From: Desulfobulbaceae bacterium
GTDB taxonomy: Bacteria; Desulfobacterota; Desulfobulbia; Desulfobulbales; Desulfobulbaceae
Length of the DNA: 51,167 nucleotides
Assembly (NCBI GenBank): GCA_023544645.1
Contig: JAMJFO010000020.1
Location: 1-51,167, forward strand
Direction of reading: 5' to 3'
Shown here one piece after another: positions 1-51,167 of this stretch (the first letter of the stretch is position 1; every line of letters starts with the position of its first letter). The notes below the pieces were generated by a model, which searched no databases, had not been told where the DNA came from, and was given only the letters and a program-made list of their open reading frames with translations. Position numbers and translations under genes: made by a program.

Positions 1-26
1 CCCTTTGGCCGCTCGGGAACCCCTCC
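1..26 (-). tRNA. tRNA-Tyr, 5' end only (cut by window edge)
   Basis: On the minus strand the first bases read GGAGGGGTTCCCGAGCGGCC and then AAAGGG. This is the acceptor stem and D-arm start typical of bacterial tRNA-Tyr. The anticodon lies outside the window, so identity rests on the D-arm match alone. It sits 81 bases downstream of tRNA-Thr in the same direction. This matches the familiar thr-tyr-gly-thr-tuf arrangement, so gly/thr tRNAs and an EF-Tu gene are expected just left of the window (inference). Confidence 0.8.
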
Positions 27-107
27 ACAAAACAGAAACAGGAAGCAGAAAAGAGAAGTCAGAACAATGCCCTCTGCTTTCTGTCCTCTGATTTCCGATT
101 TCCAGCC

Positions 108-183
108 TGGAGCTGGCGATGGGACTTGAACCCGCAACCTGCTGATTACAAATCAGCTGCTCTGCCAATTGAGCTACGCCAGC
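108..183 (-). tRNA. tRNA-Thr (anticodon TGT)
   Basis: A complete 76-nt cloverleaf. The acceptor stem GCTGGCG pairs with CGCCAGC, the anticodon stem-loop GCTGA-TTTGTAA-TCAGC carries anticodon TGT, the T-arm has GGTTCAAGTCC, and CCA is encoded at 110-108. It is the first gene of a tRNA unit that continues into tRNA-Tyr at the left edge. The spacer 27-107 holds only purine-rich sequence with an imperfect inverted repeat and no gene. Confidence 0.95.
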
Positions 184-194
184 GTTAAACTTTG

Positions 195-225
195 ATTATT
201 TATCCTCTATCGCACAAAAAATCAA
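195..225 (-). promoter_or_regulatory. Candidate sigma70 promoter of the tRNA-Thr/tRNA-Tyr unit
   Basis: On the minus strand TTGATT (225-220) is followed after 17 bases by TAAATA (202-197). An overlapping AATAAT at 200-195 is a better hexamer but at longer spacing. The element ends about 12-14 bases before the mature tRNA 5' end. The -35 box is good and the -10 box is weak. Confidence 0.4.
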
Positions 226-253
226 CTTCTTTTTTAAACACACCATTGTTCAA

Positions 254-286
254 TAAAAAAAAAGCCGGGGAGGAAGCCCCGGCTTT
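254..286 (-). terminator. Rho-independent terminator of the apr-qmo unit
   Basis: A GC-rich hairpin with arms GCCGGGG and CCCCGGC and loop AGGAAG, extended by AAA/TTT pairs. On the minus strand it is followed by a run of about nine T. It lies 29 bases after the qmoC stop codon and before tRNA-Thr, so it separates the two units. Confidence 0.85.
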
Positions 287-314
287 CTAAGTTTCCGCTG
301 CTGGAATAAATTTT

Positions 315-1526
315 TTATTCTTCAGCAAGAGGATTCTTTACATAGGCGCTGTCACGGTATCGTTCAAAAGCCATGGCAAATGTACGGTAAACAAGGTGGG
401 CGAATTTGGTGTAGGGCATATACAGAAAAAGCATCATAACACTGACCAGATGCAAATAGTATATTATATAGCCGACAGAGCTGACATTGATAAGCCTGAA
501 GAGCTCAGCTGCGATTCCGGTTACGCCGACCCCCATGATCATCCAGATCAGGAACCAGTCATAAAAGGTTGAAGTGGTCTGCCCTTCAGCCTCCATCGCG
601 GAACGATTGCCCCAGAGGATACCGATACCGACGATCATTGCTATGGCTGATACGTTGGCAAGGATTTTAAAAGGATTCCACATGGAAATGGGGCCATGCA
701 ACTCCGGCCAGAAAATACCCAGTACATCCTGGGTAAAAAACGAATACGAAGTAACAATAAAAAGTCCGATGAACGCGAGCACAAGCGGCAGATGCCCCCG
801 GACACGATCAGCATTGGCCGTACACTTACGGAACCGGTTGTGCTGGATGATCTCAACAATCGACGGCCAGAGAAATTCCTTGACAAACTGAATGGCGGAG
901 GGCCTGTACAGCGCCTCGCCTACACCGGAATTTTCCGCCATCAATTTCCACATGGCGCTCACTCCCTTATACGAAGCATAAATAGCCAGGGCCACAGTGG
1001 GAAGCATGATCAGATCGATGAAAAACACATTCTTGGTCAGCAGGTGAAAATCCCAGTGATCGAAAAAATGACCATAGCCGTACTGGGCAAAGTCTTCGGC
1101 AGGCAGGAATTTCATGCCGCCGGATATCAGCCACATGACAAAAATAATGACCATCGGGATACCGATAAGGAGCGGCAGGTTCTTGCCGGAACTTGCCAGC
1201 TTGGCCAGTCCGGACGGCCAACCAAAATGTTTGTACGCGTAGGCGCGTATAGCGCCCAGCACATCTCCGGGCTTTGCGCCGCGCGGACAATAGACGGTAC
1301 AGTCGCCACACTGATGGCACAGCATGACATTGGGGTCACCGATGAGTTTTTCCTTTAAGCCCCACTGGGCAAAAATCATTTCACGGCGGGGAAAGGGATT
1401 GCCATCGGAAGAGAGTGGGCAGACCACCGAACAGGTGGCGCACTGATAACATTTTTTCAAGGTGTCACCACCCGCACTCTTCATGTCTTTAATAAATTCG
1501 AGATCGGGTTGCACGTTCATAGACAT
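315..1526 (-). CDS. qmoC: QmoC, membrane subunit of quinone-interacting oxidoreductase
   Basis: 403 aa. Membrane-anchoring subunit of QmoABC, which links the menaquinone pool to APS reductase. Two 4Fe-4S motifs are visible at the N-terminus (C26/C29/C32/C36 with proline, and C70/C73/C76/C80 with proline), as in HdrC. About six hydrophobic helices follow from residue 115 to 372, with histidines fitting the HdrE-like cytochrome b part. The start ATG at 1526 has a clear GGAGG about six bases upstream. It is the last gene of the apr-qmo block, 122 bases after qmoB, and is followed by a strong terminator. Length and domain order match the family. An HdrE/NarI-type subunit of another complex is the alternative, but the position next to qmoAB makes QmoC near certain. 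Confidence 0.95.
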   Translation of the reverse strand: MSMNVQPDLEFIKDMKSAGGDTLKKCYQCATCSVVCPLSSDGNPFPRREMIFAQWGLKEKLIGDPNVMLCHQCGDCTVYCPRGAKPGDVLGAIRAYAYKHFGWPSGLAKLASSGKNLPLLIGIPMVIIFVMWLISGGMKFLPAEDFAQYGYGHFFDHWDFHLLTKNVFFIDLIMLPTVALAIYASYKGVSAMWKLMAENSGVGEALYRPSAIQFVKEFLWPSIVEIIQHNRFRKCTANADRVRGHLPLVLAFIGLFIVTSYSFFTQDVLGIFWPELHGPISMWNPFKILANVSAIAMIVGIGILWGNRSAMEAEGQTTSTFYDWFLIWMIMGVGVTGIAAELFRLINVSSVGYIIYYLHLVSVMMLFLYMPYTKFAHLVYRTFAMAFERYRDSAYVKNPLAEE

Positions 1527-1648
1527 TTTGTCCTCCAGTCCAGAATATCGTTTCGACGATCAGTCAATTAAACAAACTGTTAATCAAAAAATTAGAAAAG
1601 TTGCCATCCGGAATTTCCGGATGGCAACCTGTTTCTCCAAACAAAAGG

Positions 1649-3937
1649 TTAGAAGCCTTTGAACGGATTCGGACCCATTTCAATGATCTCTTCGACAAAT
1701 TCCTCGATCATCTGCGGAATCTTGTCGTAATCGGAAATAGCGACCTGCTGCACAGCGCAACGTTCCGGCTCGAGTCCGAGAGTACCAAGGGTCTCGCCAA
1801 TATTTTCCATCCGTTTGTTGGCGATCTCACTGCCCTTGACAAAGTGACACTGGTAGTCATCTCCCCACTTGCAACCAAGCAGCAGCGCCCCGTCCATACC
1901 CGAGGACATGGCATCCTTGATCCAGATCATATTCATGGAGCCAAGGCAGCGTACCGGCACAAAACGAACCAGCTTGTTCAGACCGTTGCGGTGCATGCCG
2001 GACATATCAATGGCTGGATATGCGTCGTTTTCACAGACAAAAACAATGATCCGCAGCTTGTCCTCATCGTCATCCGGCACTTCAATGGATTTAACCATTG
2101 ACCCGATCATGTCGATACTGTAGTCGGCAAAGCCGATAATACGCTCGGGGCAGGCCCCCATGCATGTACCGCAACGACGGCAGCGGGTCGGGTTAGGCAG
2201 AGGAGTTCCCTTGGGATCGTCATCAAGCGCGCCGAACGGACATTCCTCGGTACAGCGTTTACACTGGGTGCAGCGCTGGAAAAAGAAATCCGGATAGGTC
2301 ATGTCACCCGAACGGGGATGCACGGCAACACCTCGATTTGCCGACTCGATGCACTGAATTGCCTTCAGAGCAGCGCCTGTCGCGTCATCTATGGTTTCTT
2401 CCATGTTCTCTGCCTTACGGACACCACCGCAGGCATAGACGCCGGTTCTTCTCGTCTCATAGGGAAAGCAGATAAAATGCGAATCAGCGTACCCGTCAAA
2501 AAGGCCAAGGTCCATAAAACCGGGGCCCTGGCGATAGGCAAGGTTAATGGTTGCTTTATCAACCGTGGTGGGCACCATGCCGGCTGCCAGCACCACCATG
2601 TCCACATCAAGGTTCAGAGCTTCACCAAGCAGAGTATCTTCAGCCTGCACGGAAAGCTTGCCGTCGCCCTTTTCTTCAACCTGTGTCACCGAAGCCTTGG
2701 AAAAGAATATGCCGTCATCGTTCTGGACACCCTTGTAGAACAACTCCATATTGCCGGGGGTGCGCATATGCTGATACAGGATATAGGCCTTGCCGTCAGC
2801 ATTATCCTCACGGACATACTTTGCCTGCTTCAATGCCACCATGGAGGTAACAGAATTGCAATACGGAAAGTCCTTGTCATGCTCCTGACCACCGGGGCTC
2901 TGGATAAAAACTACGTTAGCCGGCACCTTGCCGTCCTTGGCCAGTTTTTCAAACTCGGCATTGGTCACCACATTCTTGATGGTCCCATATCCGAGGTGTT
3001 CATATTCGGATACATCGGCAGGACGCCAGCCGGTTGCCAGAACTACAGCGCCGAAGATTTCTCCGTCAGGATTTCTCTCTGTATAGAGTTTCATCCCGAC
3101 ATTTGGGTCTTCCATTTCACCCTTTTCGATTTTTTCCTGCTCATCAACAGTTACTCGATAGGGCGCATCCCATTCGGTTTTGGTCCCCGCAGCCTTGAAC
3201 GTAGCGGTAAAATCACCGGGTGCTCCGGAAATACGCGCCACCTCGGTGGCTGTTTTGACGGTAATATTGGAATCGGATTCCACGGCTGATATCATGGCGG
3301 CAATGGAATTTTCCTGCAATTCAGCATAGGGATAGCTGGTGGGGAATTGTTTACGCCATCCAACGGCCTTGCCGCCCAGGGCGGATTCCTTTTCCACAAG
3401 GGTAACTTCGTATCCGGCTTTGCTGGCTTCTGCAGCAGCTGTCAGGCCGGCGATACCGCCCCCCATGACAAGAATACGTTTATTCAACGTATCAAGATGG
3501 AAAGGTTCAGGTTTTTTTGTTTTCAACGCACGAACCACAGCCATACGGACATAATCCTGGGCCAATTCCTGTAGGAACTCATCAACACCTTCACCTTCAG
3601 CGGCTTCCTGGGCTTCTCCTTCCTCGCCTTCCTTGGCAACAGGAGCGGCAGCCCATACCACCTGCTCGCGCAGGTTGGCGCGGATGGTTATGGTATCGTC
3701 ACCGAAGTTGAACTCCTTCTGCATGACCCTGGGGGAACATGCAGCGACAACGATGGTATTAACGCCATTTTCCGCAATGTCCTTTTCTATCAGGGCGCGC
3801 CCCTCAGCTCCGCACATGCAGGAAAAATCCTGCATTTCAATGCCGGCTTCCGAGGCTACCCCCTTGAGGGCGTCAATATCCAGCGCATCACCGATACCAC
3901 ACCCTGTACAAAGATATGCACCATATACTTTATCCAT
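1649..3937 (-). CDS. qmoB: QmoB, HdrA-like flavoprotein with MvhD domain
   Basis: 762 aa. Soluble subunit of the QmoABC complex. In order: an N-terminal CxxC region (C10/C13), an HdrA-like FAD domain with a GGGIAGLTAAAE dinucleotide motif near residue 160, two ferredoxin-type 4Fe-4S motifs near residues 560-600 (CTQCKRCTEECP and CRRCGTCMGACP), and a C-terminal MvhD-type domain with separated cysteines (VFVCEN, VRCLGS, LLGCKWG). This HdrA plus MvhD fusion is diagnostic of QmoB. A low-complexity acidic stretch near residues 100-120 (EGEEGEAQEAAEGEG) is an insertion-like spacer. It starts 11 bases after the qmoA stop. By family knowledge it relays electrons between QmoC/QmoA and AprBA, and flavin-based confurcation has been proposed for the complex. 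Confidence 0.95.
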   Translation of the reverse strand: MDKVYGAYLCTGCGIGDALDIDALKGVASEAGIEMQDFSCMCGAEGRALIEKDIAENGVNTIVVAACSPRVMQKEFNFGDDTITIRANLREQVVWAAAPVAKEGEEGEAQEAAEGEGVDEFLQELAQDYVRMAVVRALKTKKPEPFHLDTLNKRILVMGGGIAGLTAAAEASKAGYEVTLVEKESALGGKAVGWRKQFPTSYPYAELQENSIAAMISAVESDSNITVKTATEVARISGAPGDFTATFKAAGTKTEWDAPYRVTVDEQEKIEKGEMEDPNVGMKLYTERNPDGEIFGAVVLATGWRPADVSEYEHLGYGTIKNVVTNAEFEKLAKDGKVPANVVFIQSPGGQEHDKDFPYCNSVTSMVALKQAKYVREDNADGKAYILYQHMRTPGNMELFYKGVQNDDGIFFSKASVTQVEEKGDGKLSVQAEDTLLGEALNLDVDMVVLAAGMVPTTVDKATINLAYRQGPGFMDLGLFDGYADSHFICFPYETRRTGVYACGGVRKAENMEETIDDATGAALKAIQCIESANRGVAVHPRSGDMTYPDFFFQRCTQCKRCTEECPFGALDDDPKGTPLPNPTRCRRCGTCMGACPERIIGFADYSIDMIGSMVKSIEVPDDDEDKLRIIVFVCENDAYPAIDMSGMHRNGLNKLVRFVPVRCLGSMNMIWIKDAMSSGMDGALLLGCKWGDDYQCHFVKGSEIANKRMENIGETLGTLGLEPERCAVQQVAISDYDKIPQMIEEFVEEIIEMGPNPFKGF

Positions 3938-3948
3938 TGACCTTCCTC

Positions 3949-5202
3949 CTATCTTCCGATCTGAATTGCTTTAAGAGCAGCTGCAGTCGAAGACTGGCCA
4001 CAGGTGTACACATCAGCAGCTGATTTGGCGCAACCGGCAGCAAACTGCCCCTTGCCGGCATCACTGACAACAAAACCATTGGGGTCCATGTTGACACCGA
4101 GGGCTTTCCCCCTGTCACCAAGCGCCGGCTGCATTCCAGTTGCCAGAACACACATGTCAACCTTCTGATGTACTTTCGTACCTGTGAGTCCATCCTCGGC
4201 AACAACGGTTACGCCGCCGTCATCCTCAGGAAGGATATCAGCAACCTTCCCCTTGATGAAATGAGCTTTTTCGTCACCCATGAGTTTCTCGCGAAAATGC
4301 TCGTATTTGCCGGGGGTGCGGAGGTCTATGTAAAACACATATATCTGGGCATCAGGATACCGTTCGCGAATATAGGTCATCTGCTTGAAAGTCGCCATGC
4401 AGCAGATATAAGAACAATACTCAAGATGATTCTCGTCGCGGGAGCCGGCACACTGAACAAAGGCAATGGATTCCGGTTCCTTGTCGTCACCGGGACGGAG
4501 TATTTTGCCTTTGGTCGGACCATTGGGCGCAGCCATTCTTTCCATCATCATGTTGGTGATGATCGCGGGAGACTGACCGAACTTAAGGTTGTCCATTTTG
4601 GTTGCATCATAGGGATCCCAGCCGGTGGCCCAGACAATGGAACCGACATTGACCGTTATGGTTTCCGGCTGCATATCGGTATCGATTGCGTCATACTTGC
4701 AGGCAGCTTTGATTGCTTCAAGGCATTCGGAGGAACATGCATTCTTGTCGAGTACATACCGATGGGGAAAAGCCATTTCATGGGGCAGGTAGATCGCGGT
4801 AGTTTTGCTCATGCCCAGGTTGAAGGCATCATCAATCTGATCGGTACATACTTTGGCACATTCGCCGCAGGCAGTACAATTCGAATTGACGTAGCGGGGG
4901 GCGATCTCCAGCTGAACCTCATAGTTGCCGGGCCCGCCGGTTACGGACTTAACCGTCGTCATCGAATAAGGACGAACCCGTCGATTATCCTTCACCCTTC
5001 TGAAGTTAATCTCGAGCCCGCAAGTGGGGGGACAAAGTTTGGGGAAATACTGGTTGAGCTGGGCTACCCTTCCACCGAAGTAGGGGTTTTTGTCGATAAT
5101 AAAAACATCGTTACCGACCTCAGCAGCCTCGAGAGCAGCCGTTAAACCGCTTATGCCGCCGCCCACAACCAATACAGCACCAGTTCCTGCAGTGTCACTC
5201 AT
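3949..5202 (-). CDS. qmoA: QmoA, HdrA-like FAD/4Fe-4S subunit
   Basis: 417 aa. First subunit of QmoABC. An N-terminal FAD-binding motif (VLVVGGGISGLTAALEAAE, residues about 9-28) is followed by the HdrA-type cysteines CPPTCGLEINFRR and a cluster motif CTACGECAKVC. The C-terminus has the second nucleotide-binding signature of HdrA proteins (DVYTCGQSSTAAALKAI), shared with QmoB. QmoA is shorter than archaeal HdrA, as usual for Qmo. It begins 181 bases after aprA; a hairpin in that gap suggests that qmo transcripts are reduced relative to apr. Expected to be cytoplasmic, facing AprBA. Confidence 0.95.
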   Translation of the reverse strand: MSDTAGTGAVLVVGGGISGLTAALEAAEVGNDVFIIDKNPYFGGRVAQLNQYFPKLCPPTCGLEINFRRVKDNRRVRPYSMTTVKSVTGGPGNYEVQLEIAPRYVNSNCTACGECAKVCTDQIDDAFNLGMSKTTAIYLPHEMAFPHRYVLDKNACSSECLEAIKAACKYDAIDTDMQPETITVNVGSIVWATGWDPYDATKMDNLKFGQSPAIITNMMMERMAAPNGPTKGKILRPGDDKEPESIAFVQCAGSRDENHLEYCSYICCMATFKQMTYIRERYPDAQIYVFYIDLRTPGKYEHFREKLMGDEKAHFIKGKVADILPEDDGGVTVVAEDGLTGTKVHQKVDMCVLATGMQPALGDRGKALGVNMDPNGFVVSDAGKGQFAAGCAKSAADVYTCGQSSTAAALKAIQIGR

Positions 5203-5317
5203 GCCAAACCTCCATTAATGCTAGTATTGATAAAAGGTGTTTTTTGTTTCAATTGAATCGAGTCACTATCAATACCCAATCACTCGGGTCAACTCAAACA
5301 AAAAATGGGAATATACT

Positions 5318-5353
5318 AAAAATCTCCAGACCCCTGATGGGGCCTGGAGATTT
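5318..5353 (-). terminator. Hairpin between aprA and qmoA (intrinsic or partial terminator)
   Basis: Long stem with arms AAATCTCCAG and CTGGAGATTT, continuing inward as CCCC/GGGG around a TGAT loop with one mismatch. On the minus strand the stem ends in a short T run (GGAGATTTTTAG). It starts 30 bases after the aprA stop. It can stop or attenuate transcription entering qmoABC, or protect the 3' end of an abundant aprBA message. No strong second promoter is obvious in 5203-5317. Confidence 0.7.
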
Positions 5354-5383
5354 CATACTCAAACAATCAGTGTTTCTAAAAGC

Positions 5384-7399
5384 TTAGATCCACGGTTCGG
5401 TCTCGACGATGTTGATGCATTCAACCTTCTCACACTTCCATTCCTGGGTCTTGGGATCGAAAGTGGAGTTAACGAATGCCTTCCAGTTCTCATCGTCACA
5501 GGTCGGGAAATCTGACCTGTAATAGAAGCCCGGGTAACGGGATTCCTTACGGAACTCGATGTGACGGATATGGGTCTCAACACACCAGATGCGGTGGTAG
5601 TTCTCCCATGCCCGAAGAAGCTCGTGCAGGTCGCCCGCTGCCATTTTCGCGGCATCTTCACGAAGCATCCGCAGAAGATCCAGGCAGATATTGAGCAGCT
5701 TGCCGGAAGTCATGTAGTAGGTAGCAACACCGCCGCCGTACTCGTCAGTGGCCTTCATCAGGCGCATCATCAGACCGGCCGGTTTGCAGTAGTTGGGATT
5801 AACATCAGCAGCGGTGGAAGCACCAACATGCTCATGGTAAAGTTTAACCGGTGCGTAGATCTCGTCGGCCAGTTCCTGTGCGGTCTGGGACAATTCCGGC
5901 GTGAAGTCGGCATTGTCGCGGCAGTACTTGACCATCTGCTTGGCAACAATACGTCCTTCGGCATGGGAACCGGAGGAGAACTTATGACCGGATGCGCCAA
6001 CGCCATCACCAGCGGTGAACAGGCCGTTAACGGTGGTCATGCGGTTGTATCCCCACTTGTACTGGTGCGAACGGGGACCATCAACGGAAGGCACCCAGTC
6101 TTCATCCGGACCGGAGGTCCAGATGCCGCAGCAGCCTGAATGAGAACCGAGCATGTAGGGTTCGGTGGGCATGATCTCGGAACCGACTTTTTCCGGCTCG
6201 ATATTCGCACCAGCCCACAGGCCGGCCTGTCCAACAGACATATCAAGGAAGTCTTCCCACGCCTCGGACTCGAGGTGCTTCCAGAATTTCTTCACTTCCT
6301 TCTCATCCATGCCGGCTGCACGCCTTTCTTCAAGGAATGCGTTCAGGGCAACGTCAGTGGCCATGTAGATCGGTCCGCGGCCGGCCTTGAGTTCGTTGAG
6401 CATCAAGTGGTTACGCAGGCAGGTCGGGGTAACGGCTGAACCGCCATAGGGCATGAACTTCTCGAGTTCACCCTTAACAGCGTCACTGTTGGCATAAAAT
6501 TCACCAAGGCCGTTCTGTACTTTCGCCTTGAACAGAAGGAACCATGCACCAACAGGACCATAACCATCCTTGAAACGGGCCGGGGTGAAGCGGTTTTCCA
6601 TCATGGTCAGGGTGGCGCCGACCTGGGCACACATGGTGTAGGTGGAACCTGCGTTCCATACCGGGTACCATGCACGGCCTTTACCTTCACCGGTTGAACG
6701 GGGACGGAAAATGTTTACCGCGCCGCCGCAGGCAACCAGGGCAGTCTTGCACTTGAAGACATGAACTTTGTTCTCACGAACAGAGAAACCGACAGCGCCG
6801 GCGATGGTGTTCTCCTTGTTCTTGTCCAGGAGCATCTTGACGATGAAAATACGCTCAAGGCAATTCTCCTCGCCCAGCGCTTTTTTGGCAGGCTCTGCCA
6901 CAATGCACTTGTAGGATTCACCGTTGATCATGATCTGCCACTTACCGGTACGAACCGGAGTGCCGCCTTCACGAAGGCTCGGTGCAGGCTTGGCGCCGTC
7001 CAGGTTTTCACCCTTATCATCTTTTTTCCAGATGGGGAGTCCCCATTCCTCGAAAAGCTTGACAGACTCGTCAACATGACGTCCCAGATCATAGATAAGG
7101 TCTTCGCGAACAACACCCATGAGGTCGTTACGAACCATCTTTACGTAATTTTCGATGGGGTTTTCACCGATGTAGGTGTTGATGGCAGACAGACCCTGGG
7201 CAACAGCGCCGGAACGCTCCATGGCTGCCTTGTCAACCAAGGTGATCTTCATTCCTTCCGGGGCCCATTTCTTGATCTCAAATGCGGTTCCGCAGGCGGC
7301 CATACCACCGCCAACAATCAGCACATCACATTCATGCTCCTGGATTTCCGGATTCGGAACGGCCTTCAATTCGCCTCTCGGCTTATTTGGTAATGCCAT
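5384..7399 (-). CDS. aprA: Adenylylsulfate (APS) reductase alpha subunit AprA
   Basis: 671 aa, the family's usual length. FAD-containing catalytic subunit that reduces APS to sulfite and AMP in the cytoplasm (the reverse in sulfur oxidisers). Near residue 25 is the FAD dinucleotide motif (CDVLIVGGGMAACGTAFEI), typical of the fumarate reductase/succinate dehydrogenase flavoprotein fold. Conserved AprA segments are evident, such as GGAVNIFRPRSTGEGKGR and GYNRMTTVNGLFTAGDGVGA, and the C-terminus ends in the family's tryptophan-containing tail (IVETEPWI). It follows aprB by 65 bases and precedes qmoA, giving the order aprB-aprA-qmoABC seen in many sulfate reducers. No disruption is seen. Confidence 0.98.
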   Translation of the reverse strand: MALPNKPRGELKAVPNPEIQEHECDVLIVGGGMAACGTAFEIKKWAPEGMKITLVDKAAMERSGAVAQGLSAINTYIGENPIENYVKMVRNDLMGVVREDLIYDLGRHVDESVKLFEEWGLPIWKKDDKGENLDGAKPAPSLREGGTPVRTGKWQIMINGESYKCIVAEPAKKALGEENCLERIFIVKMLLDKNKENTIAGAVGFSVRENKVHVFKCKTALVACGGAVNIFRPRSTGEGKGRAWYPVWNAGSTYTMCAQVGATLTMMENRFTPARFKDGYGPVGAWFLLFKAKVQNGLGEFYANSDAVKGELEKFMPYGGSAVTPTCLRNHLMLNELKAGRGPIYMATDVALNAFLEERRAAGMDEKEVKKFWKHLESEAWEDFLDMSVGQAGLWAGANIEPEKVGSEIMPTEPYMLGSHSGCCGIWTSGPDEDWVPSVDGPRSHQYKWGYNRMTTVNGLFTAGDGVGASGHKFSSGSHAEGRIVAKQMVKYCRDNADFTPELSQTAQELADEIYAPVKLYHEHVGASTAADVNPNYCKPAGLMMRLMKATDEYGGGVATYYMTSGKLLNICLDLLRMLREDAAKMAAGDLHELLRAWENYHRIWCVETHIRHIEFRKESRYPGFYYRSDFPTCDDENWKAFVNSTFDPKTQEWKCEKVECINIVETEPWI

Positions 7400-7464
7400 A
7401 TTTCTATCTCCTTAGATAAATTACAGATTCGATATCTTTTTTTTAATTCAACGATAAAAAACAA

Positions 7465-7890
7465 TTATGCCAGCTTCTGCGGTGTCGGCAGTTCAGCCTC
7501 AAGCAGCAGACGCTCGTCATCAAGACTCTCACCTTTCTGACCGGGATATTCGTTGGCAGCACCCTCAGCCGTGGTCCGGATCGGGAACTTGAACCGCTTC
7601 ATGTTGCCATTACGGAACTTAACGGTCCACATGATGGAATCAGAGCTCCGCATCGGATGAACCTGGCCACCCATGGGCACGAAGTCATCATAACCGCGAA
7701 CCATGATTGCGCCCTGCGGGCAGATTTTTACACATGAATAACACTCCCAGCATGCATCCGGCTCCTGGTTGTACGCTTTCATCTCCTCAACATTGAGGAC
7801 CATGAGATCGTTGGGACAGATGTACATACAGGCAGTCTTGTCACCACCTTTGCAACCATCACATTTTTCAGGATCTACGTAACTTGGCAT
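7465..7890 (-). CDS. aprB: Adenylylsulfate (APS) reductase beta subunit AprB
   Basis: 141 aa. Electron-transfer subunit of APS reductase carrying two 4Fe-4S clusters. Cysteines are at 10, 13, 21 and 25 (the first motif has the loop insertion typical of AprB) and at 47, 50, 53 and 57 (CWECYSCVKICP). The C-terminal tail after residue 100 wraps AprA in known structures. It is the first gene of the apr-qmo unit. The ATG at 7890 overlaps an upstream in-frame TAA as TAATG and is preceded by a strong GAGGAGG about eight bases away. It accepts electrons from QmoABC and passes them to the AprA flavin. Confidence 0.98.
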   Translation of the reverse strand: MPSYVDPEKCDGCKGGDKTACMYICPNDLMVLNVEEMKAYNQEPDACWECYSCVKICPQGAIMVRGYDDFVPMGGQVHPMRSSDSIMWTVKFRNGNMKRFKFPIRTTAEGAANEYPGQKGESLDDERLLLEAELPTPQKLA

Positions 7891-8108
7891 TAAACTACCT
7901 CCTCACTTGGATTTTCCTTGATGACCCCACCCATGCGGAGCCATTAACCTCGGTTTATTTTTAGCCGGTAGAAAAACCAACACGATACCACATCGTGCGG
8001 CCCCCTCTCCCAGCAGGATGACCAATTGCAAAAGAAGCTGATTTTACCTCATTTTCCCGGCCGCATTTACGGCAGAAAAAAAATGAACAGTCACTCATTT
8101 TTGGTCGA
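7891..8108 (-). other. Leader region (5' UTR) of the apr-qmo transcript
   Basis: About 218 nt from the predicted transcription start to aprB. It contains a hairpin CACGAT-N5-ATCGTG (7981-7997). It also contains a 45-codon open frame at 7961-8098 starting ATG-AGT-GAC-TGT, whose product would contain FFFCRKCGRE, a CxxC knuckle. That frame starts only about 10 nt after the predicted start site and has no ribosome-binding site, so its translation is doubtful. A 14-codon frame starting at 7934 ends in a TAA that overlaps the aprB ATG. The length and structure suggest post-transcriptional control (inference). Confidence 0.4.
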
Positions 8109-8114
8109 TTGAAC

Positions 8115-8143
8115 CTTATAATTTGTTACCGGACCAATGTCAA
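8115..8143 (-). promoter_or_regulatory. Strong sigma70 promoter of the apr-qmo operon
   Basis: On the minus strand TTGACA (8143-8138), 17 bases, then TATAAG (8120-8115): a perfect -35, ideal spacing and a five-of-six -10. It faces aprB with nothing else in between, so it is the likely promoter for high-level aprBA-qmoABC expression. Confidence 0.8.
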
Positions 8144-8198
8144 GAAAAATCGTCGAATCAGATCCCGGGGGAATTGCGAAAAAAAAATTCACCGGGCC

Positions 8199-10355
8199 TC
8201 AGGCAGAATAATCAGAACGGACCAGAACCTCCCTGGGCCTTGATCCGTCCGACGGTCCGACGATCCCCTCTTTTTCCATCAGCTCGATCATGCGCGCCGC
8301 GCGATTGTATCCCACCCGCAACCGTCTTTGCACCATGGATATCGAAGCCTGGCCAGTTTCGGTAACCACGGCAACGGCTTCGTCATATTTCTCATCATAA
8401 TCCCCCTCGATCTCGCCGTTGGCAGGGGTCTCCTCTTCAACGACTGCCAGGACCGACTGGTCATACTCAGCGGTTCCCTGCCCCTTGATAAACTCAATTA
8501 TCCTTTCGGTCTCTGCCTCGGAAATAAAGGCGCCGTGAATACGCTGTAATTTAGCCGCTCCCGGCGGTGAAAACAGCATATCACCGTCGCCGAGGAGATT
8601 CTCGGCGCCGCCCTGATCGAGGATAGTCCTGGAATCAACCTTGGAGGAGACCTTGAACGATATGCGCGTCGGGAAGTTTGCCTTGATCAGACCGGTCAGA
8701 ACATCCACCGACGGGCGCTGGGTGGCCAGCATAATGTGCATTCCGGCTGCCCGTGCCATCTGCGCCAATCTGGCAATTGAGCTTTCAACATCCTTGGAGG
8801 CCACCATCATCAGGTCGGCCAGTTCATCAACAATGATAACGATATAGGGAATCTTTTCTACGTCCGGCAGGTCATTGTACGAATCAAATGACTTGACCCG
8901 TTTCTCTTCCAACAGCCGATAGCGGCGCTCCATCTCCTTGACAGCCCACATCAGGGCCCGGCTGGCCATTTTCGGCTCAACCACTACCGGGTGCAGCAGG
9001 TGCGGAATATCTTCATACACGGACAGTTCGATACGCTTGGGGTCAACCATCAGAAGCCGCACTTCCTCTGGCGAGGATTTAAAAAGAATTGAGGCGATGA
9101 AGGCATTAATGGCCACGGATTTCCCGGCGCCGGTAGCTCCGGCAATGAGCAGGTGCGGCATCCGGGTGATATCGGCAACAACCGGCCGGCCGACAACGTC
9201 CAGGCCAAGCGCCAGGCTGAGCCTGGACTTGGAGTCCCGGTATTTTTCCGTTGCCAGAATATCGCGCAGGTACACAGTTTTACGTATGGGATTGGGGATC
9301 TCGATGCCCAGGGCCGCCTTGCCCGGAATGGAACCGACTATGCGAACCCGGTTGACTTTGAGGGCAAGGGCCAGGTCTTCTGCCAGGGAAACGATCTTGT
9401 TGATCTTGACCCCGGGGGCCGGCGCGTATTCGTATGTAGTGACCACCGGTCCGGGGGATATGCCCGTCACCTGCCCTGAAACGCCGAAATCTTCGAGCTT
9501 GGCGATCAGAATCTGGCTGACCTGGTAGTAATGATCCTTGTCGATCCCGATATCCTGCTGTTCATGCCGGTCAAGCAGCTTCAGGGAGGGCAGCCGGTAA
9601 TCTCCGGCCCGCGCCGGGCGCACGGCAAAATGGCTGTCGTCGGCATCATCCACCTGTTCCACCGCCACCGGCTCATGAACCGCCGGCACACTTTCCTCCT
9701 TCCTGATGGACGAGGGAGCGGAATCAGCAACCTTCGGTTCTGTTCTGACTGCGGCAGGCGCGCTCTTTTTCGATGCCACCGCTTTTTTCGAGAACTTCTT
9801 CCCCACTGACGTGATCGTCTGCCACAACCATTTCAATGTCCCCGCCGGCGAAAAACGCACAGCAGCCATCAAGGAAAAAATGAGGATAAGCAGCAGCAGC
9901 AGAATAGAGCCGACATTCCCGATGATCCGGCTGAGCAGGCGCCAGATCAGCTCGCCCAGATAGCCGCCCGGTTTAAGAAATTCCGGCGAAAAAACAAGCT
10001 GCCGGGCAATGGCAAGAAGACCGCTGGCCGAAAGCAGTATACCGGAAATGCCAGCCACCAGGAACGGTAATCGATTGCCCGAACTGCCGGGGAGCATGGC
10101 GGCAACCGAAGAATACACAAGAATCAGCACCGGGAGAAAAGCAGTAAGGCCGAAAAAACTGAAGAGATTGTGAGCGATATAAAACCCCAGGGTGCCGCAC
10201 CAGTTATCCCGTGGCGCCTGCAGAGCCGGCGGCTCCTCCAGCAGAGGAAGTGAGTAGCTGACAAGGCACAGCAGCAGAAACACTGCCAGGAAAAGGGTAA
10301 AGAGGGAAATAATCTCGTCGCGGAAAGGTGATTTTTTCTTCTGGGGCAGGGGCAT
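8199..10355 (-). CDS. ftsK: DNA translocase FtsK
   Basis: 718 aa. Septum-located double-stranded DNA pump that clears the chromosome from the closing septum and activates XerCD at dif. Four N-terminal membrane helices (about 17-37, 57-85, 97-120 and 145-167) are followed by a short charged linker and the RecA-like motor. The motor has Walker A GATGAGKS and Walker B IVDELADLM. The C-terminal winged-helix gamma domain (about 650-710) recognises KOPS sites. The linker is much shorter than in E. coli FtsK, as in most non-enteric versions. It starts 2 bases after nusB and is presumably the last gene of the ribF/rib-nusB-ftsK run. Confidence 0.95.
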   Translation of the reverse strand: MPLPQKKKSPFRDEIISLFTLFLAVFLLLCLVSYSLPLLEEPPALQAPRDNWCGTLGFYIAHNLFSFFGLTAFLPVLILVYSSVAAMLPGSSGNRLPFLVAGISGILLSASGLLAIARQLVFSPEFLKPGGYLGELIWRLLSRIIGNVGSILLLLLILIFSLMAAVRFSPAGTLKWLWQTITSVGKKFSKKAVASKKSAPAAVRTEPKVADSAPSSIRKEESVPAVHEPVAVEQVDDADDSHFAVRPARAGDYRLPSLKLLDRHEQQDIGIDKDHYYQVSQILIAKLEDFGVSGQVTGISPGPVVTTYEYAPAPGVKINKIVSLAEDLALALKVNRVRIVGSIPGKAALGIEIPNPIRKTVYLRDILATEKYRDSKSRLSLALGLDVVGRPVVADITRMPHLLIAGATGAGKSVAINAFIASILFKSSPEEVRLLMVDPKRIELSVYEDIPHLLHPVVVEPKMASRALMWAVKEMERRYRLLEEKRVKSFDSYNDLPDVEKIPYIVIIVDELADLMMVASKDVESSIARLAQMARAAGMHIMLATQRPSVDVLTGLIKANFPTRISFKVSSKVDSRTILDQGGAENLLGDGDMLFSPPGAAKLQRIHGAFISEAETERIIEFIKGQGTAEYDQSVLAVVEEETPANGEIEGDYDEKYDEAVAVVTETGQASISMVQRRLRVGYNRAARMIELMEKEGIVGPSDGSRPREVLVRSDYSA

Positions 10356-10357
10356 GG

Positions 10358-10780
10358 TTATTCTTTGGCAGCCGGTTCAATACTATCCAGTATACCGTTA
10401 ATGAACGCAACCGAATCAGGCATGGAATAGTGCTTGGCAATTTCGAGCGCCTCGTTGATCGCTACCTTTGCCGGGACCTCATCTCCATACTTTATCTCGT
10501 AGATCGCGATACGCAGAATATTACGATCGACCATGGACATTCTTTCCAGCCGCCAGTGATGGGACTGGGCCTTGACCAGTTGGTCTATTTCGTCAATCTT
10601 TGCGCAGATGCCGGTTATCAACTGCCGGGCATAGGGCAGGGGTTTTCCGCCGGTCTCGAAAGAGGCGCAGAAACGGTCCAGTTCTTCAGCAACGGAAGCG
10701 GGGTCATGGGCCTGCTGCTGAAAATCATGGCCGAAAAGAAACTGCAGAACGATCTCCCTGGATTTTCGACGCAGTCCCAT
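10358..10780 (-). CDS. nusB: Transcription antitermination factor NusB
   Basis: 140 aa, normal length. All-helical RNA-binding protein that acts with NusE/S10 at boxA of rRNA operons. Recognisable features include the N-terminal RRKSREIVLQFLFGHDF and the C-terminal block RIAIYEIKYGDEVPAKVAINEALEIAKHY, with the family's NEALEIAK signature. It lies 42 bases after ribH and directly before ftsK. The ribH-nusB pairing is one of the commonest conserved gene neighbourhoods in bacteria and supports both calls. Confidence 0.95.
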   Translation of the reverse strand: MGLRRKSREIVLQFLFGHDFQQQAHDPASVAEELDRFCASFETGGKPLPYARQLITGICAKIDEIDQLVKAQSHHWRLERMSMVDRNILRIAIYEIKYGDEVPAKVAINEALEIAKHYSMPDSVAFINGILDSIEPAAKE

Positions 10781-10822
10781 TGGTGTTCACCCAGCCCTGT
10801 TCACGACTTTTTCAGACAACGG

Positions 10823-11287
10823 TTAAAGCGCATCAACCAGGTTGATCATCTCCAAGGCGGCGACTGCCACCTCGGATCCCTTGTTGCCGGCCTTGGACCC
10901 GGCACGTTCAATTGCCTGTTCAATGGTCTCGGTGGTCAGCACACCAAAAAGCACCGGTACTCCGCTGTCCAGCATGACCTGTGCCGAACCCTTTGCCACC
11001 TCGCCGGCCACATAATCAAAATGGGGCGTTGCCCCGCGGATAACAACCCCGAGACAGATCACTGCGTCATATTTTCCCGATTTAGCCATTTTCTGGGTGA
11101 TCAGGGGGATTTCAAAAGCGCCGGGCACCCGGGCGACTTCAATATCCTTATCCGCCACCCCGGAACGGATCAGGGCGTCCAGCGCCCCTTCCAGTAATTT
11201 TTCCGAGATAAATGAGTTGAAACGCGAAACAACGATTCCCAGTTTCCTGCCATCGCCCTTCAGGCTGCCTTCTATGTATTTTACCAT
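10823..11287 (-). CDS. ribH: 6,7-dimethyl-8-ribityllumazine synthase
   Basis: 154 aa. Condenses 5-amino-6-ribitylamino-uracil with 3,4-dihydroxy-2-butanone 4-phosphate, the penultimate step of riboflavin synthesis; forms a hollow capsid. Signature segments are [19 protein letters not shown], the substrate loop [25 protein letters not shown] with the catalytic histidine, and [16 protein letters not shown]. It sits between ribBA (56 bases upstream) and nusB, giving the order ribE-ribBA-ribH-nusB on the minus strand. Confidence 0.97.
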
Positions 11288-11343
11288 CTCTCTGCCTTTT
11301 TTTTATTATCGTGACCGGTTCGCTGCCGCACCATCAGGGTCCA

Positions 11344-12588
11344 TCACGGATCACCGGTAATATCGTCCAGGGGCGCATCTCCATACAGTTCGAGGATATG
11401 GCCCATTTTGTCCCGTTTGGTCCGCATGTATTCCTTGTTTTCCGCTTCGCTCAGTATCTCAATGGGGAAACGGTCGACAACCTTGAGGCCGTATCCTTCA
11501 AGACCGACTATCTTTTTCGGATTATTGGTCAAAAGCTGCATCTCCCGCACACCAAGGTCGCGGAGAATCTGCGCCCCGATGCCGTAGTCGCGCAGGTCCG
11601 GCTTGAAACCAAGCTGGACATTGGCCTCCACCGTATCAAGGCCTTCATCGTCCTGCAGGGTATAGGCCTTCAGCTTATTCACCAGGCCGATCCCGCGTCC
11701 TTCCTGCCGCATGTACAATATGACCCCGCAGCCCTCCTGTTCAACCATGCGCATGGCGGCATGGAGCTGCGCTCCGCAGTCGCAGCGCGCGGAGCCGAAA
11801 ACATCGCCGGTCAGGCATTCGGAATGGACCCGCACCATAACCGGTTTCTCGGGATCTATCTCACCTTTGACCAGGGCGATATGTTCAAATTGGTCGACAT
11901 CATTGGTATAGACTATGGCGCGGAAAGTTCCGGCATGAATGGTGGGCAGGCGCGCTTCGGCTGCACGGTGCACCAGGGTGTCCATGCGCAGCCGGTAGGC
12001 AACAAGGTCGGCGATGGTCGCGATCTTCAGATTATGTTTGTGGGCAAATTTCTCCAGATCAGGCATCCGGGCCATGGTGCCGTCATCCTTCATGACCTCG
12101 CAGATAATACCGGCGGTCCGCATTCCGGCCAGCCGCGCCAGATCCACCGATCCTTCGGTCTGGCCGGTGCGCACCAGAACGCCGCCTTTGCGAGCCCTGA
12201 GCGGAAAAACATGACCGGGACTGATGATATCATACGGCTTGGCATCCGGGTCCACTGCAGCCTCAATGGTCCGTGCCCGGTCAGCAGCCGAAATGCCGGT
12301 TGTCACCCCGGTACGGGCTTCAATACTAATAGTAAAACCTGTGCCGTATGGCGACTTGTTATCCCGCACCATCATGGGCAGGTTCAGCTGTTCAATAATA
12401 TCAGGGCTCATGGACAGGCAGATGAGACCGCGTCCATGGGTGGCCATGAAGTTAATGGCCTCGGGCGTGACCGCTTCAGCGGCCATGCACAGGTCACCTT
12501 CGTTTTCCCGGTCTTCATCATCAACCAGGATGACCATTTTACCGGCCCTGATATCCTCTATAACCTCTTCAATGGGACTTACTGCCAT
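11344..12588 (-). CDS. ribBA: Bifunctional DHBP synthase / GTP cyclohydrolase II
   Basis: 414 aa. The N-terminal half (residues about 1-205) makes 3,4-dihydroxy-2-butanone 4-phosphate from ribulose 5-phosphate and shows the metal-binding [10 protein letters not shown] and THGRGLICL. The C-terminal half opens the GTP ring to start riboflavin synthesis; it retains the zinc cysteines in [20 protein letters not shown] and the RQEGRGIGL motif. Both active sites look complete, so this is a true bifunctional enzyme. It starts 28 bases after ribE and is followed by ribH, forming a continuous riboflavin block. Confidence 0.97.
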
Positions 12589-12616
12589 TTTCCTGATTCT
12601 CCTTCCTTTCCGGTCA

Positions 12617-13276
12617 TCAACCTTTGAGAAAACCGTGTTCAGCCAGAAAGGCGGAATTTATCTTACTGCCGGTTCCTGCATGGACGGACTTATCTGTCAG
12701 CAGTTTTTCGACATATTTACCTATAATATCAACCTCGATGTTGACCCGGTCTCCCGGATGCAATTCACCCAGGGTGGTGACCGCCAGGGTATGGGGAATG
12801 ATCGATACCGTGAATCGATCCCCTTCACAGCTGTTGACCGTCAGGCTGACACCGTTGATGGCCACGGAACCTTTTTCAATAACATATTTTGTCAGCGAAC
12901 GGGACAAAGAAAAGGTAAACAGGGTAAAATCACCTTTGCTGCGGCGATCCTCCACCCGGCCCTGGGCATCCACATGACCGCTGACCATGTGCCCCCCCAG
13001 CCTGTCGCTCAATCGCAGAGCCCGCTCAAGATTCACCATGCTGCCGGTTTTCAGGCCGCTGAGACCGGTCCGGGAAAGGGTTTCCGGGGACACATCAACC
13101 AGGAAAGAATTTCCCCTGATATCACGGGCGGTGAGACACACGCCATTGACGGCAATGGACTCGCCCTCCTCCGGATCGCTCAGATCAAAATCGGCCTTGA
13201 GCAGAAAAACCATCCCCCCGCCGGATGCCTGGGCTCTGTCTACCCTGCCGCGCCCCTGGATAATCCCGGTGAACAT
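12617..13276 (-). CDS. ribE: Riboflavin synthase alpha chain
   Basis: 219 aa. Dismutates two lumazine molecules to riboflavin, the last step of the pathway. The characteristic [12 protein letters not shown] start is present. Two internally similar lumazine-binding repeats follow (about 1-95 and 96-195), the second with [16 protein letters not shown] and [20 protein letters not shown]. It begins three bases after the stop of the upstream TPR gene, which implies translational coupling. In some nomenclatures the gene is called ribC. Confidence 0.96.
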
Positions 13277-13279
13277 GGA

Positions 13280-13885
13280 TCAGGCCAGCTCCGCCGCCTG
13301 AGCTCTTTGTTCAAATTCCCGGGCCAAACGGCTGTGCTTGAAGTTGGCGTGAATCCCGGCGATGGTCCGCAGGGCATCCGCTGCTTTGGCGTTCTCGCCC
13401 ATCTGGGTATAGACTTCGGCAATCACCTCCAGGATCTCAACCGTTCCTTTGGGATCCCGCAGCTGGGAATAATGATCAAAGATATCGAACAACAGGCTCA
13501 AGGCCTTGTCCAGCTCCCCGGTCCGCTTATATATGCCGGCAATCTTGCGGTTCAGCGAAACCGTGGAAAAAATATCATGCTCTTTTTCGCAGATATCATA
13601 AGCCCGCTGGAAGTGTTCGAGGGCCATCCGGTATTCTTCTTTAGCCACACAGACGTCTCCAAGTCGGTCGGAACAATTGGCAATCCCCTGCTCATCCCCC
13701 TGCTCCTCAAAACCGCGCAGGGCATTATGATATGCCATGGCGGCCTGGGCAAACTCACCCTGGCTGAAAAAATCGCGTCCTGCCTTATAATCCGCCTTGG
13801 CCGGATCCTCATCAAGGGCCGGGTCTTTTTTCTCTTCCTTGTACAGCGGATCAAGTGATTCCACGGGTTGTCTCTGCTCTGTCAT
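13280..13885 (-). CDS. TPR-repeat protein, function unknown
   Basis: 201 aa, soluble, no signal peptide. A charged N-terminus is followed by helical repeats with TPR spacing: [20 protein letters not shown], the [20 protein letters not shown] region, and [20 protein letters not shown]. Such repeats bind protein partners. It lies 9 bases after the Zn-finger/HEAT gene and immediately before ribE. Nothing in it suggests a riboflavin enzyme, so its place in the operon may be only transcriptional convenience. No catalytic motif is seen. Confidence 0.75.
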
Positions 13886-13894
13886 CGTTATTCC

Positions 13895-15019
13895 CTAATT
13901 GTGCTGTATCAGTTCTACGGCCCTGGTCGCCAGCTGTGCAACAGTGGTCTGCATTGGCCGCCCTTCTTCATAAATCGTTATCTGGTGCTGATCATCCTGC
14001 AGCCCCATTACCTGGAAAAGCGCTTCCGAGGCTTTTATACGGCCCATGAGCCGGGCCATCAGCCCTCGGATAACAGGATCATGGTGCCCGAGAAAATGGA
14101 ACGTCGAGTAAAACGGGGTCTTGCGGATCAGGTCCGGCCTGGATTCCGCGATCTCGCCCAGTGCCCATAACACATGGCGCCTGGTTGACTCCTCGCCCAT
14201 GAAATTGAGCAGGTGCCTGGTAAAAGCGCCGTAAATATCAGGACGGGCGGAAATAACGGAGCCGATGGCTTCAATCATCCCCCAGTTTGTTGCCGCAGAA
14301 TCGGTGCATGCCTCGAACAGCCTGTGCAGAAGATCGGCAACCGGGCCAGGCTCACGGCTCGACAGCCTTGCACAGACCTGGCCGATAACCCAGGAGGTGT
14401 GATACCTGCCGGCTTCATCCGGTTCATACAGAAGCCGCTGCAGGAAGCGCAATGTTCTCCGATCATCGAAGCAGAGATCGACAAGGGAATCGATATCGCC
14501 CGAGGCGACAAGCTCCTTGACCAGTTTTTTATCCGCCCGCTTTTTCTTCCGCTTGGGATCGCGTTCCGGCTCCATTACCGGGGCCATTGAAACAGGCTCC
14601 CCTGCCGCACTGCCCGGAGCGGCGCCCTGTTTTTCCTGGACACGTTGGGCAATTTCGGCAACATTTCTGTGCAGGCGGACAAAATAGAGAACACCCCGCA
14701 CCCACCTGCCGTCCAGCTCCCTGGCCGGCACTACCTGGTGCGTAATTTCGTCATAATCGTCAATGCGCCCGGTCAGGTAATCATCTTCCGGGATCAACTC
14801 CCAGGCCAGGTCCCAATCATCACCACAGGCATAGACCAGAGATTCCACTATGGCTGCGCCAACGTTATGCCCCGTGGCGTCACACACATATACCGCCCCG
14901 CAATCGCAACTGCCCACCGGGAATTCCGTCATTTTCCGCTGCACGGCGTCCCTGGTCCGGCCCACATCCATGCCGCAGAATGGACACCAGGGCTTAAGGT
15001 TGTTCTTTCCCTTTTTCAT
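13895..15019 (-). CDS. Zn-finger plus HEAT-like repeat protein (resembles the DVU0298 family)
   Basis: 374 aa. N-terminal paired cysteine knuckles (CPFCGMDVG and GSCDCGAVYVCDATGHN, residues 12-50) likely bind zinc. A conserved acidic region follows (DDWDLAWELIPEDDYLTGRI), then a basic linker (about 170-190) and alpha-helical HEAT-like repeats from about 195 to the end, for example HTSWVIGQVCARL and RRHVLWALGEIAES. From memory it resembles proteins named DVU0298 family in sulfate reducers; that name is not verified here. Its ATG overlaps the stop of the upstream TPR gene (TGATG), so the two are translationally coupled. Function unknown; a protein-interaction scaffold is the safest description. 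Confidence 0.65.
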   Translation of the reverse strand: MKKGKNNLKPWCPFCGMDVGRTRDAVQRKMTEFPVGSCDCGAVYVCDATGHNVGAAIVESLVYACGDDWDLAWELIPEDDYLTGRIDDYDEITHQVVPARELDGRWVRGVLYFVRLHRNVAEIAQRVQEKQGAAPGSAAGEPVSMAPVMEPERDPKRKKKRADKKLVKELVASGDIDSLVDLCFDDRRTLRFLQRLLYEPDEAGRYHTSWVIGQVCARLSSREPGPVADLLHRLFEACTDSAATNWGMIEAIGSVISARPDIYGAFTRHLLNFMGEESTRRHVLWALGEIAESRPDLIRKTPFYSTFHFLGHHDPVIRGLMARLMGRIKASEALFQVMGLQDDQHQITIYEEGRPMQTTVAQLATRAVELIQHN

Positions 15020-15654
15020 CAGCTGCCGAGTTTTTCTTCCAGGGCCTGGACAAAACGGGGATCAACAGAATATCCAAACTCCCTGGCCTTTTCCATGTTC
15101 TTTTTCGATTCAGCATAGTCACCGCTGAAATACAGAGCCACGGCAAGATTGTTCCTGGCCATTGCCGAATCCGGATCAATAACCACGGCCTGGCGGGCCG
15201 CTTCAACCGCCTTGGCATCCTCTTCCTTCATGGTATAGGCCGAGGTCAGGTTGATCCAACCGGTGATCAGGGTGGGAACAATCTGGGTCGCCCGGGTATA
15301 CGACGCGATGGCTTCGTCAACCCTGTTCTGCTGCTGGCGGATCAGGCCGATATTGACATGGGCCTCGGCCATATCCGGCGCCACCTGCAGGGCTTTTTCA
15401 TTGAGCGCCAGAGCCTTGTCCACATCACCTCGGTCAAAGTAGATTGCCCCGAGGTTGATCAGACTCTCCACTGACTGGTCGTCCAGCTCAAGGGCCTTTT
15501 CCAACTCCCGGATGGCATCGTCAACCCTGCCGACCTGGCGATACACCAGACCAAGCTGGTGATGGGCGATGACATTCTGGGGATGCTGGGAGACAACATC
15601 CTCCAGGTCCTGGATAACCGTCTGCATATCGGCCTGCTGCGTATGTTCTGACAT
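15019..15654 (-). CDS. TPR-repeat protein, function unknown
   Basis: 211 aa. Composed almost entirely of tetratricopeptide repeats of 34 residues: HHQLGLVYRQVGRVDDAIRE, LINLGAIYFDRGDVDKALAL, HVNIGLIRQQQNRVDEAIAS and NNLAVALYFSGDYAESKKNM. No signal peptide or membrane segment, so cytoplasmic. First gene after a candidate promoter at 15729-15756 and coupled by a TGATG overlap to the Zn/HEAT gene. A likely scaffold for that partner (inference from coupling). Confidence 0.75.
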   Translation of the reverse strand: MSEHTQQADMQTVIQDLEDVVSQHPQNVIAHHQLGLVYRQVGRVDDAIRELEKALELDDQSVESLINLGAIYFDRGDVDKALALNEKALQVAPDMAEAHVNIGLIRQQQNRVDEAIASYTRATQIVPTLITGWINLTSAYTMKEEDAKAVEAARQAVVIDPDSAMARNNLAVALYFSGDYAESKKNMEKAREFGYSVDPRFVQALEEKLGS

Positions 15655-15728
15655 GGCTGTTCCTTTTTATCTCATGTTATCTGATAGTTATCGGGCATCT
15701 CCCCTTTGCCGGGGAAAAAGTATTCTAC

Positions 15729-15756
15729 ACTATAGGTATAAAGTTCATTCAGGCAA
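15729..15756 (-). promoter_or_regulatory. Candidate promoter upstream of the TPR-HEAT-TPR-rib run
   Basis: On the minus strand TTGCCT (15756-15751), 16 bases, TATAGT (15734-15729). A small hairpin CCCC-GGCAAA-GGGG follows in the leader. No FMN riboswitch-like fold was recognised here. Transcription from ribF may also read through. Confidence 0.45.
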
Positions 15757-15777
15757 GGGATAAAAAATTTTCCTCAA

Positions 15778-16749
15778 TCAGCGGCTCCACCTTTCCTCGC
15801 AGGAAAGCAGCAATTCTTTCTGCGCCTCTTCCAGGACCTGGTGCGCGATGGTGATATCCTTCCGGATCTGGACGGCCAGTTCTTCGGGACCACTGAACTT
15901 CTTTTCCCCCCGCAGGTGCTGCAGCAGGTTGATCTTGATCGCTTTGCCGTAAATATCGTCGTCAAAATCAAAAATATGGGTCTCGGCAACCAGCCTGTTT
16001 TCACCAAAGGTCGGATTATAGCCGATGTTGGACACTCCCCCGAAACAGCGGCCGTCATACACGACCTGAGTGACATACACACCGCGTTTGGGGCACAGGT
16101 CCTCTTCCGATATCTGCAGATTCGCGGTGGGAAATCCAACCACCCGTCCACCACGCTGCCTGCCGCGCTGCACCTCGCCCCGGATCTGATAATAGCGGCC
16201 AAGCAGATGTCGCACGTCACGCATCCTGCCCTCGGCAACCAGTTCCCGGATTTTGGTGCTGCTCACCAGCATGCCGTTTTCATGATGGGCTTCGATGACG
16301 GTCACGGGAAAACCTTTTTCCCTGCCCTTGGCCTTCAGGAATTCGATATTGCCGGTCCGGCCCCGGCCAAAGGCATAATCGTATCCCACAACCAGTTCCT
16401 TTACCCCGATCCTGCCGATGAGGATATCGTCAACAAACTCGTCGGCAGTGGTGGCGGCGAAATCACGGTCAAAGGGAATAACCACCAGCACATCGATCCC
16501 GGCCTTTTCGATGAGCTCGATTTTCTGCTCGGTGGTTGAAATAAGCCTGATGCTCCCCGGGCGAAGCACCTTGAGGGGGTGCGGATCAAAGGTTACGACT
16601 ATGCTTGTCCCGCCATGCCGATGGGCCAGGGCGCCGACTTCACTGAACAGCATCTGGTGGCCCAGGTGCACCCCGTCAAAGTTGCCGATGGTAGCGCAGG
16701 CCTTATGAAACGGCTGGCTGATGTCTTTGAGACTGGTGTAAAGTTTCAT
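15778..16749 (-). CDS. ribF: Bifunctional riboflavin kinase / FAD synthetase
   Basis: 323 aa from the ATG at 16749, which has an AGGGGA ribosome-binding site; an open frame continues 15 codons upstream but lacks one. Converts riboflavin to FMN and then FAD. The N-terminal adenylyltransferase domain shows IGNFDGVHLGHQ (residues about 20-30) and SSTKIRELVAEGRM. The C-terminal flavokinase domain shows GRGQ-like GRQRGGRVVGFPTANL and GVSNIGYNPTFG. The gene heads the minus-strand riboflavin cluster and diverges from tRNA-Leu. Its cofactors supply the FAD enzymes AprA, QmoA and QmoB of this window. Confidence 0.95.
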   Translation of the reverse strand: MKLYTSLKDISQPFHKACATIGNFDGVHLGHQMLFSEVGALAHRHGGTSIVVTFDPHPLKVLRPGSIRLISTTEQKIELIEKAGIDVLVVIPFDRDFAATTADEFVDDILIGRIGVKELVVGYDYAFGRGRTGNIEFLKAKGREKGFPVTVIEAHHENGMLVSSTKIRELVAEGRMRDVRHLLGRYYQIRGEVQRGRQRGGRVVGFPTANLQISEEDLCPKRGVYVTQVVYDGRCFGGVSNIGYNPTFGENRLVAETHIFDFDDDIYGKAIKINLLQHLRGEKKFSGPEELAVQIRKDITIAHQVLEEAQKELLLSCEERWSR

Positions 16750-16787
16750 GTTCCCCTGTATTTTTTTCCTCAACAAGAAAGAAGTGC

Positions 16788-16816
16788 TTGACAAATCCCG
16801 GTTTGGCTAGCATATT
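16788..16816 (+). promoter_or_regulatory. Sigma70 promoter of tRNA-Leu
   Basis: TTGACA (16788-16793), 17 bases, CATATT (16811-16816). A perfect -35 and a four-of-six -10 placed so that transcription would begin about seven bases before the mature tRNA 5' end. Confidence 0.8.
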
Positions 16817-16829
16817 TCCACCCGATCGT

Positions 16830-16916
16830 GCCGAAGTGGCGGAATTGGTAGACGCGCTAGGTTCAGGGTCTAGTGGGGGTATCCTCGTGGGAGTTCGACT
16901 CTCCCCTTCGGCACCA
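16830..16916 (+). tRNA. tRNA-Leu (anticodon CAG)
   Basis: 87-nt type II tRNA with acceptor stem GCCGAAG/CTTCGGC, anticodon stem-loop CTAGG-TTCAGGG-TCTAG giving anticodon CAG, a long variable arm typical of leucine tRNAs, T-arm GAGTTCGACTC and encoded CCA (16914-16916). A T-rich stretch (CATTTTTTT) directly follows and probably ends transcription. The region 16917-17057 holds no gene. Confidence 0.96.
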
Positions 16917-17057
16917 TCGATCATTTTTTTCTTGCACTATTATCCCTTGATCCCCGTAGTCCTGATCGACTTTTTTCTCCCCAGAGATTTGTGCTCAAGG
17001 GAAGTAGCTATACACTTTTTCATTCCAAATTCCAAGGGGCACTTGCCTGATCTTTCT

Positions 17058-18281
17058 CTACCGCGCCTGCCTTGCCGGTGTTTTCAATCGGGAAGAAACA
17101 AGGATTGCGAGAAATGTCATACCAGCGGCCATCAGAAAAGAGCCTGAAAAATTCCCGGTTTTTTCCGCTATTAATCCCGCAATATACGGACCGCTTATCT
17201 GCCCCAGGCCGAAAACAAACGTTATCAGTCCAAACACCCGGACCGTGTTGCGCGACCCCACCAGGTCGCCCACCAGGGCTATCATGATTGAAGGGACGCT
17301 CCAGGCGACGATGCCGAAGCAGCCGATGGACAGGACAAGGGCCGGTCCCGAAAGATGCAGCCCCACCAGCAGGTAGGAAAGGGTCTGGATGGAGAACACC
17401 AGCATCAACCCGGCCTTCCGTCCCAGTCGATCCGACAGGGTGCCGAAAACCGGACCGGAAAACAGGCTCAGCAGCCCGACCCATGCCCAGAACGTCCCGG
17501 CCACCTTTTCGGAAAAACCGTATTCGTTGACAAGAACGGTGACAATAAACGTAGCATAGATCACATAGGTAAAACCGAAAATAAAATAAATGGCGCCGCA
17601 ATGGGCAACAGCCTTGCGGTCAAGGGGGCGGAAAACATCGGGCGAACCCCCTGGTGTGGTTTTCTTCTGCTCTCCGACTTTTTCCAGGCCCATATCCTGC
17701 GGGCGATTACGCAAAACAGTCCAGCAGATGAGGGAGATTATAAAAACCGCCCCCCCCAGGGCAAACCAGCTCAACCGCCACCCCTCCTCACCCAGCCCGT
17801 TCAACAGCGGAAAGACAAATCCGGAAAGCAGGATGGCAAAACCGCTGCCGATAACCACAAATCCGGCGGCCCGACCCCGAAGACTGCCGGCGAACCAGGC
17901 CGTTACCAGCCCCATCATCGGCACATTGGCCGCGCCACTGCCCAGCCCGGTCAGCGTATACAGCAGGACGATGGACACAAGTCCCTGCCCCAGGCCGATC
18001 AAACCGGCTGAGACACTGATGAGCAGCAAGGCGAGAAAAATCAGCGCCCTTGCTCCAAGCAGCGACTGCATCCTGCCGCAGGTAAGGACGGCCAGCAGGT
18101 AGCCGAAAAAATTGCAGGTACTGATCAGTCCCATCTGTGAATAGGTGAGCCCAAGGGATGATCCCATGGCCGGAAGCAGCATGCCGATGGCAAAGCGGCC
18201 CAGGCCCAGACAGGCAAAAATACACAGACATCCGGCCGCGACAACCAGCCACCCGTAGTGAACGCCGTACTTGTGCTGCAC
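17058..18281 (-). CDS. MFS transporter (YbfB/YjiJ- or OxlT-like)
   Basis: About 407 aa from a GTG at 18281 preceded by AGAGGTGG; the frame is open back to an ATG at 18368, but that lacks a ribosome-binding site and abuts a repeat. Twelve hydrophobic segments are visible, starting at YGWLVVAAGCLCIFA, with the family's GLGRFAIGMLLPAMGSSLG block in helix 1-2 and the A-like loop motif GTLSDRLGRKAG between helices 8 and 9. Inner-membrane secondary transporter, substrate unknown. It stands alone, convergent with tRNA-Leu and divergent from the rhomboid gene. Confidence 0.8.
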   Translation of the reverse strand: MQHKYGVHYGWLVVAAGCLCIFACLGLGRFAIGMLLPAMGSSLGLTYSQMGLISTCNFFGYLLAVLTCGRMQSLLGARALIFLALLLISVSAGLIGLGQGLVSIVLLYTLTGLGSGAANVPMMGLVTAWFAGSLRGRAAGFVVIGSGFAILLSGFVFPLLNGLGEEGWRLSWFALGGAVFIISLICWTVLRNRPQDMGLEKVGEQKKTTPGGSPDVFRPLDRKAVAHCGAIYFIFGFTYVIYATFIVTVLVNEYGFSEKVAGTFWAWVGLLSLFSGPVFGTLSDRLGRKAGLMLVFSIQTLSYLLVGLHLSGPALVLSIGCFGIVAWSVPSIMIALVGDLVGSRNTVRVFGLITFVFGLGQISGPYIAGLIAEKTGNFSGSFLMAAGMTFLAILVSSRLKTPARQAR

Positions 18282-18369
18282 AACTGCCACCTCTGCCACA
18301 TTCCTCGGTCTGGATAACCGTTCATTACTGACCGGGACTAGGAAAAGCGGCATTACCGTAATAAACATT

Positions 18370-18437
18370 CAGGGGTCAGGCAACCACGCCATACGCGATT
18401 ATCAACCTTTGCAACCGCTTTCAAATTACCTGACCCC
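18370..18437 (-). repeat. REP-like inverted repeat, copy A
   Basis: GGGGTCAGG (18372-18380) and its exact inverse CCTGACCCC (18429-18437) bracket about 48 bases. The left end, CAGGGGTCAGGCAACCAC, recurs in diverged form at 18557. GGGGTCAGG-type ends are commonly seen next to REP-associated tyrosine transposases in this phylum (family knowledge). The strand is arbitrary. Confidence 0.5.
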
Positions 18438-18556
18438 CCCATTGCCTTCTTTGCAATCGTACTTAATCTTAATACTGAATTGATGAAACAGAAATATTTC
18501 CCTCCCTTGCGGAACAGATCCACAACCGGAAACCTGTCATTTTTATGTATATACTC

Positions 18557-18608
18557 CAGGGGTTGAGCAACCACACATTGCGCTTTTGCCAACATTTATA
18601 GCGGTTGC
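18557..18608. repeat. REP-like repeat, copy B
   Basis: CAGGGGTTGAGCAACCAC (18557-18574) matches the left end of copy A at about 15 of 18 positions. GCAACCAC (18567-18574) pairs with GCGGTTGC (18601-18608) with one mismatch, giving a hairpin of roughly 42 nt. The interval 18282-18681 carries these two elements and no credible gene. Confidence 0.45.
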
Positions 18609-18681
18609 ACAGTAGCGCGGACCAGCGACAGAGACCTGCCCGCTTTACATCAGGTATGCGGCCAGGCCGATTACAGAGGAA

Positions 18682-19635
18682 ATGCGGCACCCCGTGACCG
18701 CTTACATTTTTACCACAGACCAGGACATGTTTACTCCAGATCAGTCACTGCCCCAGGGAAGCGAAGGGGAAGAGCCTCCTCTCCTTTTCACCGGTTCCGC
18801 CGAATACCTGGAAACATGTTCGCTGGTGCTCAGCTCCGTGGGCATCCGCCACTCCTTCGACCCCGTCAAAGGAACCCTGACCGTGCCCGCTTCATCTTCG
18901 GAGGCGGCTAGCTACCAGCTGGAACAGTACTTTCACGAAAACACCGGCTGGCCGGAAAGACCGGTGGAGGTGAGAATTCCTGCCCAAAGTGGAAATCCAC
19001 CCACCATGCTGATGATCGGCGGACTGATTGTTTTTTTTCTGGTCACCGGTCCCTGGAGTGACAACGCCCCCTGGTTCCAGGCCGGCGCCATTGACAGCAA
19101 AGCCATCCTGGAGCAGGGCGAGTGGTGGCGCCTGATAACCGCTCTTACCCTCCATGCAGATCAGGTCCACCTGGTGGGCAACTGTGTAATCGGCGGTTTT
19201 CTTGTCCACATGCTGTGCCGGACTCTGGGTACGGGTCTGGGATGGTTCTCACTCATCACCTGCGGCGCCTTGGGCAATTTCCTGAACATCATTCTCCGCG
19301 ACCAGGCACACCATTCCGTGGGCTTTTCCACTTCAATCTTTGCCGCGGTCGGGATCTTCAGCGGCATCCAGATACTTGCCGGCCGCCGAACCAGTCTCAA
19401 AGCGCTCCTTGCGCCCCTGGGGGCAGGAGCAGGCCTGCTGGCCATGCTGGGCACATCCGGAGAACGGACCGACCTGGGGGCCCATTTTTTCGGTTTCCTC
19501 TGCGGTCTCGGCTTCGGCATTCTTGTCAACCGCCTTGATATATCCAAACTGACCGGCAACCAGCAGCTGCAGCACAAGCTGTTCGTGCTTAGCCTGCTGG
19601 CTGTCTTCATCAGCTGGGTCATTGCCTGGCAATAA
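18682..19635 (+). CDS. Rhomboid family intramembrane serine protease
   Basis: 317 aa. Cleaves membrane proteins within the bilayer. An N-terminal cytoplasmic domain of about 105 residues is followed by six or seven hydrophobic helices. The second helix region has WWRLITALTLHADQVHLVGN with the conserved HxxxN. The catalytic serine is in GFSTSIFAAVG (the GxS motif) and the catalytic histidine in LGAHFFGFLCGLGFG, so the Ser-His dyad is intact. The start is uncertain: AGAGGA is only one base from the ATG at 18682, and an in-frame GTG (18694) or ATG (18727) could be used. The N-terminal region has a ferredoxin-like or DUF2007-like look but no assigned role. It precedes hflKC on the same strand. 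Confidence 0.88.
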   Translation: MRHPVTAYIFTTDQDMFTPDQSLPQGSEGEEPPLLFTGSAEYLETCSLVLSSVGIRHSFDPVKGTLTVPASSSEAASYQLEQYFHENTGWPERPVEVRIPAQSGNPPTMLMIGGLIVFFLVTGPWSDNAPWFQAGAIDSKAILEQGEWWRLITALTLHADQVHLVGNCVIGGFLVHMLCRTLGTGLGWFSLITCGALGNFLNIILRDQAHHSVGFSTSIFAAVGIFSGIQILAGRRTSLKALLAPLGAGAGLLAMLGTSGERTDLGAHFFGFLCGLGFGILVNRLDISKLTGNQQLQHKLFVLSLLAVFISWVIAWQ

Positions 19636-19673
19636 TTCAATTTGACATTCGTGAAAAAATGACCAAAATATCT

Positions 19674-19701
19674 TTGCAAAGCCATTCTATTTCAGTATGC
19701 T
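19674..19701 (+). promoter_or_regulatory. Candidate promoter for hflKC
   Basis: TTGCAA (19674-19679), 16 bases, TATGCT (19696-19701), 74 bases before the hflK start. A second TTGACA at 19642 has only a poor -10 (AAAATA) at 17 bases. Either or both could be used. Confidence 0.3.
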
Positions 19702-19775
19702 TGTGAATTCAGCGAAAGGTTACAGTCATTTCTCGCCTCAACGGTATCCCGTAAACCATAAATCAGGACAATTCC

Positions 19776-20882
19776 ATGCCAATGAACGACCAGCAGCCTC
19801 CATGGGGCCACAAAAAGAAACCTTCATCACCGGAAGAAATCCTTGCCGCAATAATCCAGAAAATCAGGGATTCCTTTACCGGGGAGGGAAACAAACCAGG
19901 CCAGTCTGGCGATGACGGGCCTTCGCAGCAGAGCCCGAATCCTTTTGCCGGCATCGGCAAGATCGCCCTCATCTTTGTCGCGGTCATTATTTTTCAGGTC
20001 GTCTACACCTCTTTTTACACCATTGAGCCGGGTGAGGTCGGGGTGGTTCTCCAGTTCGGCAAGTATAACCGGACAACGAAATCAGGCCTTCATTTCAAAA
20101 TCCCCTATATCGAGGAATTGACCAAGGTCAACGTCGAGGCGGTCAGAAAGGAGGAATTCGGATTCCGCACCCGTCTGCCGGGCGCGCAGTCCTCATTTGA
20201 CCGGAAAGGTTTTGACATGGAAGCCCTGATGCTCACCGGGGACAAGAACGTCATTACCGTTGCCTGGATCGTCCAGTATATAATAACTGACCCGGTTGAT
20301 TATCTCTATAAAGTCCGCAACGTCCCCCAAGTGGTCCGGGATGCCTCGGAAATGGTGACCAGGCGGATTGTCGGCAATATGGACTTTGACTATGTCCTCA
20401 GCAACCGCGAGATCCTGGCCGGTGACGCCAAGCAGGAGCTGCAGCATGAACTGGACAGGCTTGACTCCGGCGTCAAGGTCACGGCTCTGCAGATGCAGGA
20501 TATCAATCCCCCTGACCCGGTCAAACCCGCCTTCAACGAAGTCAATGAAGCGGATCAGGACATGAAGCGGCTGGTCAATGAAGCCGAGGAAACCTACAAC
20601 AGGATTATTCCCAAAGCACGGGGCAGCGCCAAGCAGATTGTCGAGGAAGCCCACGGCTACGCGGTGGAACGGGTCAACCAGGCCCAGGGCGAAACAGCCA
20701 GGTTTACTTCCATTGTCACCGAATATCTCAATTTCACCGAAGTTACCCGGCGCCGGATGTACCTGGAAGCAATGCGGGAGATCCTGCCCAATGTTGAGCG
20801 GGTCTATGTCATGGACAGTGAGCAGAAAAGCCTCCTGCCCTTTCTCAACCTCACGCCGGCCACGGCAGCTCCCAAGCCCTGA
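19776..20882 (+). CDS. hflK: HflK, membrane modulator of the FtsH protease
   Basis: 368 aa. SPFH/band 7 protein that with HflC forms a large periplasm-facing ring around FtsH hexamers. A proline/serine-rich cytoplasmic N-terminus (about 1-60) is followed by one membrane helix (IALIFVAVIIFQVVYTSFYT, about 67-87) and then the SPFH domain beginning IEPGEVGVVLQFGKY. A helical coiled-coil region follows, with PPDPVKPAFNEVNEADQDM as in classical HflK. The ATG at 19776 has AGGACA upstream; an ATG two codons later is also possible. hflC follows after 58 bases. Confidence 0.94.
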   Translation: MPMNDQQPPWGHKKKPSSPEEILAAIIQKIRDSFTGEGNKPGQSGDDGPSQQSPNPFAGIGKIALIFVAVIIFQVVYTSFYTIEPGEVGVVLQFGKYNRTTKSGLHFKIPYIEELTKVNVEAVRKEEFGFRTRLPGAQSSFDRKGFDMEALMLTGDKNVITVAWIVQYIITDPVDYLYKVRNVPQVVRDASEMVTRRIVGNMDFDYVLSNREILAGDAKQELQHELDRLDSGVKVTALQMQDINPPDPVKPAFNEVNEADQDMKRLVNEAEETYNRIIPKARGSAKQIVEEAHGYAVERVNQAQGETARFTSIVTEYLNFTEVTRRRMYLEAMREILPNVERVYVMDSEQKSLLPFLNLTPATAAPKP

Positions 20883-20940
20883 CGAGACGTTTAAACCGAC
20901 TGACTGATAACAGTGAATACAATATAAGGTTACGCAATCC

Positions 20941-21882
20941 ATGAAAAAATTTATCCAAGTAATCCTGCTCATCATTATCGCAGCCCTGGCAGTTTCCGTC
21001 TGGGACGGTTTCTTTATCCTGGAAGAGGGACAGCAGGCGGTAATCACCCAGTTCGGCCGACCCGTAGGGGATTCGCTCACCGAGGCCGGACTTAAATTCA
21101 AAACACCCTTTATCCAGAAGGTGCGTTTTTTTGAAAAGAAGATCCTGATCTGGGACGGGGATCCCAACCAGATTCCCACCAATGACAAGACCTTTATCTA
21201 TATCGACACAACGGCCAGGTGGCGGATCACCGACGCCCTGCGCTTTCTGCAGGCCGTGGGCACTGAAACCAGGGCCCAGAGTCTGCTTGATGACATCATC
21301 GACGGTACGGTGCGTGACTTTGTCAACAAAAACAACCTCATCGAAATCATCCGCTCCTCGGACTGGTCCCCTGAATTCATGGTATCCCTTACGGCCAGCG
21401 GCGAACTGGTTTATCCGCCTGAGCTGGGCAGGGATAAAATCAGCGAGATGGTGATGGAAGCCGCCTCCCGGGTAACTCCCCAGTATGGCATCGAACTGAT
21501 GCAGGTTATGTTCAAGCGGGTCAATTATATCGATTCGGTGCGCCAGAAGGTCTATGACCGAATGATCTCGGAGCGTAAACGGATTGCCGCGGAAAAAAGA
21601 TCCCAGGGTGAAGGGCGCAAGGCCGAGATCCTCGGCCGGGTTGAACGCGAACTGAAGGAAATTACATCCGGTGCCCAGAAAGAAGCGGTGACCATCAAAG
21701 GCGAGGCAGACGCGGAAGCAACCAGAATTTACGGCGAAATCTACAGCAAGCATCCGGAATTTTATGCATTCCAGAAAAGTCTGGAAAGCTATCGCGATAT
21801 CATTACCGACAATACGTCGCTGATACTTTCCTCTGACTCGGACCTGTTCAAGTACATGGAATCCATCGAGGGAGAAAAATAG
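20941..21882 (+). CDS. hflC: HflC, membrane modulator of the FtsH protease
   Basis: 313 aa. Partner of HflK. A single N-terminal membrane anchor (VILLIIIAALAVSVWDGFFI, about 7-26) leads into a band 7 domain with LEEGQQAVITQFGRPVGD and the arginine- and alanine-rich helix MISERKRIAAEKRSQGEGRK. The tail ELKEITSGAQKEAVTIKGEA is the usual HflC oligomerisation helix. Followed by a hairpin terminator at 21929-21951. Confidence 0.94.
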   Translation: MKKFIQVILLIIIAALAVSVWDGFFILEEGQQAVITQFGRPVGDSLTEAGLKFKTPFIQKVRFFEKKILIWDGDPNQIPTNDKTFIYIDTTARWRITDALRFLQAVGTETRAQSLLDDIIDGTVRDFVNKNNLIEIIRSSDWSPEFMVSLTASGELVYPPELGRDKISEMVMEAASRVTPQYGIELMQVMFKRVNYIDSVRQKVYDRMISERKRIAAEKRSQGEGRKAEILGRVERELKEITSGAQKEAVTIKGEADAEATRIYGEIYSKHPEFYAFQKSLESYRDIITDNTSLILSSDSDLFKYMESIEGEK

Positions 21883-21887
21883 TTACA

Positions 21888-21986
21888 AGTTTTTAAAGTG
21901 ATAAAGTTCGTAAAGTGAAATTGTAATATTGGCCGGAGGCCAACATTTTTTAACTTTATAACTTTTAACTTGATAAACTTTACAAA
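21888..21986. repeat. AT-rich AAAGTT/AACTTT inverted repeat region
   Basis: Left arm rich in AAAGTT-like units (AAAGTGATAAAGTTCGTAAA) and right arm in the inverse (AACTTTATAACTTTTAACTT), surrounding the hflC terminator. The arms match imperfectly over about 35-40 bases. It could be a degenerate extended hairpin or a cluster of binding half-sites; no function can be assigned. Confidence 0.4.
21929..21951 (+). terminator. Terminator after hflKC
   Basis: Hairpin TTGGCC-GGA-GGCCAA followed by CATTTTTT on the plus strand, 46 bases after the hflC stop. The stem is short but GC-rich. It lies at the centre of the larger AT-rich inverted repeat. Confidence 0.6.
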
Positions 21987-21987
21987 C

Positions 21988-22659
21988 TCATTCGATGATC
22001 ACCCCGGGGCCCTCGTCAGCAAATGAGGGCCTCTGTTCCGGGGAGTAGGGAATCCGTCCCTGCTCGTTGAGGATCTCTTCAAAACGGACCAGATCTTTTT
22101 CGCTGGACAGGCTTTCAACTTCCAGTTTCTCGAACCGGCAGCTGCAATAAACCAGCTGCCCGCCGCACCAGGGACAAAGCTCCACCGGACAGCCCAGCTC
22201 ATGCAGCTCGCCGGTTGCGGCATGACAGGCAGGGCAGAGATCCTCGTCGCTGCCCATTGGTTCATACACCTGGAACTTCCCGGGCCGACTACTTTCGGCC
22301 TGAAACTGCTCCCGGCCGGAGTAGCCGAAAAAATCAAGAACATCCTGGTCATACATTCCCTCGGCAACAGTCCCCTGGAACTCGATTCCCTCGCTTGACA
22401 CAAGATAGAAGTACCCGCTCTCCCGGGTCATGGCCGCCAGGAGGAATACTCCCTGCCGCCGGCAGGCCAGACGGATCTCCCGCACCAGATCATTTTTCGC
22501 CTCCGGCAGAAAGGCGTAAAACTCGTGCAGCAGATCCAGCGCAATCCGGTCATCCCGGTATATATCCAGAAGATCAAGCGCCTCATCCAAGGAGCCCTCG
22601 GGCACGGCATATTCCATCAGATTCCTGATCCGTTCTCTTTTTTCACCAAATTCACTCAT
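21988..22659 (-). CDS. Zinc-ribbon-containing hypothetical protein
   Basis: 223 aa, acidic, soluble. Not recognised. The N-terminal half is helical (LMEYAVPEGSLDEALDLLDI) with a predicted beta segment (FLLAAMTRESGYFYLVSSEG). The C-terminal part has probable zinc-binding knuckles: CPACH near residue 143, then CPVELCPWCGGQLVYCSCR near 155-175. Its ATG overlaps the thiE stop by four bases (ATGA), so the two genes are translationally coupled, but nothing shows that it has a role in thiamine synthesis. Confidence 0.65.
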   Translation of the reverse strand: MSEFGEKRERIRNLMEYAVPEGSLDEALDLLDIYRDDRIALDLLHEFYAFLPEAKNDLVREIRLACRRQGVFLLAAMTRESGYFYLVSSEGIEFQGTVAEGMYDQDVLDFFGYSGREQFQAESSRPGKFQVYEPMGSDEDLCPACHAATGELHELGCPVELCPWCGGQLVYCSCRFEKLEVESLSSEKDLVRFEEILNEQGRIPYSPEQRPSFADEGPGVIIE

Positions 22660-23363
22660 TCTACACCTTTATACGTCTCGTTCATGGCTTGTATCCAGCG
22701 CTCGGTTTCAGCAGCAATATGCGGGGCCTGGGTCAGGGCAGTAACCAGAGCGATCCGACGGACGCCCCGGGCTCTGAGTTCAGGAACATGGTCGAGCTTG
22801 ATTCCTCCCATGACCGTAAACGGGATGGTAAGATACGATGAAAACAGCCCGATGGCGTCCGGGCCGATGAACTCGACCAGCCCGTCCTTGGTCTTGGTCG
22901 GGTAGATGGGGCCAATGTTATAATAACTGACCGGAAGATTACCTTCCCGCTCCATAACGCCCAATTGCCGGGCCTGCTCCTCACTGTTGCAGGATATGCC
23001 GATGAGCATATCCGGCACAAGTTTTACCACCTCTTCGGGGGGAAGATCCTTCTGGCCGAGATGAATACCGTCCGCATCCGCCAGCATGGCGATATCAACC
23101 CGGTCATTGACCAGAAAAAGCGCGCCGGCCTCCCTGGTTTTTTCACGGAAATACTTCGCCTTGCGCAGCAGCTGCCGGTCTGTTGACTCCTTGTCCCGTA
23201 GCTGCACTATCCTGGCGCCGCCACGCAGAACATCATCCAGCCACTGTTCATCGCTTCTGCCCTCAGCCAACCGCTCACAGGAAACGGGATAGACAGTCAC
23301 CTCATCCCGCAGCTGCCGCAGACGGCGGATATATGCTTCACTTCGCCCAACTCTCACAACCAA
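22656..23363 (-). CDS. thiE: Thiamine-phosphate synthase
   Basis: 235 aa at most. Joins the pyrimidine (HMP-PP) and thiazole (THZ-P) halves to thiamine phosphate. Conserved blocks include GGARIVQLRDKE, NDRVDIAMLADADGIHLGQK, GISCNSEEQA and YYNIGPIYPTKTKDG, all expected active-site segments. The start is a TTG at 23363 or, more likely, a GTG two codons in (23357) with AGG about eight bases upstream. The N-terminus is about 15-20 residues longer than most ThiE. No TPP riboswitch was recognised upstream. Coupled by ATGA to the zinc-ribbon gene. Confidence 0.9.
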   Translation of the reverse strand: MVVRVGRSEAYIRRLRQLRDEVTVYPVSCERLAEGRSDEQWLDDVLRGGARIVQLRDKESTDRQLLRKAKYFREKTREAGALFLVNDRVDIAMLADADGIHLGQKDLPPEEVVKLVPDMLIGISCNSEEQARQLGVMEREGNLPVSYYNIGPIYPTKTKDGLVEFIGPDAIGLFSSYLTIPFTVMGGIKLDHVPELRARGVRRIALVTALTQAPHIAAETERWIQAMNETYKGVE

Positions 23364-23663
23364 AACCTAATACATAATAATCCCAACATGTTACAGGACA
23401 ACAGGATCATTCGACTTGAAAAAATCCTGACAATTTGGTAATTTTATACTTTGCAATCAAGACAGTCGCCACTGGTCTCGGACAGCGCCTCCTGAGAAAT
23501 TTTTCCCTGTCGAGCCTGTTGTTTACATGTCGGCGACGTTATTTCCTATTATAACCCAACGGAATAACCTGTGCATGGATTTTCCCCAATCTGCCCTGTG
23601 GCGGCAGCTTGTTTCATGCAAAGGAAAAACTGCTGAAATCATACAGAAGACAAGGTGATACCA
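23364..23663. other. 300-bp divergent intergenic region between thiE and gltA
   Basis: Divergent promoter region without an obvious gene. A candidate plus-strand promoter is TTTACA (23522-23527) with TATTAT (23547-23552) at a long 19-base spacing. A TATACT at 23445-23450 is an isolated -10-like box. A 27-codon frame at 23575-23658 (ATG-GAT-TTT) ends inside the gltA ribosome-binding site but lacks a good one of its own. Confidence 0.3.
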
Positions 23664-24959
23664 ATGAAGCAAGACAATACCCGTACCGCGCAGCTCACTC
23701 TTGAGGGTAACGTCTATACCCTGCCCATTGTGGAAGGAACAATGGGCGAAAAGGCCATCGATATTTCCACGCTGCTCAAGGAAACCGGCTACATCACTCT
23801 GGATACGGGATACAAGAATACCGGCTCCTGCACCAGCACTATTACCTATCTTGACGGAAAACAGGGGATTCTCCGATACAGGGGATACGACATTGAAGAC
23901 CTTGCCAACAACTGTTCCTTTGTCGAGGTCTGCTATCTCCTGCTTCACGGGGAACTGCCGGATGAGGAACAGCTCAGATCCTTCAAAAGCCTTATTGAAC
24001 GTTTTGCGCTCATCCATGAGGACATGATCCACTTTTTTGACCATTTTCCGTCCCATGCCTCCCCCATGTCCATCCTCTCGGTCATGGTCAACAGTCTCTG
24101 CAACTACTATCCGGAAATGAGCAATGACCCCATGGAGGATTTTGACATCACATCAACCAGGATCATTTCCAAGATCAGAACCATTGCCGCCTTCTCATAC
24201 AAGAAATCCATGGGCCACCCGCTGGTCTACCCGAGAAACGACCTTTCCTATTGCGGCAATTTCCTCAACATGATGTTCGACAAATCTGTACGCCCGTACG
24301 TCGTGTTGCCGGAAGTGGTGGCAGCCCTGAACAAACTGCTGATCCTGCATGGCGACCATGAGCAGAACTGCTCCACCTCTACAGTCAGGCTTGTCGGCAG
24401 CGCCGGTGTCAATCTCTATGCTTCCATTGCCGCCGGCATCAACGCCCTCTGGGGACCGTTGCACGGCGGAGCAAACGAGGCGGTTCTTGAAATGCTGGAA
24501 ACCATTTACGCCGACGACAGCAACTTTCAAAAGTATATCAACAAGGCCAAAGACAGAAACGATCCCTTCAGGCTTTCCGGTTTTGGCCATCGGGTGTACA
24601 AAACCTACGATCCGCGCGGCAAGATCATCAAAAAGGCATGCGACGAGATCATGAATGTCCTGGATGTATCCGACCCCCTCCTGGATATCGCCTACAGCCT
24701 GGAGGAGATCGCCCTCAAGGACGAATATTTCATCGAGCGCAACCTGTTCCCCAACGTTGATTTTTACAGCGGCATCATCTACCGGGCGCTGGGCATCCCC
24801 ACCAACATGTTCACCGTCATGTTCGCCCTGGGCAGGGTGCCGGGCTGGATCGCCCAGTGGAAGGAAATGCGGGAAGACCCGGCAACCAGGATCGGTCGGC
24901 CGCGCCAGATCTTCATCGGCGAGACCGCCAGGGAATTCGTTCCCCTGCATAATCGGTAA
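23664..24959 (+). CDS. gltA: Citrate synthase (Si-type, GltA-like)
   Basis: 431 aa from the ATG at 23664, preceded by AAGGTGA at seven bases; a GTG at 23655 is in frame but overlaps that site. Condenses oxaloacetate and acetyl-CoA. The catalytic residues are in HGDHEQNCSTSTVR (first histidine), SGFGHRVYKTYDPRGK (second histidine and arginine) and NVDFYSGIIYRALG (aspartate). The N-terminal extension of about 45 residues and IRYRGY-like LRYRGYDIEDLA place it with the GltA type II group. It is the (S)-specific family, not the Re-citrate synthase of some anaerobes. A strong bidirectional terminator follows. Confidence 0.95.
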   Translation: MKQDNTRTAQLTLEGNVYTLPIVEGTMGEKAIDISTLLKETGYITLDTGYKNTGSCTSTITYLDGKQGILRYRGYDIEDLANNCSFVEVCYLLLHGELPDEEQLRSFKSLIERFALIHEDMIHFFDHFPSHASPMSILSVMVNSLCNYYPEMSNDPMEDFDITSTRIISKIRTIAAFSYKKSMGHPLVYPRNDLSYCGNFLNMMFDKSVRPYVVLPEVVAALNKLLILHGDHEQNCSTSTVRLVGSAGVNLYASIAAGINALWGPLHGGANEAVLEMLETIYADDSNFQKYINKAKDRNDPFRLSGFGHRVYKTYDPRGKIIKKACDEIMNVLDVSDPLLDIAYSLEEIALKDEYFIERNLFPNVDFYSGIIYRALGIPTNMFTVMFALGRVPGWIAQWKEMREDPATRIGRPRQIFIGETAREFVPLHNR

Positions 24960-24964
24960 AAATA

Positions 24965-24997
24965 CAAAAGCCCGGATCGCAACAATCCGGGCTTTTG
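24965..24997. terminator. Bidirectional terminator between gltA and the MamK-like gene
   Basis: A perfect 13-bp stem (CAAAAGCCCGGAT / ATCCGGGCTTTTG) with loop CGCAACA. The A-rich left and T-rich right arms allow it to serve both gltA on the plus strand and the convergent actin gene on the minus strand. Confidence 0.9.
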
Positions 24998-25018
24998 TTC
25001 GTTATGGTTAAAAAGAGA

Positions 25019-26053
25019 TCAGACTTCTGTCCAGTACTCCTCCGGCATATCCTGGGCAAGAGCCAGCGCGCCGTCGGAACCGCTGAACAGCGGGTCATCC
25101 ACAGCCAGGACTTTTGACTCTCCGTACTCGCTGAGAACCTTTTCCAGGTACTCGGCCAGTCCTTCAATCTGACTGCCGCCGCCGGCCAGAATAACGTTCT
25201 TCCGAATCACATCCTGATACTCCGGATCAAATTTGGCGATGAGCTCAAGCATTAATTCAACAATGGCCGGGAGGATACTTTCGCAGGCCCGCCGCATCTC
25301 ATCGGTGATATCATGCTTGGTCGGACGCCCATCCACGGGGATATCCACCTTGACCGCTTTCTCCGGCTCACCGATAAAGCTGAATTTTTCCTTGAAACGG
25401 CGAACCATGTTGAGGTTGAAATCAGAATGGGGATAACGCTCCTCAAGGAAGTTGTACAACTGCTGATCAATGTAGTCGCCGGCGGTGAGCACTGTCCGCT
25501 GGTCGTCCTCGTTGGGCACAGTACCGTGCATGATGCAGAAATCCACCGTGCCGGCGCCGATATCAATGACCATGGCGTTGTCAAGGGCATTCACCCCGTA
25601 AGCGACCGCAAAGGGCTCGGATACCACGAGGAGCGAATCCGCGTATTCGGCCACGGCCTTCTTGAGGGCCACCTTGTTCACTTTGAAGGATTCCGCCGGC
25701 ACTCCAACCACGGCCCGGACCTTGTCCGCATCATTTTTGGCCTGCACCAGAGAGATGAGATGATGAATGAGTTCTTTGACAGCCTCCTCGTCCCGGGCGG
25801 TACCCTCTTTAATAACCCCGTTTTTGAGGGGACGGTATAAATCCAGGGAAAGACGATGCTCGACCGCTTCCCCGCCAAACAGAATAGGAGCGCCCACGAC
25901 TTTTTTGGCGATAAAATCCTTTGGCCACCCCACGTAGCTTTCAACCCATTTTTTCTTTCCATTGCTAGCGGAAATGGCACTTCTCGAGGTCCCGAGATCG
26001 ATGCCGACAATCATTTTTTCATCAACTGCTTTTGCTTCGCTCTTTTTGGCCAT
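25019..26053 (-). CDS. MamK-like bacterial actin
   Basis: 344 aa. Actin/HSP70-fold ATPase expected to polymerise into filaments. Phosphate 1 motif GIDLGTS (17-23), SEPF with the putative catalytic glutamate E146, phosphate 2 motif VIDIGAGTVD (162-171) and adenosine motif AGGGSQIEGL (290-299). By recall it is closer to magnetosome MamK than to MreB: the phrases YPLxxGV, QFSFxG, FQPEYQ and the C-terminal ALxLAxxxPxxYW tail have direct counterparts here (RPLKNGV, KFSFIGEP, FDPEYQ, ALALAQDMPEEYW). It overlaps the upstream amidase by 32 bases, with AGGAGTGGAGA just before its ATG, so the two are co-expressed. No other mam gene is in the window. The alternative is an uncharacterised MamK/Alfa-type actin with a cytoskeletal or wall-related role. 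Confidence 0.85.
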   Translation of the reverse strand: MAKKSEAKAVDEKMIVGIDLGTSRSAISASNGKKKWVESYVGWPKDFIAKKVVGAPILFGGEAVEHRLSLDLYRPLKNGVIKEGTARDEEAVKELIHHLISLVQAKNDADKVRAVVGVPAESFKVNKVALKKAVAEYADSLLVVSEPFAVAYGVNALDNAMVIDIGAGTVDFCIMHGTVPNEDDQRTVLTAGDYIDQQLYNFLEERYPHSDFNLNMVRRFKEKFSFIGEPEKAVKVDIPVDGRPTKHDITDEMRRACESILPAIVELMLELIAKFDPEYQDVIRKNVILAGGGSQIEGLAEYLEKVLSEYGESKVLAVDDPLFSGSDGALALAQDMPEEYWTEV

Positions 26054-27203
26054 TCTCCACTCCTTTTAATACATGTAAATTTCTTCTGGCAAGATAACGG
26101 GTTGTGCCCTCCGCAAGAAATGAAGTAATTTCATCACGATAGGCCGGCATATTCAATTTCAGTTCTTCCTGTTTTTTCGTAATGCATGAGATTTCAACCA
26201 GGACGCTGGGGGCGTCCACCCCGAGCAGGACAACAAAAGGGGCAATTTTAATCCCGGCATCAGCAATATCCTTATCATACTTTTTCACGTTCGTGAAGAG
26301 ACTATGTTGGATGGAGGAAGCCAGCGTTGCAGACTCCTGCTCCTTGAACGTATTGCCGATCTTCTTGATCATGTTCTCAAAATCCCTGGTCAGGAGGCCG
26401 GACCCCCTGTTTTCCTGCTCCGCAAGACGCAGGGTTTCCTCATCCTGTGGCGGGCCGTAGTAATAGGTTTCGATGAGATTTTCCCGCTTCTGGGGAAGGG
26501 CATTGACATGCAGGGAGATGAACAGGTCGGTCCTGCCGGAATTGGCAAATTCCACCCGTTCCGTCAGGGACATGGTGACATCACTGTCCCGGGTCAGGAC
26601 GACCTTGTACTTGCCGCTCTCCTCAAGCTTATCCCGCAGCCCCAGCGCAATATCCAGAACAATATCCTTTTCCTTGGTTCCCAGAGCACCTATGGCCCCG
26701 GGATCCTTTCCGCCATGTCCGGGATCAATGACGATTGTCTGAACATCCAGGCCGAAAACGGAACTGAGGCGGACATTGGCATTATTGAGGATAATGCTGT
26801 AATCAAGAAGCTTTTCAGCATTGAGCTCCACCGGTTCAATTCCCGGCTGCCGGAGAATGTATGATTCTTGTGCGGAGGAATAGGCGGGGAGCAGAGCCGG
26901 AGCCGACATTTCCACCACCCCGGTTTCGCCGAGAGAAAATTCCGTTTGCGCTGTGGTTCTCCCGGCTATTGTTGCCGGCTGCTCACGGAAATTCAGGACA
27001 TCCAGATAGAGGCTTGCCAGCAGCAGAAAAACGGCAAGGAATAAAAGAGAGCCCGTCAGCGCCTTCTTCTTTCTTTTTGTCAGTATTTGACCATTTCTGT
27101 CCGCGGGAGGGAGATCGCCGTCAATCCTGAGGTTCTCATCATAAACCCCTTTAAGAATCGCGCTCTTCAGCCGCCCGCTCTGTGTTGGATTACGAATTGT
27201 CAT
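26022..27203 (-). CDS. N-acetylmuramoyl-L-alanine amidase (Amidase_3), membrane-anchored
   Basis: 393 aa from the ATG at 27203 with AGGTGA about ten bases upstream; a TTG at 27212 is also in frame. Cleaves the amide bond between muramic acid and the peptide stem, used in cell separation. A short cytoplasmic segment and one membrane helix (ALTGSLLFLAVFLLLASLYL, about 50-70) place the enzyme in the periplasm. The catalytic domain has zinc ligands in VIDPGHGGKDPGAIG (His), KEKDIVLDIAL (Glu) and FISLHVNALP (His), and the second glutamate in SVLVEISCITKKQEE. It has an ideal sigma70 promoter at 27378-27406 and overlaps the MamK-like actin gene at its 3' end. Confidence 0.9.
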   Translation of the reverse strand: MTIRNPTQSGRLKSAILKGVYDENLRIDGDLPPADRNGQILTKRKKKALTGSLLFLAVFLLLASLYLDVLNFREQPATIAGRTTAQTEFSLGETGVVEMSAPALLPAYSSAQESYILRQPGIEPVELNAEKLLDYSIILNNANVRLSSVFGLDVQTIVIDPGHGGKDPGAIGALGTKEKDIVLDIALGLRDKLEESGKYKVVLTRDSDVTMSLTERVEFANSGRTDLFISLHVNALPQKRENLIETYYYGPPQDEETLRLAEQENRGSGLLTRDFENMIKKIGNTFKEQESATLASSIQHSLFTNVKKYDKDIADAGIKIAPFVVLLGVDAPSVLVEISCITKKQEELKLNMPAYRDEITSFLAEGTTRYLARRNLHVLKGVENGQKERSKSS

Positions 27204-27224
27204 GTGCGACAAATCACCTGGAGG

Positions 27225-27293
27225 TCAGCACAGGTCGTTGTATTGACGATGTGCAGTGCATTGCAGACAAAACAACCACCAATCTTTTGTCAT
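27225..27293 (-). CDS. Possible 22-aa leader peptide upstream of the amidase
   Basis: A short frame ATG (27293) to TGA (27225) encoding MTKDWWLFCLQC followed by a polar tail. It has an AGGGGG site six bases upstream of its ATG, better than that of the amidase, and lies on the leader RNA between the consensus promoter and the amidase start. It could be a regulatory leader peptide or chance; no homologue is known to me. Confidence 0.25.
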   Translation of the reverse strand: MTKDWWLFCLQCTAHRQYNDLC

Positions 27294-27377
27294 AGCATAC
27301 CCCCTGAACAAAAAATCCCGTTATCACCCTCAGCCAAAGCGTATTTCCCCGAAAAGGAAGATAACAACCATTTCGTA

Positions 27378-27406
27378 ATTATATGTTCTGCAATATATAC
27401 TGTCAA
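27378..27406 (-). promoter_or_regulatory. Consensus sigma70 promoter of the amidase-actin operon
   Basis: On the minus strand TTGACA (27406-27401), exactly 17 bases, TATAAT (27383-27378). Both hexamers are perfect. The leader to the amidase ATG is about 168 nt. A fully consensus promoter implies strong constitutive expression unless a repressor or leader control limits it. The rest of 27294-27555 shows no further gene. Confidence 0.85.
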
Positions 27407-27555
27407 CCGGTTCTCTCCCGCAATCCATCCGAATTACAGTAGAATTTTTGACTTCAGAAGGTTGACCGGTCAAAAGGGACTGCGACGGAGTATTGAGATT
27501 AGCTGAAGCATGAACAGGACGCACTACTGTACGGCCGAGGATATTTGAAGGAAGT

Positions 27556-27924
27556 TCAGGCTTCTCCGGTGACACTGTGGGCGATGAAATAATCAAGCCT
27601 TGTCTTCTGCTGCTGGGTCAATTCCCCGAACTGCAGGCCAAAAAACTTGATTTCAGTATTGCTGAAAGGCGAACAGGAACACTTTCTTTGGAAGCGAACC
27701 AGACGAACCGGAAGATCCTGCAGGTAAAAATTGTCATTTTGCAGAAAAAAGTCCAGAAGCATCTCCTCATCCGGAGAACCATCAAACACGACGGATTGCA
27801 GTTGCACGCCGTTTTCGCTGATGTTCCCTATGGTAAAGGGAATCTTGTTGATAAAGGCAAATGCACCCTCAGTTACCCTGAACCGGGTATATTTACGCCT
27901 TTCCCTGTTTTCCGTCATTGTCAT
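27556..27924 (-). CDS. PilZ-domain protein
   Basis: About 122 aa from an ATG at 27924 (GTG at 27930 and ATG at 27918 are alternatives). Single-domain PilZ, the usual receptor for cyclic di-GMP. The N-terminal arginine motif is RERRKYTRF, and the second motif reads IGNISENGVQL, close to the consensus (D/N)xSxxG. The remainder forms the expected beta barrel (LPVRLVRFQRK, IKFFGLQF). The loss of the usual final arginine spacing is not evident, so ligand binding is plausible. It directly follows an unlisted 48-aa gene with no gap. Confidence 0.8.
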   Translation of the reverse strand: MTMTENRERRKYTRFRVTEGAFAFINKIPFTIGNISENGVQLQSVVFDGSPDEEMLLDFFLQNDNFYLQDLPVRLVRFQRKCSCSPFSNTEIKFFGLQFGELTQQQKTRLDYFIAHSVTGEA

Positions 27925-27930
27925 CACCAC

Positions 27931-28077
27931 TCAGATCGTACTCTTCCGCTCTTCCCGGGGCTCACTCTGCACAAACAGCCGGCAGTATTCAAATACCAGT
28001 TTTCTGCGCTGGGCAAGCTGCAACTGGAAATAAATAGGACTCAGCATTAATATCCTGATCGCCTCACGTGGATTCAT
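27931..28077 (-). CDS. Small conserved-looking protein (48 aa) upstream of PilZ
   Basis: An open frame from ATG 28077 to TGA 27931 beginning MNPREAIRILMLSPIYFQL and ending with a charged tail (SEPREERKSTI). Amphipathic helical, no membrane segment. The stop abuts the GTG/ATG starts of the PilZ gene, which supports a real two-gene unit. A moderate GAG-type ribosome-binding site lies about six bases upstream. Too short for usual gene calls. Function unknown. From 28078 to 28314 no other gene is seen. Confidence 0.5.
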   Translation of the reverse strand: MNPREAIRILMLSPIYFQLQLAQRRKLVFEYCRLFVQSEPREERKSTI

Positions 28078-28314
28078 GGTATCAGCTCACAAATATCTCT
28101 TCTATGGAGATGCAAGATTAATTCCAGGTTAAATAACCCTGCACATTTTCCCATCACAAAAAAAAAGTTCAAATTTACAGCATCTTATCACCGATGGCAA
28201 CGCAAATCAAATAAAAAGTCATTGCCCATAATTGTAATTCCAGACACACTTATTACAATTTCGAAACAGACAATACCCTGCAGCCCCGCTATACAACTGA
28301 CAAAATATCTTATT

Positions 28315-30996
28315 TCAAACCTTGGCAAGATTGCTGCTGACAGAAAGATTGACCACCAGCGGCACATCCAGTTGAATGACCTTTTCCATGGCAGCCTGCA
28401 GGAGCTGCTCGGTGGCGCTGATCTCCTCTTCCGGTACCTCCAGTACCAGTTCATCGTGGATCTGCAGGATCATTTTGGCTTCCAGCCTCTGCCGCCTGAG
28501 TTCCCGGTCGACCTGGAGCATGGCCAGCTTGATAATATCGGCCGCTGTCCCCTGGATCGGAGTATTAATGGCAGCGCGTTCGGCAAATTCGCGCCGGGTA
28601 CGATTGCTATGGTCAATATCCGGCAGCCGGCGACGCCTGCCCAGCAGGGTTGAAACATAGCCATCCTTGCGGGCCTGGGCGATAATCTCATCCATGAAGG
28701 TTCTGACCCCCGGGTAATGGGCAAAATAGCGGTCAATGAACGTCTGCGCCTCCTTACGGCTTATATTCAACTGACTGGAAAGGCCGAAACTGGACATGCC
28801 GTAGACGATCCCGAAGTTGATGGTCTTGGCCACCCGGCGCATTTCAGGGGTAATAAGCTGGGGAGCGACAAAAAAAATCTCGGCTGCTGTCCGTTGGTGA
28901 ATATCGTCCCCGGCCATAAATGCCTCACGCAACGCCTGGTCGCCGGAATAGTGCGCGAGAACGCGCAGGTCTATCTGCGAGTAGTCGCCGGACAGGAGCT
29001 GATGCCCGGGCGGCGCTACAAAGGCCGAGCGGATGCGCTGCCCGTCCTCGCTCCGTATGGGAATATTCTGCAGATTGGGGTTGCTGGAACTCAGCCTGCC
29101 GGTGGTTGTGCCGCACTGGTTGAAAGAGGTATGCACCCTGCCGCTCGATTCCCCGGCCAGGCTGGTCAACCTGTCCACATAGGTCGACTTGAGCTTGGAG
29201 AGATTGCGGTACTCCAGGATCATACGGGGCAAATCATGCTGCAGGGCCAGCCGCTCAAGCACTTTGACGTCGGTGGAATAACCGGTCTTGGTTTTTCTGC
29301 CCCTGGGCAGGTTGAGCTCATCGAACAGGATCTCCCCCAGCTGTTGCGGCGAGTTGATATTGAATTCCCTGCCGGCCATTTTATGAATATCCTGCTTCAG
29401 CCCATCGATCTTCCGACCGAATTCTTTCGACAAGGTGTCCAGCAGACCGGTATCGACACAAATTCCCCGGCGCTCCATTTCCGCCAGAACCGGGATCAGC
29501 GGACATTCAAGATCGGCAAAAAGAGGCCACAGGCCCAGCTCCCTCAGTTGCGGTTCCTGGTGCTCAAACAGCCTGAGCGCACCGTAGACATCTTCGCAGC
29601 TGTAATCACGGGCCTGCTCCAGGGGCACCCTGGCAAAACCATCCTCGCGTTTATCACCTCCGACAACCTCGGCAAAGGAAGTCAGGCGGATATCAAGATC
29701 CAGGCAGAGATCATCCAGTTTATAGGATCTCCGGCCCGGGTCAATGAGCCAGGCGCCGACCATGGTATCATAGAGGGGACCGGCAAGCCTGACCCCCTCA
29801 TTCTGCGGAGCAGAAAGCACTGCCCAGTCATACTTGAGATTATGACCGATCTTCGGCAGCTTCCGTTCTTCCAGAAAGGGACGGAGCGCCGAAACGACTT
29901 CCCCCAGAGGAAGCTGGTCGGCAACACGCTCATCCTCCCGGTCACGATGCCCACAGGGAATATACCAGGCACTGCCGGTGTCGATGCAAAGGGAAATACC
30001 TACCAGTCGGGCGACAAGCGGATCAAGGGAGGTTGTTTCCGTATCAACAACCAGATGAACGGCTTTTTGCAGCTGACTGACCAGCTCATCCATCTGCTCC
30101 CCGGTCTGGACCAGGGAAAACCCCAACGTATCAACCTTACTGGCAGGAACATCGGACTTGAGAAGGGAATGAAACTCCAGTTCGGACAACAGCACGCGCA
30201 ACTGGTCGCCATGGGGTTCGCCCAGCCGGTATTCTTCCGGCTGCTCAGGCACCACGGCCTCGTGGTTGAGACGGATCAGCTTCCGGGACAGAAACGCGTC
30301 ATCCTTATGGGCAATGAGGTTTTCTTTCATCTTTGAGGGCTTCAGGAAATCGATCTGCTCATACAACCCTTCCAGGGTGACATACTGTTTGATGAGTTTT
30401 TCCGCTGTTTTGGGCCCCACCCCGGGGACGCCGGGAATATTGTCCGAGCTGTCGCCGGTGAGGGCGAAATAATCAAGCAGCTGGTCCGGATCGAGACCAT
30501 ATTTTTTTTTCACTGTTTCCGGAGTCATGGTCCGGTCGTTCATCGGGTCCCACATGGATACGGAATCCGACACAAGCTGCAGCAGATCCTTGTCGCCCGA
30601 CACGATTACCACCCTGCAACCGCGGGCGGTGAGGCGCCTGGTTACCGAGGCGATCAGGTCATCGGCCTCCTGATCGTCGTGTTCCAGGCTGAGGATGTTA
30701 TAGGAACCGGCAATCTTTCTGATATACGGAATCTGGACTGCAAGATCATCGGGCATTGGCGGCCTGTTGGCCTTATATTCCGGATAAAGTTTGTGTCGGA
30801 AGACAGGACCCCTGGTATCAAAGGCTACGGCAAGGCACTGCGGCTGCCGCTCCCGTATGATCCGACGCAGAATAGTGGTAAAGCCATACACGGCATGGGT
30901 CGGCAGTCCGCTGGAATTGCTGAGAGGCGCTATGGCATGATAGGCCCGGTAAATATATGCGCTGCCGTCAATAAGATAAATTTCGTCACAAACCAT
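28315..30996 (-). CDS. polA: DNA polymerase I
   Basis: 893 aa from ATG 30996 (MVCDEIYLIDGSAYIYRAYH); the frame runs 42 codons further upstream through the terminator of the previous gene, which is not coding. Replication repair polymerase. The 5'-3' exonuclease domain (about 1-290) has DDQEADDLIA and GDKDLLQL. The 3'-5' exonuclease domain (about 300-490) keeps VVDTETTSLDPL, GHNLKYDW and DYSCEDV, so proofreading appears intact. The polymerase domain (about 500-893) has motif A SGDYSQIDLRVLAH, motif B RRVAKTINFGIVYGMS and motif C QIHDELVLEVPE. Confidence 0.97.
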   Translation of the reverse strand: MVCDEIYLIDGSAYIYRAYHAIAPLSNSSGLPTHAVYGFTTILRRIIRERQPQCLAVAFDTRGPVFRHKLYPEYKANRPPMPDDLAVQIPYIRKIAGSYNILSLEHDDQEADDLIASVTRRLTARGCRVVIVSGDKDLLQLVSDSVSMWDPMNDRTMTPETVKKKYGLDPDQLLDYFALTGDSSDNIPGVPGVGPKTAEKLIKQYVTLEGLYEQIDFLKPSKMKENLIAHKDDAFLSRKLIRLNHEAVVPEQPEEYRLGEPHGDQLRVLLSELEFHSLLKSDVPASKVDTLGFSLVQTGEQMDELVSQLQKAVHLVVDTETTSLDPLVARLVGISLCIDTGSAWYIPCGHRDREDERVADQLPLGEVVSALRPFLEERKLPKIGHNLKYDWAVLSAPQNEGVRLAGPLYDTMVGAWLIDPGRRSYKLDDLCLDLDIRLTSFAEVVGGDKREDGFARVPLEQARDYSCEDVYGALRLFEHQEPQLRELGLWPLFADLECPLIPVLAEMERRGICVDTGLLDTLSKEFGRKIDGLKQDIHKMAGREFNINSPQQLGEILFDELNLPRGRKTKTGYSTDVKVLERLALQHDLPRMILEYRNLSKLKSTYVDRLTSLAGESSGRVHTSFNQCGTTTGRLSSSNPNLQNIPIRSEDGQRIRSAFVAPPGHQLLSGDYSQIDLRVLAHYSGDQALREAFMAGDDIHQRTAAEIFFVAPQLITPEMRRVAKTINFGIVYGMSSFGLSSQLNISRKEAQTFIDRYFAHYPGVRTFMDEIIAQARKDGYVSTLLGRRRRLPDIDHSNRTRREFAERAAINTPIQGTAADIIKLAMLQVDRELRRQRLEAKMILQIHDELVLEVPEEEISATEQLLQAAMEKVIQLDVPLVVNLSVSSNLAKV

Positions 30997-31085
30997 AGAT
31001 GTACGTGTCCTGGTTAAAAAGACGCCCCCCCCGGGTTGCCTGGAGGCTGGCGCTGGCGCCTGTTTGCTGAATTTTTTCCGAGTGC

Positions 31086-31119
31086 AAAAGAAAACCCCTG
31101 CCGGGAACCTCGGCAGGGG
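31086..31119 (-). terminator. Terminator after the HPF-cold-shock gene
   Basis: On the minus strand CCCCTGCCG-AGGTTCC-CGGCAGGGG is followed by TTTTCTTTT. A 9-bp perfect GC-rich stem located 25 bases after the stop of the gene at 31144. It also shows that polA must start downstream of it. Confidence 0.85.
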
Positions 31120-31143
31120 CATGGCTACGGAGGTAATTTCAAC

Positions 31144-31686
31144 TTACCCCTTCTCCGCGCGGACAAAGGTTGCCTGGGGGCCCATCTCTCCCTCTGTCAC
31201 TCCGAACATGACCGAATCACCCTCTTTAAGGTCATCCATGACCACATCCTTGAGAACATTTTCGTGAAAAAAGATTTCTTGTTCATCGGAAGTTATAATA
31301 AAACCATATGAGTCGATGGGGAAAAGTTTTTTTATAATCCCAGAACCGTTGCCGCCAAGCACCGCACCCTGGGCCTTCACACCCTTGTGGTCCTGTTTCT
31401 TGCGGACGATCTCCTTGAGCTGCATCCCCAGGACATCGAAGGCTTCAACCAACAGCGGATGTACTTTTTCACCGCGCCGCTTTACGACGACAGTATCATT
31501 GGGCACTGATGCGACCACCCGGACCTCAAATCCTCCTTCCTTATGATTGGAAGTGCTTTCGATGGTCACACGCAGGTGAAGAACCAGGTTGGCGTAATGG
31601 CGGATCAGCTTTTCTTTTTCGCCTTCGATCTTGTCGAGCCAACCTTTCCGCATGTCGAGATTCCTGGCTTCAATCTTCAGTTCCAT
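31144..31686 (-). CDS. HPF/RaiA-like ribosome factor fused to a cold-shock domain
   Basis: 180 aa from ATG 31686, which has GGAGGAACTGT before it; the longer frame to 31812 includes promoter DNA. The N-terminal domain (about 1-105) resembles ribosome hibernation factor HPF/YfiA (MELKIEARNLDM, HLRVTIESTSNHKEGGFEVR, VVKRRGEKVHPLLVEAFDVL). The C-terminal part (about 115-180) is a cold-shock/S1-like domain with GIIKKLFPIDSYGFIITSDE and IFFHENVL, the RNP-type motifs. The fusion suggests stationary-phase ribosome protection coupled to RNA binding. Such fusions are known in some proteobacteria, but the function of this one is untested. Confidence 0.85.
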   Translation of the reverse strand: MELKIEARNLDMRKGWLDKIEGEKEKLIRHYANLVLHLRVTIESTSNHKEGGFEVRVVASVPNDTVVVKRRGEKVHPLLVEAFDVLGMQLKEIVRKKQDHKGVKAQGAVLGGNGSGIIKKLFPIDSYGFIITSDEQEIFFHENVLKDVVMDDLKEGDSVMFGVTEGEMGPQATFVRAEKG

Positions 31687-31811
31687 ACAGTTCCTCCAGT
31701 GTTTACCATGACAGCAACCCCGTGCTGCTGCCTTAACAAATTGATTATAATGAAAATCTGGTAAAAAAATGAAATTTCTGCGGCAAGAAAAAAACACCTG
31801 TTCATACTTCA

Positions 31812-31841
31812 ATTATAGTCATAGTTATCCTAGCAAATCAA
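31812..31841 (-). promoter_or_regulatory. Promoter of the HPF-cold-shock gene
   Basis: On the minus strand TTGATT (31841-31836), 18 bases, TATAAT (31817-31812). A perfect -10 and good -35. The leader to the ATG at 31686 is about 119 nt and T-rich, comparable to the long leaders of cold-shock mRNAs (inference). A second TATAAT lies inside the leader. Confidence 0.7.
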
Positions 31842-31895
31842 GGGCGGGAGTTCATTTTCTTGACGATAAGTGATGCCAGGGTGTACATTGTGGCC

Positions 31896-32849
31896 ATGAT
31901 CCATGAAGAAAGCATAGGCGTTCTCCTGCTCAACCTCGGGGGACCGGAAAAAGAGGAAGATGTAGAGCCGTTTCTCTACAACCTTTTTTCCGACCGCCAG
32001 ATTATCCGGCTGGGGCCGGCTATTCTCCAGAAACCCATCGCCAGACTGATCGCCCGGCGCCGGGCACCGAAATCCGCCGCCAGTTACCTGAAGATCGGCG
32101 GGGGCTCCCCGATACGCCGCATAACCGATCAGCAGGCCCGGGCGCTGGAGAATTTCCTTGCGGACAAAGGTAATTTCATGGTGCGATCCTGCATGCGCTA
32201 CTGGCATCCCTTTGCCGCGGAAGCCGTCAGGGACCTGGTCAACGGCGGCGTTCAGCAGGTCATAGCCCTGCCCCTTTATCCGCATTACTCCATCGCCACC
32301 ACCGGTTCATCCATGACCGACCTGCATGCGACCCTCCGCAAACATCCATCCCTGTCAATCACGGAGATCCGCTCCTGGCCGGATCAGCCGCTCTACATCC
32401 GGTGTCTGGCAAAACGCATTGCAGAAGGCATCGCCCGGTTCAAGGGGGAAAAGGTGCAGGTTGTGTACAGCGCGCACAGCCTCCCGAAAAAATTCATCCT
32501 TGAAGGGGATCCCTATGTCGACGAGATCACGAAAACCATCAGGGCTGTTGAACAGATAACCGGGAATCAGGGGAAGCTCTGCTACCAGAGTCGCAGCGGT
32601 CCGGTGGAATGGCTGGAGCCTTCCACTCCCGACCTGCTCAGACAGTTGGCCGGAGAGGGATGCAAAAATATCCTGATGGTGCCCATCAGTTTTGTCTCAG
32701 ACCATGTTGAAACCCTGTACGAGATAGACATGCTTTATCGCGATCTGGCCGCAGAACTGGGGATGCGCCTGGAGTCCACCAGGGCCCTCAACGACGACCC
32801 TGAGTTTATCGAAGCCCTGGCCGGCCTGGTGCTTGGCGCCCTGAAATAG
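31896..32849 (+). CDS. hemH: Ferrochelatase
   Basis: About 317 aa from ATG 31896; a GTG at 31890 with AGGGTG six bases upstream and a TTG at 31860 are alternative starts. Inserts ferrous iron into protoporphyrin IX (or coproporphyrin in some lineages). Family blocks: GVLLLNLGGPE, PLYPHYSIATTGS, the catalytic histidine in VVYSAHSLPKKF, CYQSRSGPVEWLEPST, and VPISFVSDHVETLYEID with the conserved glutamate. Convergent with rodA, separated by two bases. Many sulfate reducers make heme through the siroheme (Ahb) route instead, so its presence is informative about the heme pathway of this organism. Confidence 0.93.
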   Translation: MIHEESIGVLLLNLGGPEKEEDVEPFLYNLFSDRQIIRLGPAILQKPIARLIARRRAPKSAASYLKIGGGSPIRRITDQQARALENFLADKGNFMVRSCMRYWHPFAAEAVRDLVNGGVQQVIALPLYPHYSIATTGSSMTDLHATLRKHPSLSITEIRSWPDQPLYIRCLAKRIAEGIARFKGEKVQVVYSAHSLPKKFILEGDPYVDEITKTIRAVEQITGNQGKLCYQSRSGPVEWLEPSTPDLLRQLAGEGCKNILMVPISFVSDHVETLYEIDMLYRDLAAELGMRLESTRALNDDPEFIEALAGLVLGALK

Positions 32850-32851
32850 CC

Positions 32852-33961
32852 TCACACCTGGAACCGCCGCATCCTTATATTCATCAACAGGCCGACGGCG
32901 ATCAGCGTCGTCAGCAGCGAGGAGCCGCCATAGCTGAACAGGGGCAGAGGTATCCCCACCACCGGCAGAAAACCCATTATCATCATCAGGTTGATGACCG
33001 CCTGCCAAAAAATAAGCATCACCAGCCCGAAGGCCAGCAGCACCCCGAACTTGTCGCGTGAGGACATGGCGATGTTTATCCCCCAGAGCAGCATGAAAAA
33101 ATAACAGCCGAGAAAAAATACACTGCCGGAAAAGCCCCATTCCTCGGCCCAGACCGAAAAAGCGAAATCGGTATGGCGCTCGGGAAGGAAATGAAGATGC
33201 CCCTGGGTGCCCTCCATGAAGCCCTTGCCGAAAACCTCCCCGCTCCCCACCGCAATCTTGGATTGCATGATCTGGTACCCCTGGTTGGTGGGATCTGCTT
33301 CCGGGTTCAGGAATGTCTCAATACGGCGGCGCTGATAATCCTTGAGCAGATATTTCCACAGAATAACCCCCCCGGCCGATCCAAGAAAGCCCAGAATGGC
33401 GATGGTTGACATGCGCAGTTTGAAAAAGAGGATCATGGAGACATACAGGATTACCAGCATCAGAGCCGTGCCCAGGTCCGGCTGAATAAGGATCAGCACA
33501 AAGGGGAGCAGGGTCAGCAGCCCCGGCTTGATGATGTCGCGGAACCGGAGCCCCTGCCCGACCTCCCGCCTGGAGAAATAACTGGCCAGGACAATGACCG
33601 TGATCAGCTTTGCCGGCTCGGAAGGCTGCAGGTGAAAAAATCCAAGATTTATCCAGCGCTGGGTGCCGGCAACGGACTGGACAAAAAAGGCGGTATAAAT
33701 GAGCAGGAGAATAATGATGCCGTAGAGCAGAAATCCAAGGGTTTCAAGCTCCCGGTAATCAAAGCTGATAAGAATGAGATTCAGCGCCAGGCCGAAGACA
33801 AGGATATACAACTGCTTGTAAAAAACCGACGACGCGTACGGCCCGCCGCTCCATGTCGAACTGAAGAGATTGGCCAGGGCCATGCCGCAGACCAGGAGGA
33901 GCAGCAGCACCATAACCCAGTCAAAATAATGTATGAGCCGTCTGTCAAAACGAAGAATCAT
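32852..33961 (-). CDS. rodA: RodA, SEDS peptidoglycan polymerase
   Basis: 369 aa. Glycosyltransferase of the elongation complex, working with PBP2 and MreBCD. About ten hydrophobic helices; the SEDS signature region includes LITVIVLASYFSRRE, LILIQPDLGTALMLV, and near the end GIPLPLFSYGGSSLLTTLIAVGL. The catalytic aspartate sits in the ERHTDFAFSVWAEEWGF segment. Last gene of the minus-strand mreB-mreC-mreD-mrdA-rodA operon, 27 bases after mrdA. FtsW is excluded by the mre/mrdA context. Confidence 0.95.
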   Translation of the reverse strand: MILRFDRRLIHYFDWVMVLLLLLVCGMALANLFSSTWSGGPYASSVFYKQLYILVFGLALNLILISFDYRELETLGFLLYGIIILLLIYTAFFVQSVAGTQRWINLGFFHLQPSEPAKLITVIVLASYFSRREVGQGLRFRDIIKPGLLTLLPFVLILIQPDLGTALMLVILYVSMILFFKLRMSTIAILGFLGSAGGVILWKYLLKDYQRRRIETFLNPEADPTNQGYQIMQSKIAVGSGEVFGKGFMEGTQGHLHFLPERHTDFAFSVWAEEWGFSGSVFFLGCYFFMLLWGINIAMSSRDKFGVLLAFGLVMLIFWQAVINLMMIMGFLPVVGIPLPLFSYGGSSLLTTLIAVGLLMNIRMRRFQV

Positions 33962-33988
33962 GGATCCACACGATCAGATGATTAATAT

Positions 33989-35974
33989 TTAGCCGTCCTG
34001 CGCGGTTTCGGGCTGCACAAGAACATTGCCCGGCACCACGACAAAAGCCACATCCTGTTTCTGCTCCAGGCGGTCCTTGAAATATGCCTCCAGCACCGCC
34101 CGGGCAATGGGTGCGGCGCCGGAGCTGCCATGCAGGCCGTGCTCAATCAAAACGGTTACCGCGATTTCCGGATTCTCGGCAGGGGCGAAACAGGTAAACC
34201 AGGCATGATCCCGGAATTTGTACGGGATATCCTCCTCCTTCAAATGCTGATACTGCTTGAGGCGGACCACCTGGGCGGTCCCGGTCTTGCCGGCAACGGT
34301 TATATTGTCCAGACGCGCCGGCTTGCCGGTTCCATGGCGGCCGTTGACGGCCTCGACCAGGCTGCTCCTGATCAGCTTCAAATTCTGGCCCTGGCCGGTC
34401 AGCCGGTCCACAACCATGGGCTCAAACCGTTCAATCACCCTGCCGTCCGGATCCCTGACTTTCTCTATTATACCGGGCTTGTACAATGTTCCCCCGTTTG
34501 CCAGAGCGGATGTCATCATGCATATCTGCATCGGCGTTGCCAGGTCAAACCCCTGGCCAATGGCAACGGAAAGAGTCTCGCCTTCCTGCCAGGGTATATT
34601 ATACCGGCGCTTTTTCCAGTCCGCGGTGGGTATCAGACCGCTCTTCTCGTGCTCCATATCCACCCCGGTCCGTCGGCCAAGTCCAAAATGGGCGGCATAT
34701 TCAGCCAGCCGGTCCACGCCGACGAGTTTGCCGACCTGGTAAAAATAAACGTCACAGGATTCGGCCAGGGCCCGTTTGAAATCCACCGCACCATGCCCTC
34801 CCCTTTTCCAGCAGCGGTAGGTCCTGTTGCCCAGTCTGTAATGCCCGGGGCAGAAAATGACCGTCTCCGGATCGACCACCTTCTCGCCGAGCCCGGCAAG
34901 GGCGGTGACTATTTTATAGGTTGAAGCCGGGGGATACTGCCCCTGAACGACTTTATTGATCAACGGATGCCGTGGATTTTCAAGCATTTCTTTCCAGGCT
35001 TTGGTCGAGATGCCCCCGACGAACTCATCAAGTTTCAATTGCGGAGCGCTGGCGGCAACCAGCACCCGTCCGCTGTTCACCTTCACCGCCACCACCGCCC
35101 CGGCCTTTTCCTCCCGGGCCAGGATATCCTCGGCCGCCTGCTGCAGTTCCATATCAATGGTCAGCTGCAGGTCGGCGCCGGGGAGTGGCTCAATACCCTT
35201 GAGATATTTCTGTTCGAACCCCAGGGCGTTCACCTCCATGTACTCCCGGCCTTTATCCCCATGCAGATGAGGCTCCCGCAGTTTTTCCAGCCCCATCTTG
35301 CCGACCAGATCTCCCCCCCGGTACCGCTCGAACCCCTCCCGCTTCAGCTCCTCCTCATTTATCTCTCCAAGGTATCCGATGAGATGTGACGCATGATTCC
35401 CATAATGGTACTTCCGCAGGGGAACCACTTCGATCCTGATGCCCGGCAGTTCCAGCCGGTTGTTTTCGATGAGGGCGACCTTTTCCCAATCAAGATCCTC
35501 GGCCAGCCTGACCGGTATATGCCGCGGCGCATCGGTCACTTCCCTTATCCTGTCAAGAAGAACCGTGACATCAACTTCAAGAATTGACGCGACATTTTTC
35601 AAGAGGGCATCATCGATCCGCCCTTGCTCACGGCTCATCAGGACATTGAATGACGGGCGGTTGGTGACGACTTCCCGGCCCATACTGTCAAAAATATTGC
35701 CCCGAGGCGGCGCTACATCAACAAAACGGACCCGATTGTTATCCGCCTTGCTGCTGTACAACTCCCCCTGCTGGATCTGCAGAAACCAGAGCCTGGACAC
35801 CAGGATGGCGAAAAACGTAATGATCACCACCGAGAACAGCAGCGACCGTTTCTTGAGAAAATCAAGTTCCGCATCATCCCGGGCTGTGATCTTGGTGAGA
35901 CGGATATCCTCATCGCCCACTTGGGGCCGGGTCTTTTTTTCTCTTGTTAACCTGCGATTACGAATATTTTTCAT
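33989..35974 (-). CDS. mrdA: Penicillin-binding protein 2 (transpeptidase)
   Basis: 661 aa. Peptide cross-linking enzyme of lateral wall synthesis, partner of RodA. One N-terminal membrane helix (LLFSVVIITFFAILVSRLWF, about 45-65) is followed by the pedestal domain starting RVRFVDVAPPRGNIFD. The transpeptidase domain has catalytic PPASTYKIV (SxxK), then SCDVYFY (SxN-like) and KTGTAQVV (KTG). Its start overlaps the mreD stop as ATGA, which implies coupling. Length is as expected for PBP2. Confidence 0.96.
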   Translation of the reverse strand: MKNIRNRRLTREKKTRPQVGDEDIRLTKITARDDAELDFLKKRSLLFSVVIITFFAILVSRLWFLQIQQGELYSSKADNNRVRFVDVAPPRGNIFDSMGREVVTNRPSFNVLMSREQGRIDDALLKNVASILEVDVTVLLDRIREVTDAPRHIPVRLAEDLDWEKVALIENNRLELPGIRIEVVPLRKYHYGNHASHLIGYLGEINEEELKREGFERYRGGDLVGKMGLEKLREPHLHGDKGREYMEVNALGFEQKYLKGIEPLPGADLQLTIDMELQQAAEDILAREEKAGAVVAVKVNSGRVLVAASAPQLKLDEFVGGISTKAWKEMLENPRHPLINKVVQGQYPPASTYKIVTALAGLGEKVVDPETVIFCPGHYRLGNRTYRCWKRGGHGAVDFKRALAESCDVYFYQVGKLVGVDRLAEYAAHFGLGRRTGVDMEHEKSGLIPTADWKKRRYNIPWQEGETLSVAIGQGFDLATPMQICMMTSALANGGTLYKPGIIEKVRDPDGRVIERFEPMVVDRLTGQGQNLKLIRSSLVEAVNGRHGTGKPARLDNITVAGKTGTAQVVRLKQYQHLKEEDIPYKFRDHAWFTCFAPAENPEIAVTVLIEHGLHGSSGAAPIARAVLEAYFKDRLEQKQDVAFVVVPGNVLVQPETAQDG

Positions 35975-36522
35975 CGCTCACCATTTTCAGGGCGGAAACG
36001 GTTTCCGGAGCGGACGCGAAGCATCTTGAATGGAACGAATTTTTTCTGCAGCCTCTGGTGCATATACTCAAAGAAACGGAACAGGGGAAAAGCAAAAAGA
36101 ACCAGCAGCAATATTTTAACAAATATTTCCGGCCAGGACCAGGGTCCGATGGAATCGGGATTTACAAAAGAAAAAAAAGTATACACGACCTTGTGGACAA
36201 CCAGGTAGCTGACGCCCATCAACGGCACCTGATACAATGATTCGCGAACCGGGATTTTTACATCAATGATCTTGAGCAGAACAAACGAACCGAAACAGAT
36301 CGCGGGATAAGTGCCGATGGTGACCCCGGAAAAGACATCCATGATCCAGCTCAGGGGGAAAAGGATGATCAGACTGCGCAACAGGTCAAACCGATAGGCC
36401 AGGTATGCGACCAGGATGTAATACAGATCCGGCGATGCCACCCAGACCGGGTTCACCATCAACACCGAGGTCTGAATAACAATAAGCGCCAGGCCGATGA
36501 GGATGAAAACAAAAGGAATCAT
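35971..36522 (-). CDS. mreD: Rod shape-determining protein MreD
   Basis: 183 aa from the ATG at 36522 (MIPFVFILIGLALIVIQTSV), four bases after the mreC stop; a longer frame would overlap mreC by 47 bases. Small polytopic membrane protein with five or six helices, linking MreC to RodA-PBP2. Sequence conservation is low in this family, so the call rests on size, hydrophobicity and the position between mreC and mrdA. Confidence 0.9.
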   Translation of the reverse strand: MIPFVFILIGLALIVIQTSVLMVNPVWVASPDLYYILVAYLAYRFDLLRSLIILFPLSWIMDVFSGVTIGTYPAICFGSFVLLKIIDVKIPVRESLYQVPLMGVSYLVVHKVVYTFFSFVNPDSIGPWSWPEIFVKILLLVLFAFPLFRFFEYMHQRLQKKFVPFKMLRVRSGNRFRPENGER

Positions 36523-36526
36523 GGTT

Positions 36527-37378
36527 TTAGCGGGAAAAAGGTTTTTCCTGCTCAATGATGAGCAGATTCTCAAGTGTCAGGAAATCAACGGCCGGCTTAA
36601 CCTCGATATCAAGAAACATTCCCCGCCGTTTCCTGACTACCTTGGATACAACTCCCACCGGCATTCCGGTGGGAAACAATCCCCCATATCCTGCTGTGAC
36701 CACCTGGTCACCCTCCTGAACGTCGACGGTCTTCAGGACATAATCAAGCTTGTAGGTCAGGGAGCCGGTTCCCCTGAGGATCCCCCTGACCCTTGACTTC
36801 TGCAGCAGGACATCAAGGGCGCTGCTGGGAGCAATAGCCAGCAGCACCTTGGAATAATTCGGCGTCAGGGCAAAAACCTGTCCGACTATGCCTTCACCGT
36901 TCACAACCGGCATGCCTTTGATCACCCCGTCATTGGAACCCCGGTCCACGATAACCGTCCGGAACCAGAGGGAGGGATCCTTGCCGACAATTCTGGCAGC
37001 CAGCATGGGCAGATCATGATTTTCCTTAAAATCCAACAACTTCTGCAGCCTGGTGTTGGTTGCCTGGGCCTCCCTGTTCCTGTAGGCAGCTGCCCGGCAT
37101 TCAAGGAGCTGGTCCCAGAGCCGTTCATTTTCTTCACGGACACTGACAAGATCAGAATACTTTTCCGTGAAAAGGCCAAGATATCCGGTGGCGCGGGTGA
37201 CAACCTTCTGCACCGGTCCGGTTGCCTCCAGGATCAACTTGTGCAGGGTACTGAATTTCTGACTGCCGAGAGTGGAGACGAGAAAAATCAGGGCCAATGT
37301 AAGCAGGATGCCGGAGAGCAAAACGAGCCGGAAGGCCCTGAAACGACTGCTTCGTTTACTATTGCCCCTTTTTCTCAT
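36527..37378 (-). CDS. mreC: Rod shape-determining protein MreC
   Basis: 283 aa. Bitopic membrane protein whose periplasmic domain activates PBP2. A basic N-terminus precedes one membrane helix (LVLLSGILLTLALIFLVSTL, about 18-38), then a coiled coil (LVSVREENERLWDQLLECRA, about 78-110) and the beta-rich domain with ARIVGKDPSLWFRTVIVDRG and GVIKGMPVVNGEGIVGQV, the classic MreC signature. Lies 87 bases after mreB. Confidence 0.96.
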   Translation of the reverse strand: MRKRGNSKRSSRFRAFRLVLLSGILLTLALIFLVSTLGSQKFSTLHKLILEATGPVQKVVTRATGYLGLFTEKYSDLVSVREENERLWDQLLECRAAAYRNREAQATNTRLQKLLDFKENHDLPMLAARIVGKDPSLWFRTVIVDRGSNDGVIKGMPVVNGEGIVGQVFALTPNYSKVLLAIAPSSALDVLLQKSRVRGILRGTGSLTYKLDYVLKTVDVQEGDQVVTAGYGGLFPTGMPVGVVSKVVRKRRGMFLDIEVKPAVDFLTLENLLIIEQEKPFSR

Positions 37379-37465
37379 GGGGTTGTGATATTCCTGTCAG
37401 GATGGGGTTGAAGGACAAACAAACAATACAACACGGCCAAGATATCCATCAGGGTCGCGCCTGCA

Positions 37466-38509
<1,044 letters not shown>

Positions 38510-38662
38510 TCACCCTGGAAAAAGATTAAAAAAGCCTGCGTCTCTGCCACCGGAAAAAAACCGTTCTTGCGCCTGAAAAAAGCTGAATAAGACATACTAC
38601 CAACATTGCTGCGAATTGGCAACGCATACCATATGCAAAAAACAAAAAAACTCTGAATATAC

Positions 38663-38692
38663 TTGACAGAAAGACAGCAGGAGTGGTATCTG
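38663..38692 (+). promoter_or_regulatory. Promoter of tRNA-Ala
   Basis: TTGACA (38663-38668), 18 bases, TATCTG (38687-38692). A perfect -35 with a weaker -10, about 21 bases before the tRNA. Confidence 0.6.
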
Positions 38693-38712
38693 ATGCACTG
38701 AAAATTTCACTC

Positions 38713-38788
<76 letters not shown>

Positions 38789-38819
38789 AGACATAATCCG
38801 GCGACGTCCGGTTTAATCC

Positions 38820-38855
38820 AAAAAGGCTCGAAATTACGGGCCTTTTTATTTTTCA
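38820..38855 (+). terminator. Terminator after tRNA-Ala
   Basis: An 11-bp stem (AAAAAGGCTCG / CGGGCCTTTTT, one T-G pair) around an AAATTA loop, followed by ATTTTTC on the plus strand. Located 31 bases after the tRNA 3' end. Confidence 0.8.
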
Positions 38856-38878
38856 ATTGTCCAGCACTGTACACCGTT

Positions 38879-39045
38879 ATTGAGTACTCCGCTACCAAGT
38901 CCCTCTTTTCAAACTCCTGAGCACCATAACTCGACCATCTGTATGCAGCAGGATCAGTCACCATTCCGGCACGTAAAGGATTCAGCTCAATGTACCGGCA
39001 AAAGGCTGGTAAACATTGTTTTCCGGTTTGTACAGTTAAGAGACA
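38879..39045 (-). pseudogene. Remnant of a REP-associated tyrosine transposase (RAYT, Y1 family)
   Basis: On the minus strand one frame encodes CRYIELNPLRAG and continues as MVTDPAAYRWSSYGA. This is the well-known C-terminal block of IS200-like RAYT transposases (consensus RYIELNPVRA and YRWSS). The HUH catalytic part is missing, and an in-frame TGA lies at 39048-39046. It begins within ten bases of the hydrogenase large-subunit stop and ends before the tRNA-Ala terminator. The transposase domain is therefore a decayed fragment. Confidence 0.75.
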
Positions 39046-39053
39046 TCACCTTT

Positions 39054-40328
39054 TCAATGCACCGAGCATGATATACAGGGATCATAGGAACGTACCAGCA
39101 TCTCCGCCAGCAGTTCGATATCGCGATCGGCAAAACCGTTGGCAGCATACTGCCGCGCCAGTTCCTCAATATCATGGTGGATATTGGCATTGTTCTGGCT
39201 GGTGGGAATGACGCAGTCGCATTTCTTCATGCGGCCGTCATGATCAAATTCATAGCAATGGTAAAGGATGCCACGCGGCACTTCCACCGCGCCGACGCCG
39301 ATGCCGGCCCGCAGGGTCACCTTTTCCCTTTCCGGCTGCCAGTCACGATCCAGCAGTCCCTTGATAAGTTCCTGGGACTCCATCACCACCTGCACACACT
39401 CTACCAGTTGGGCGATGTTGTTCATGAACGGGTTGTGACTGACTGCGGTCAACCCCAGTTCATCAGCCACCTTTTTCGCCTCCGGATAGAGGAAACAATG
39501 GTTGTTATTGAAGCGCGCCAGGGCGCCGACGGCGAACGATCGACGCGACAGGCGGCTCAACTTGGAGGTATTGGTCTCACTGACATATTCATTGGTCATC
39601 AGGCGGTACTCCTCTTCCTGGCGGTATACGCCGTCGCTGGAGATGAGACTGCCCCCGATAAAGGGATAAACGCCATCGCCCCGCAGGGAGACGAATTCGG
39701 TCTCCCGGACAAAATCCGGAAGTGCGAAGGTTTTGAACAGCTCAGCCGTGGTCTGCAGATCTTTGGCCACCTCCTGCAGTCGCACCAGCAGGCCTTCGAG
39801 CTCCTCTTTTTTCGGTAGCATGGTAAAACCGCCCACCACGGTGCGTACTGGATGCAGCCGGCGGCCGCCGATAATATCGCAGGCATCGTTAGCCAATAGT
39901 TTTATACCGGCCGCCATTTTTACCACATCGGGATGAGTCTCAATCAAGGGAAAGACACTACCGGTACCGAGAAAATCCGGCGCTGCCAGGAAAAAAAGAT
40001 GGAGCACATGGCTTTGCAGGGTCTCCATATGCTTAAGCAGCAATCTGAGATCCCGGGTCTGGCGCGACGGCACCATGCCAAATGCGTTTTCCACCGCCCT
40101 GATGCTGGTCAGGGTATGGCCGATGGAGCAGATGCCACAGATGCGGCCGCAGATGACCGGCGCGTTCTCCCAATGCTTGCCGACCAGCATGGCCTCGAAA
40201 AACCGCGGCGTTTCCACCACCTGCCAGTGGGCTTGCCTCACCTGACCATCCTCGATGCGAATGGCGATATTGCCATGGCCCTCCACCCGGCTCAGATGTT
40301 TCACATCTACATTACATGATACTTTCAT
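39054..40328 (-). CDS. hydA: [NiFe] hydrogenase large (alpha) subunit, group 3b type
   Basis: 424 aa. Catalytic subunit of a soluble, bidirectional NAD(P)-linked hydrogenase (sulfhydrogenase type). N-terminal nickel ligands are in RICGICSIGHTL (C64, C67) and C-terminal ligands in DPCISCSVH (C418, C421). The protein ends exactly at this histidine. Related enzymes usually carry a short extension that a specific protease removes, so this subunit seems to be made already in its mature form. HydB/HydG-type genes upstream define the group. No hyp maturation genes or endopeptidase are in the window, so they must be elsewhere. The stop lies next to a transposase remnant. Confidence 0.93.
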   Translation of the reverse strand: MKVSCNVDVKHLSRVEGHGNIAIRIEDGQVRQAHWQVVETPRFFEAMLVGKHWENAPVICGRICGICSIGHTLTSIRAVENAFGMVPSRQTRDLRLLLKHMETLQSHVLHLFFLAAPDFLGTGSVFPLIETHPDVVKMAAGIKLLANDACDIIGGRRLHPVRTVVGGFTMLPKKEELEGLLVRLQEVAKDLQTTAELFKTFALPDFVRETEFVSLRGDGVYPFIGGSLISSDGVYRQEEEYRLMTNEYVSETNTSKLSRLSRRSFAVGALARFNNNHCFLYPEAKKVADELGLTAVSHNPFMNNIAQLVECVQVVMESQELIKGLLDRDWQPEREKVTLRAGIGVGAVEVPRGILYHCYEFDHDGRMKKCDCVIPTSQNNANIHHDIEELARQYAANGFADRDIELLAEMLVRSYDPCISCSVH

Positions 40329-40359
40329 TGCTTATCTACCCTATCCTCTAAAGGCGTTA

Positions 40360-41133
40360 TCATCGTTCAATTAAATGGTCGAAACCGCCGAAACACTCCA
40401 GCCGGTCGAGCATCCTTTCACGGCTGAAATTATGCTGCCGCATGATCTTCTGCCATTGCGCCACATTGGCGTCCTCGGCCGGACCTCGGCAACCCCAGCA
40501 GCCGAAGCGGTTATTGGTGCACCAGGAATTGCAGCCGGCCCGGGTTATCGGCCCTAGGCACGGTTCACCGATATCAAACAGGCAGATGTTGCCGTTGGCC
40601 TTGCACTCCATGCACACCGGATATTTGGGTAGATTTACTGCTTTGCCCAAAGCGACGTTCAGGACGATTTTTTCGACCTCCTCCTTCTTCACCGGGCAAC
40701 CGTAAATATGCAGATCAACTTTGACATATTTTTCCAGCGGCATGGCTTCTTTGGTATCCACCGGACAGTCGCCGTAAACCTCTTTTTTGACCCAGTCGAG
40801 ATCGTTGAACCGGTTTTTCAATTGATTGACTCCGCCGAAACAGGCACAGGAGCCAAAGGCTACCAGAATTTTGGCATTTTTGCGGATCTCCTGTAAACGG
40901 CGCACCTCATCTTCCCGGGTGACACTGCCCTCGACAAAGGCGATTTCATAATCGTTGCTTTTTTCCGTCATCGCCTCCCGGAAATTGACCACCTCGACCA
41001 GGGACAAAAAGTCGAGCAGGTTGGCCTCATTGTTGACTACCTGCAACTGACAGCCTTCGCAGGAGGTAAAATCAAAAAACGCCACTTTCGGTCTATAAAG
41101 CGGCACACCAAGATATGTAGTTGTCACAGCCAT
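40360..41133 (-). CDS. hydD: [NiFe] hydrogenase small (delta) subunit, group 3b type
   Basis: 257 aa from ATG 41133, two bases after the gamma-subunit stop; the open frame continues upstream inside that gene but is not needed. Carries the Fe-S relay between the active site and the flavin subunit. Proximal cluster ligands include FDFTSCEGCQLQ (C25, C28), GSCACFGG and IYGCPV. Two further clusters are suggested by CMECKANGNICLF and the cysteine-rich CNSWCTNNRFGCWGCRG. No Tat signal, consistent with a cytoplasmic enzyme. Confidence 0.92.
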   Translation of the reverse strand: MAVTTTYLGVPLYRPKVAFFDFTSCEGCQLQVVNNEANLLDFLSLVEVVNFREAMTEKSNDYEIAFVEGSVTREDEVRRLQEIRKNAKILVAFGSCACFGGVNQLKNRFNDLDWVKKEVYGDCPVDTKEAMPLEKYVKVDLHIYGCPVKKEEVEKIVLNVALGKAVNLPKYPVCMECKANGNICLFDIGEPCLGPITRAGCNSWCTNNRFGCWGCRGPAEDANVAQWQKIMRQHNFSRERMLDRLECFGGFDHLIER

Positions 41134-41135
41134 GA

Positions 41136-42041
41136 TCAAATAGCCTCCTTCAGATTCATAACCGACCAGTAGTCGAAAACCGGTCCGTCCAGACAGGTAT
41201 AGGTGGAACCGATATTGCATCGGCAGCATTTTCCTCGGCCGCAATGCATGCGCCGCTCCAGGGAGACGAAGATCTTGCGGGCCGGCACTCCGGCCTCGAT
41301 CAGCAGCTTACAGACAAATTTATACATCACCGGCGGACCGCAGACGATGGCGTAGCTGTTGGTCGAAAAAGCGGGGCCGGCTCCGGCAATCCTGGCCGCC
41401 AGCGGCTTAGTGATCAGTCCGGTGTCGCCCTGCCAGGTTTCGTCGGCCTGATCGACAATGATGTTCAGTGAGATATCGAACTTTTTCCACATCTCATATT
41501 CATAGGTATAGAGCAGTTCCCTTGGTTTTTTGGCGCCATAGATGATGTCCACCTTGCGGTAACGGCTTCTATTTTCCAGTACTGACAGGATCGGCGCCCG
41601 CAGCGGCACAATTCCCAGACCGCCGGCAATCAGCAGAATATTCTGGCCCACCATGTCTTCGATGGGAAAACTGCTGCCAAATGGACCACTGATGCCGACC
41701 CGCATGCCCAATTTGACCTGCGAGAGAAAATTGGTCAGGTTGCCGATATGGCGAATGCAGAGATCGAAAACCCCTTTGCGCACCGATGACGATGAGATGG
41801 AAAAGGGGGCCTCGCCGATGCCTGGTACCTCAAACATGACAAACTGCCCCGGTTTAAAGGAAAAGGAGTTTCTCTCCTCTTCATCACGAATTTTGATCTG
41901 ATAGAGCCGCTCATTCTCGGTCATCGGATAAATATTTGTTATCTCAGCCGGATAACTGTATTCAAAGGCCTTGAGTCCATGGGCTGGCCGCTGCAGGTTT
42001 TTCTCTTTGAGAATATTGACGAATTTCAGTTTTTGTTCCAT
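41136..42041 (-). CDS. hydG: Hydrogenase gamma subunit, FAD/NAD(P)- and 2Fe-2S-binding
   Basis: 301 aa. Diaphorase-like subunit (related to AsrB of anaerobic sulfite reductase) that exchanges electrons with NAD(P). An FAD domain is followed by the nucleotide domain with NILLIAGGLGIVPLRAPILS, and the C-terminus holds a 2Fe-2S centre (MHCGRGKCCRCN with a later cysteine in YTCLDG). Coenzyme preference cannot be read from the sequence by eye. Tight packing with the small subunit (two bases) shows one operon. Confidence 0.9.
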   Translation of the reverse strand: MEQKLKFVNILKEKNLQRPAHGLKAFEYSYPAEITNIYPMTENERLYQIKIRDEEERNSFSFKPGQFVMFEVPGIGEAPFSISSSSVRKGVFDLCIRHIGNLTNFLSQVKLGMRVGISGPFGSSFPIEDMVGQNILLIAGGLGIVPLRAPILSVLENRSRYRKVDIIYGAKKPRELLYTYEYEMWKKFDISLNIIVDQADETWQGDTGLITKPLAARIAGAGPAFSTNSYAIVCGPPVMYKFVCKLLIEAGVPARKIFVSLERRMHCGRGKCCRCNIGSTYTCLDGPVFDYWSVMNLKEAI

Positions 42042-42100
42042 CGTATAAACCTTAAACAGTAGATAATATCTGTCATCTTAACAGGACAGGCACTATTTGT

Positions 42101-43141
42101 TTAAATCTTTTCCTGACGAACGCTGGCTATCACTTCCGGCACGTTGATATCGGCCAGGCAGGCTTGTCCACAACGGCCGCAGCCGACGCACAGGGATTCC
42201 TCAAAAGCCTCGACAAAACCGCGATGCTTGTGATAGTAGCGGTACTTTAACCGGGTATGGCTCTCCGGCCGGAAATTATGGCCGCCGGCCACCTCGGCAA
42301 AGTCGATGAGATTGCAGGAGTAACTGTGCTTGTTTTTCCTGGCGTTTTTCAGATCGAGATCAACCTCTTCTTCCACCCCGTAGCAGTAACAGGTGGGGCA
42401 GACATTGGCACAGGTGCCGCAGGAGAGGCACCTGTCGCCCCACTCCTGCCAAACCGGCGACTGGAATTCCATATCCAGAATTTTGGTCAGATCGGTGGTG
42501 TCAACGCTGGCAATGAATTTATCGGCCTTCTCATTGGTTTTTTGCAGGAACAGCTGGTGATCCTGTGGGGCCGGATCCTGAATATCCAGCTGCTGCAGGA
42601 TCTCATAGGCGGTGGCCGTATTGATCTCAATGAAATAGCGGTCCCCCAGATCGGTCAAAAAAAGATCAAAGCCGTGCAGCACCGTGTCGGTGTCCATGGA
42701 GCGGCAGAAGCACCAGGGCTGCGGCTGGCAATCGACGCCGATGATAAAGATGTTTTTTCTTTTGGCGGCATAGTAGGGGGTGGGGTAGACGCCTTCCAGC
42801 AGCACCTTGTCCAATTTATTAAAAGCATTGATATCGCAAGGGTGCAGGCCGAACATGACAATGGGCTCATTGATATTGTAATCGACCTTCTTATGCCAGG
42901 AATCTTTAAAGATTTTAAAGGTGCAAAGGGTTTCGGTAAAAGGCAGAAAATACTTTTTGGCCGAGTGCTTGGTAGTGTCATAATCGAGGCACAGGTCGGC
43001 AAATTTATCGACCCGGTCGAAATCGTACATGGCCTTATTATTCTTGTCCAAACCTTTACGGACCGGACCAACAATCAGGTGCTGCGCCAATTTGGCATAA
43101 AGATTGGCCAATTCGTCCCTTTTAATTGTTTTAAATATCAT
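42101..43141 (-). CDS. hydB: Hydrogenase beta subunit, 4Fe-4S protein
   Basis: 346 aa. Electron-transfer subunit related to AsrA of anaerobic sulfite reductase. Two ferredoxin-like motifs lie in the C-terminal part: CLSCGTCANVCPTCYC and CVGCGRCGQACLADINVP. The N-terminal domain has the family's MFGLHPCDINAF. First gene of the four-gene hydrogenase operon (beta-gamma-delta-alpha, the order of the archaeal sulfhydrogenase). The upstream DNA (43142-43317) shows tandem GGTGATAA copies (43209-43224) and no clear sigma70 promoter. Confidence 0.92.
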   Translation of the reverse strand: MIFKTIKRDELANLYAKLAQHLIVGPVRKGLDKNNKAMYDFDRVDKFADLCLDYDTTKHSAKKYFLPFTETLCTFKIFKDSWHKKVDYNINEPIVMFGLHPCDINAFNKLDKVLLEGVYPTPYYAAKRKNIFIIGVDCQPQPWCFCRSMDTDTVLHGFDLFLTDLGDRYFIEINTATAYEILQQLDIQDPAPQDHQLFLQKTNEKADKFIASVDTTDLTKILDMEFQSPVWQEWGDRCLSCGTCANVCPTCYCYGVEEEVDLDLKNARKNKHSYSCNLIDFAEVAGGHNFRPESHTRLKYRYYHKHRGFVEAFEESLCVGCGRCGQACLADINVPEVIASVRQEKI

Positions 43142-43315
43142 TTTTTTAGACCTTGTTCTATTAAGAATTGAATTGTTCTTGTTGATGGCAAAACCTGATA
43201 AAGCGGGAGGTGATAAGGTGATAAGAAATCGCTTTTTTCGGGTGAGCTAAAAACCAGAGCCGCGCCCCGCATTTCCACGTTCTTTTCATTTTATAGGCCA
43301 TTTGCTGTCACAAAA

Positions 43316-43600
43316 TCAACTCATTTTCTCGGTATGCCGCCACTGCATTATCATTTGGATAAAATCATCCTCACCAGTCCTTCTTTTTTGAGCATTGCAA
43401 AAACCCTGGCGCGCAAAATCTCTTTCAGAAACTGAATATCCGCATTTTGGGGCAAAACGAAAAAATAGGCGCTCTCTGTGTACAGGCCACCAGAAACTAT
43501 CGCATGGATATGGGGATGCCAGCGGCAGTAATCACCAAAAAAGTCTGGATCGCCATGATGAATCCGCTTATGCCTCCATTTTTCACCGTTTCGGTTCAGC
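43316..43600 (-). pseudogene. Frameshifted remnant of an IS91-like (Y2, rolling-circle) transposase
   Basis: Pieces of one protein are spread over three frames. VKNGGISGFIMAIQTF is followed by a shift in a T run; then GDYCRWHPHIHAIVSGGLY carries the HUH-type HPHIH motif and runs through FLKEILRARVFAMLKKEGLV; a second shift leads to EDDFIQMIMQWRHT. These match the central part of IS91/IS801-type transposases by recall. The catalytic tyrosine region and both ends are missing. It lies upstream of the hydrogenase operon and is clearly inactive. Confidence 0.7.
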
Positions 43601-43684
43601 CTTCCAAGCAGTACTGTGGCAGAAGCAGAAAGCAGCCCGATACAGGCCGGAGTCGGCGTGGTCGCCAAAAAAATATAAAACTCT

Positions 43685-43714
43685 TTGATAACAAATCGGT
43701 TTATGCAATATATT
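43685..43714 (+). promoter_or_regulatory. Candidate promoter of the M28 peptidase gene
   Basis: TTGATA (43685-43690), 18 bases, TATATT (43709-43714), five of six in the -10. The leader of about 105 nt contains a 12-codon frame (43754-43792) with an AAGGAAG site upstream; its role, if any, is unknown. Confidence 0.45.
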
Positions 43715-43825
43715 GATACAGTAGTGGTAACCAGACAGAAAGGAAGACGAAATATGACAGATGAATCGGAAAGCAGAATCGAGAACGGCTGAAAAAAATT
43801 AACTCTCCGCAGCGGAACAAATGAT

Positions 43826-44689
43826 ATGATGTTGGCCGATCCTGAGCATTTGAAAGAATGGGTTGAATTCCTTGCCGTGGATATCGGCCGGCGTCCGGCA
43901 GCACGCCCCGATCTCCTCCGCAAAGCAGCTGATCGAATTTCCGCAGAGCTGGCTTACTTCGGCTTTGAAGTCAGCCGCCAGCCTGTGCCGTACCGGCAGA
44001 CGGCCCATGCCAACATCATCGCCGCCCCGCCCGGCAGCAATGACGCGGACCAGCCGCTGCTGGTTGTCGGCGCCCATTATGACAGCGTATCGCGCTCCCC
44101 GGGCGCCGATGATAATGCCAGCGGCATTGCCGGACTGCTGGAAATCGCCCGTCTCCTGCGGGCCAAACCCTTGCCGGGACTCCGGCTGGCGGCATTCTGC
44201 CCGGAAGAACCCCCTGCCTACCGGACCAGAAAAATGGGCAGCTATGTTTATGCCGAAAGCCTGAAAAAAGCGAATGTGCGGCTCAAGGGGATGATCTGCC
44301 TGGAAATGATCGGCTATTTCAGGGACGAGCCTGGAAGCCAATCCTATCCCTTGCCGCTGATGAACACCATTTACCCCAAAAAAGGAAATTTTATAGCCAT
44401 TGTGGGAAATATCCCGTCAACGCGATGGACCCGCCGGGTCAGAAAGGCCTTTGCCGCCGGCACCGACCTGCCGGCTGAATCCCTGAATGCCCCTGCAATC
44501 ATGGTCGGCATAGATTTTTCCGACCACTGGTCATTCAATAAATTCGGCTTTCCGGCAGCCATGGTCACGGATACCGCTTTTTACCGCAACCCGCATTACC
44601 ATCTGGCCTCGGACCTGCCGGCAACCCTGGATTACACGAGAATGGCCAAGGTGGTCGACGGACTGGCAGCGGCGGTTCGGCTTCTGTGA
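43826..44689 (+). CDS. M28-family zinc peptidase
   Basis: 287 aa, no evident signal peptide, so probably cytoplasmic. Aminopeptidase-like fold with a two-zinc site. Zinc ligands and catalytic residues are in VVGAHYDSV (His), SPGADDNASG (Asp), FCPEEPP (two glutamates), LEMIGY (Glu) and a final histidine in FYRNPHYHLASD. All expected ligands are present. It is flanked by the IS91 remnant on the left and is convergent with the fusion-protein gene, seven bases apart. Substrate unknown; peptides or a glutaminyl-cyclase-like role are possible. Confidence 0.85.
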   Translation: MMLADPEHLKEWVEFLAVDIGRRPAARPDLLRKAADRISAELAYFGFEVSRQPVPYRQTAHANIIAAPPGSNDADQPLLVVGAHYDSVSRSPGADDNASGIAGLLEIARLLRAKPLPGLRLAAFCPEEPPAYRTRKMGSYVYAESLKKANVRLKGMICLEMIGYFRDEPGSQSYPLPLMNTIYPKKGNFIAIVGNIPSTRWTRRVRKAFAAGTDLPAESLNAPAIMVGIDFSDHWSFNKFGFPAAMVTDTAFYRNPHYHLASDLPATLDYTRMAKVVDGLAAAVRLL

Positions 44690-44696
44690 TGACTCC

Positions 44697-47309
44697 CTAT
44701 ATGGCGGCAAGAAAGGCTACGCCCAACCCGAGAACTGTCAGCAGCGGCAGGGCGAGGTGACGAAGAGGCAGGTCCCCGCCTTCCAGGCGCAGGCATATTT
44801 TGTACGTGGCATAGCCGGAGGCGACCATGCCGCCGAGAATGACAATATGCAGCAGGGTCGAGCTGGCGCCGGGGCTCAGCAGCCGAAACTCCTTCAGGGC
44901 GATCTCCATGCCGGCAAGGTGCAGGATATTGGGCACAATCTGCCACGCCCTGCCGATGAACATATCCGTATAATAGGCGAGATAGCCGCCAAGCACCAGC
45001 GGCAGAAAACCATATCCGAATACGGTTGCGGCCTTTGCCGTTTTCTTGCCCATAATGGCTGACTGCAGAAAACTGAACAGCATATAGGCGCCCCAGCCCA
45101 CTCCAATACCCGTCCAGAACAAGAAAGTTCCGGCCGTAACGGTCCCGGCGTCCGGACCACCCGGCAGCGCCCTCCCCCACTGCTCAGCAACGCTGAGAAA
45201 TCCGTCATGGAACACCAGGAGGAAAAAAATCACTCCCAGGGAGATGATCAGAAAATTGTCCGACAGCTTGGCATTCTGCAACGACCAGAGCTCCCGGGGC
45301 GCCAGGCGGAGATTAAGCTCGATGGACCGCAGGCCGCAGTTGCGGATGCAATTGCCGCATAAAATACAGTCCTTGTTGTTGTCCACCAGGAAAGGATGCC
45401 GGAACATCGGGCAGCCGGACGAAGTGGCGGTATCACGGAAGCAGACATAATCCCGGCACTGGTTCAGGCACATTTCCCGGTTGGCCCGGAGTTCAAGGAT
45501 GGAAGGCATGGAAAAAACAGCATTGAGCGCTCCCAGAGGGCAGACATAACGGCACCAGGTATAGCGCTCAAAAAATATACTGAACAGCAGGGCCCCGGCG
45601 GCAATGGCCAGGAGAATCCCCCCGGTGAGCATGGGACTGTCATACGCGTTGAAGACGATTTCGGCCCAGAACACGACCAGACAGAGAAGCGCCGTGATCC
45701 AGCCCGAATGTCTGGCAATAGCGGCAGGGAGGCGCCGGGTGGGATGAAGCATTTTCTGCAGCTGCTTGCCGGGTGCAGACAACGCACAGATACTGCACCA
45801 GTAGCGCGGCAGGAAGAAAAACGAAATAATAAGCAGCGGCCAGCCGATATACCAGCACAGGGTTATGCCGAGATTCTTCTCCGCCTCCTGCGGGCCGAAA
45901 AAGAGATTGAGCAAGACAATGCCGAAGAACACAGAGGTGGTCAGGGTGGCCCTCTGCATCCACCTGCCTTTGAACACTCGCCTGACCACCGGCAGCTGCA
46001 GGAGGTTGAAGGATAAACGCTCCCTGCTTCCGGACAGTCCGAGAAAGATATGTTCGGCAAGGATCCGGTCTCCGGTGGAGACCATGACCGCCCGCTGAAC
46101 GACATTGGACAGCTCGGTCAGATTGCCCGGCCAATCGTACTTCATCAGCATCCCCAGGGCATCGGAGGAAATATCCCGCACCTGCTTGCCCAGCTCGCGG
46201 TTGTAGCGCCTCAGGTAATAATGAACCAGGGGCAGGATATCCTGTTTGTGCTCTCGAAGCGGCGGCAACGGGAACTGATGACCGGAAAAAAGGGCCCTCA
46301 GCCCGGGAATGAAAAAAGGCTCTCCGGTCTCGGCACAGGTCGTGCCATCGGCAATAAAAATGAAACGCGTATCCAGGTCCTGTTCAACATCACTGTCCAT
46401 AATGGAAAATTTTTTACTGCGACAGGCATAGAACAGCATCTGCTGCAATTCCCAGCTTATCTTTTCCGCGTGACAGAGGACAAGCGTCCCGTTATGCACC
46501 TGCTCCAGGATGCCAAGCTGCCGGCCCGATGAAAATGGGAAGGAATCCTGTTTGTATCCGAAAAGCTTCCCTTCCCAGATCCATGATTTGAACTGCCGCA
46601 TGTCCAGCTCTATATACGGCTGTGCTCTCCGGGCGCTGTGGAGATGGATCTGCTTGGCCGCCAGCCGGCGTCCGGTTCCCGGTTCGCCGCAGATGAGCAC
46701 CGGCGAATCAAGCCCGGCAAAAAGATCGATCTTGTTCCTGATCTTCCGGGCAAGCTCCATATCCTCCCTGAACCCGTCCGCCCCCTCCCCTTCATCGCTT
46801 TGAGAAATTTGCGGGCGCGGAGCAGCGCCGTCCCTGCCCGGGGAAACAACACCAGCAAAGCCCCGCTCCGCGGAGTAGGCGCCGGATTCCAGCATCTCTC
46901 TGGAAGCGAGGCTCAGTCTTTCCGCCAACGCCTTGTCAAGACGCTCATGGATACGGGGATTTGCCAACAGGACGGTTTTAAAGGCCCGGGCGTCAAAGAC
47001 CAGCAACCGGGTCCGGGTCTGGGCCCTGACATGCAGCGACCTCGGTTTGCCGGTCAGGAGCGCAAGTTCTCCAAAATGGCCGCCCGCGCTGATCTGTTCG
47101 GCAATACAGTAAAAATCGCCATGCTTTTCGACAATGAGCTGCACCTTGCCTTCAGCGATAACGAAAAAATCCGTCCCTTTATCCCCTTTATGATAGACAA
47201 ACTCATGGGGCTCGATGATCTTTTCCCGCGCCCATTGGGCTGCTGTCTCCAGTTCATGAATGGGCAGGTCCTGGAAAAGGTAGGCTTGCTGCAGGTAATT
47301 TATAAGCAT
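44697..47309 (-). CDS. Cyclic-nucleotide-binding / degenerate sigma54 AAA+ / polyferredoxin membrane fusion protein
   Basis: 870 aa. Domain 1 (about 1-135) is a CRP-like cNMP pocket with GELALLTGKPRSLHVRA, keeping the Gly-Glu and Arg-Ser pair that bind cAMP phosphate. Domain 2 (about 185-430) has the plan of a sigma54 activator (LFG, PPLREHKQDI, YDWPGNLTEL), but Walker A is GEPGTGRR without GK[ST], Walker B is LVLCHAEK instead of DE, and the GAFTGA loop is DSFPFS. It is thus unlikely to hydrolyse ATP or contact sigma54. There is no helix-turn-helix. Domain 3 (about 450-870) is NapH/NosR-like with about seven membrane helices, cysteine pairs at 505/508 and 586/590, C614/C618/C623, C633 and a ferredoxin motif at 648/651/654/658. 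It follows the LysE gene by 36 bases. Probably a membrane redox sensor or electron-transfer protein gated by a nucleotide (inference). Confidence 0.85.
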   Translation of the reverse strand: MLINYLQQAYLFQDLPIHELETAAQWAREKIIEPHEFVYHKGDKGTDFFVIAEGKVQLIVEKHGDFYCIAEQISAGGHFGELALLTGKPRSLHVRAQTRTRLLVFDARAFKTVLLANPRIHERLDKALAERLSLASREMLESGAYSAERGFAGVVSPGRDGAAPRPQISQSDEGEGADGFREDMELARKIRNKIDLFAGLDSPVLICGEPGTGRRLAAKQIHLHSARRAQPYIELDMRQFKSWIWEGKLFGYKQDSFPFSSGRQLGILEQVHNGTLVLCHAEKISWELQQMLFYACRSKKFSIMDSDVEQDLDTRFIFIADGTTCAETGEPFFIPGLRALFSGHQFPLPPLREHKQDILPLVHYYLRRYNRELGKQVRDISSDALGMLMKYDWPGNLTELSNVVQRAVMVSTGDRILAEHIFLGLSGSRERLSFNLLQLPVVRRVFKGRWMQRATLTTSVFFGIVLLNLFFGPQEAEKNLGITLCWYIGWPLLIISFFFLPRYWCSICALSAPGKQLQKMLHPTRRLPAAIARHSGWITALLCLVVFWAEIVFNAYDSPMLTGGILLAIAAGALLFSIFFERYTWCRYVCPLGALNAVFSMPSILELRANREMCLNQCRDYVCFRDTATSSGCPMFRHPFLVDNNKDCILCGNCIRNCGLRSIELNLRLAPRELWSLQNAKLSDNFLIISLGVIFFLLVFHDGFLSVAEQWGRALPGGPDAGTVTAGTFLFWTGIGVGWGAYMLFSFLQSAIMGKKTAKAATVFGYGFLPLVLGGYLAYYTDMFIGRAWQIVPNILHLAGMEIALKEFRLLSPGASSTLLHIVILGGMVASGYATYKICLRLEGGDLPLRHLALPLLTVLGLGVAFLAAI

Positions 47310-47345
47310 GGCTTGAGTCGGCGGCGAACTCCGGCTGCAGGAGAT

Positions 47346-47987
47346 TCAGATAAGTTTTTCAATGCCGCTCCAGAAAAAATATCCGGAAAAAACGACAAGG
47401 AAGGCGGCGCACCCTCCAATCAGCCTTCTATACGCAATATCGCTGAAATAATTTCTTCCCCTGGCGACACCGAAGGAAACAAACGCGTACCAGGCCAGAT
47501 CCGCCAGAATATGGCCGGCAAAAAAAGAGGCAACGCCCAGGATGCCGAATTTGACGGACTGCATGATATATCCCAGCCCGATGGATGCCCACCAGATGGT
47601 CCAGTAAGGGTTGGCCAGGCTGAAAACAATCCCGGCAGCAACGAGATTCTGTCGTTTTTCATCCCGGGTATCCAGGTCCAGCCGCAGACCCGGAAGGCTC
47701 CTGAACATGGCAAGGGCCATCCAGAGGAGTATGGCCCCTCCGGCCAGGGCGATGGCGACAAACACATCATCACGCCTGAAAAAAGGCGCCAGGCCGGCCA
47801 GCAGGGCCAGGACCAGGACCAGTTCGAGAATACCGTGGCCCAGGATCATCAACGGTCCGGCGGACGCGCCCCGACGGCTGCTTTCACTGATGGTCACGGT
47901 GAGCAGCGGTCCCGGCATGAGCGCACCGGAAAGGGCGATCACAAAGGACGATGTAAAAATAACCAGCAGGGCAAGCGTCATCGTCAT
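47346..47987 (-). CDS. LysE/RhtB-family exporter
   Basis: 213 aa with six hydrophobic helices. Matches the LysE superfamily (amino acid or metabolite efflux): the N-terminal ALSGALMPGPLLTVTISESS corresponds to the conserved PGP loop after helix 1, and GHGILELVLVLALLAG and SLANPYWTIWWASIGLGY to helices 2 and 4. Substrate unknown. Its promoter appears to be an extended -10 at 48156-48164. It precedes the large fusion gene on the same strand; a functional link is not evident. Confidence 0.85.
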   Translation of the reverse strand: MTMTLALLVIFTSSFVIALSGALMPGPLLTVTISESSRRGASAGPLMILGHGILELVLVLALLAGLAPFFRRDDVFVAIALAGGAILLWMALAMFRSLPGLRLDLDTRDEKRQNLVAAGIVFSLANPYWTIWWASIGLGYIMQSVKFGILGVASFFAGHILADLAWYAFVSFGVARGRNYFSDIAYRRLIGGCAAFLVVFSGYFFWSGIEKLI

Positions 47988-48155
47988 GCAAAGGGAAATG
48001 GGTTAAAAAGTTAGGGCACACTTATCCCGGCAGCAGGCAGAGCCCCTGCCGGATATGCCCCGTCCGCCCGTGTATCATTCCAAGCTGTCCATTGCCTGCC
48101 GGTTACAGGATATGGCAACATGGGCCAGGCTTGCGCTCCATGGGCACGCGGTTGC

Positions 48156-48164
48156 ATTATATCA
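48156..48164 (-). promoter_or_regulatory. Extended -10 promoter candidate for lysE and the fusion gene
   Basis: On the minus strand TGATATAAT fits the extended -10 consensus TGNTATAAT. The -35 at 17 bases (GGCTGC) is poor, as is usual for this class. It lies just past the end of the truncated sirtuin, about 160 bases before lysE. The hairpin CCGGCAG/CTGCCGG at 48029-48054 lies within this leader. Confidence 0.4.
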
Positions 48165-48193
48165 CAGATCAAAACGCGCAGCCAGCCCGGTCA

Positions 48194-48454
48194 TCACAGC
48201 AGAGAATTGTGACCGGCATTGGGACTCGCATCAACCACAAACAGCAGTTCGGCCAGCATTGTCCAGACCTTGACCGGATCACGCCGGAACGCGCCCAGGG
48301 TTCCATATTCCATGGGATCGAACCGTGACCACAACCCTGCCCGGCTGCGAAAATCAGGAATGCCGCTTTCCGTGCTGGCCCCCGCCCCTGTCAGGGCAAT
48401 GGTTTTATTTGCCCTCCTGATCAAATCAACAACCCTATCGAGCTGATTGTCCAC
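48194..48454 (-). pseudogene. Truncated sirtuin (Sir2-type NAD-dependent deacylase), N-terminal part
   Basis: 86 codons. Begins like a bacterial sirtuin with IALTGAGASTESGIPDFRS, the NAD-binding GAGxSxxSGIPDFR motif, followed by GLWSRFDP, and ends at PNAGHNSLL just where the family continues with the QNID and HG motifs. The catalytic histidine and zinc domain are absent and no continuation is found in other frames downstream to 48010. Full-length members are about 240 residues, so about two thirds is deleted. It follows the ExeA-SPOR gene by 45 bases. It could still make a short product, but deacylase activity is not expected. Confidence 0.8.
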
Positions 48455-48499
48455 CTGTCACACCTCCGCGACAAAAAAGCTTGCAGACGGCAAAAAAGT

Positions 48500-50176
48500 C
48501 TATTCCTGAACCTTTTTCAATGCGTCCTGAATGGAAAGGACATAGGGCTGGATATCGCGTAAAAACGGCGGCAGTCCGTTCCTGGCCTGCCGCGCCTCAG
48601 CCATGCTGGAATAGTTGCCGTAGAATACAAAAATAGTCTGGGGAGATATTTTCCGGAGAATATACAACTGGTCTTTGATTGCATAATACCTGTCATCCAC
48701 CAGGATCTTTTTCAGGTTTTCCTCGGCATCCTCCGAGGCGAGCACCATGAGCTGCACTGTGTATCCGCCCCGATACGCCCAGGCAAGCCAACCCGAACTT
48801 GCCCTGAGGCGCTCATTGAAAAGAGCGTCGGCATCCCTGGGCGCTTTCTCTATTTTTTGTTTCTTGGGCTGCAAGACGGATTCAGCCTGAACAGTCTTTT
48901 TCCTCCTGGCCGGCTCAATAATTATTTCGTTGTTTTCGTGGAGTTTTTCCTGCTGTTCAATGGGCCGTATGGCAATGCCCGATTTTGATTCATCTGCCCC
49001 TCCTCCATCGGGCTTCTTGCTGACTGATTCTTCTCCGTCAGGGCCTGTTGTCTCCGGCGCGGCAACATTGGAAGCAGCGGTTTTAGGAGTAACAACATCA
49101 GGAACGTCTGCCTCGGGAACATCAACCTCGGGAACATCAGAGACGGGGGGAATGACTATCTCCTGTTCCGGCATGGAAATTTCCAGCCGCTCTTCACCGA
49201 CGGTTTCCGCCTGCTGCTCGCTTTCGGACGGCCACAGCAGCATCAGGATCACCCAGACAAGCAATGCGCCGGCCAACAGCCACCATTTATTCTCCCTGAG
49301 AAAATCATAACCCTGGAACAATGCCAGCGACATGTTTTCCTCCAATCCCTGGGGCTGCTGGATCAGCTGGTCATCGACCTCGAACATGCCCTGCTGACAG
49401 GCCTTCTTCAACCCCTGCTCGGCAAGGGAGTTCGTCAGGCTGACATTTCCCATGGCAGCCTGATATATCAGGTCCATGGCATCGTCGTGGAAAAGATCAA
49501 GATACTTGTCGCCGGGTACACCCGCTCTCTGCAGCCTGAACTGAATGTACTGCCTTGTTTCCTCCAGGGTGAAAGGTTCAAGGGTATAGCCGGCATTGAT
49601 GTCGACATTTGAACAGTACACCGCCAGCTGGTCCAGGTTGGCATCCAGTTCACGACGGCCGACAAGCAGGATCTGCAGATTCCGGCTCTCCCCGGTGGAA
49701 CAGATCAGCCGGATAAGGCGCTCCTGGGTTGCCAGAAACAGATTTTCCGCTTCGTCGACAATGAGGACAAGATTTCGCCCTTCGGCTTCAATGCGGACAA
49801 GCTGCTCCCGGAAAATCACGGCATAATTTGGCGGATATTCATCTTCGCCATCATCCTCTGCATCACCTGCGCCCAGCTCGGAACAGACAGTTCGCAGAAG
49901 ATTTTCGTAGGAACCGATGGGATGCTCAAGGGAGACGAACCGGCAGTATTCCGGTTTGAGATTTTGTTCCACCAGCCGGCACATCAACGTTTTACCGGTG
50001 CCCTCGCTGCCGGTCAGTTTGACCAGGGGTTGGCCGTTTTCAATATCCGCCAGCAGATTTTCCAGGACCTCTCTTCTGCCCGCGGCCGGAAAAAAAATAT
50101 GCGTATCAGGCTCCTGGCTGAAAGGGGGCCGTTCAAGTTGAAAATGGTCCAGATAGAGTGTAGACGCTATTGTCAC
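48500..50176 (-). CDS. ExeA-like AAA ATPase with membrane segment and SPOR domain
   Basis: 558 aa. An N-terminal ATPase of the ExeA/GspA group (about 1-270) has Walker A TGSEGTGKT and Walker B LVLIVDEAENL. One membrane helix (WWLLAGALLVWVILMLLWP, about 300-318) is followed by a periplasmic linker rich in Pro, Val and Glu (VPEVDVPEADVPDVV) and a C-terminal SPOR domain (about 470-550, YTVQLMVLASEDAEENLKK), which binds denuded glycan at the septum. The layout resembles DamX and ExeA combined. It may link cytoplasmic ATP hydrolysis to peptidoglycan remodelling or secretin assembly. Starts with MTIASTLYLDHFQLERPPFS, typical of ExeA. Confidence 0.88.
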   Translation of the reverse strand: MTIASTLYLDHFQLERPPFSQEPDTHIFFPAAGRREVLENLLADIENGQPLVKLTGSEGTGKTLMCRLVEQNLKPEYCRFVSLEHPIGSYENLLRTVCSELGAGDAEDDGEDEYPPNYAVIFREQLVRIEAEGRNLVLIVDEAENLFLATQERLIRLICSTGESRNLQILLVGRRELDANLDQLAVYCSNVDINAGYTLEPFTLEETRQYIQFRLQRAGVPGDKYLDLFHDDAMDLIYQAAMGNVSLTNSLAEQGLKKACQQGMFEVDDQLIQQPQGLEENMSLALFQGYDFLRENKWWLLAGALLVWVILMLLWPSESEQQAETVGEERLEISMPEQEIVIPPVSDVPEVDVPEADVPDVVTPKTAASNVAAPETTGPDGEESVSKKPDGGGADESKSGIAIRPIEQQEKLHENNEIIIEPARRKKTVQAESVLQPKKQKIEKAPRDADALFNERLRASSGWLAWAYRGGYTVQLMVLASEDAEENLKKILVDDRYYAIKDQLYILRKISPQTIFVFYGNYSSMAEARQARNGLPPFLRDIQPYVLSIQDALKKVQE

Positions 50177-50457
50177 GCTTCCGCCTTATTTATTCAAAAA
50201 ACCTTGTTTCGCTGGTTTAAGAGAAGCAACTATCAAACAATTGGCCGCTCCTGTAAACATCTTTTCCATGGTTATATCTGTTTTTTTGCCGGGATGCCAG
50301 CAGCTTCACCATCTTTTTAACAGCAATGGCAAAACCTTTCCCCCCGGGGAGCGCAAAACTGAATTTTCTGCCGGGGCAGATACCCTGAAATCACCTGTAC
50401 ACCTGAAGCAAACTGCGTTATCATTATTTTAAAACTTCCCAAACAAAGGAGCGAGTT

Positions 50458-51167
50458 ATGCGGTTAGGAATGATAGGTCTTGGACGGATGGGCATGAACA
50501 TGGTTCGACGTCTGCTGCAGGGTGGCCATGAAGTCGTGGCCTTTAACCGAACCCCGGACAAGACAGAGGAAATCAGCAGTGAAGGGGCTGAAGGGGCTTT
50601 CAGCCTGGAAGAACTTGTCTCCAGCCTGCAACCTCCCCGGATCGTCTGGATTATGCTTCCCGCCGGCAGAGTAGTCGACGAACATATTGAAAAACTGGCA
50701 GACCTGCTTGAACCGGGAGATATAATCGTGGAGGGCGGCAACAGCCGTTACACCGATGACATTCGCCGGGCCGAAGAACTGAAAAACCGGAAAATCAACT
50801 ACATGGACGCAGGGGTCAGCGGAGGGATATGGGGGCTGAAAGTCGGCTACTGCACCATGGTCGGCGGGGAAAAGGAAGTCTTTGACCGACTTGAACCCAT
50901 TTTCAGAACCCTTGCGCCGGAAAACGGCTTTCTTTACTGCGGGCCCTCGGGCGCCGGACATTTCGTCAAGATGATCCATAACGGGATCGAGTACGGGATG
51001 ATGCAGGCGTACGGCGAGGGTTTTGCCCTGCTGGAAGCATCCCCCTACAGTGATAATTTCAATTACCAGGACCTGGCCCGACTCTGGAACCAGGGCAGCG
51101 TCATCCGTTCCTGGCTGCTCGAACTCCTTGAGCAGGCCTTTGGTGATGATCCGCAACTGGACGCGAT
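50458..51167 (+). CDS. gnd: 6-phosphogluconate dehydrogenase (decarboxylating), short GndA type, partial
   Basis: The first 236 codons; the gene is open at the right edge. ATG 50458 has AAGGAG eight bases upstream. Oxidises 6-phosphogluconate to ribulose 5-phosphate and CO2 in the pentose phosphate route. The Rossmann fold reads MRLGMIGLGRMGMNMVRRLL with the coenzyme loop FNRTPDKTEE. Substrate motifs are MDAGVSGGIWGLKVGYC and the catalytic-lysine segment GAGHFVKMIHNGIEYGMMQA. The segment spacing fits the short NAD-type enzymes of about 300 residues rather than the 470-residue E. coli form. The upstream gap 50177-50457 has no gene or convincing promoter hexamers. Confidence 0.93.
   Translation, partial: MRLGMIGLGRMGMNMVRRLLQGGHEVVAFNRTPDKTEEISSEGAEGAFSLEELVSSLQPPRIVWIMLPAGRVVDEHIEKLADLLEPGDIIVEGGNSRYTDDIRRAEELKNRKINYMDAGVSGGIWGLKVGYCTMVGGEKEVFDRLEPIFRTLAPENGFLYCGPSGAGHFVKMIHNGIEYGMMQAYGEGFALLEASPYSDNFNYQDLARLWNQGSVIRSWLLELLEQAFGDDPQLDA

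Follow-up and report, generated by a model that had tools for sequence, protein, structure and literature searches.

A cyclic-nucleotide sensor, a sigma54-activator AAA+ domain whose motor motifs have been lost, and a membrane polyferredoxin are joined, in that order, within a single protein whose architecture is conserved and phylum-wide; all of its domains, the dead AAA+ domain included, are under strong purifying selection. The gene lies on the minus strand at 44697-47309 of the window (that is, of the whole 51,167-nucleotide stretch of DNA that was analyzed), which belongs to the genome (3.85 Mb in 153 contigs) of a bacterium of the sulfate-reducer type. The best explanation of this protein, to which we would give roughly even chances, is that a sigma54-activator chassis has been made into a membrane electron-transfer protein under signal control, with the AAA+ domain acting as a coupler and not as a motor. 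The architecture suggests, in other words, that a gene-switching machine has been reused to act upon electron flow in place of DNA.

AAA+ domains are normally regarded as motors. If the explanation given here is true, a pseudo-AAA+ domain kept by selection and connecting interchangeable sensors with a membrane redox output would put the enhancer-binding-protein chassis to a new use, and a respiratory-type redox protein would be under second-messenger control--a form of control that, to our knowledge, is poorly known for electron transport in sulfate reducers. A single gene suffices to put the question to a direct test. Automated annotation likely labels such proteins, wrongly, as 'sigma-54 transcriptional regulators'. 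The fused architecture is described nowhere in the literature searched, absence there not being proof.

A conserved three-module fusion

The gene forms a single unbroken frame of 870 codons, within which Pfam models detect a cNMP_binding domain (PF00027; residues 32-115; 61.3 bits versus a cut-off of 27.5), a Sigma54_activat domain (PF00158; residues 187-318; 80.3 bits versus 20.2), an AAA_lid_14 domain (PF25601; residues 352-427; 74.9 bits versus 27) and a Fer4_5 domain (residues 563-600; 29.7 bits versus 22). The same scan detects no DNA-binding domain or helix-turn-helix in the 870-residue protein. A first-pass annotation had placed three modules in one uninterrupted 870-residue frame, and both the open frame and the full-length homologues bear this out; a frame break between the domains, which was sought as counter-evidence, is absent. 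A chimera or frame accident is ruled out, since homologues covering the full length at 41-65% identity turn up in many genomes that were assembled independently. Nor is the fusion a singular event, but rather a conserved family with the same domain order in 68 of the 258 genomes of the order.

The survey covered these 258 genomes together with 395 genomes spread over the phylum. Whole-protein profile matches at E 1e-80 or better, which define the 68 genomes, fall within 23 of 69 genera; at 1e-60 or better about 23 of the 395 phylum genomes match, a few of these matches being partial in length. Two copies are present in several genomes. Conservation is given below over an alignment of 50 family rows, 49 of which are distinct (one organism is represented twice, as L023 and L036). 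One or two in-frame stop codons occur in the homologues L043 (G059:C177), G058:C48 and G064:C8, which are either pseudogenes or the product of errors in the assembly of metagenome-derived genomes.

Within the main clade, mean pairwise identity is highest for the iron-sulfur domain (69%), followed by the AAA+ lid and transmembrane helices (TM) 3-4 (65%), the cNMP domain (48%) and the AAA+ core (42%). Among 14 close pairs, for some of which the synonymous counts are saturated, every domain has a dN/dS well under 1: 0.06-0.19 for the AAA+ core, 0.02-0.09 for the lid and 0.04-0.30 for the cNMP domain. Because this holds for the dead AAA+ domain as well, that domain is a working part of the protein.

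Sensor domain and pseudo-AAA+ domain

The N-terminal domain (residues 8-130; 46920-47288, minus strand) is of the CRP type: it has the beta-roll fold, and its phosphate-binding cassette (GGHFGELALLTGKPRS, residues 76-91; 47037-47084, minus strand) carries the requisite glutamate, arginine and serine, threonine or alanine residues. The AlphaFold model of this domain is confident and superimposes upon cAMP-bound GlxR with a Z of 20.6 and an rmsd of 1.9 over 141 residues. The cassette of the window protein, GELALLTGKPRS, retains E81, R90 and S91, in keeping with the intact look first noted for its pocket. Across the family, E81 is found in 48 of the 50 rows, R90 in 29 and S91 in 33; since the arginine is thus absent from 21 members, a cyclic nucleotide likely binds to the window protein, whereas binding by some other members is doubtful, and this absence weighs against a redox function under ligand control. 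Six class III nucleotidyl cyclase matches above the family cut-off occur in the genome carrying the window, which therefore probably makes a cyclic nucleotide; the most likely ligand would be cAMP.

Further domains are found near the N-terminus in other lineages. An FHA domain precedes the cNMP domain in the divergent members L069 and L071; a GAF-type region lies between the cNMP and AAA+ domains in L061, as scanned, and was assigned to L062 on the basis of its identical length and its grouping with L061; and L016, L017 and L066 have, ahead of the cNMP domain, an extra domain without a Pfam match. (By eye, the N-terminal 80-150 residues of these three resemble the N-terminal domain of type II secretion ATPases.) Given these additional domains and an arginine conserved in only 29 of the 50 rows, control by cyclic nucleotides may apply to only part of the family.

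The pseudo-AAA+ domain (residues 184-348; 46266-46760, minus strand; PF00158, 80.3 bits) has an NtrC1-like fold: its AlphaFold model, which is of fair confidence, finds its best structural matches in NtrC1 (1ny6 and 1ny5) and superimposes upon 1ny6 with a Z of 21.4 and an rmsd of 4.7 over 240 residues. Alignment locates the degenerate functional sites, all on the minus strand: Walker A reads GEPGTGRR, with the lysine replaced by R214 (46665-46688); the GAFTGA loop reads DSFPFS, starting from D255 (46530-46547); and the Walker B acidic pair is replaced by C279-H280 (46470-46475). The arginine-finger positions are occupied by I334 and L340, and the sensor II position by T398. Among the 50 aligned rows, none has the Walker B D-E pair and none a GAFTGA-like loop; the arginine-finger arginines occur in one and in no row, respectively, and the sensor II arginine in two. 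The threonine of GAFTGA is replaced by proline in 31 rows, a change reported to have inactivated B. japonicum NifA (PMC4641369).

By alignment, then, the family as a whole is predicted to have lost hydrolysis and sigma54 contact, but it has not lost the Walker A lysine throughout: this position is K in 39 rows, R in 10 (the window protein included) and T in one. Hence the proposal that all three motifs have been lost holds for the window protein, but its Walker A component does not extend to most homologues; with the lysine in 39 of the 50 rows, much of the family may still bind ATP without hydrolyzing it. In a tree that included seven canonical activator domains from the same genome, those of the family group together as one clade (support 100/100); with only these seven for comparison, the grouping is consistent with a single origin.

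Following the core are the AAA+ lid (residues 349-424; 46038-46265, minus strand; PF25601, 74.9 bits), which at 65% identity is better conserved than the core at 42%, and a juxtamembrane segment (residues 425-453; 45951-46037, minus strand) that is positively charged (seven K or R, one D or E) and in which N435 is near-invariant and L437 invariant.

That the protein is a working, membrane-tethered sigma54 activator, or else a decaying gene, is very improbable. An AAA+ domain scoring above the Pfam cut-off is what such a view has in its favor, but the essential motifs are lost in every homologue inspected and none has a helix-turn-helix (the Pfam scan of 11 proteins detected no member of a helix-turn-helix family), while the strength of selection argues that the gene is not decaying. 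Thus the first-pass conclusion that the protein cannot be a normal sigma54 activator is upheld, inasmuch as the parts for hydrolysis, sigma54 contact and DNA binding are missing both here and in the homologues inspected, among which a search for members with intact Walker motifs and a helix-turn-helix found none.

Membrane iron-sulfur module and its relatives

The remainder of the protein comprises three parts, all on the minus strand: TM1-TM4 (45510-45950), which bear a CX2C motif (C505, C508), a CX3CP motif (C586, C590) and an intramembrane E550; a cytoplasmic iron-sulfur domain (45270-45509) with the pattern C614-X3-C-X4-C-X9-CP followed by C648-X2-C-X2-C-X3-C658; and TM5-TM9 (44700-45269), which include the invariant P770. 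Hydropathy predicts nine plausible membrane helices within residues 454-870; a tenth peak, at 589-607, is unlikely to be a helix because it overlaps the CX3CP motif. C505, C508, E550, C586 and C590 occur in 50 of 50 rows, as do the eight cysteines (C614, C618, C623, C633, C648, C651, C654 and C658) of two predicted [4Fe-4S] clusters; in the pattern of the window protein, the twelve invariant motif cysteines read CX2C, CX3CP, CX3CX4CX9CP and CX2CX2CX3C. R502, R582 and P770 are among other invariant residues. By the charge rule and the helix count, the most positively charged loops and the twelve motif cysteines all face the cytoplasm, where the N-terminal domains must lie as well. A NapH/NosR-like part with ferredoxin cysteines and about seven helices had been described: the cysteines are indeed present, but the plausible helices number nine.

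The NapH/MauN model (TIGR02163) matches residues 448-665 at 46.7 bits, far under its cut-off of 213; the CcoG/FixG/RdxA family is not among the matches listed (25 of the 33 NCBIfam rows); and FMN_bind, the covalent-FMN domain of NosR and RdhC, was not detected by the Pfam scan of the window protein. A profile search of solved structures with the module gave matches only in ferredoxin-like cysteine stretches, and two structure predictions both had unusable confidence in the membrane part (mean pLDDT 53.7 in one of them). NapH, NosR and RdhC have membrane modules with two CX3CP motifs, to which NapH and NosR add two [4Fe-4S] sites, and are proposed to accept electrons from the quinol pool (PMC5928378); it is by analogy to this account that the module of the family is described here as one that would transfer electrons.

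Many genomes of the order have no fusion but encode the C-terminal 430 residues separately, in a stand-alone form of about 450 residues that matches the module along its whole length at about 310 bits; at least six genomes contain both forms. In the 20 contexts read, the stand-alone genes (L104-L123; for example, L104:7977-9329) mostly lie downstream of a gene for an HtrA/DegS-like protease, some of them also near MgtE, with a divergent CNNM/CBS gene. Farther afield in the phylum, the fusion partners of the module are YHS, cytochrome c or cupredoxin/COX2-like domains (L159:7403-9856, L160:6543-8798, L161:6647-8830 and L163:2409-4340). Several of these fusions share a histidine-rich motif, YHLAHNxxHL, in a C-terminal helix; the motif is not in the window protein.

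In a tree of the module, which has several long branches, the large stand-alone clade groups with L016, L017 and L066 and therefore falls inside the fused family; a single clade of all fused modules apart from the stand-alones is rejected (AU test, p 0.0017). Most simply, the module would have fused once to an activator that was dead or dying by then, and the stand-alone lineage would later have shed the cytoplasmic part; two independent fusions are a possible alternative.

This origin, on the tree, of a large clade without any cytoplasmic part from within the fused family bears upon a rival explanation, namely that the protein is a constitutive redox protein whose cNMP and AAA+ domains merely assemble or anchor a complex, without regulation by a ligand. 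The loss of the cNMP arginine in 21 of the 50 rows and the variation at Walker A likewise favor this rival, which we nevertheless regard as unlikely: the window protein retains E81, R90 and S91, the cNMP domain is strongly constrained (dN/dS 0.04-0.30 in the 14 close pairs), and additional sensor types (FHA and GAF) vary by lineage, as sensors do.

Direction of signaling and known systems

A LysE-type exporter gene (PF01810; 47346-47987, minus strand) lies 36 bases upstream and is possibly co-transcribed with the fusion gene; this neighbor and an M28 peptidase are both retained only in L018, the nearest relative with readable flanks. No sigma54 promoter is found near 47310-47420 upstream of the fusion gene, and such matches in the window do not exceed chance (23 versus 28.7 expected). 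Four minus-strand genes at 39054-43141 encode a group-3 type [NiFe] hydrogenase resembling the beta, gamma, delta and alpha subunits of archaeal sulfhydrogenase; a tie to this operon was considered and rejected, as it is not retained beside the homologues. A minus-strand gene at 48500-50176 encodes an AAA_22 protein, by eye ExeA/MshM-like, that is predicted to contain a membrane helix and has a long linker of low complexity; a relative is also found near the homologue in L022. One fused-gene paralogue (family f12) follows hisD-rsmG-leuB-prs in several genomes, coming directly after the ribose-phosphate diphosphokinase gene in L090, L091, L093, L095 and L097; these neighbors were rejected as a functional clue, being housekeeping genes without a redox partner among them. 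Further members of the family occupy unrelated contexts. No redox enzyme is a conserved neighbor in the homologue contexts read, which weighs against the control of a redox process.

This last observation accords with a second rival, in which signaling runs in the reverse direction: the polyferredoxin would sense the quinone pool or the redox poise of the cytoplasm, and the pseudo-AAA+ domain would pass on the reading, for example by entering the rings of genuine sigma54 activators as a subunit that does not function or by sequestering those activators, with the cNMP domain serving to modulate. The genome has more than 30 other sigma54-activator AAA+ matches as possible partners, and purifying selection on a dead AAA+ fold and lid is what one would expect if they formed a surface for protein-protein interaction. 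Yet the protein has lost the arginine fingers and sensor II, whose action is between and within the subunits of a ring; conservation is lower in the catalytic core than in the iron-sulfur domain (42% versus 69%); and the N-terminal domains vary as inputs do, so that the signal points towards the membrane. Reversed signaling is accordingly, in our judgment, an improbable arrangement.

The controlled membrane electron-transfer protein proposed at the outset is favored by the constancy of the redox part while the sensor types (FHA, GAF) differ, and by the fusion of the module elsewhere to electron carriers and metal-binding domains. Its order--sensor, AAA+, output--would be that of an activator in which the DNA-binding output had been swapped for a membrane redox module and the ATPase had died. 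A bound cyclic nucleotide, of which cAMP is the likeliest, would alter the packing of the pseudo-AAA+ domain and lid, and perhaps the oligomeric state; this change would be relayed to the membrane module by way of the lid, itself conserved, and the positively charged juxtamembrane segment; and the relay would open or close electron transfer between the membrane quinone pool and the two predicted cytoplasmic [4Fe-4S] clusters or, alternatively, would govern the docking of a soluble redox partner. Here we infer the direction of signaling, the ligand and the redox partner; that ligand binding controls electron transfer or partner docking is probable. As to cyclic-nucleotide control of a membrane redox protein, which had been proposed as the most economical model, the proposal is plausible: the redox module is the most conserved part and is output-like, as that model would have it, but the cNMP arginine is present in only 29 of the 50 rows, and the signal may instead carry the redox state to the cytosol. 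The broader generalization, in which cNMP, FHA and GAF sensors all act through an ATPase-dead AAA+ coupler upon a quinone/iron-sulfur module, the chassis having moved from the control of transcription to that of electron transfer, is plausible but falls somewhat short of an even chance.

With the NapH, NosR and RdhC polyferredoxins the module shares four helices with two short cysteine motifs and, with NapH and NosR, eight further cysteines downstream. It differs from all three in that its first motif is CX2C (50 of 50 rows) in place of their CX3CP, the second being CX3CP here (586-591), in its first cluster motif, CX3CX4CX9CP, and in its five additional C-terminal helices; and from NosR and RdhC in that no FMN domain was found in the window protein. 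The stand-alone relatives of about 450 residues have the same module, but neither a cytoplasmic sensor nor an AAA+ domain. The fold and the E/R/S phosphate-binding cassette are shared with GlxR and CRP, whereas the domain that comes next is an AAA+ domain and not a winged helix. With the sigma54 activators NtrC1, PspF and FleQ are shared the AAA+ fold and the order of sensor, AAA+ and lid; but the family has lost Walker B, GAFTGA, the arginine fingers and sensor II, and ends in a membrane iron-sulfur module instead of a DNA-binding domain. GAF is a usual input domain of sigma54 activators (PMC4641369), and its presence in some family members is a likeness to the inputs of these activators.
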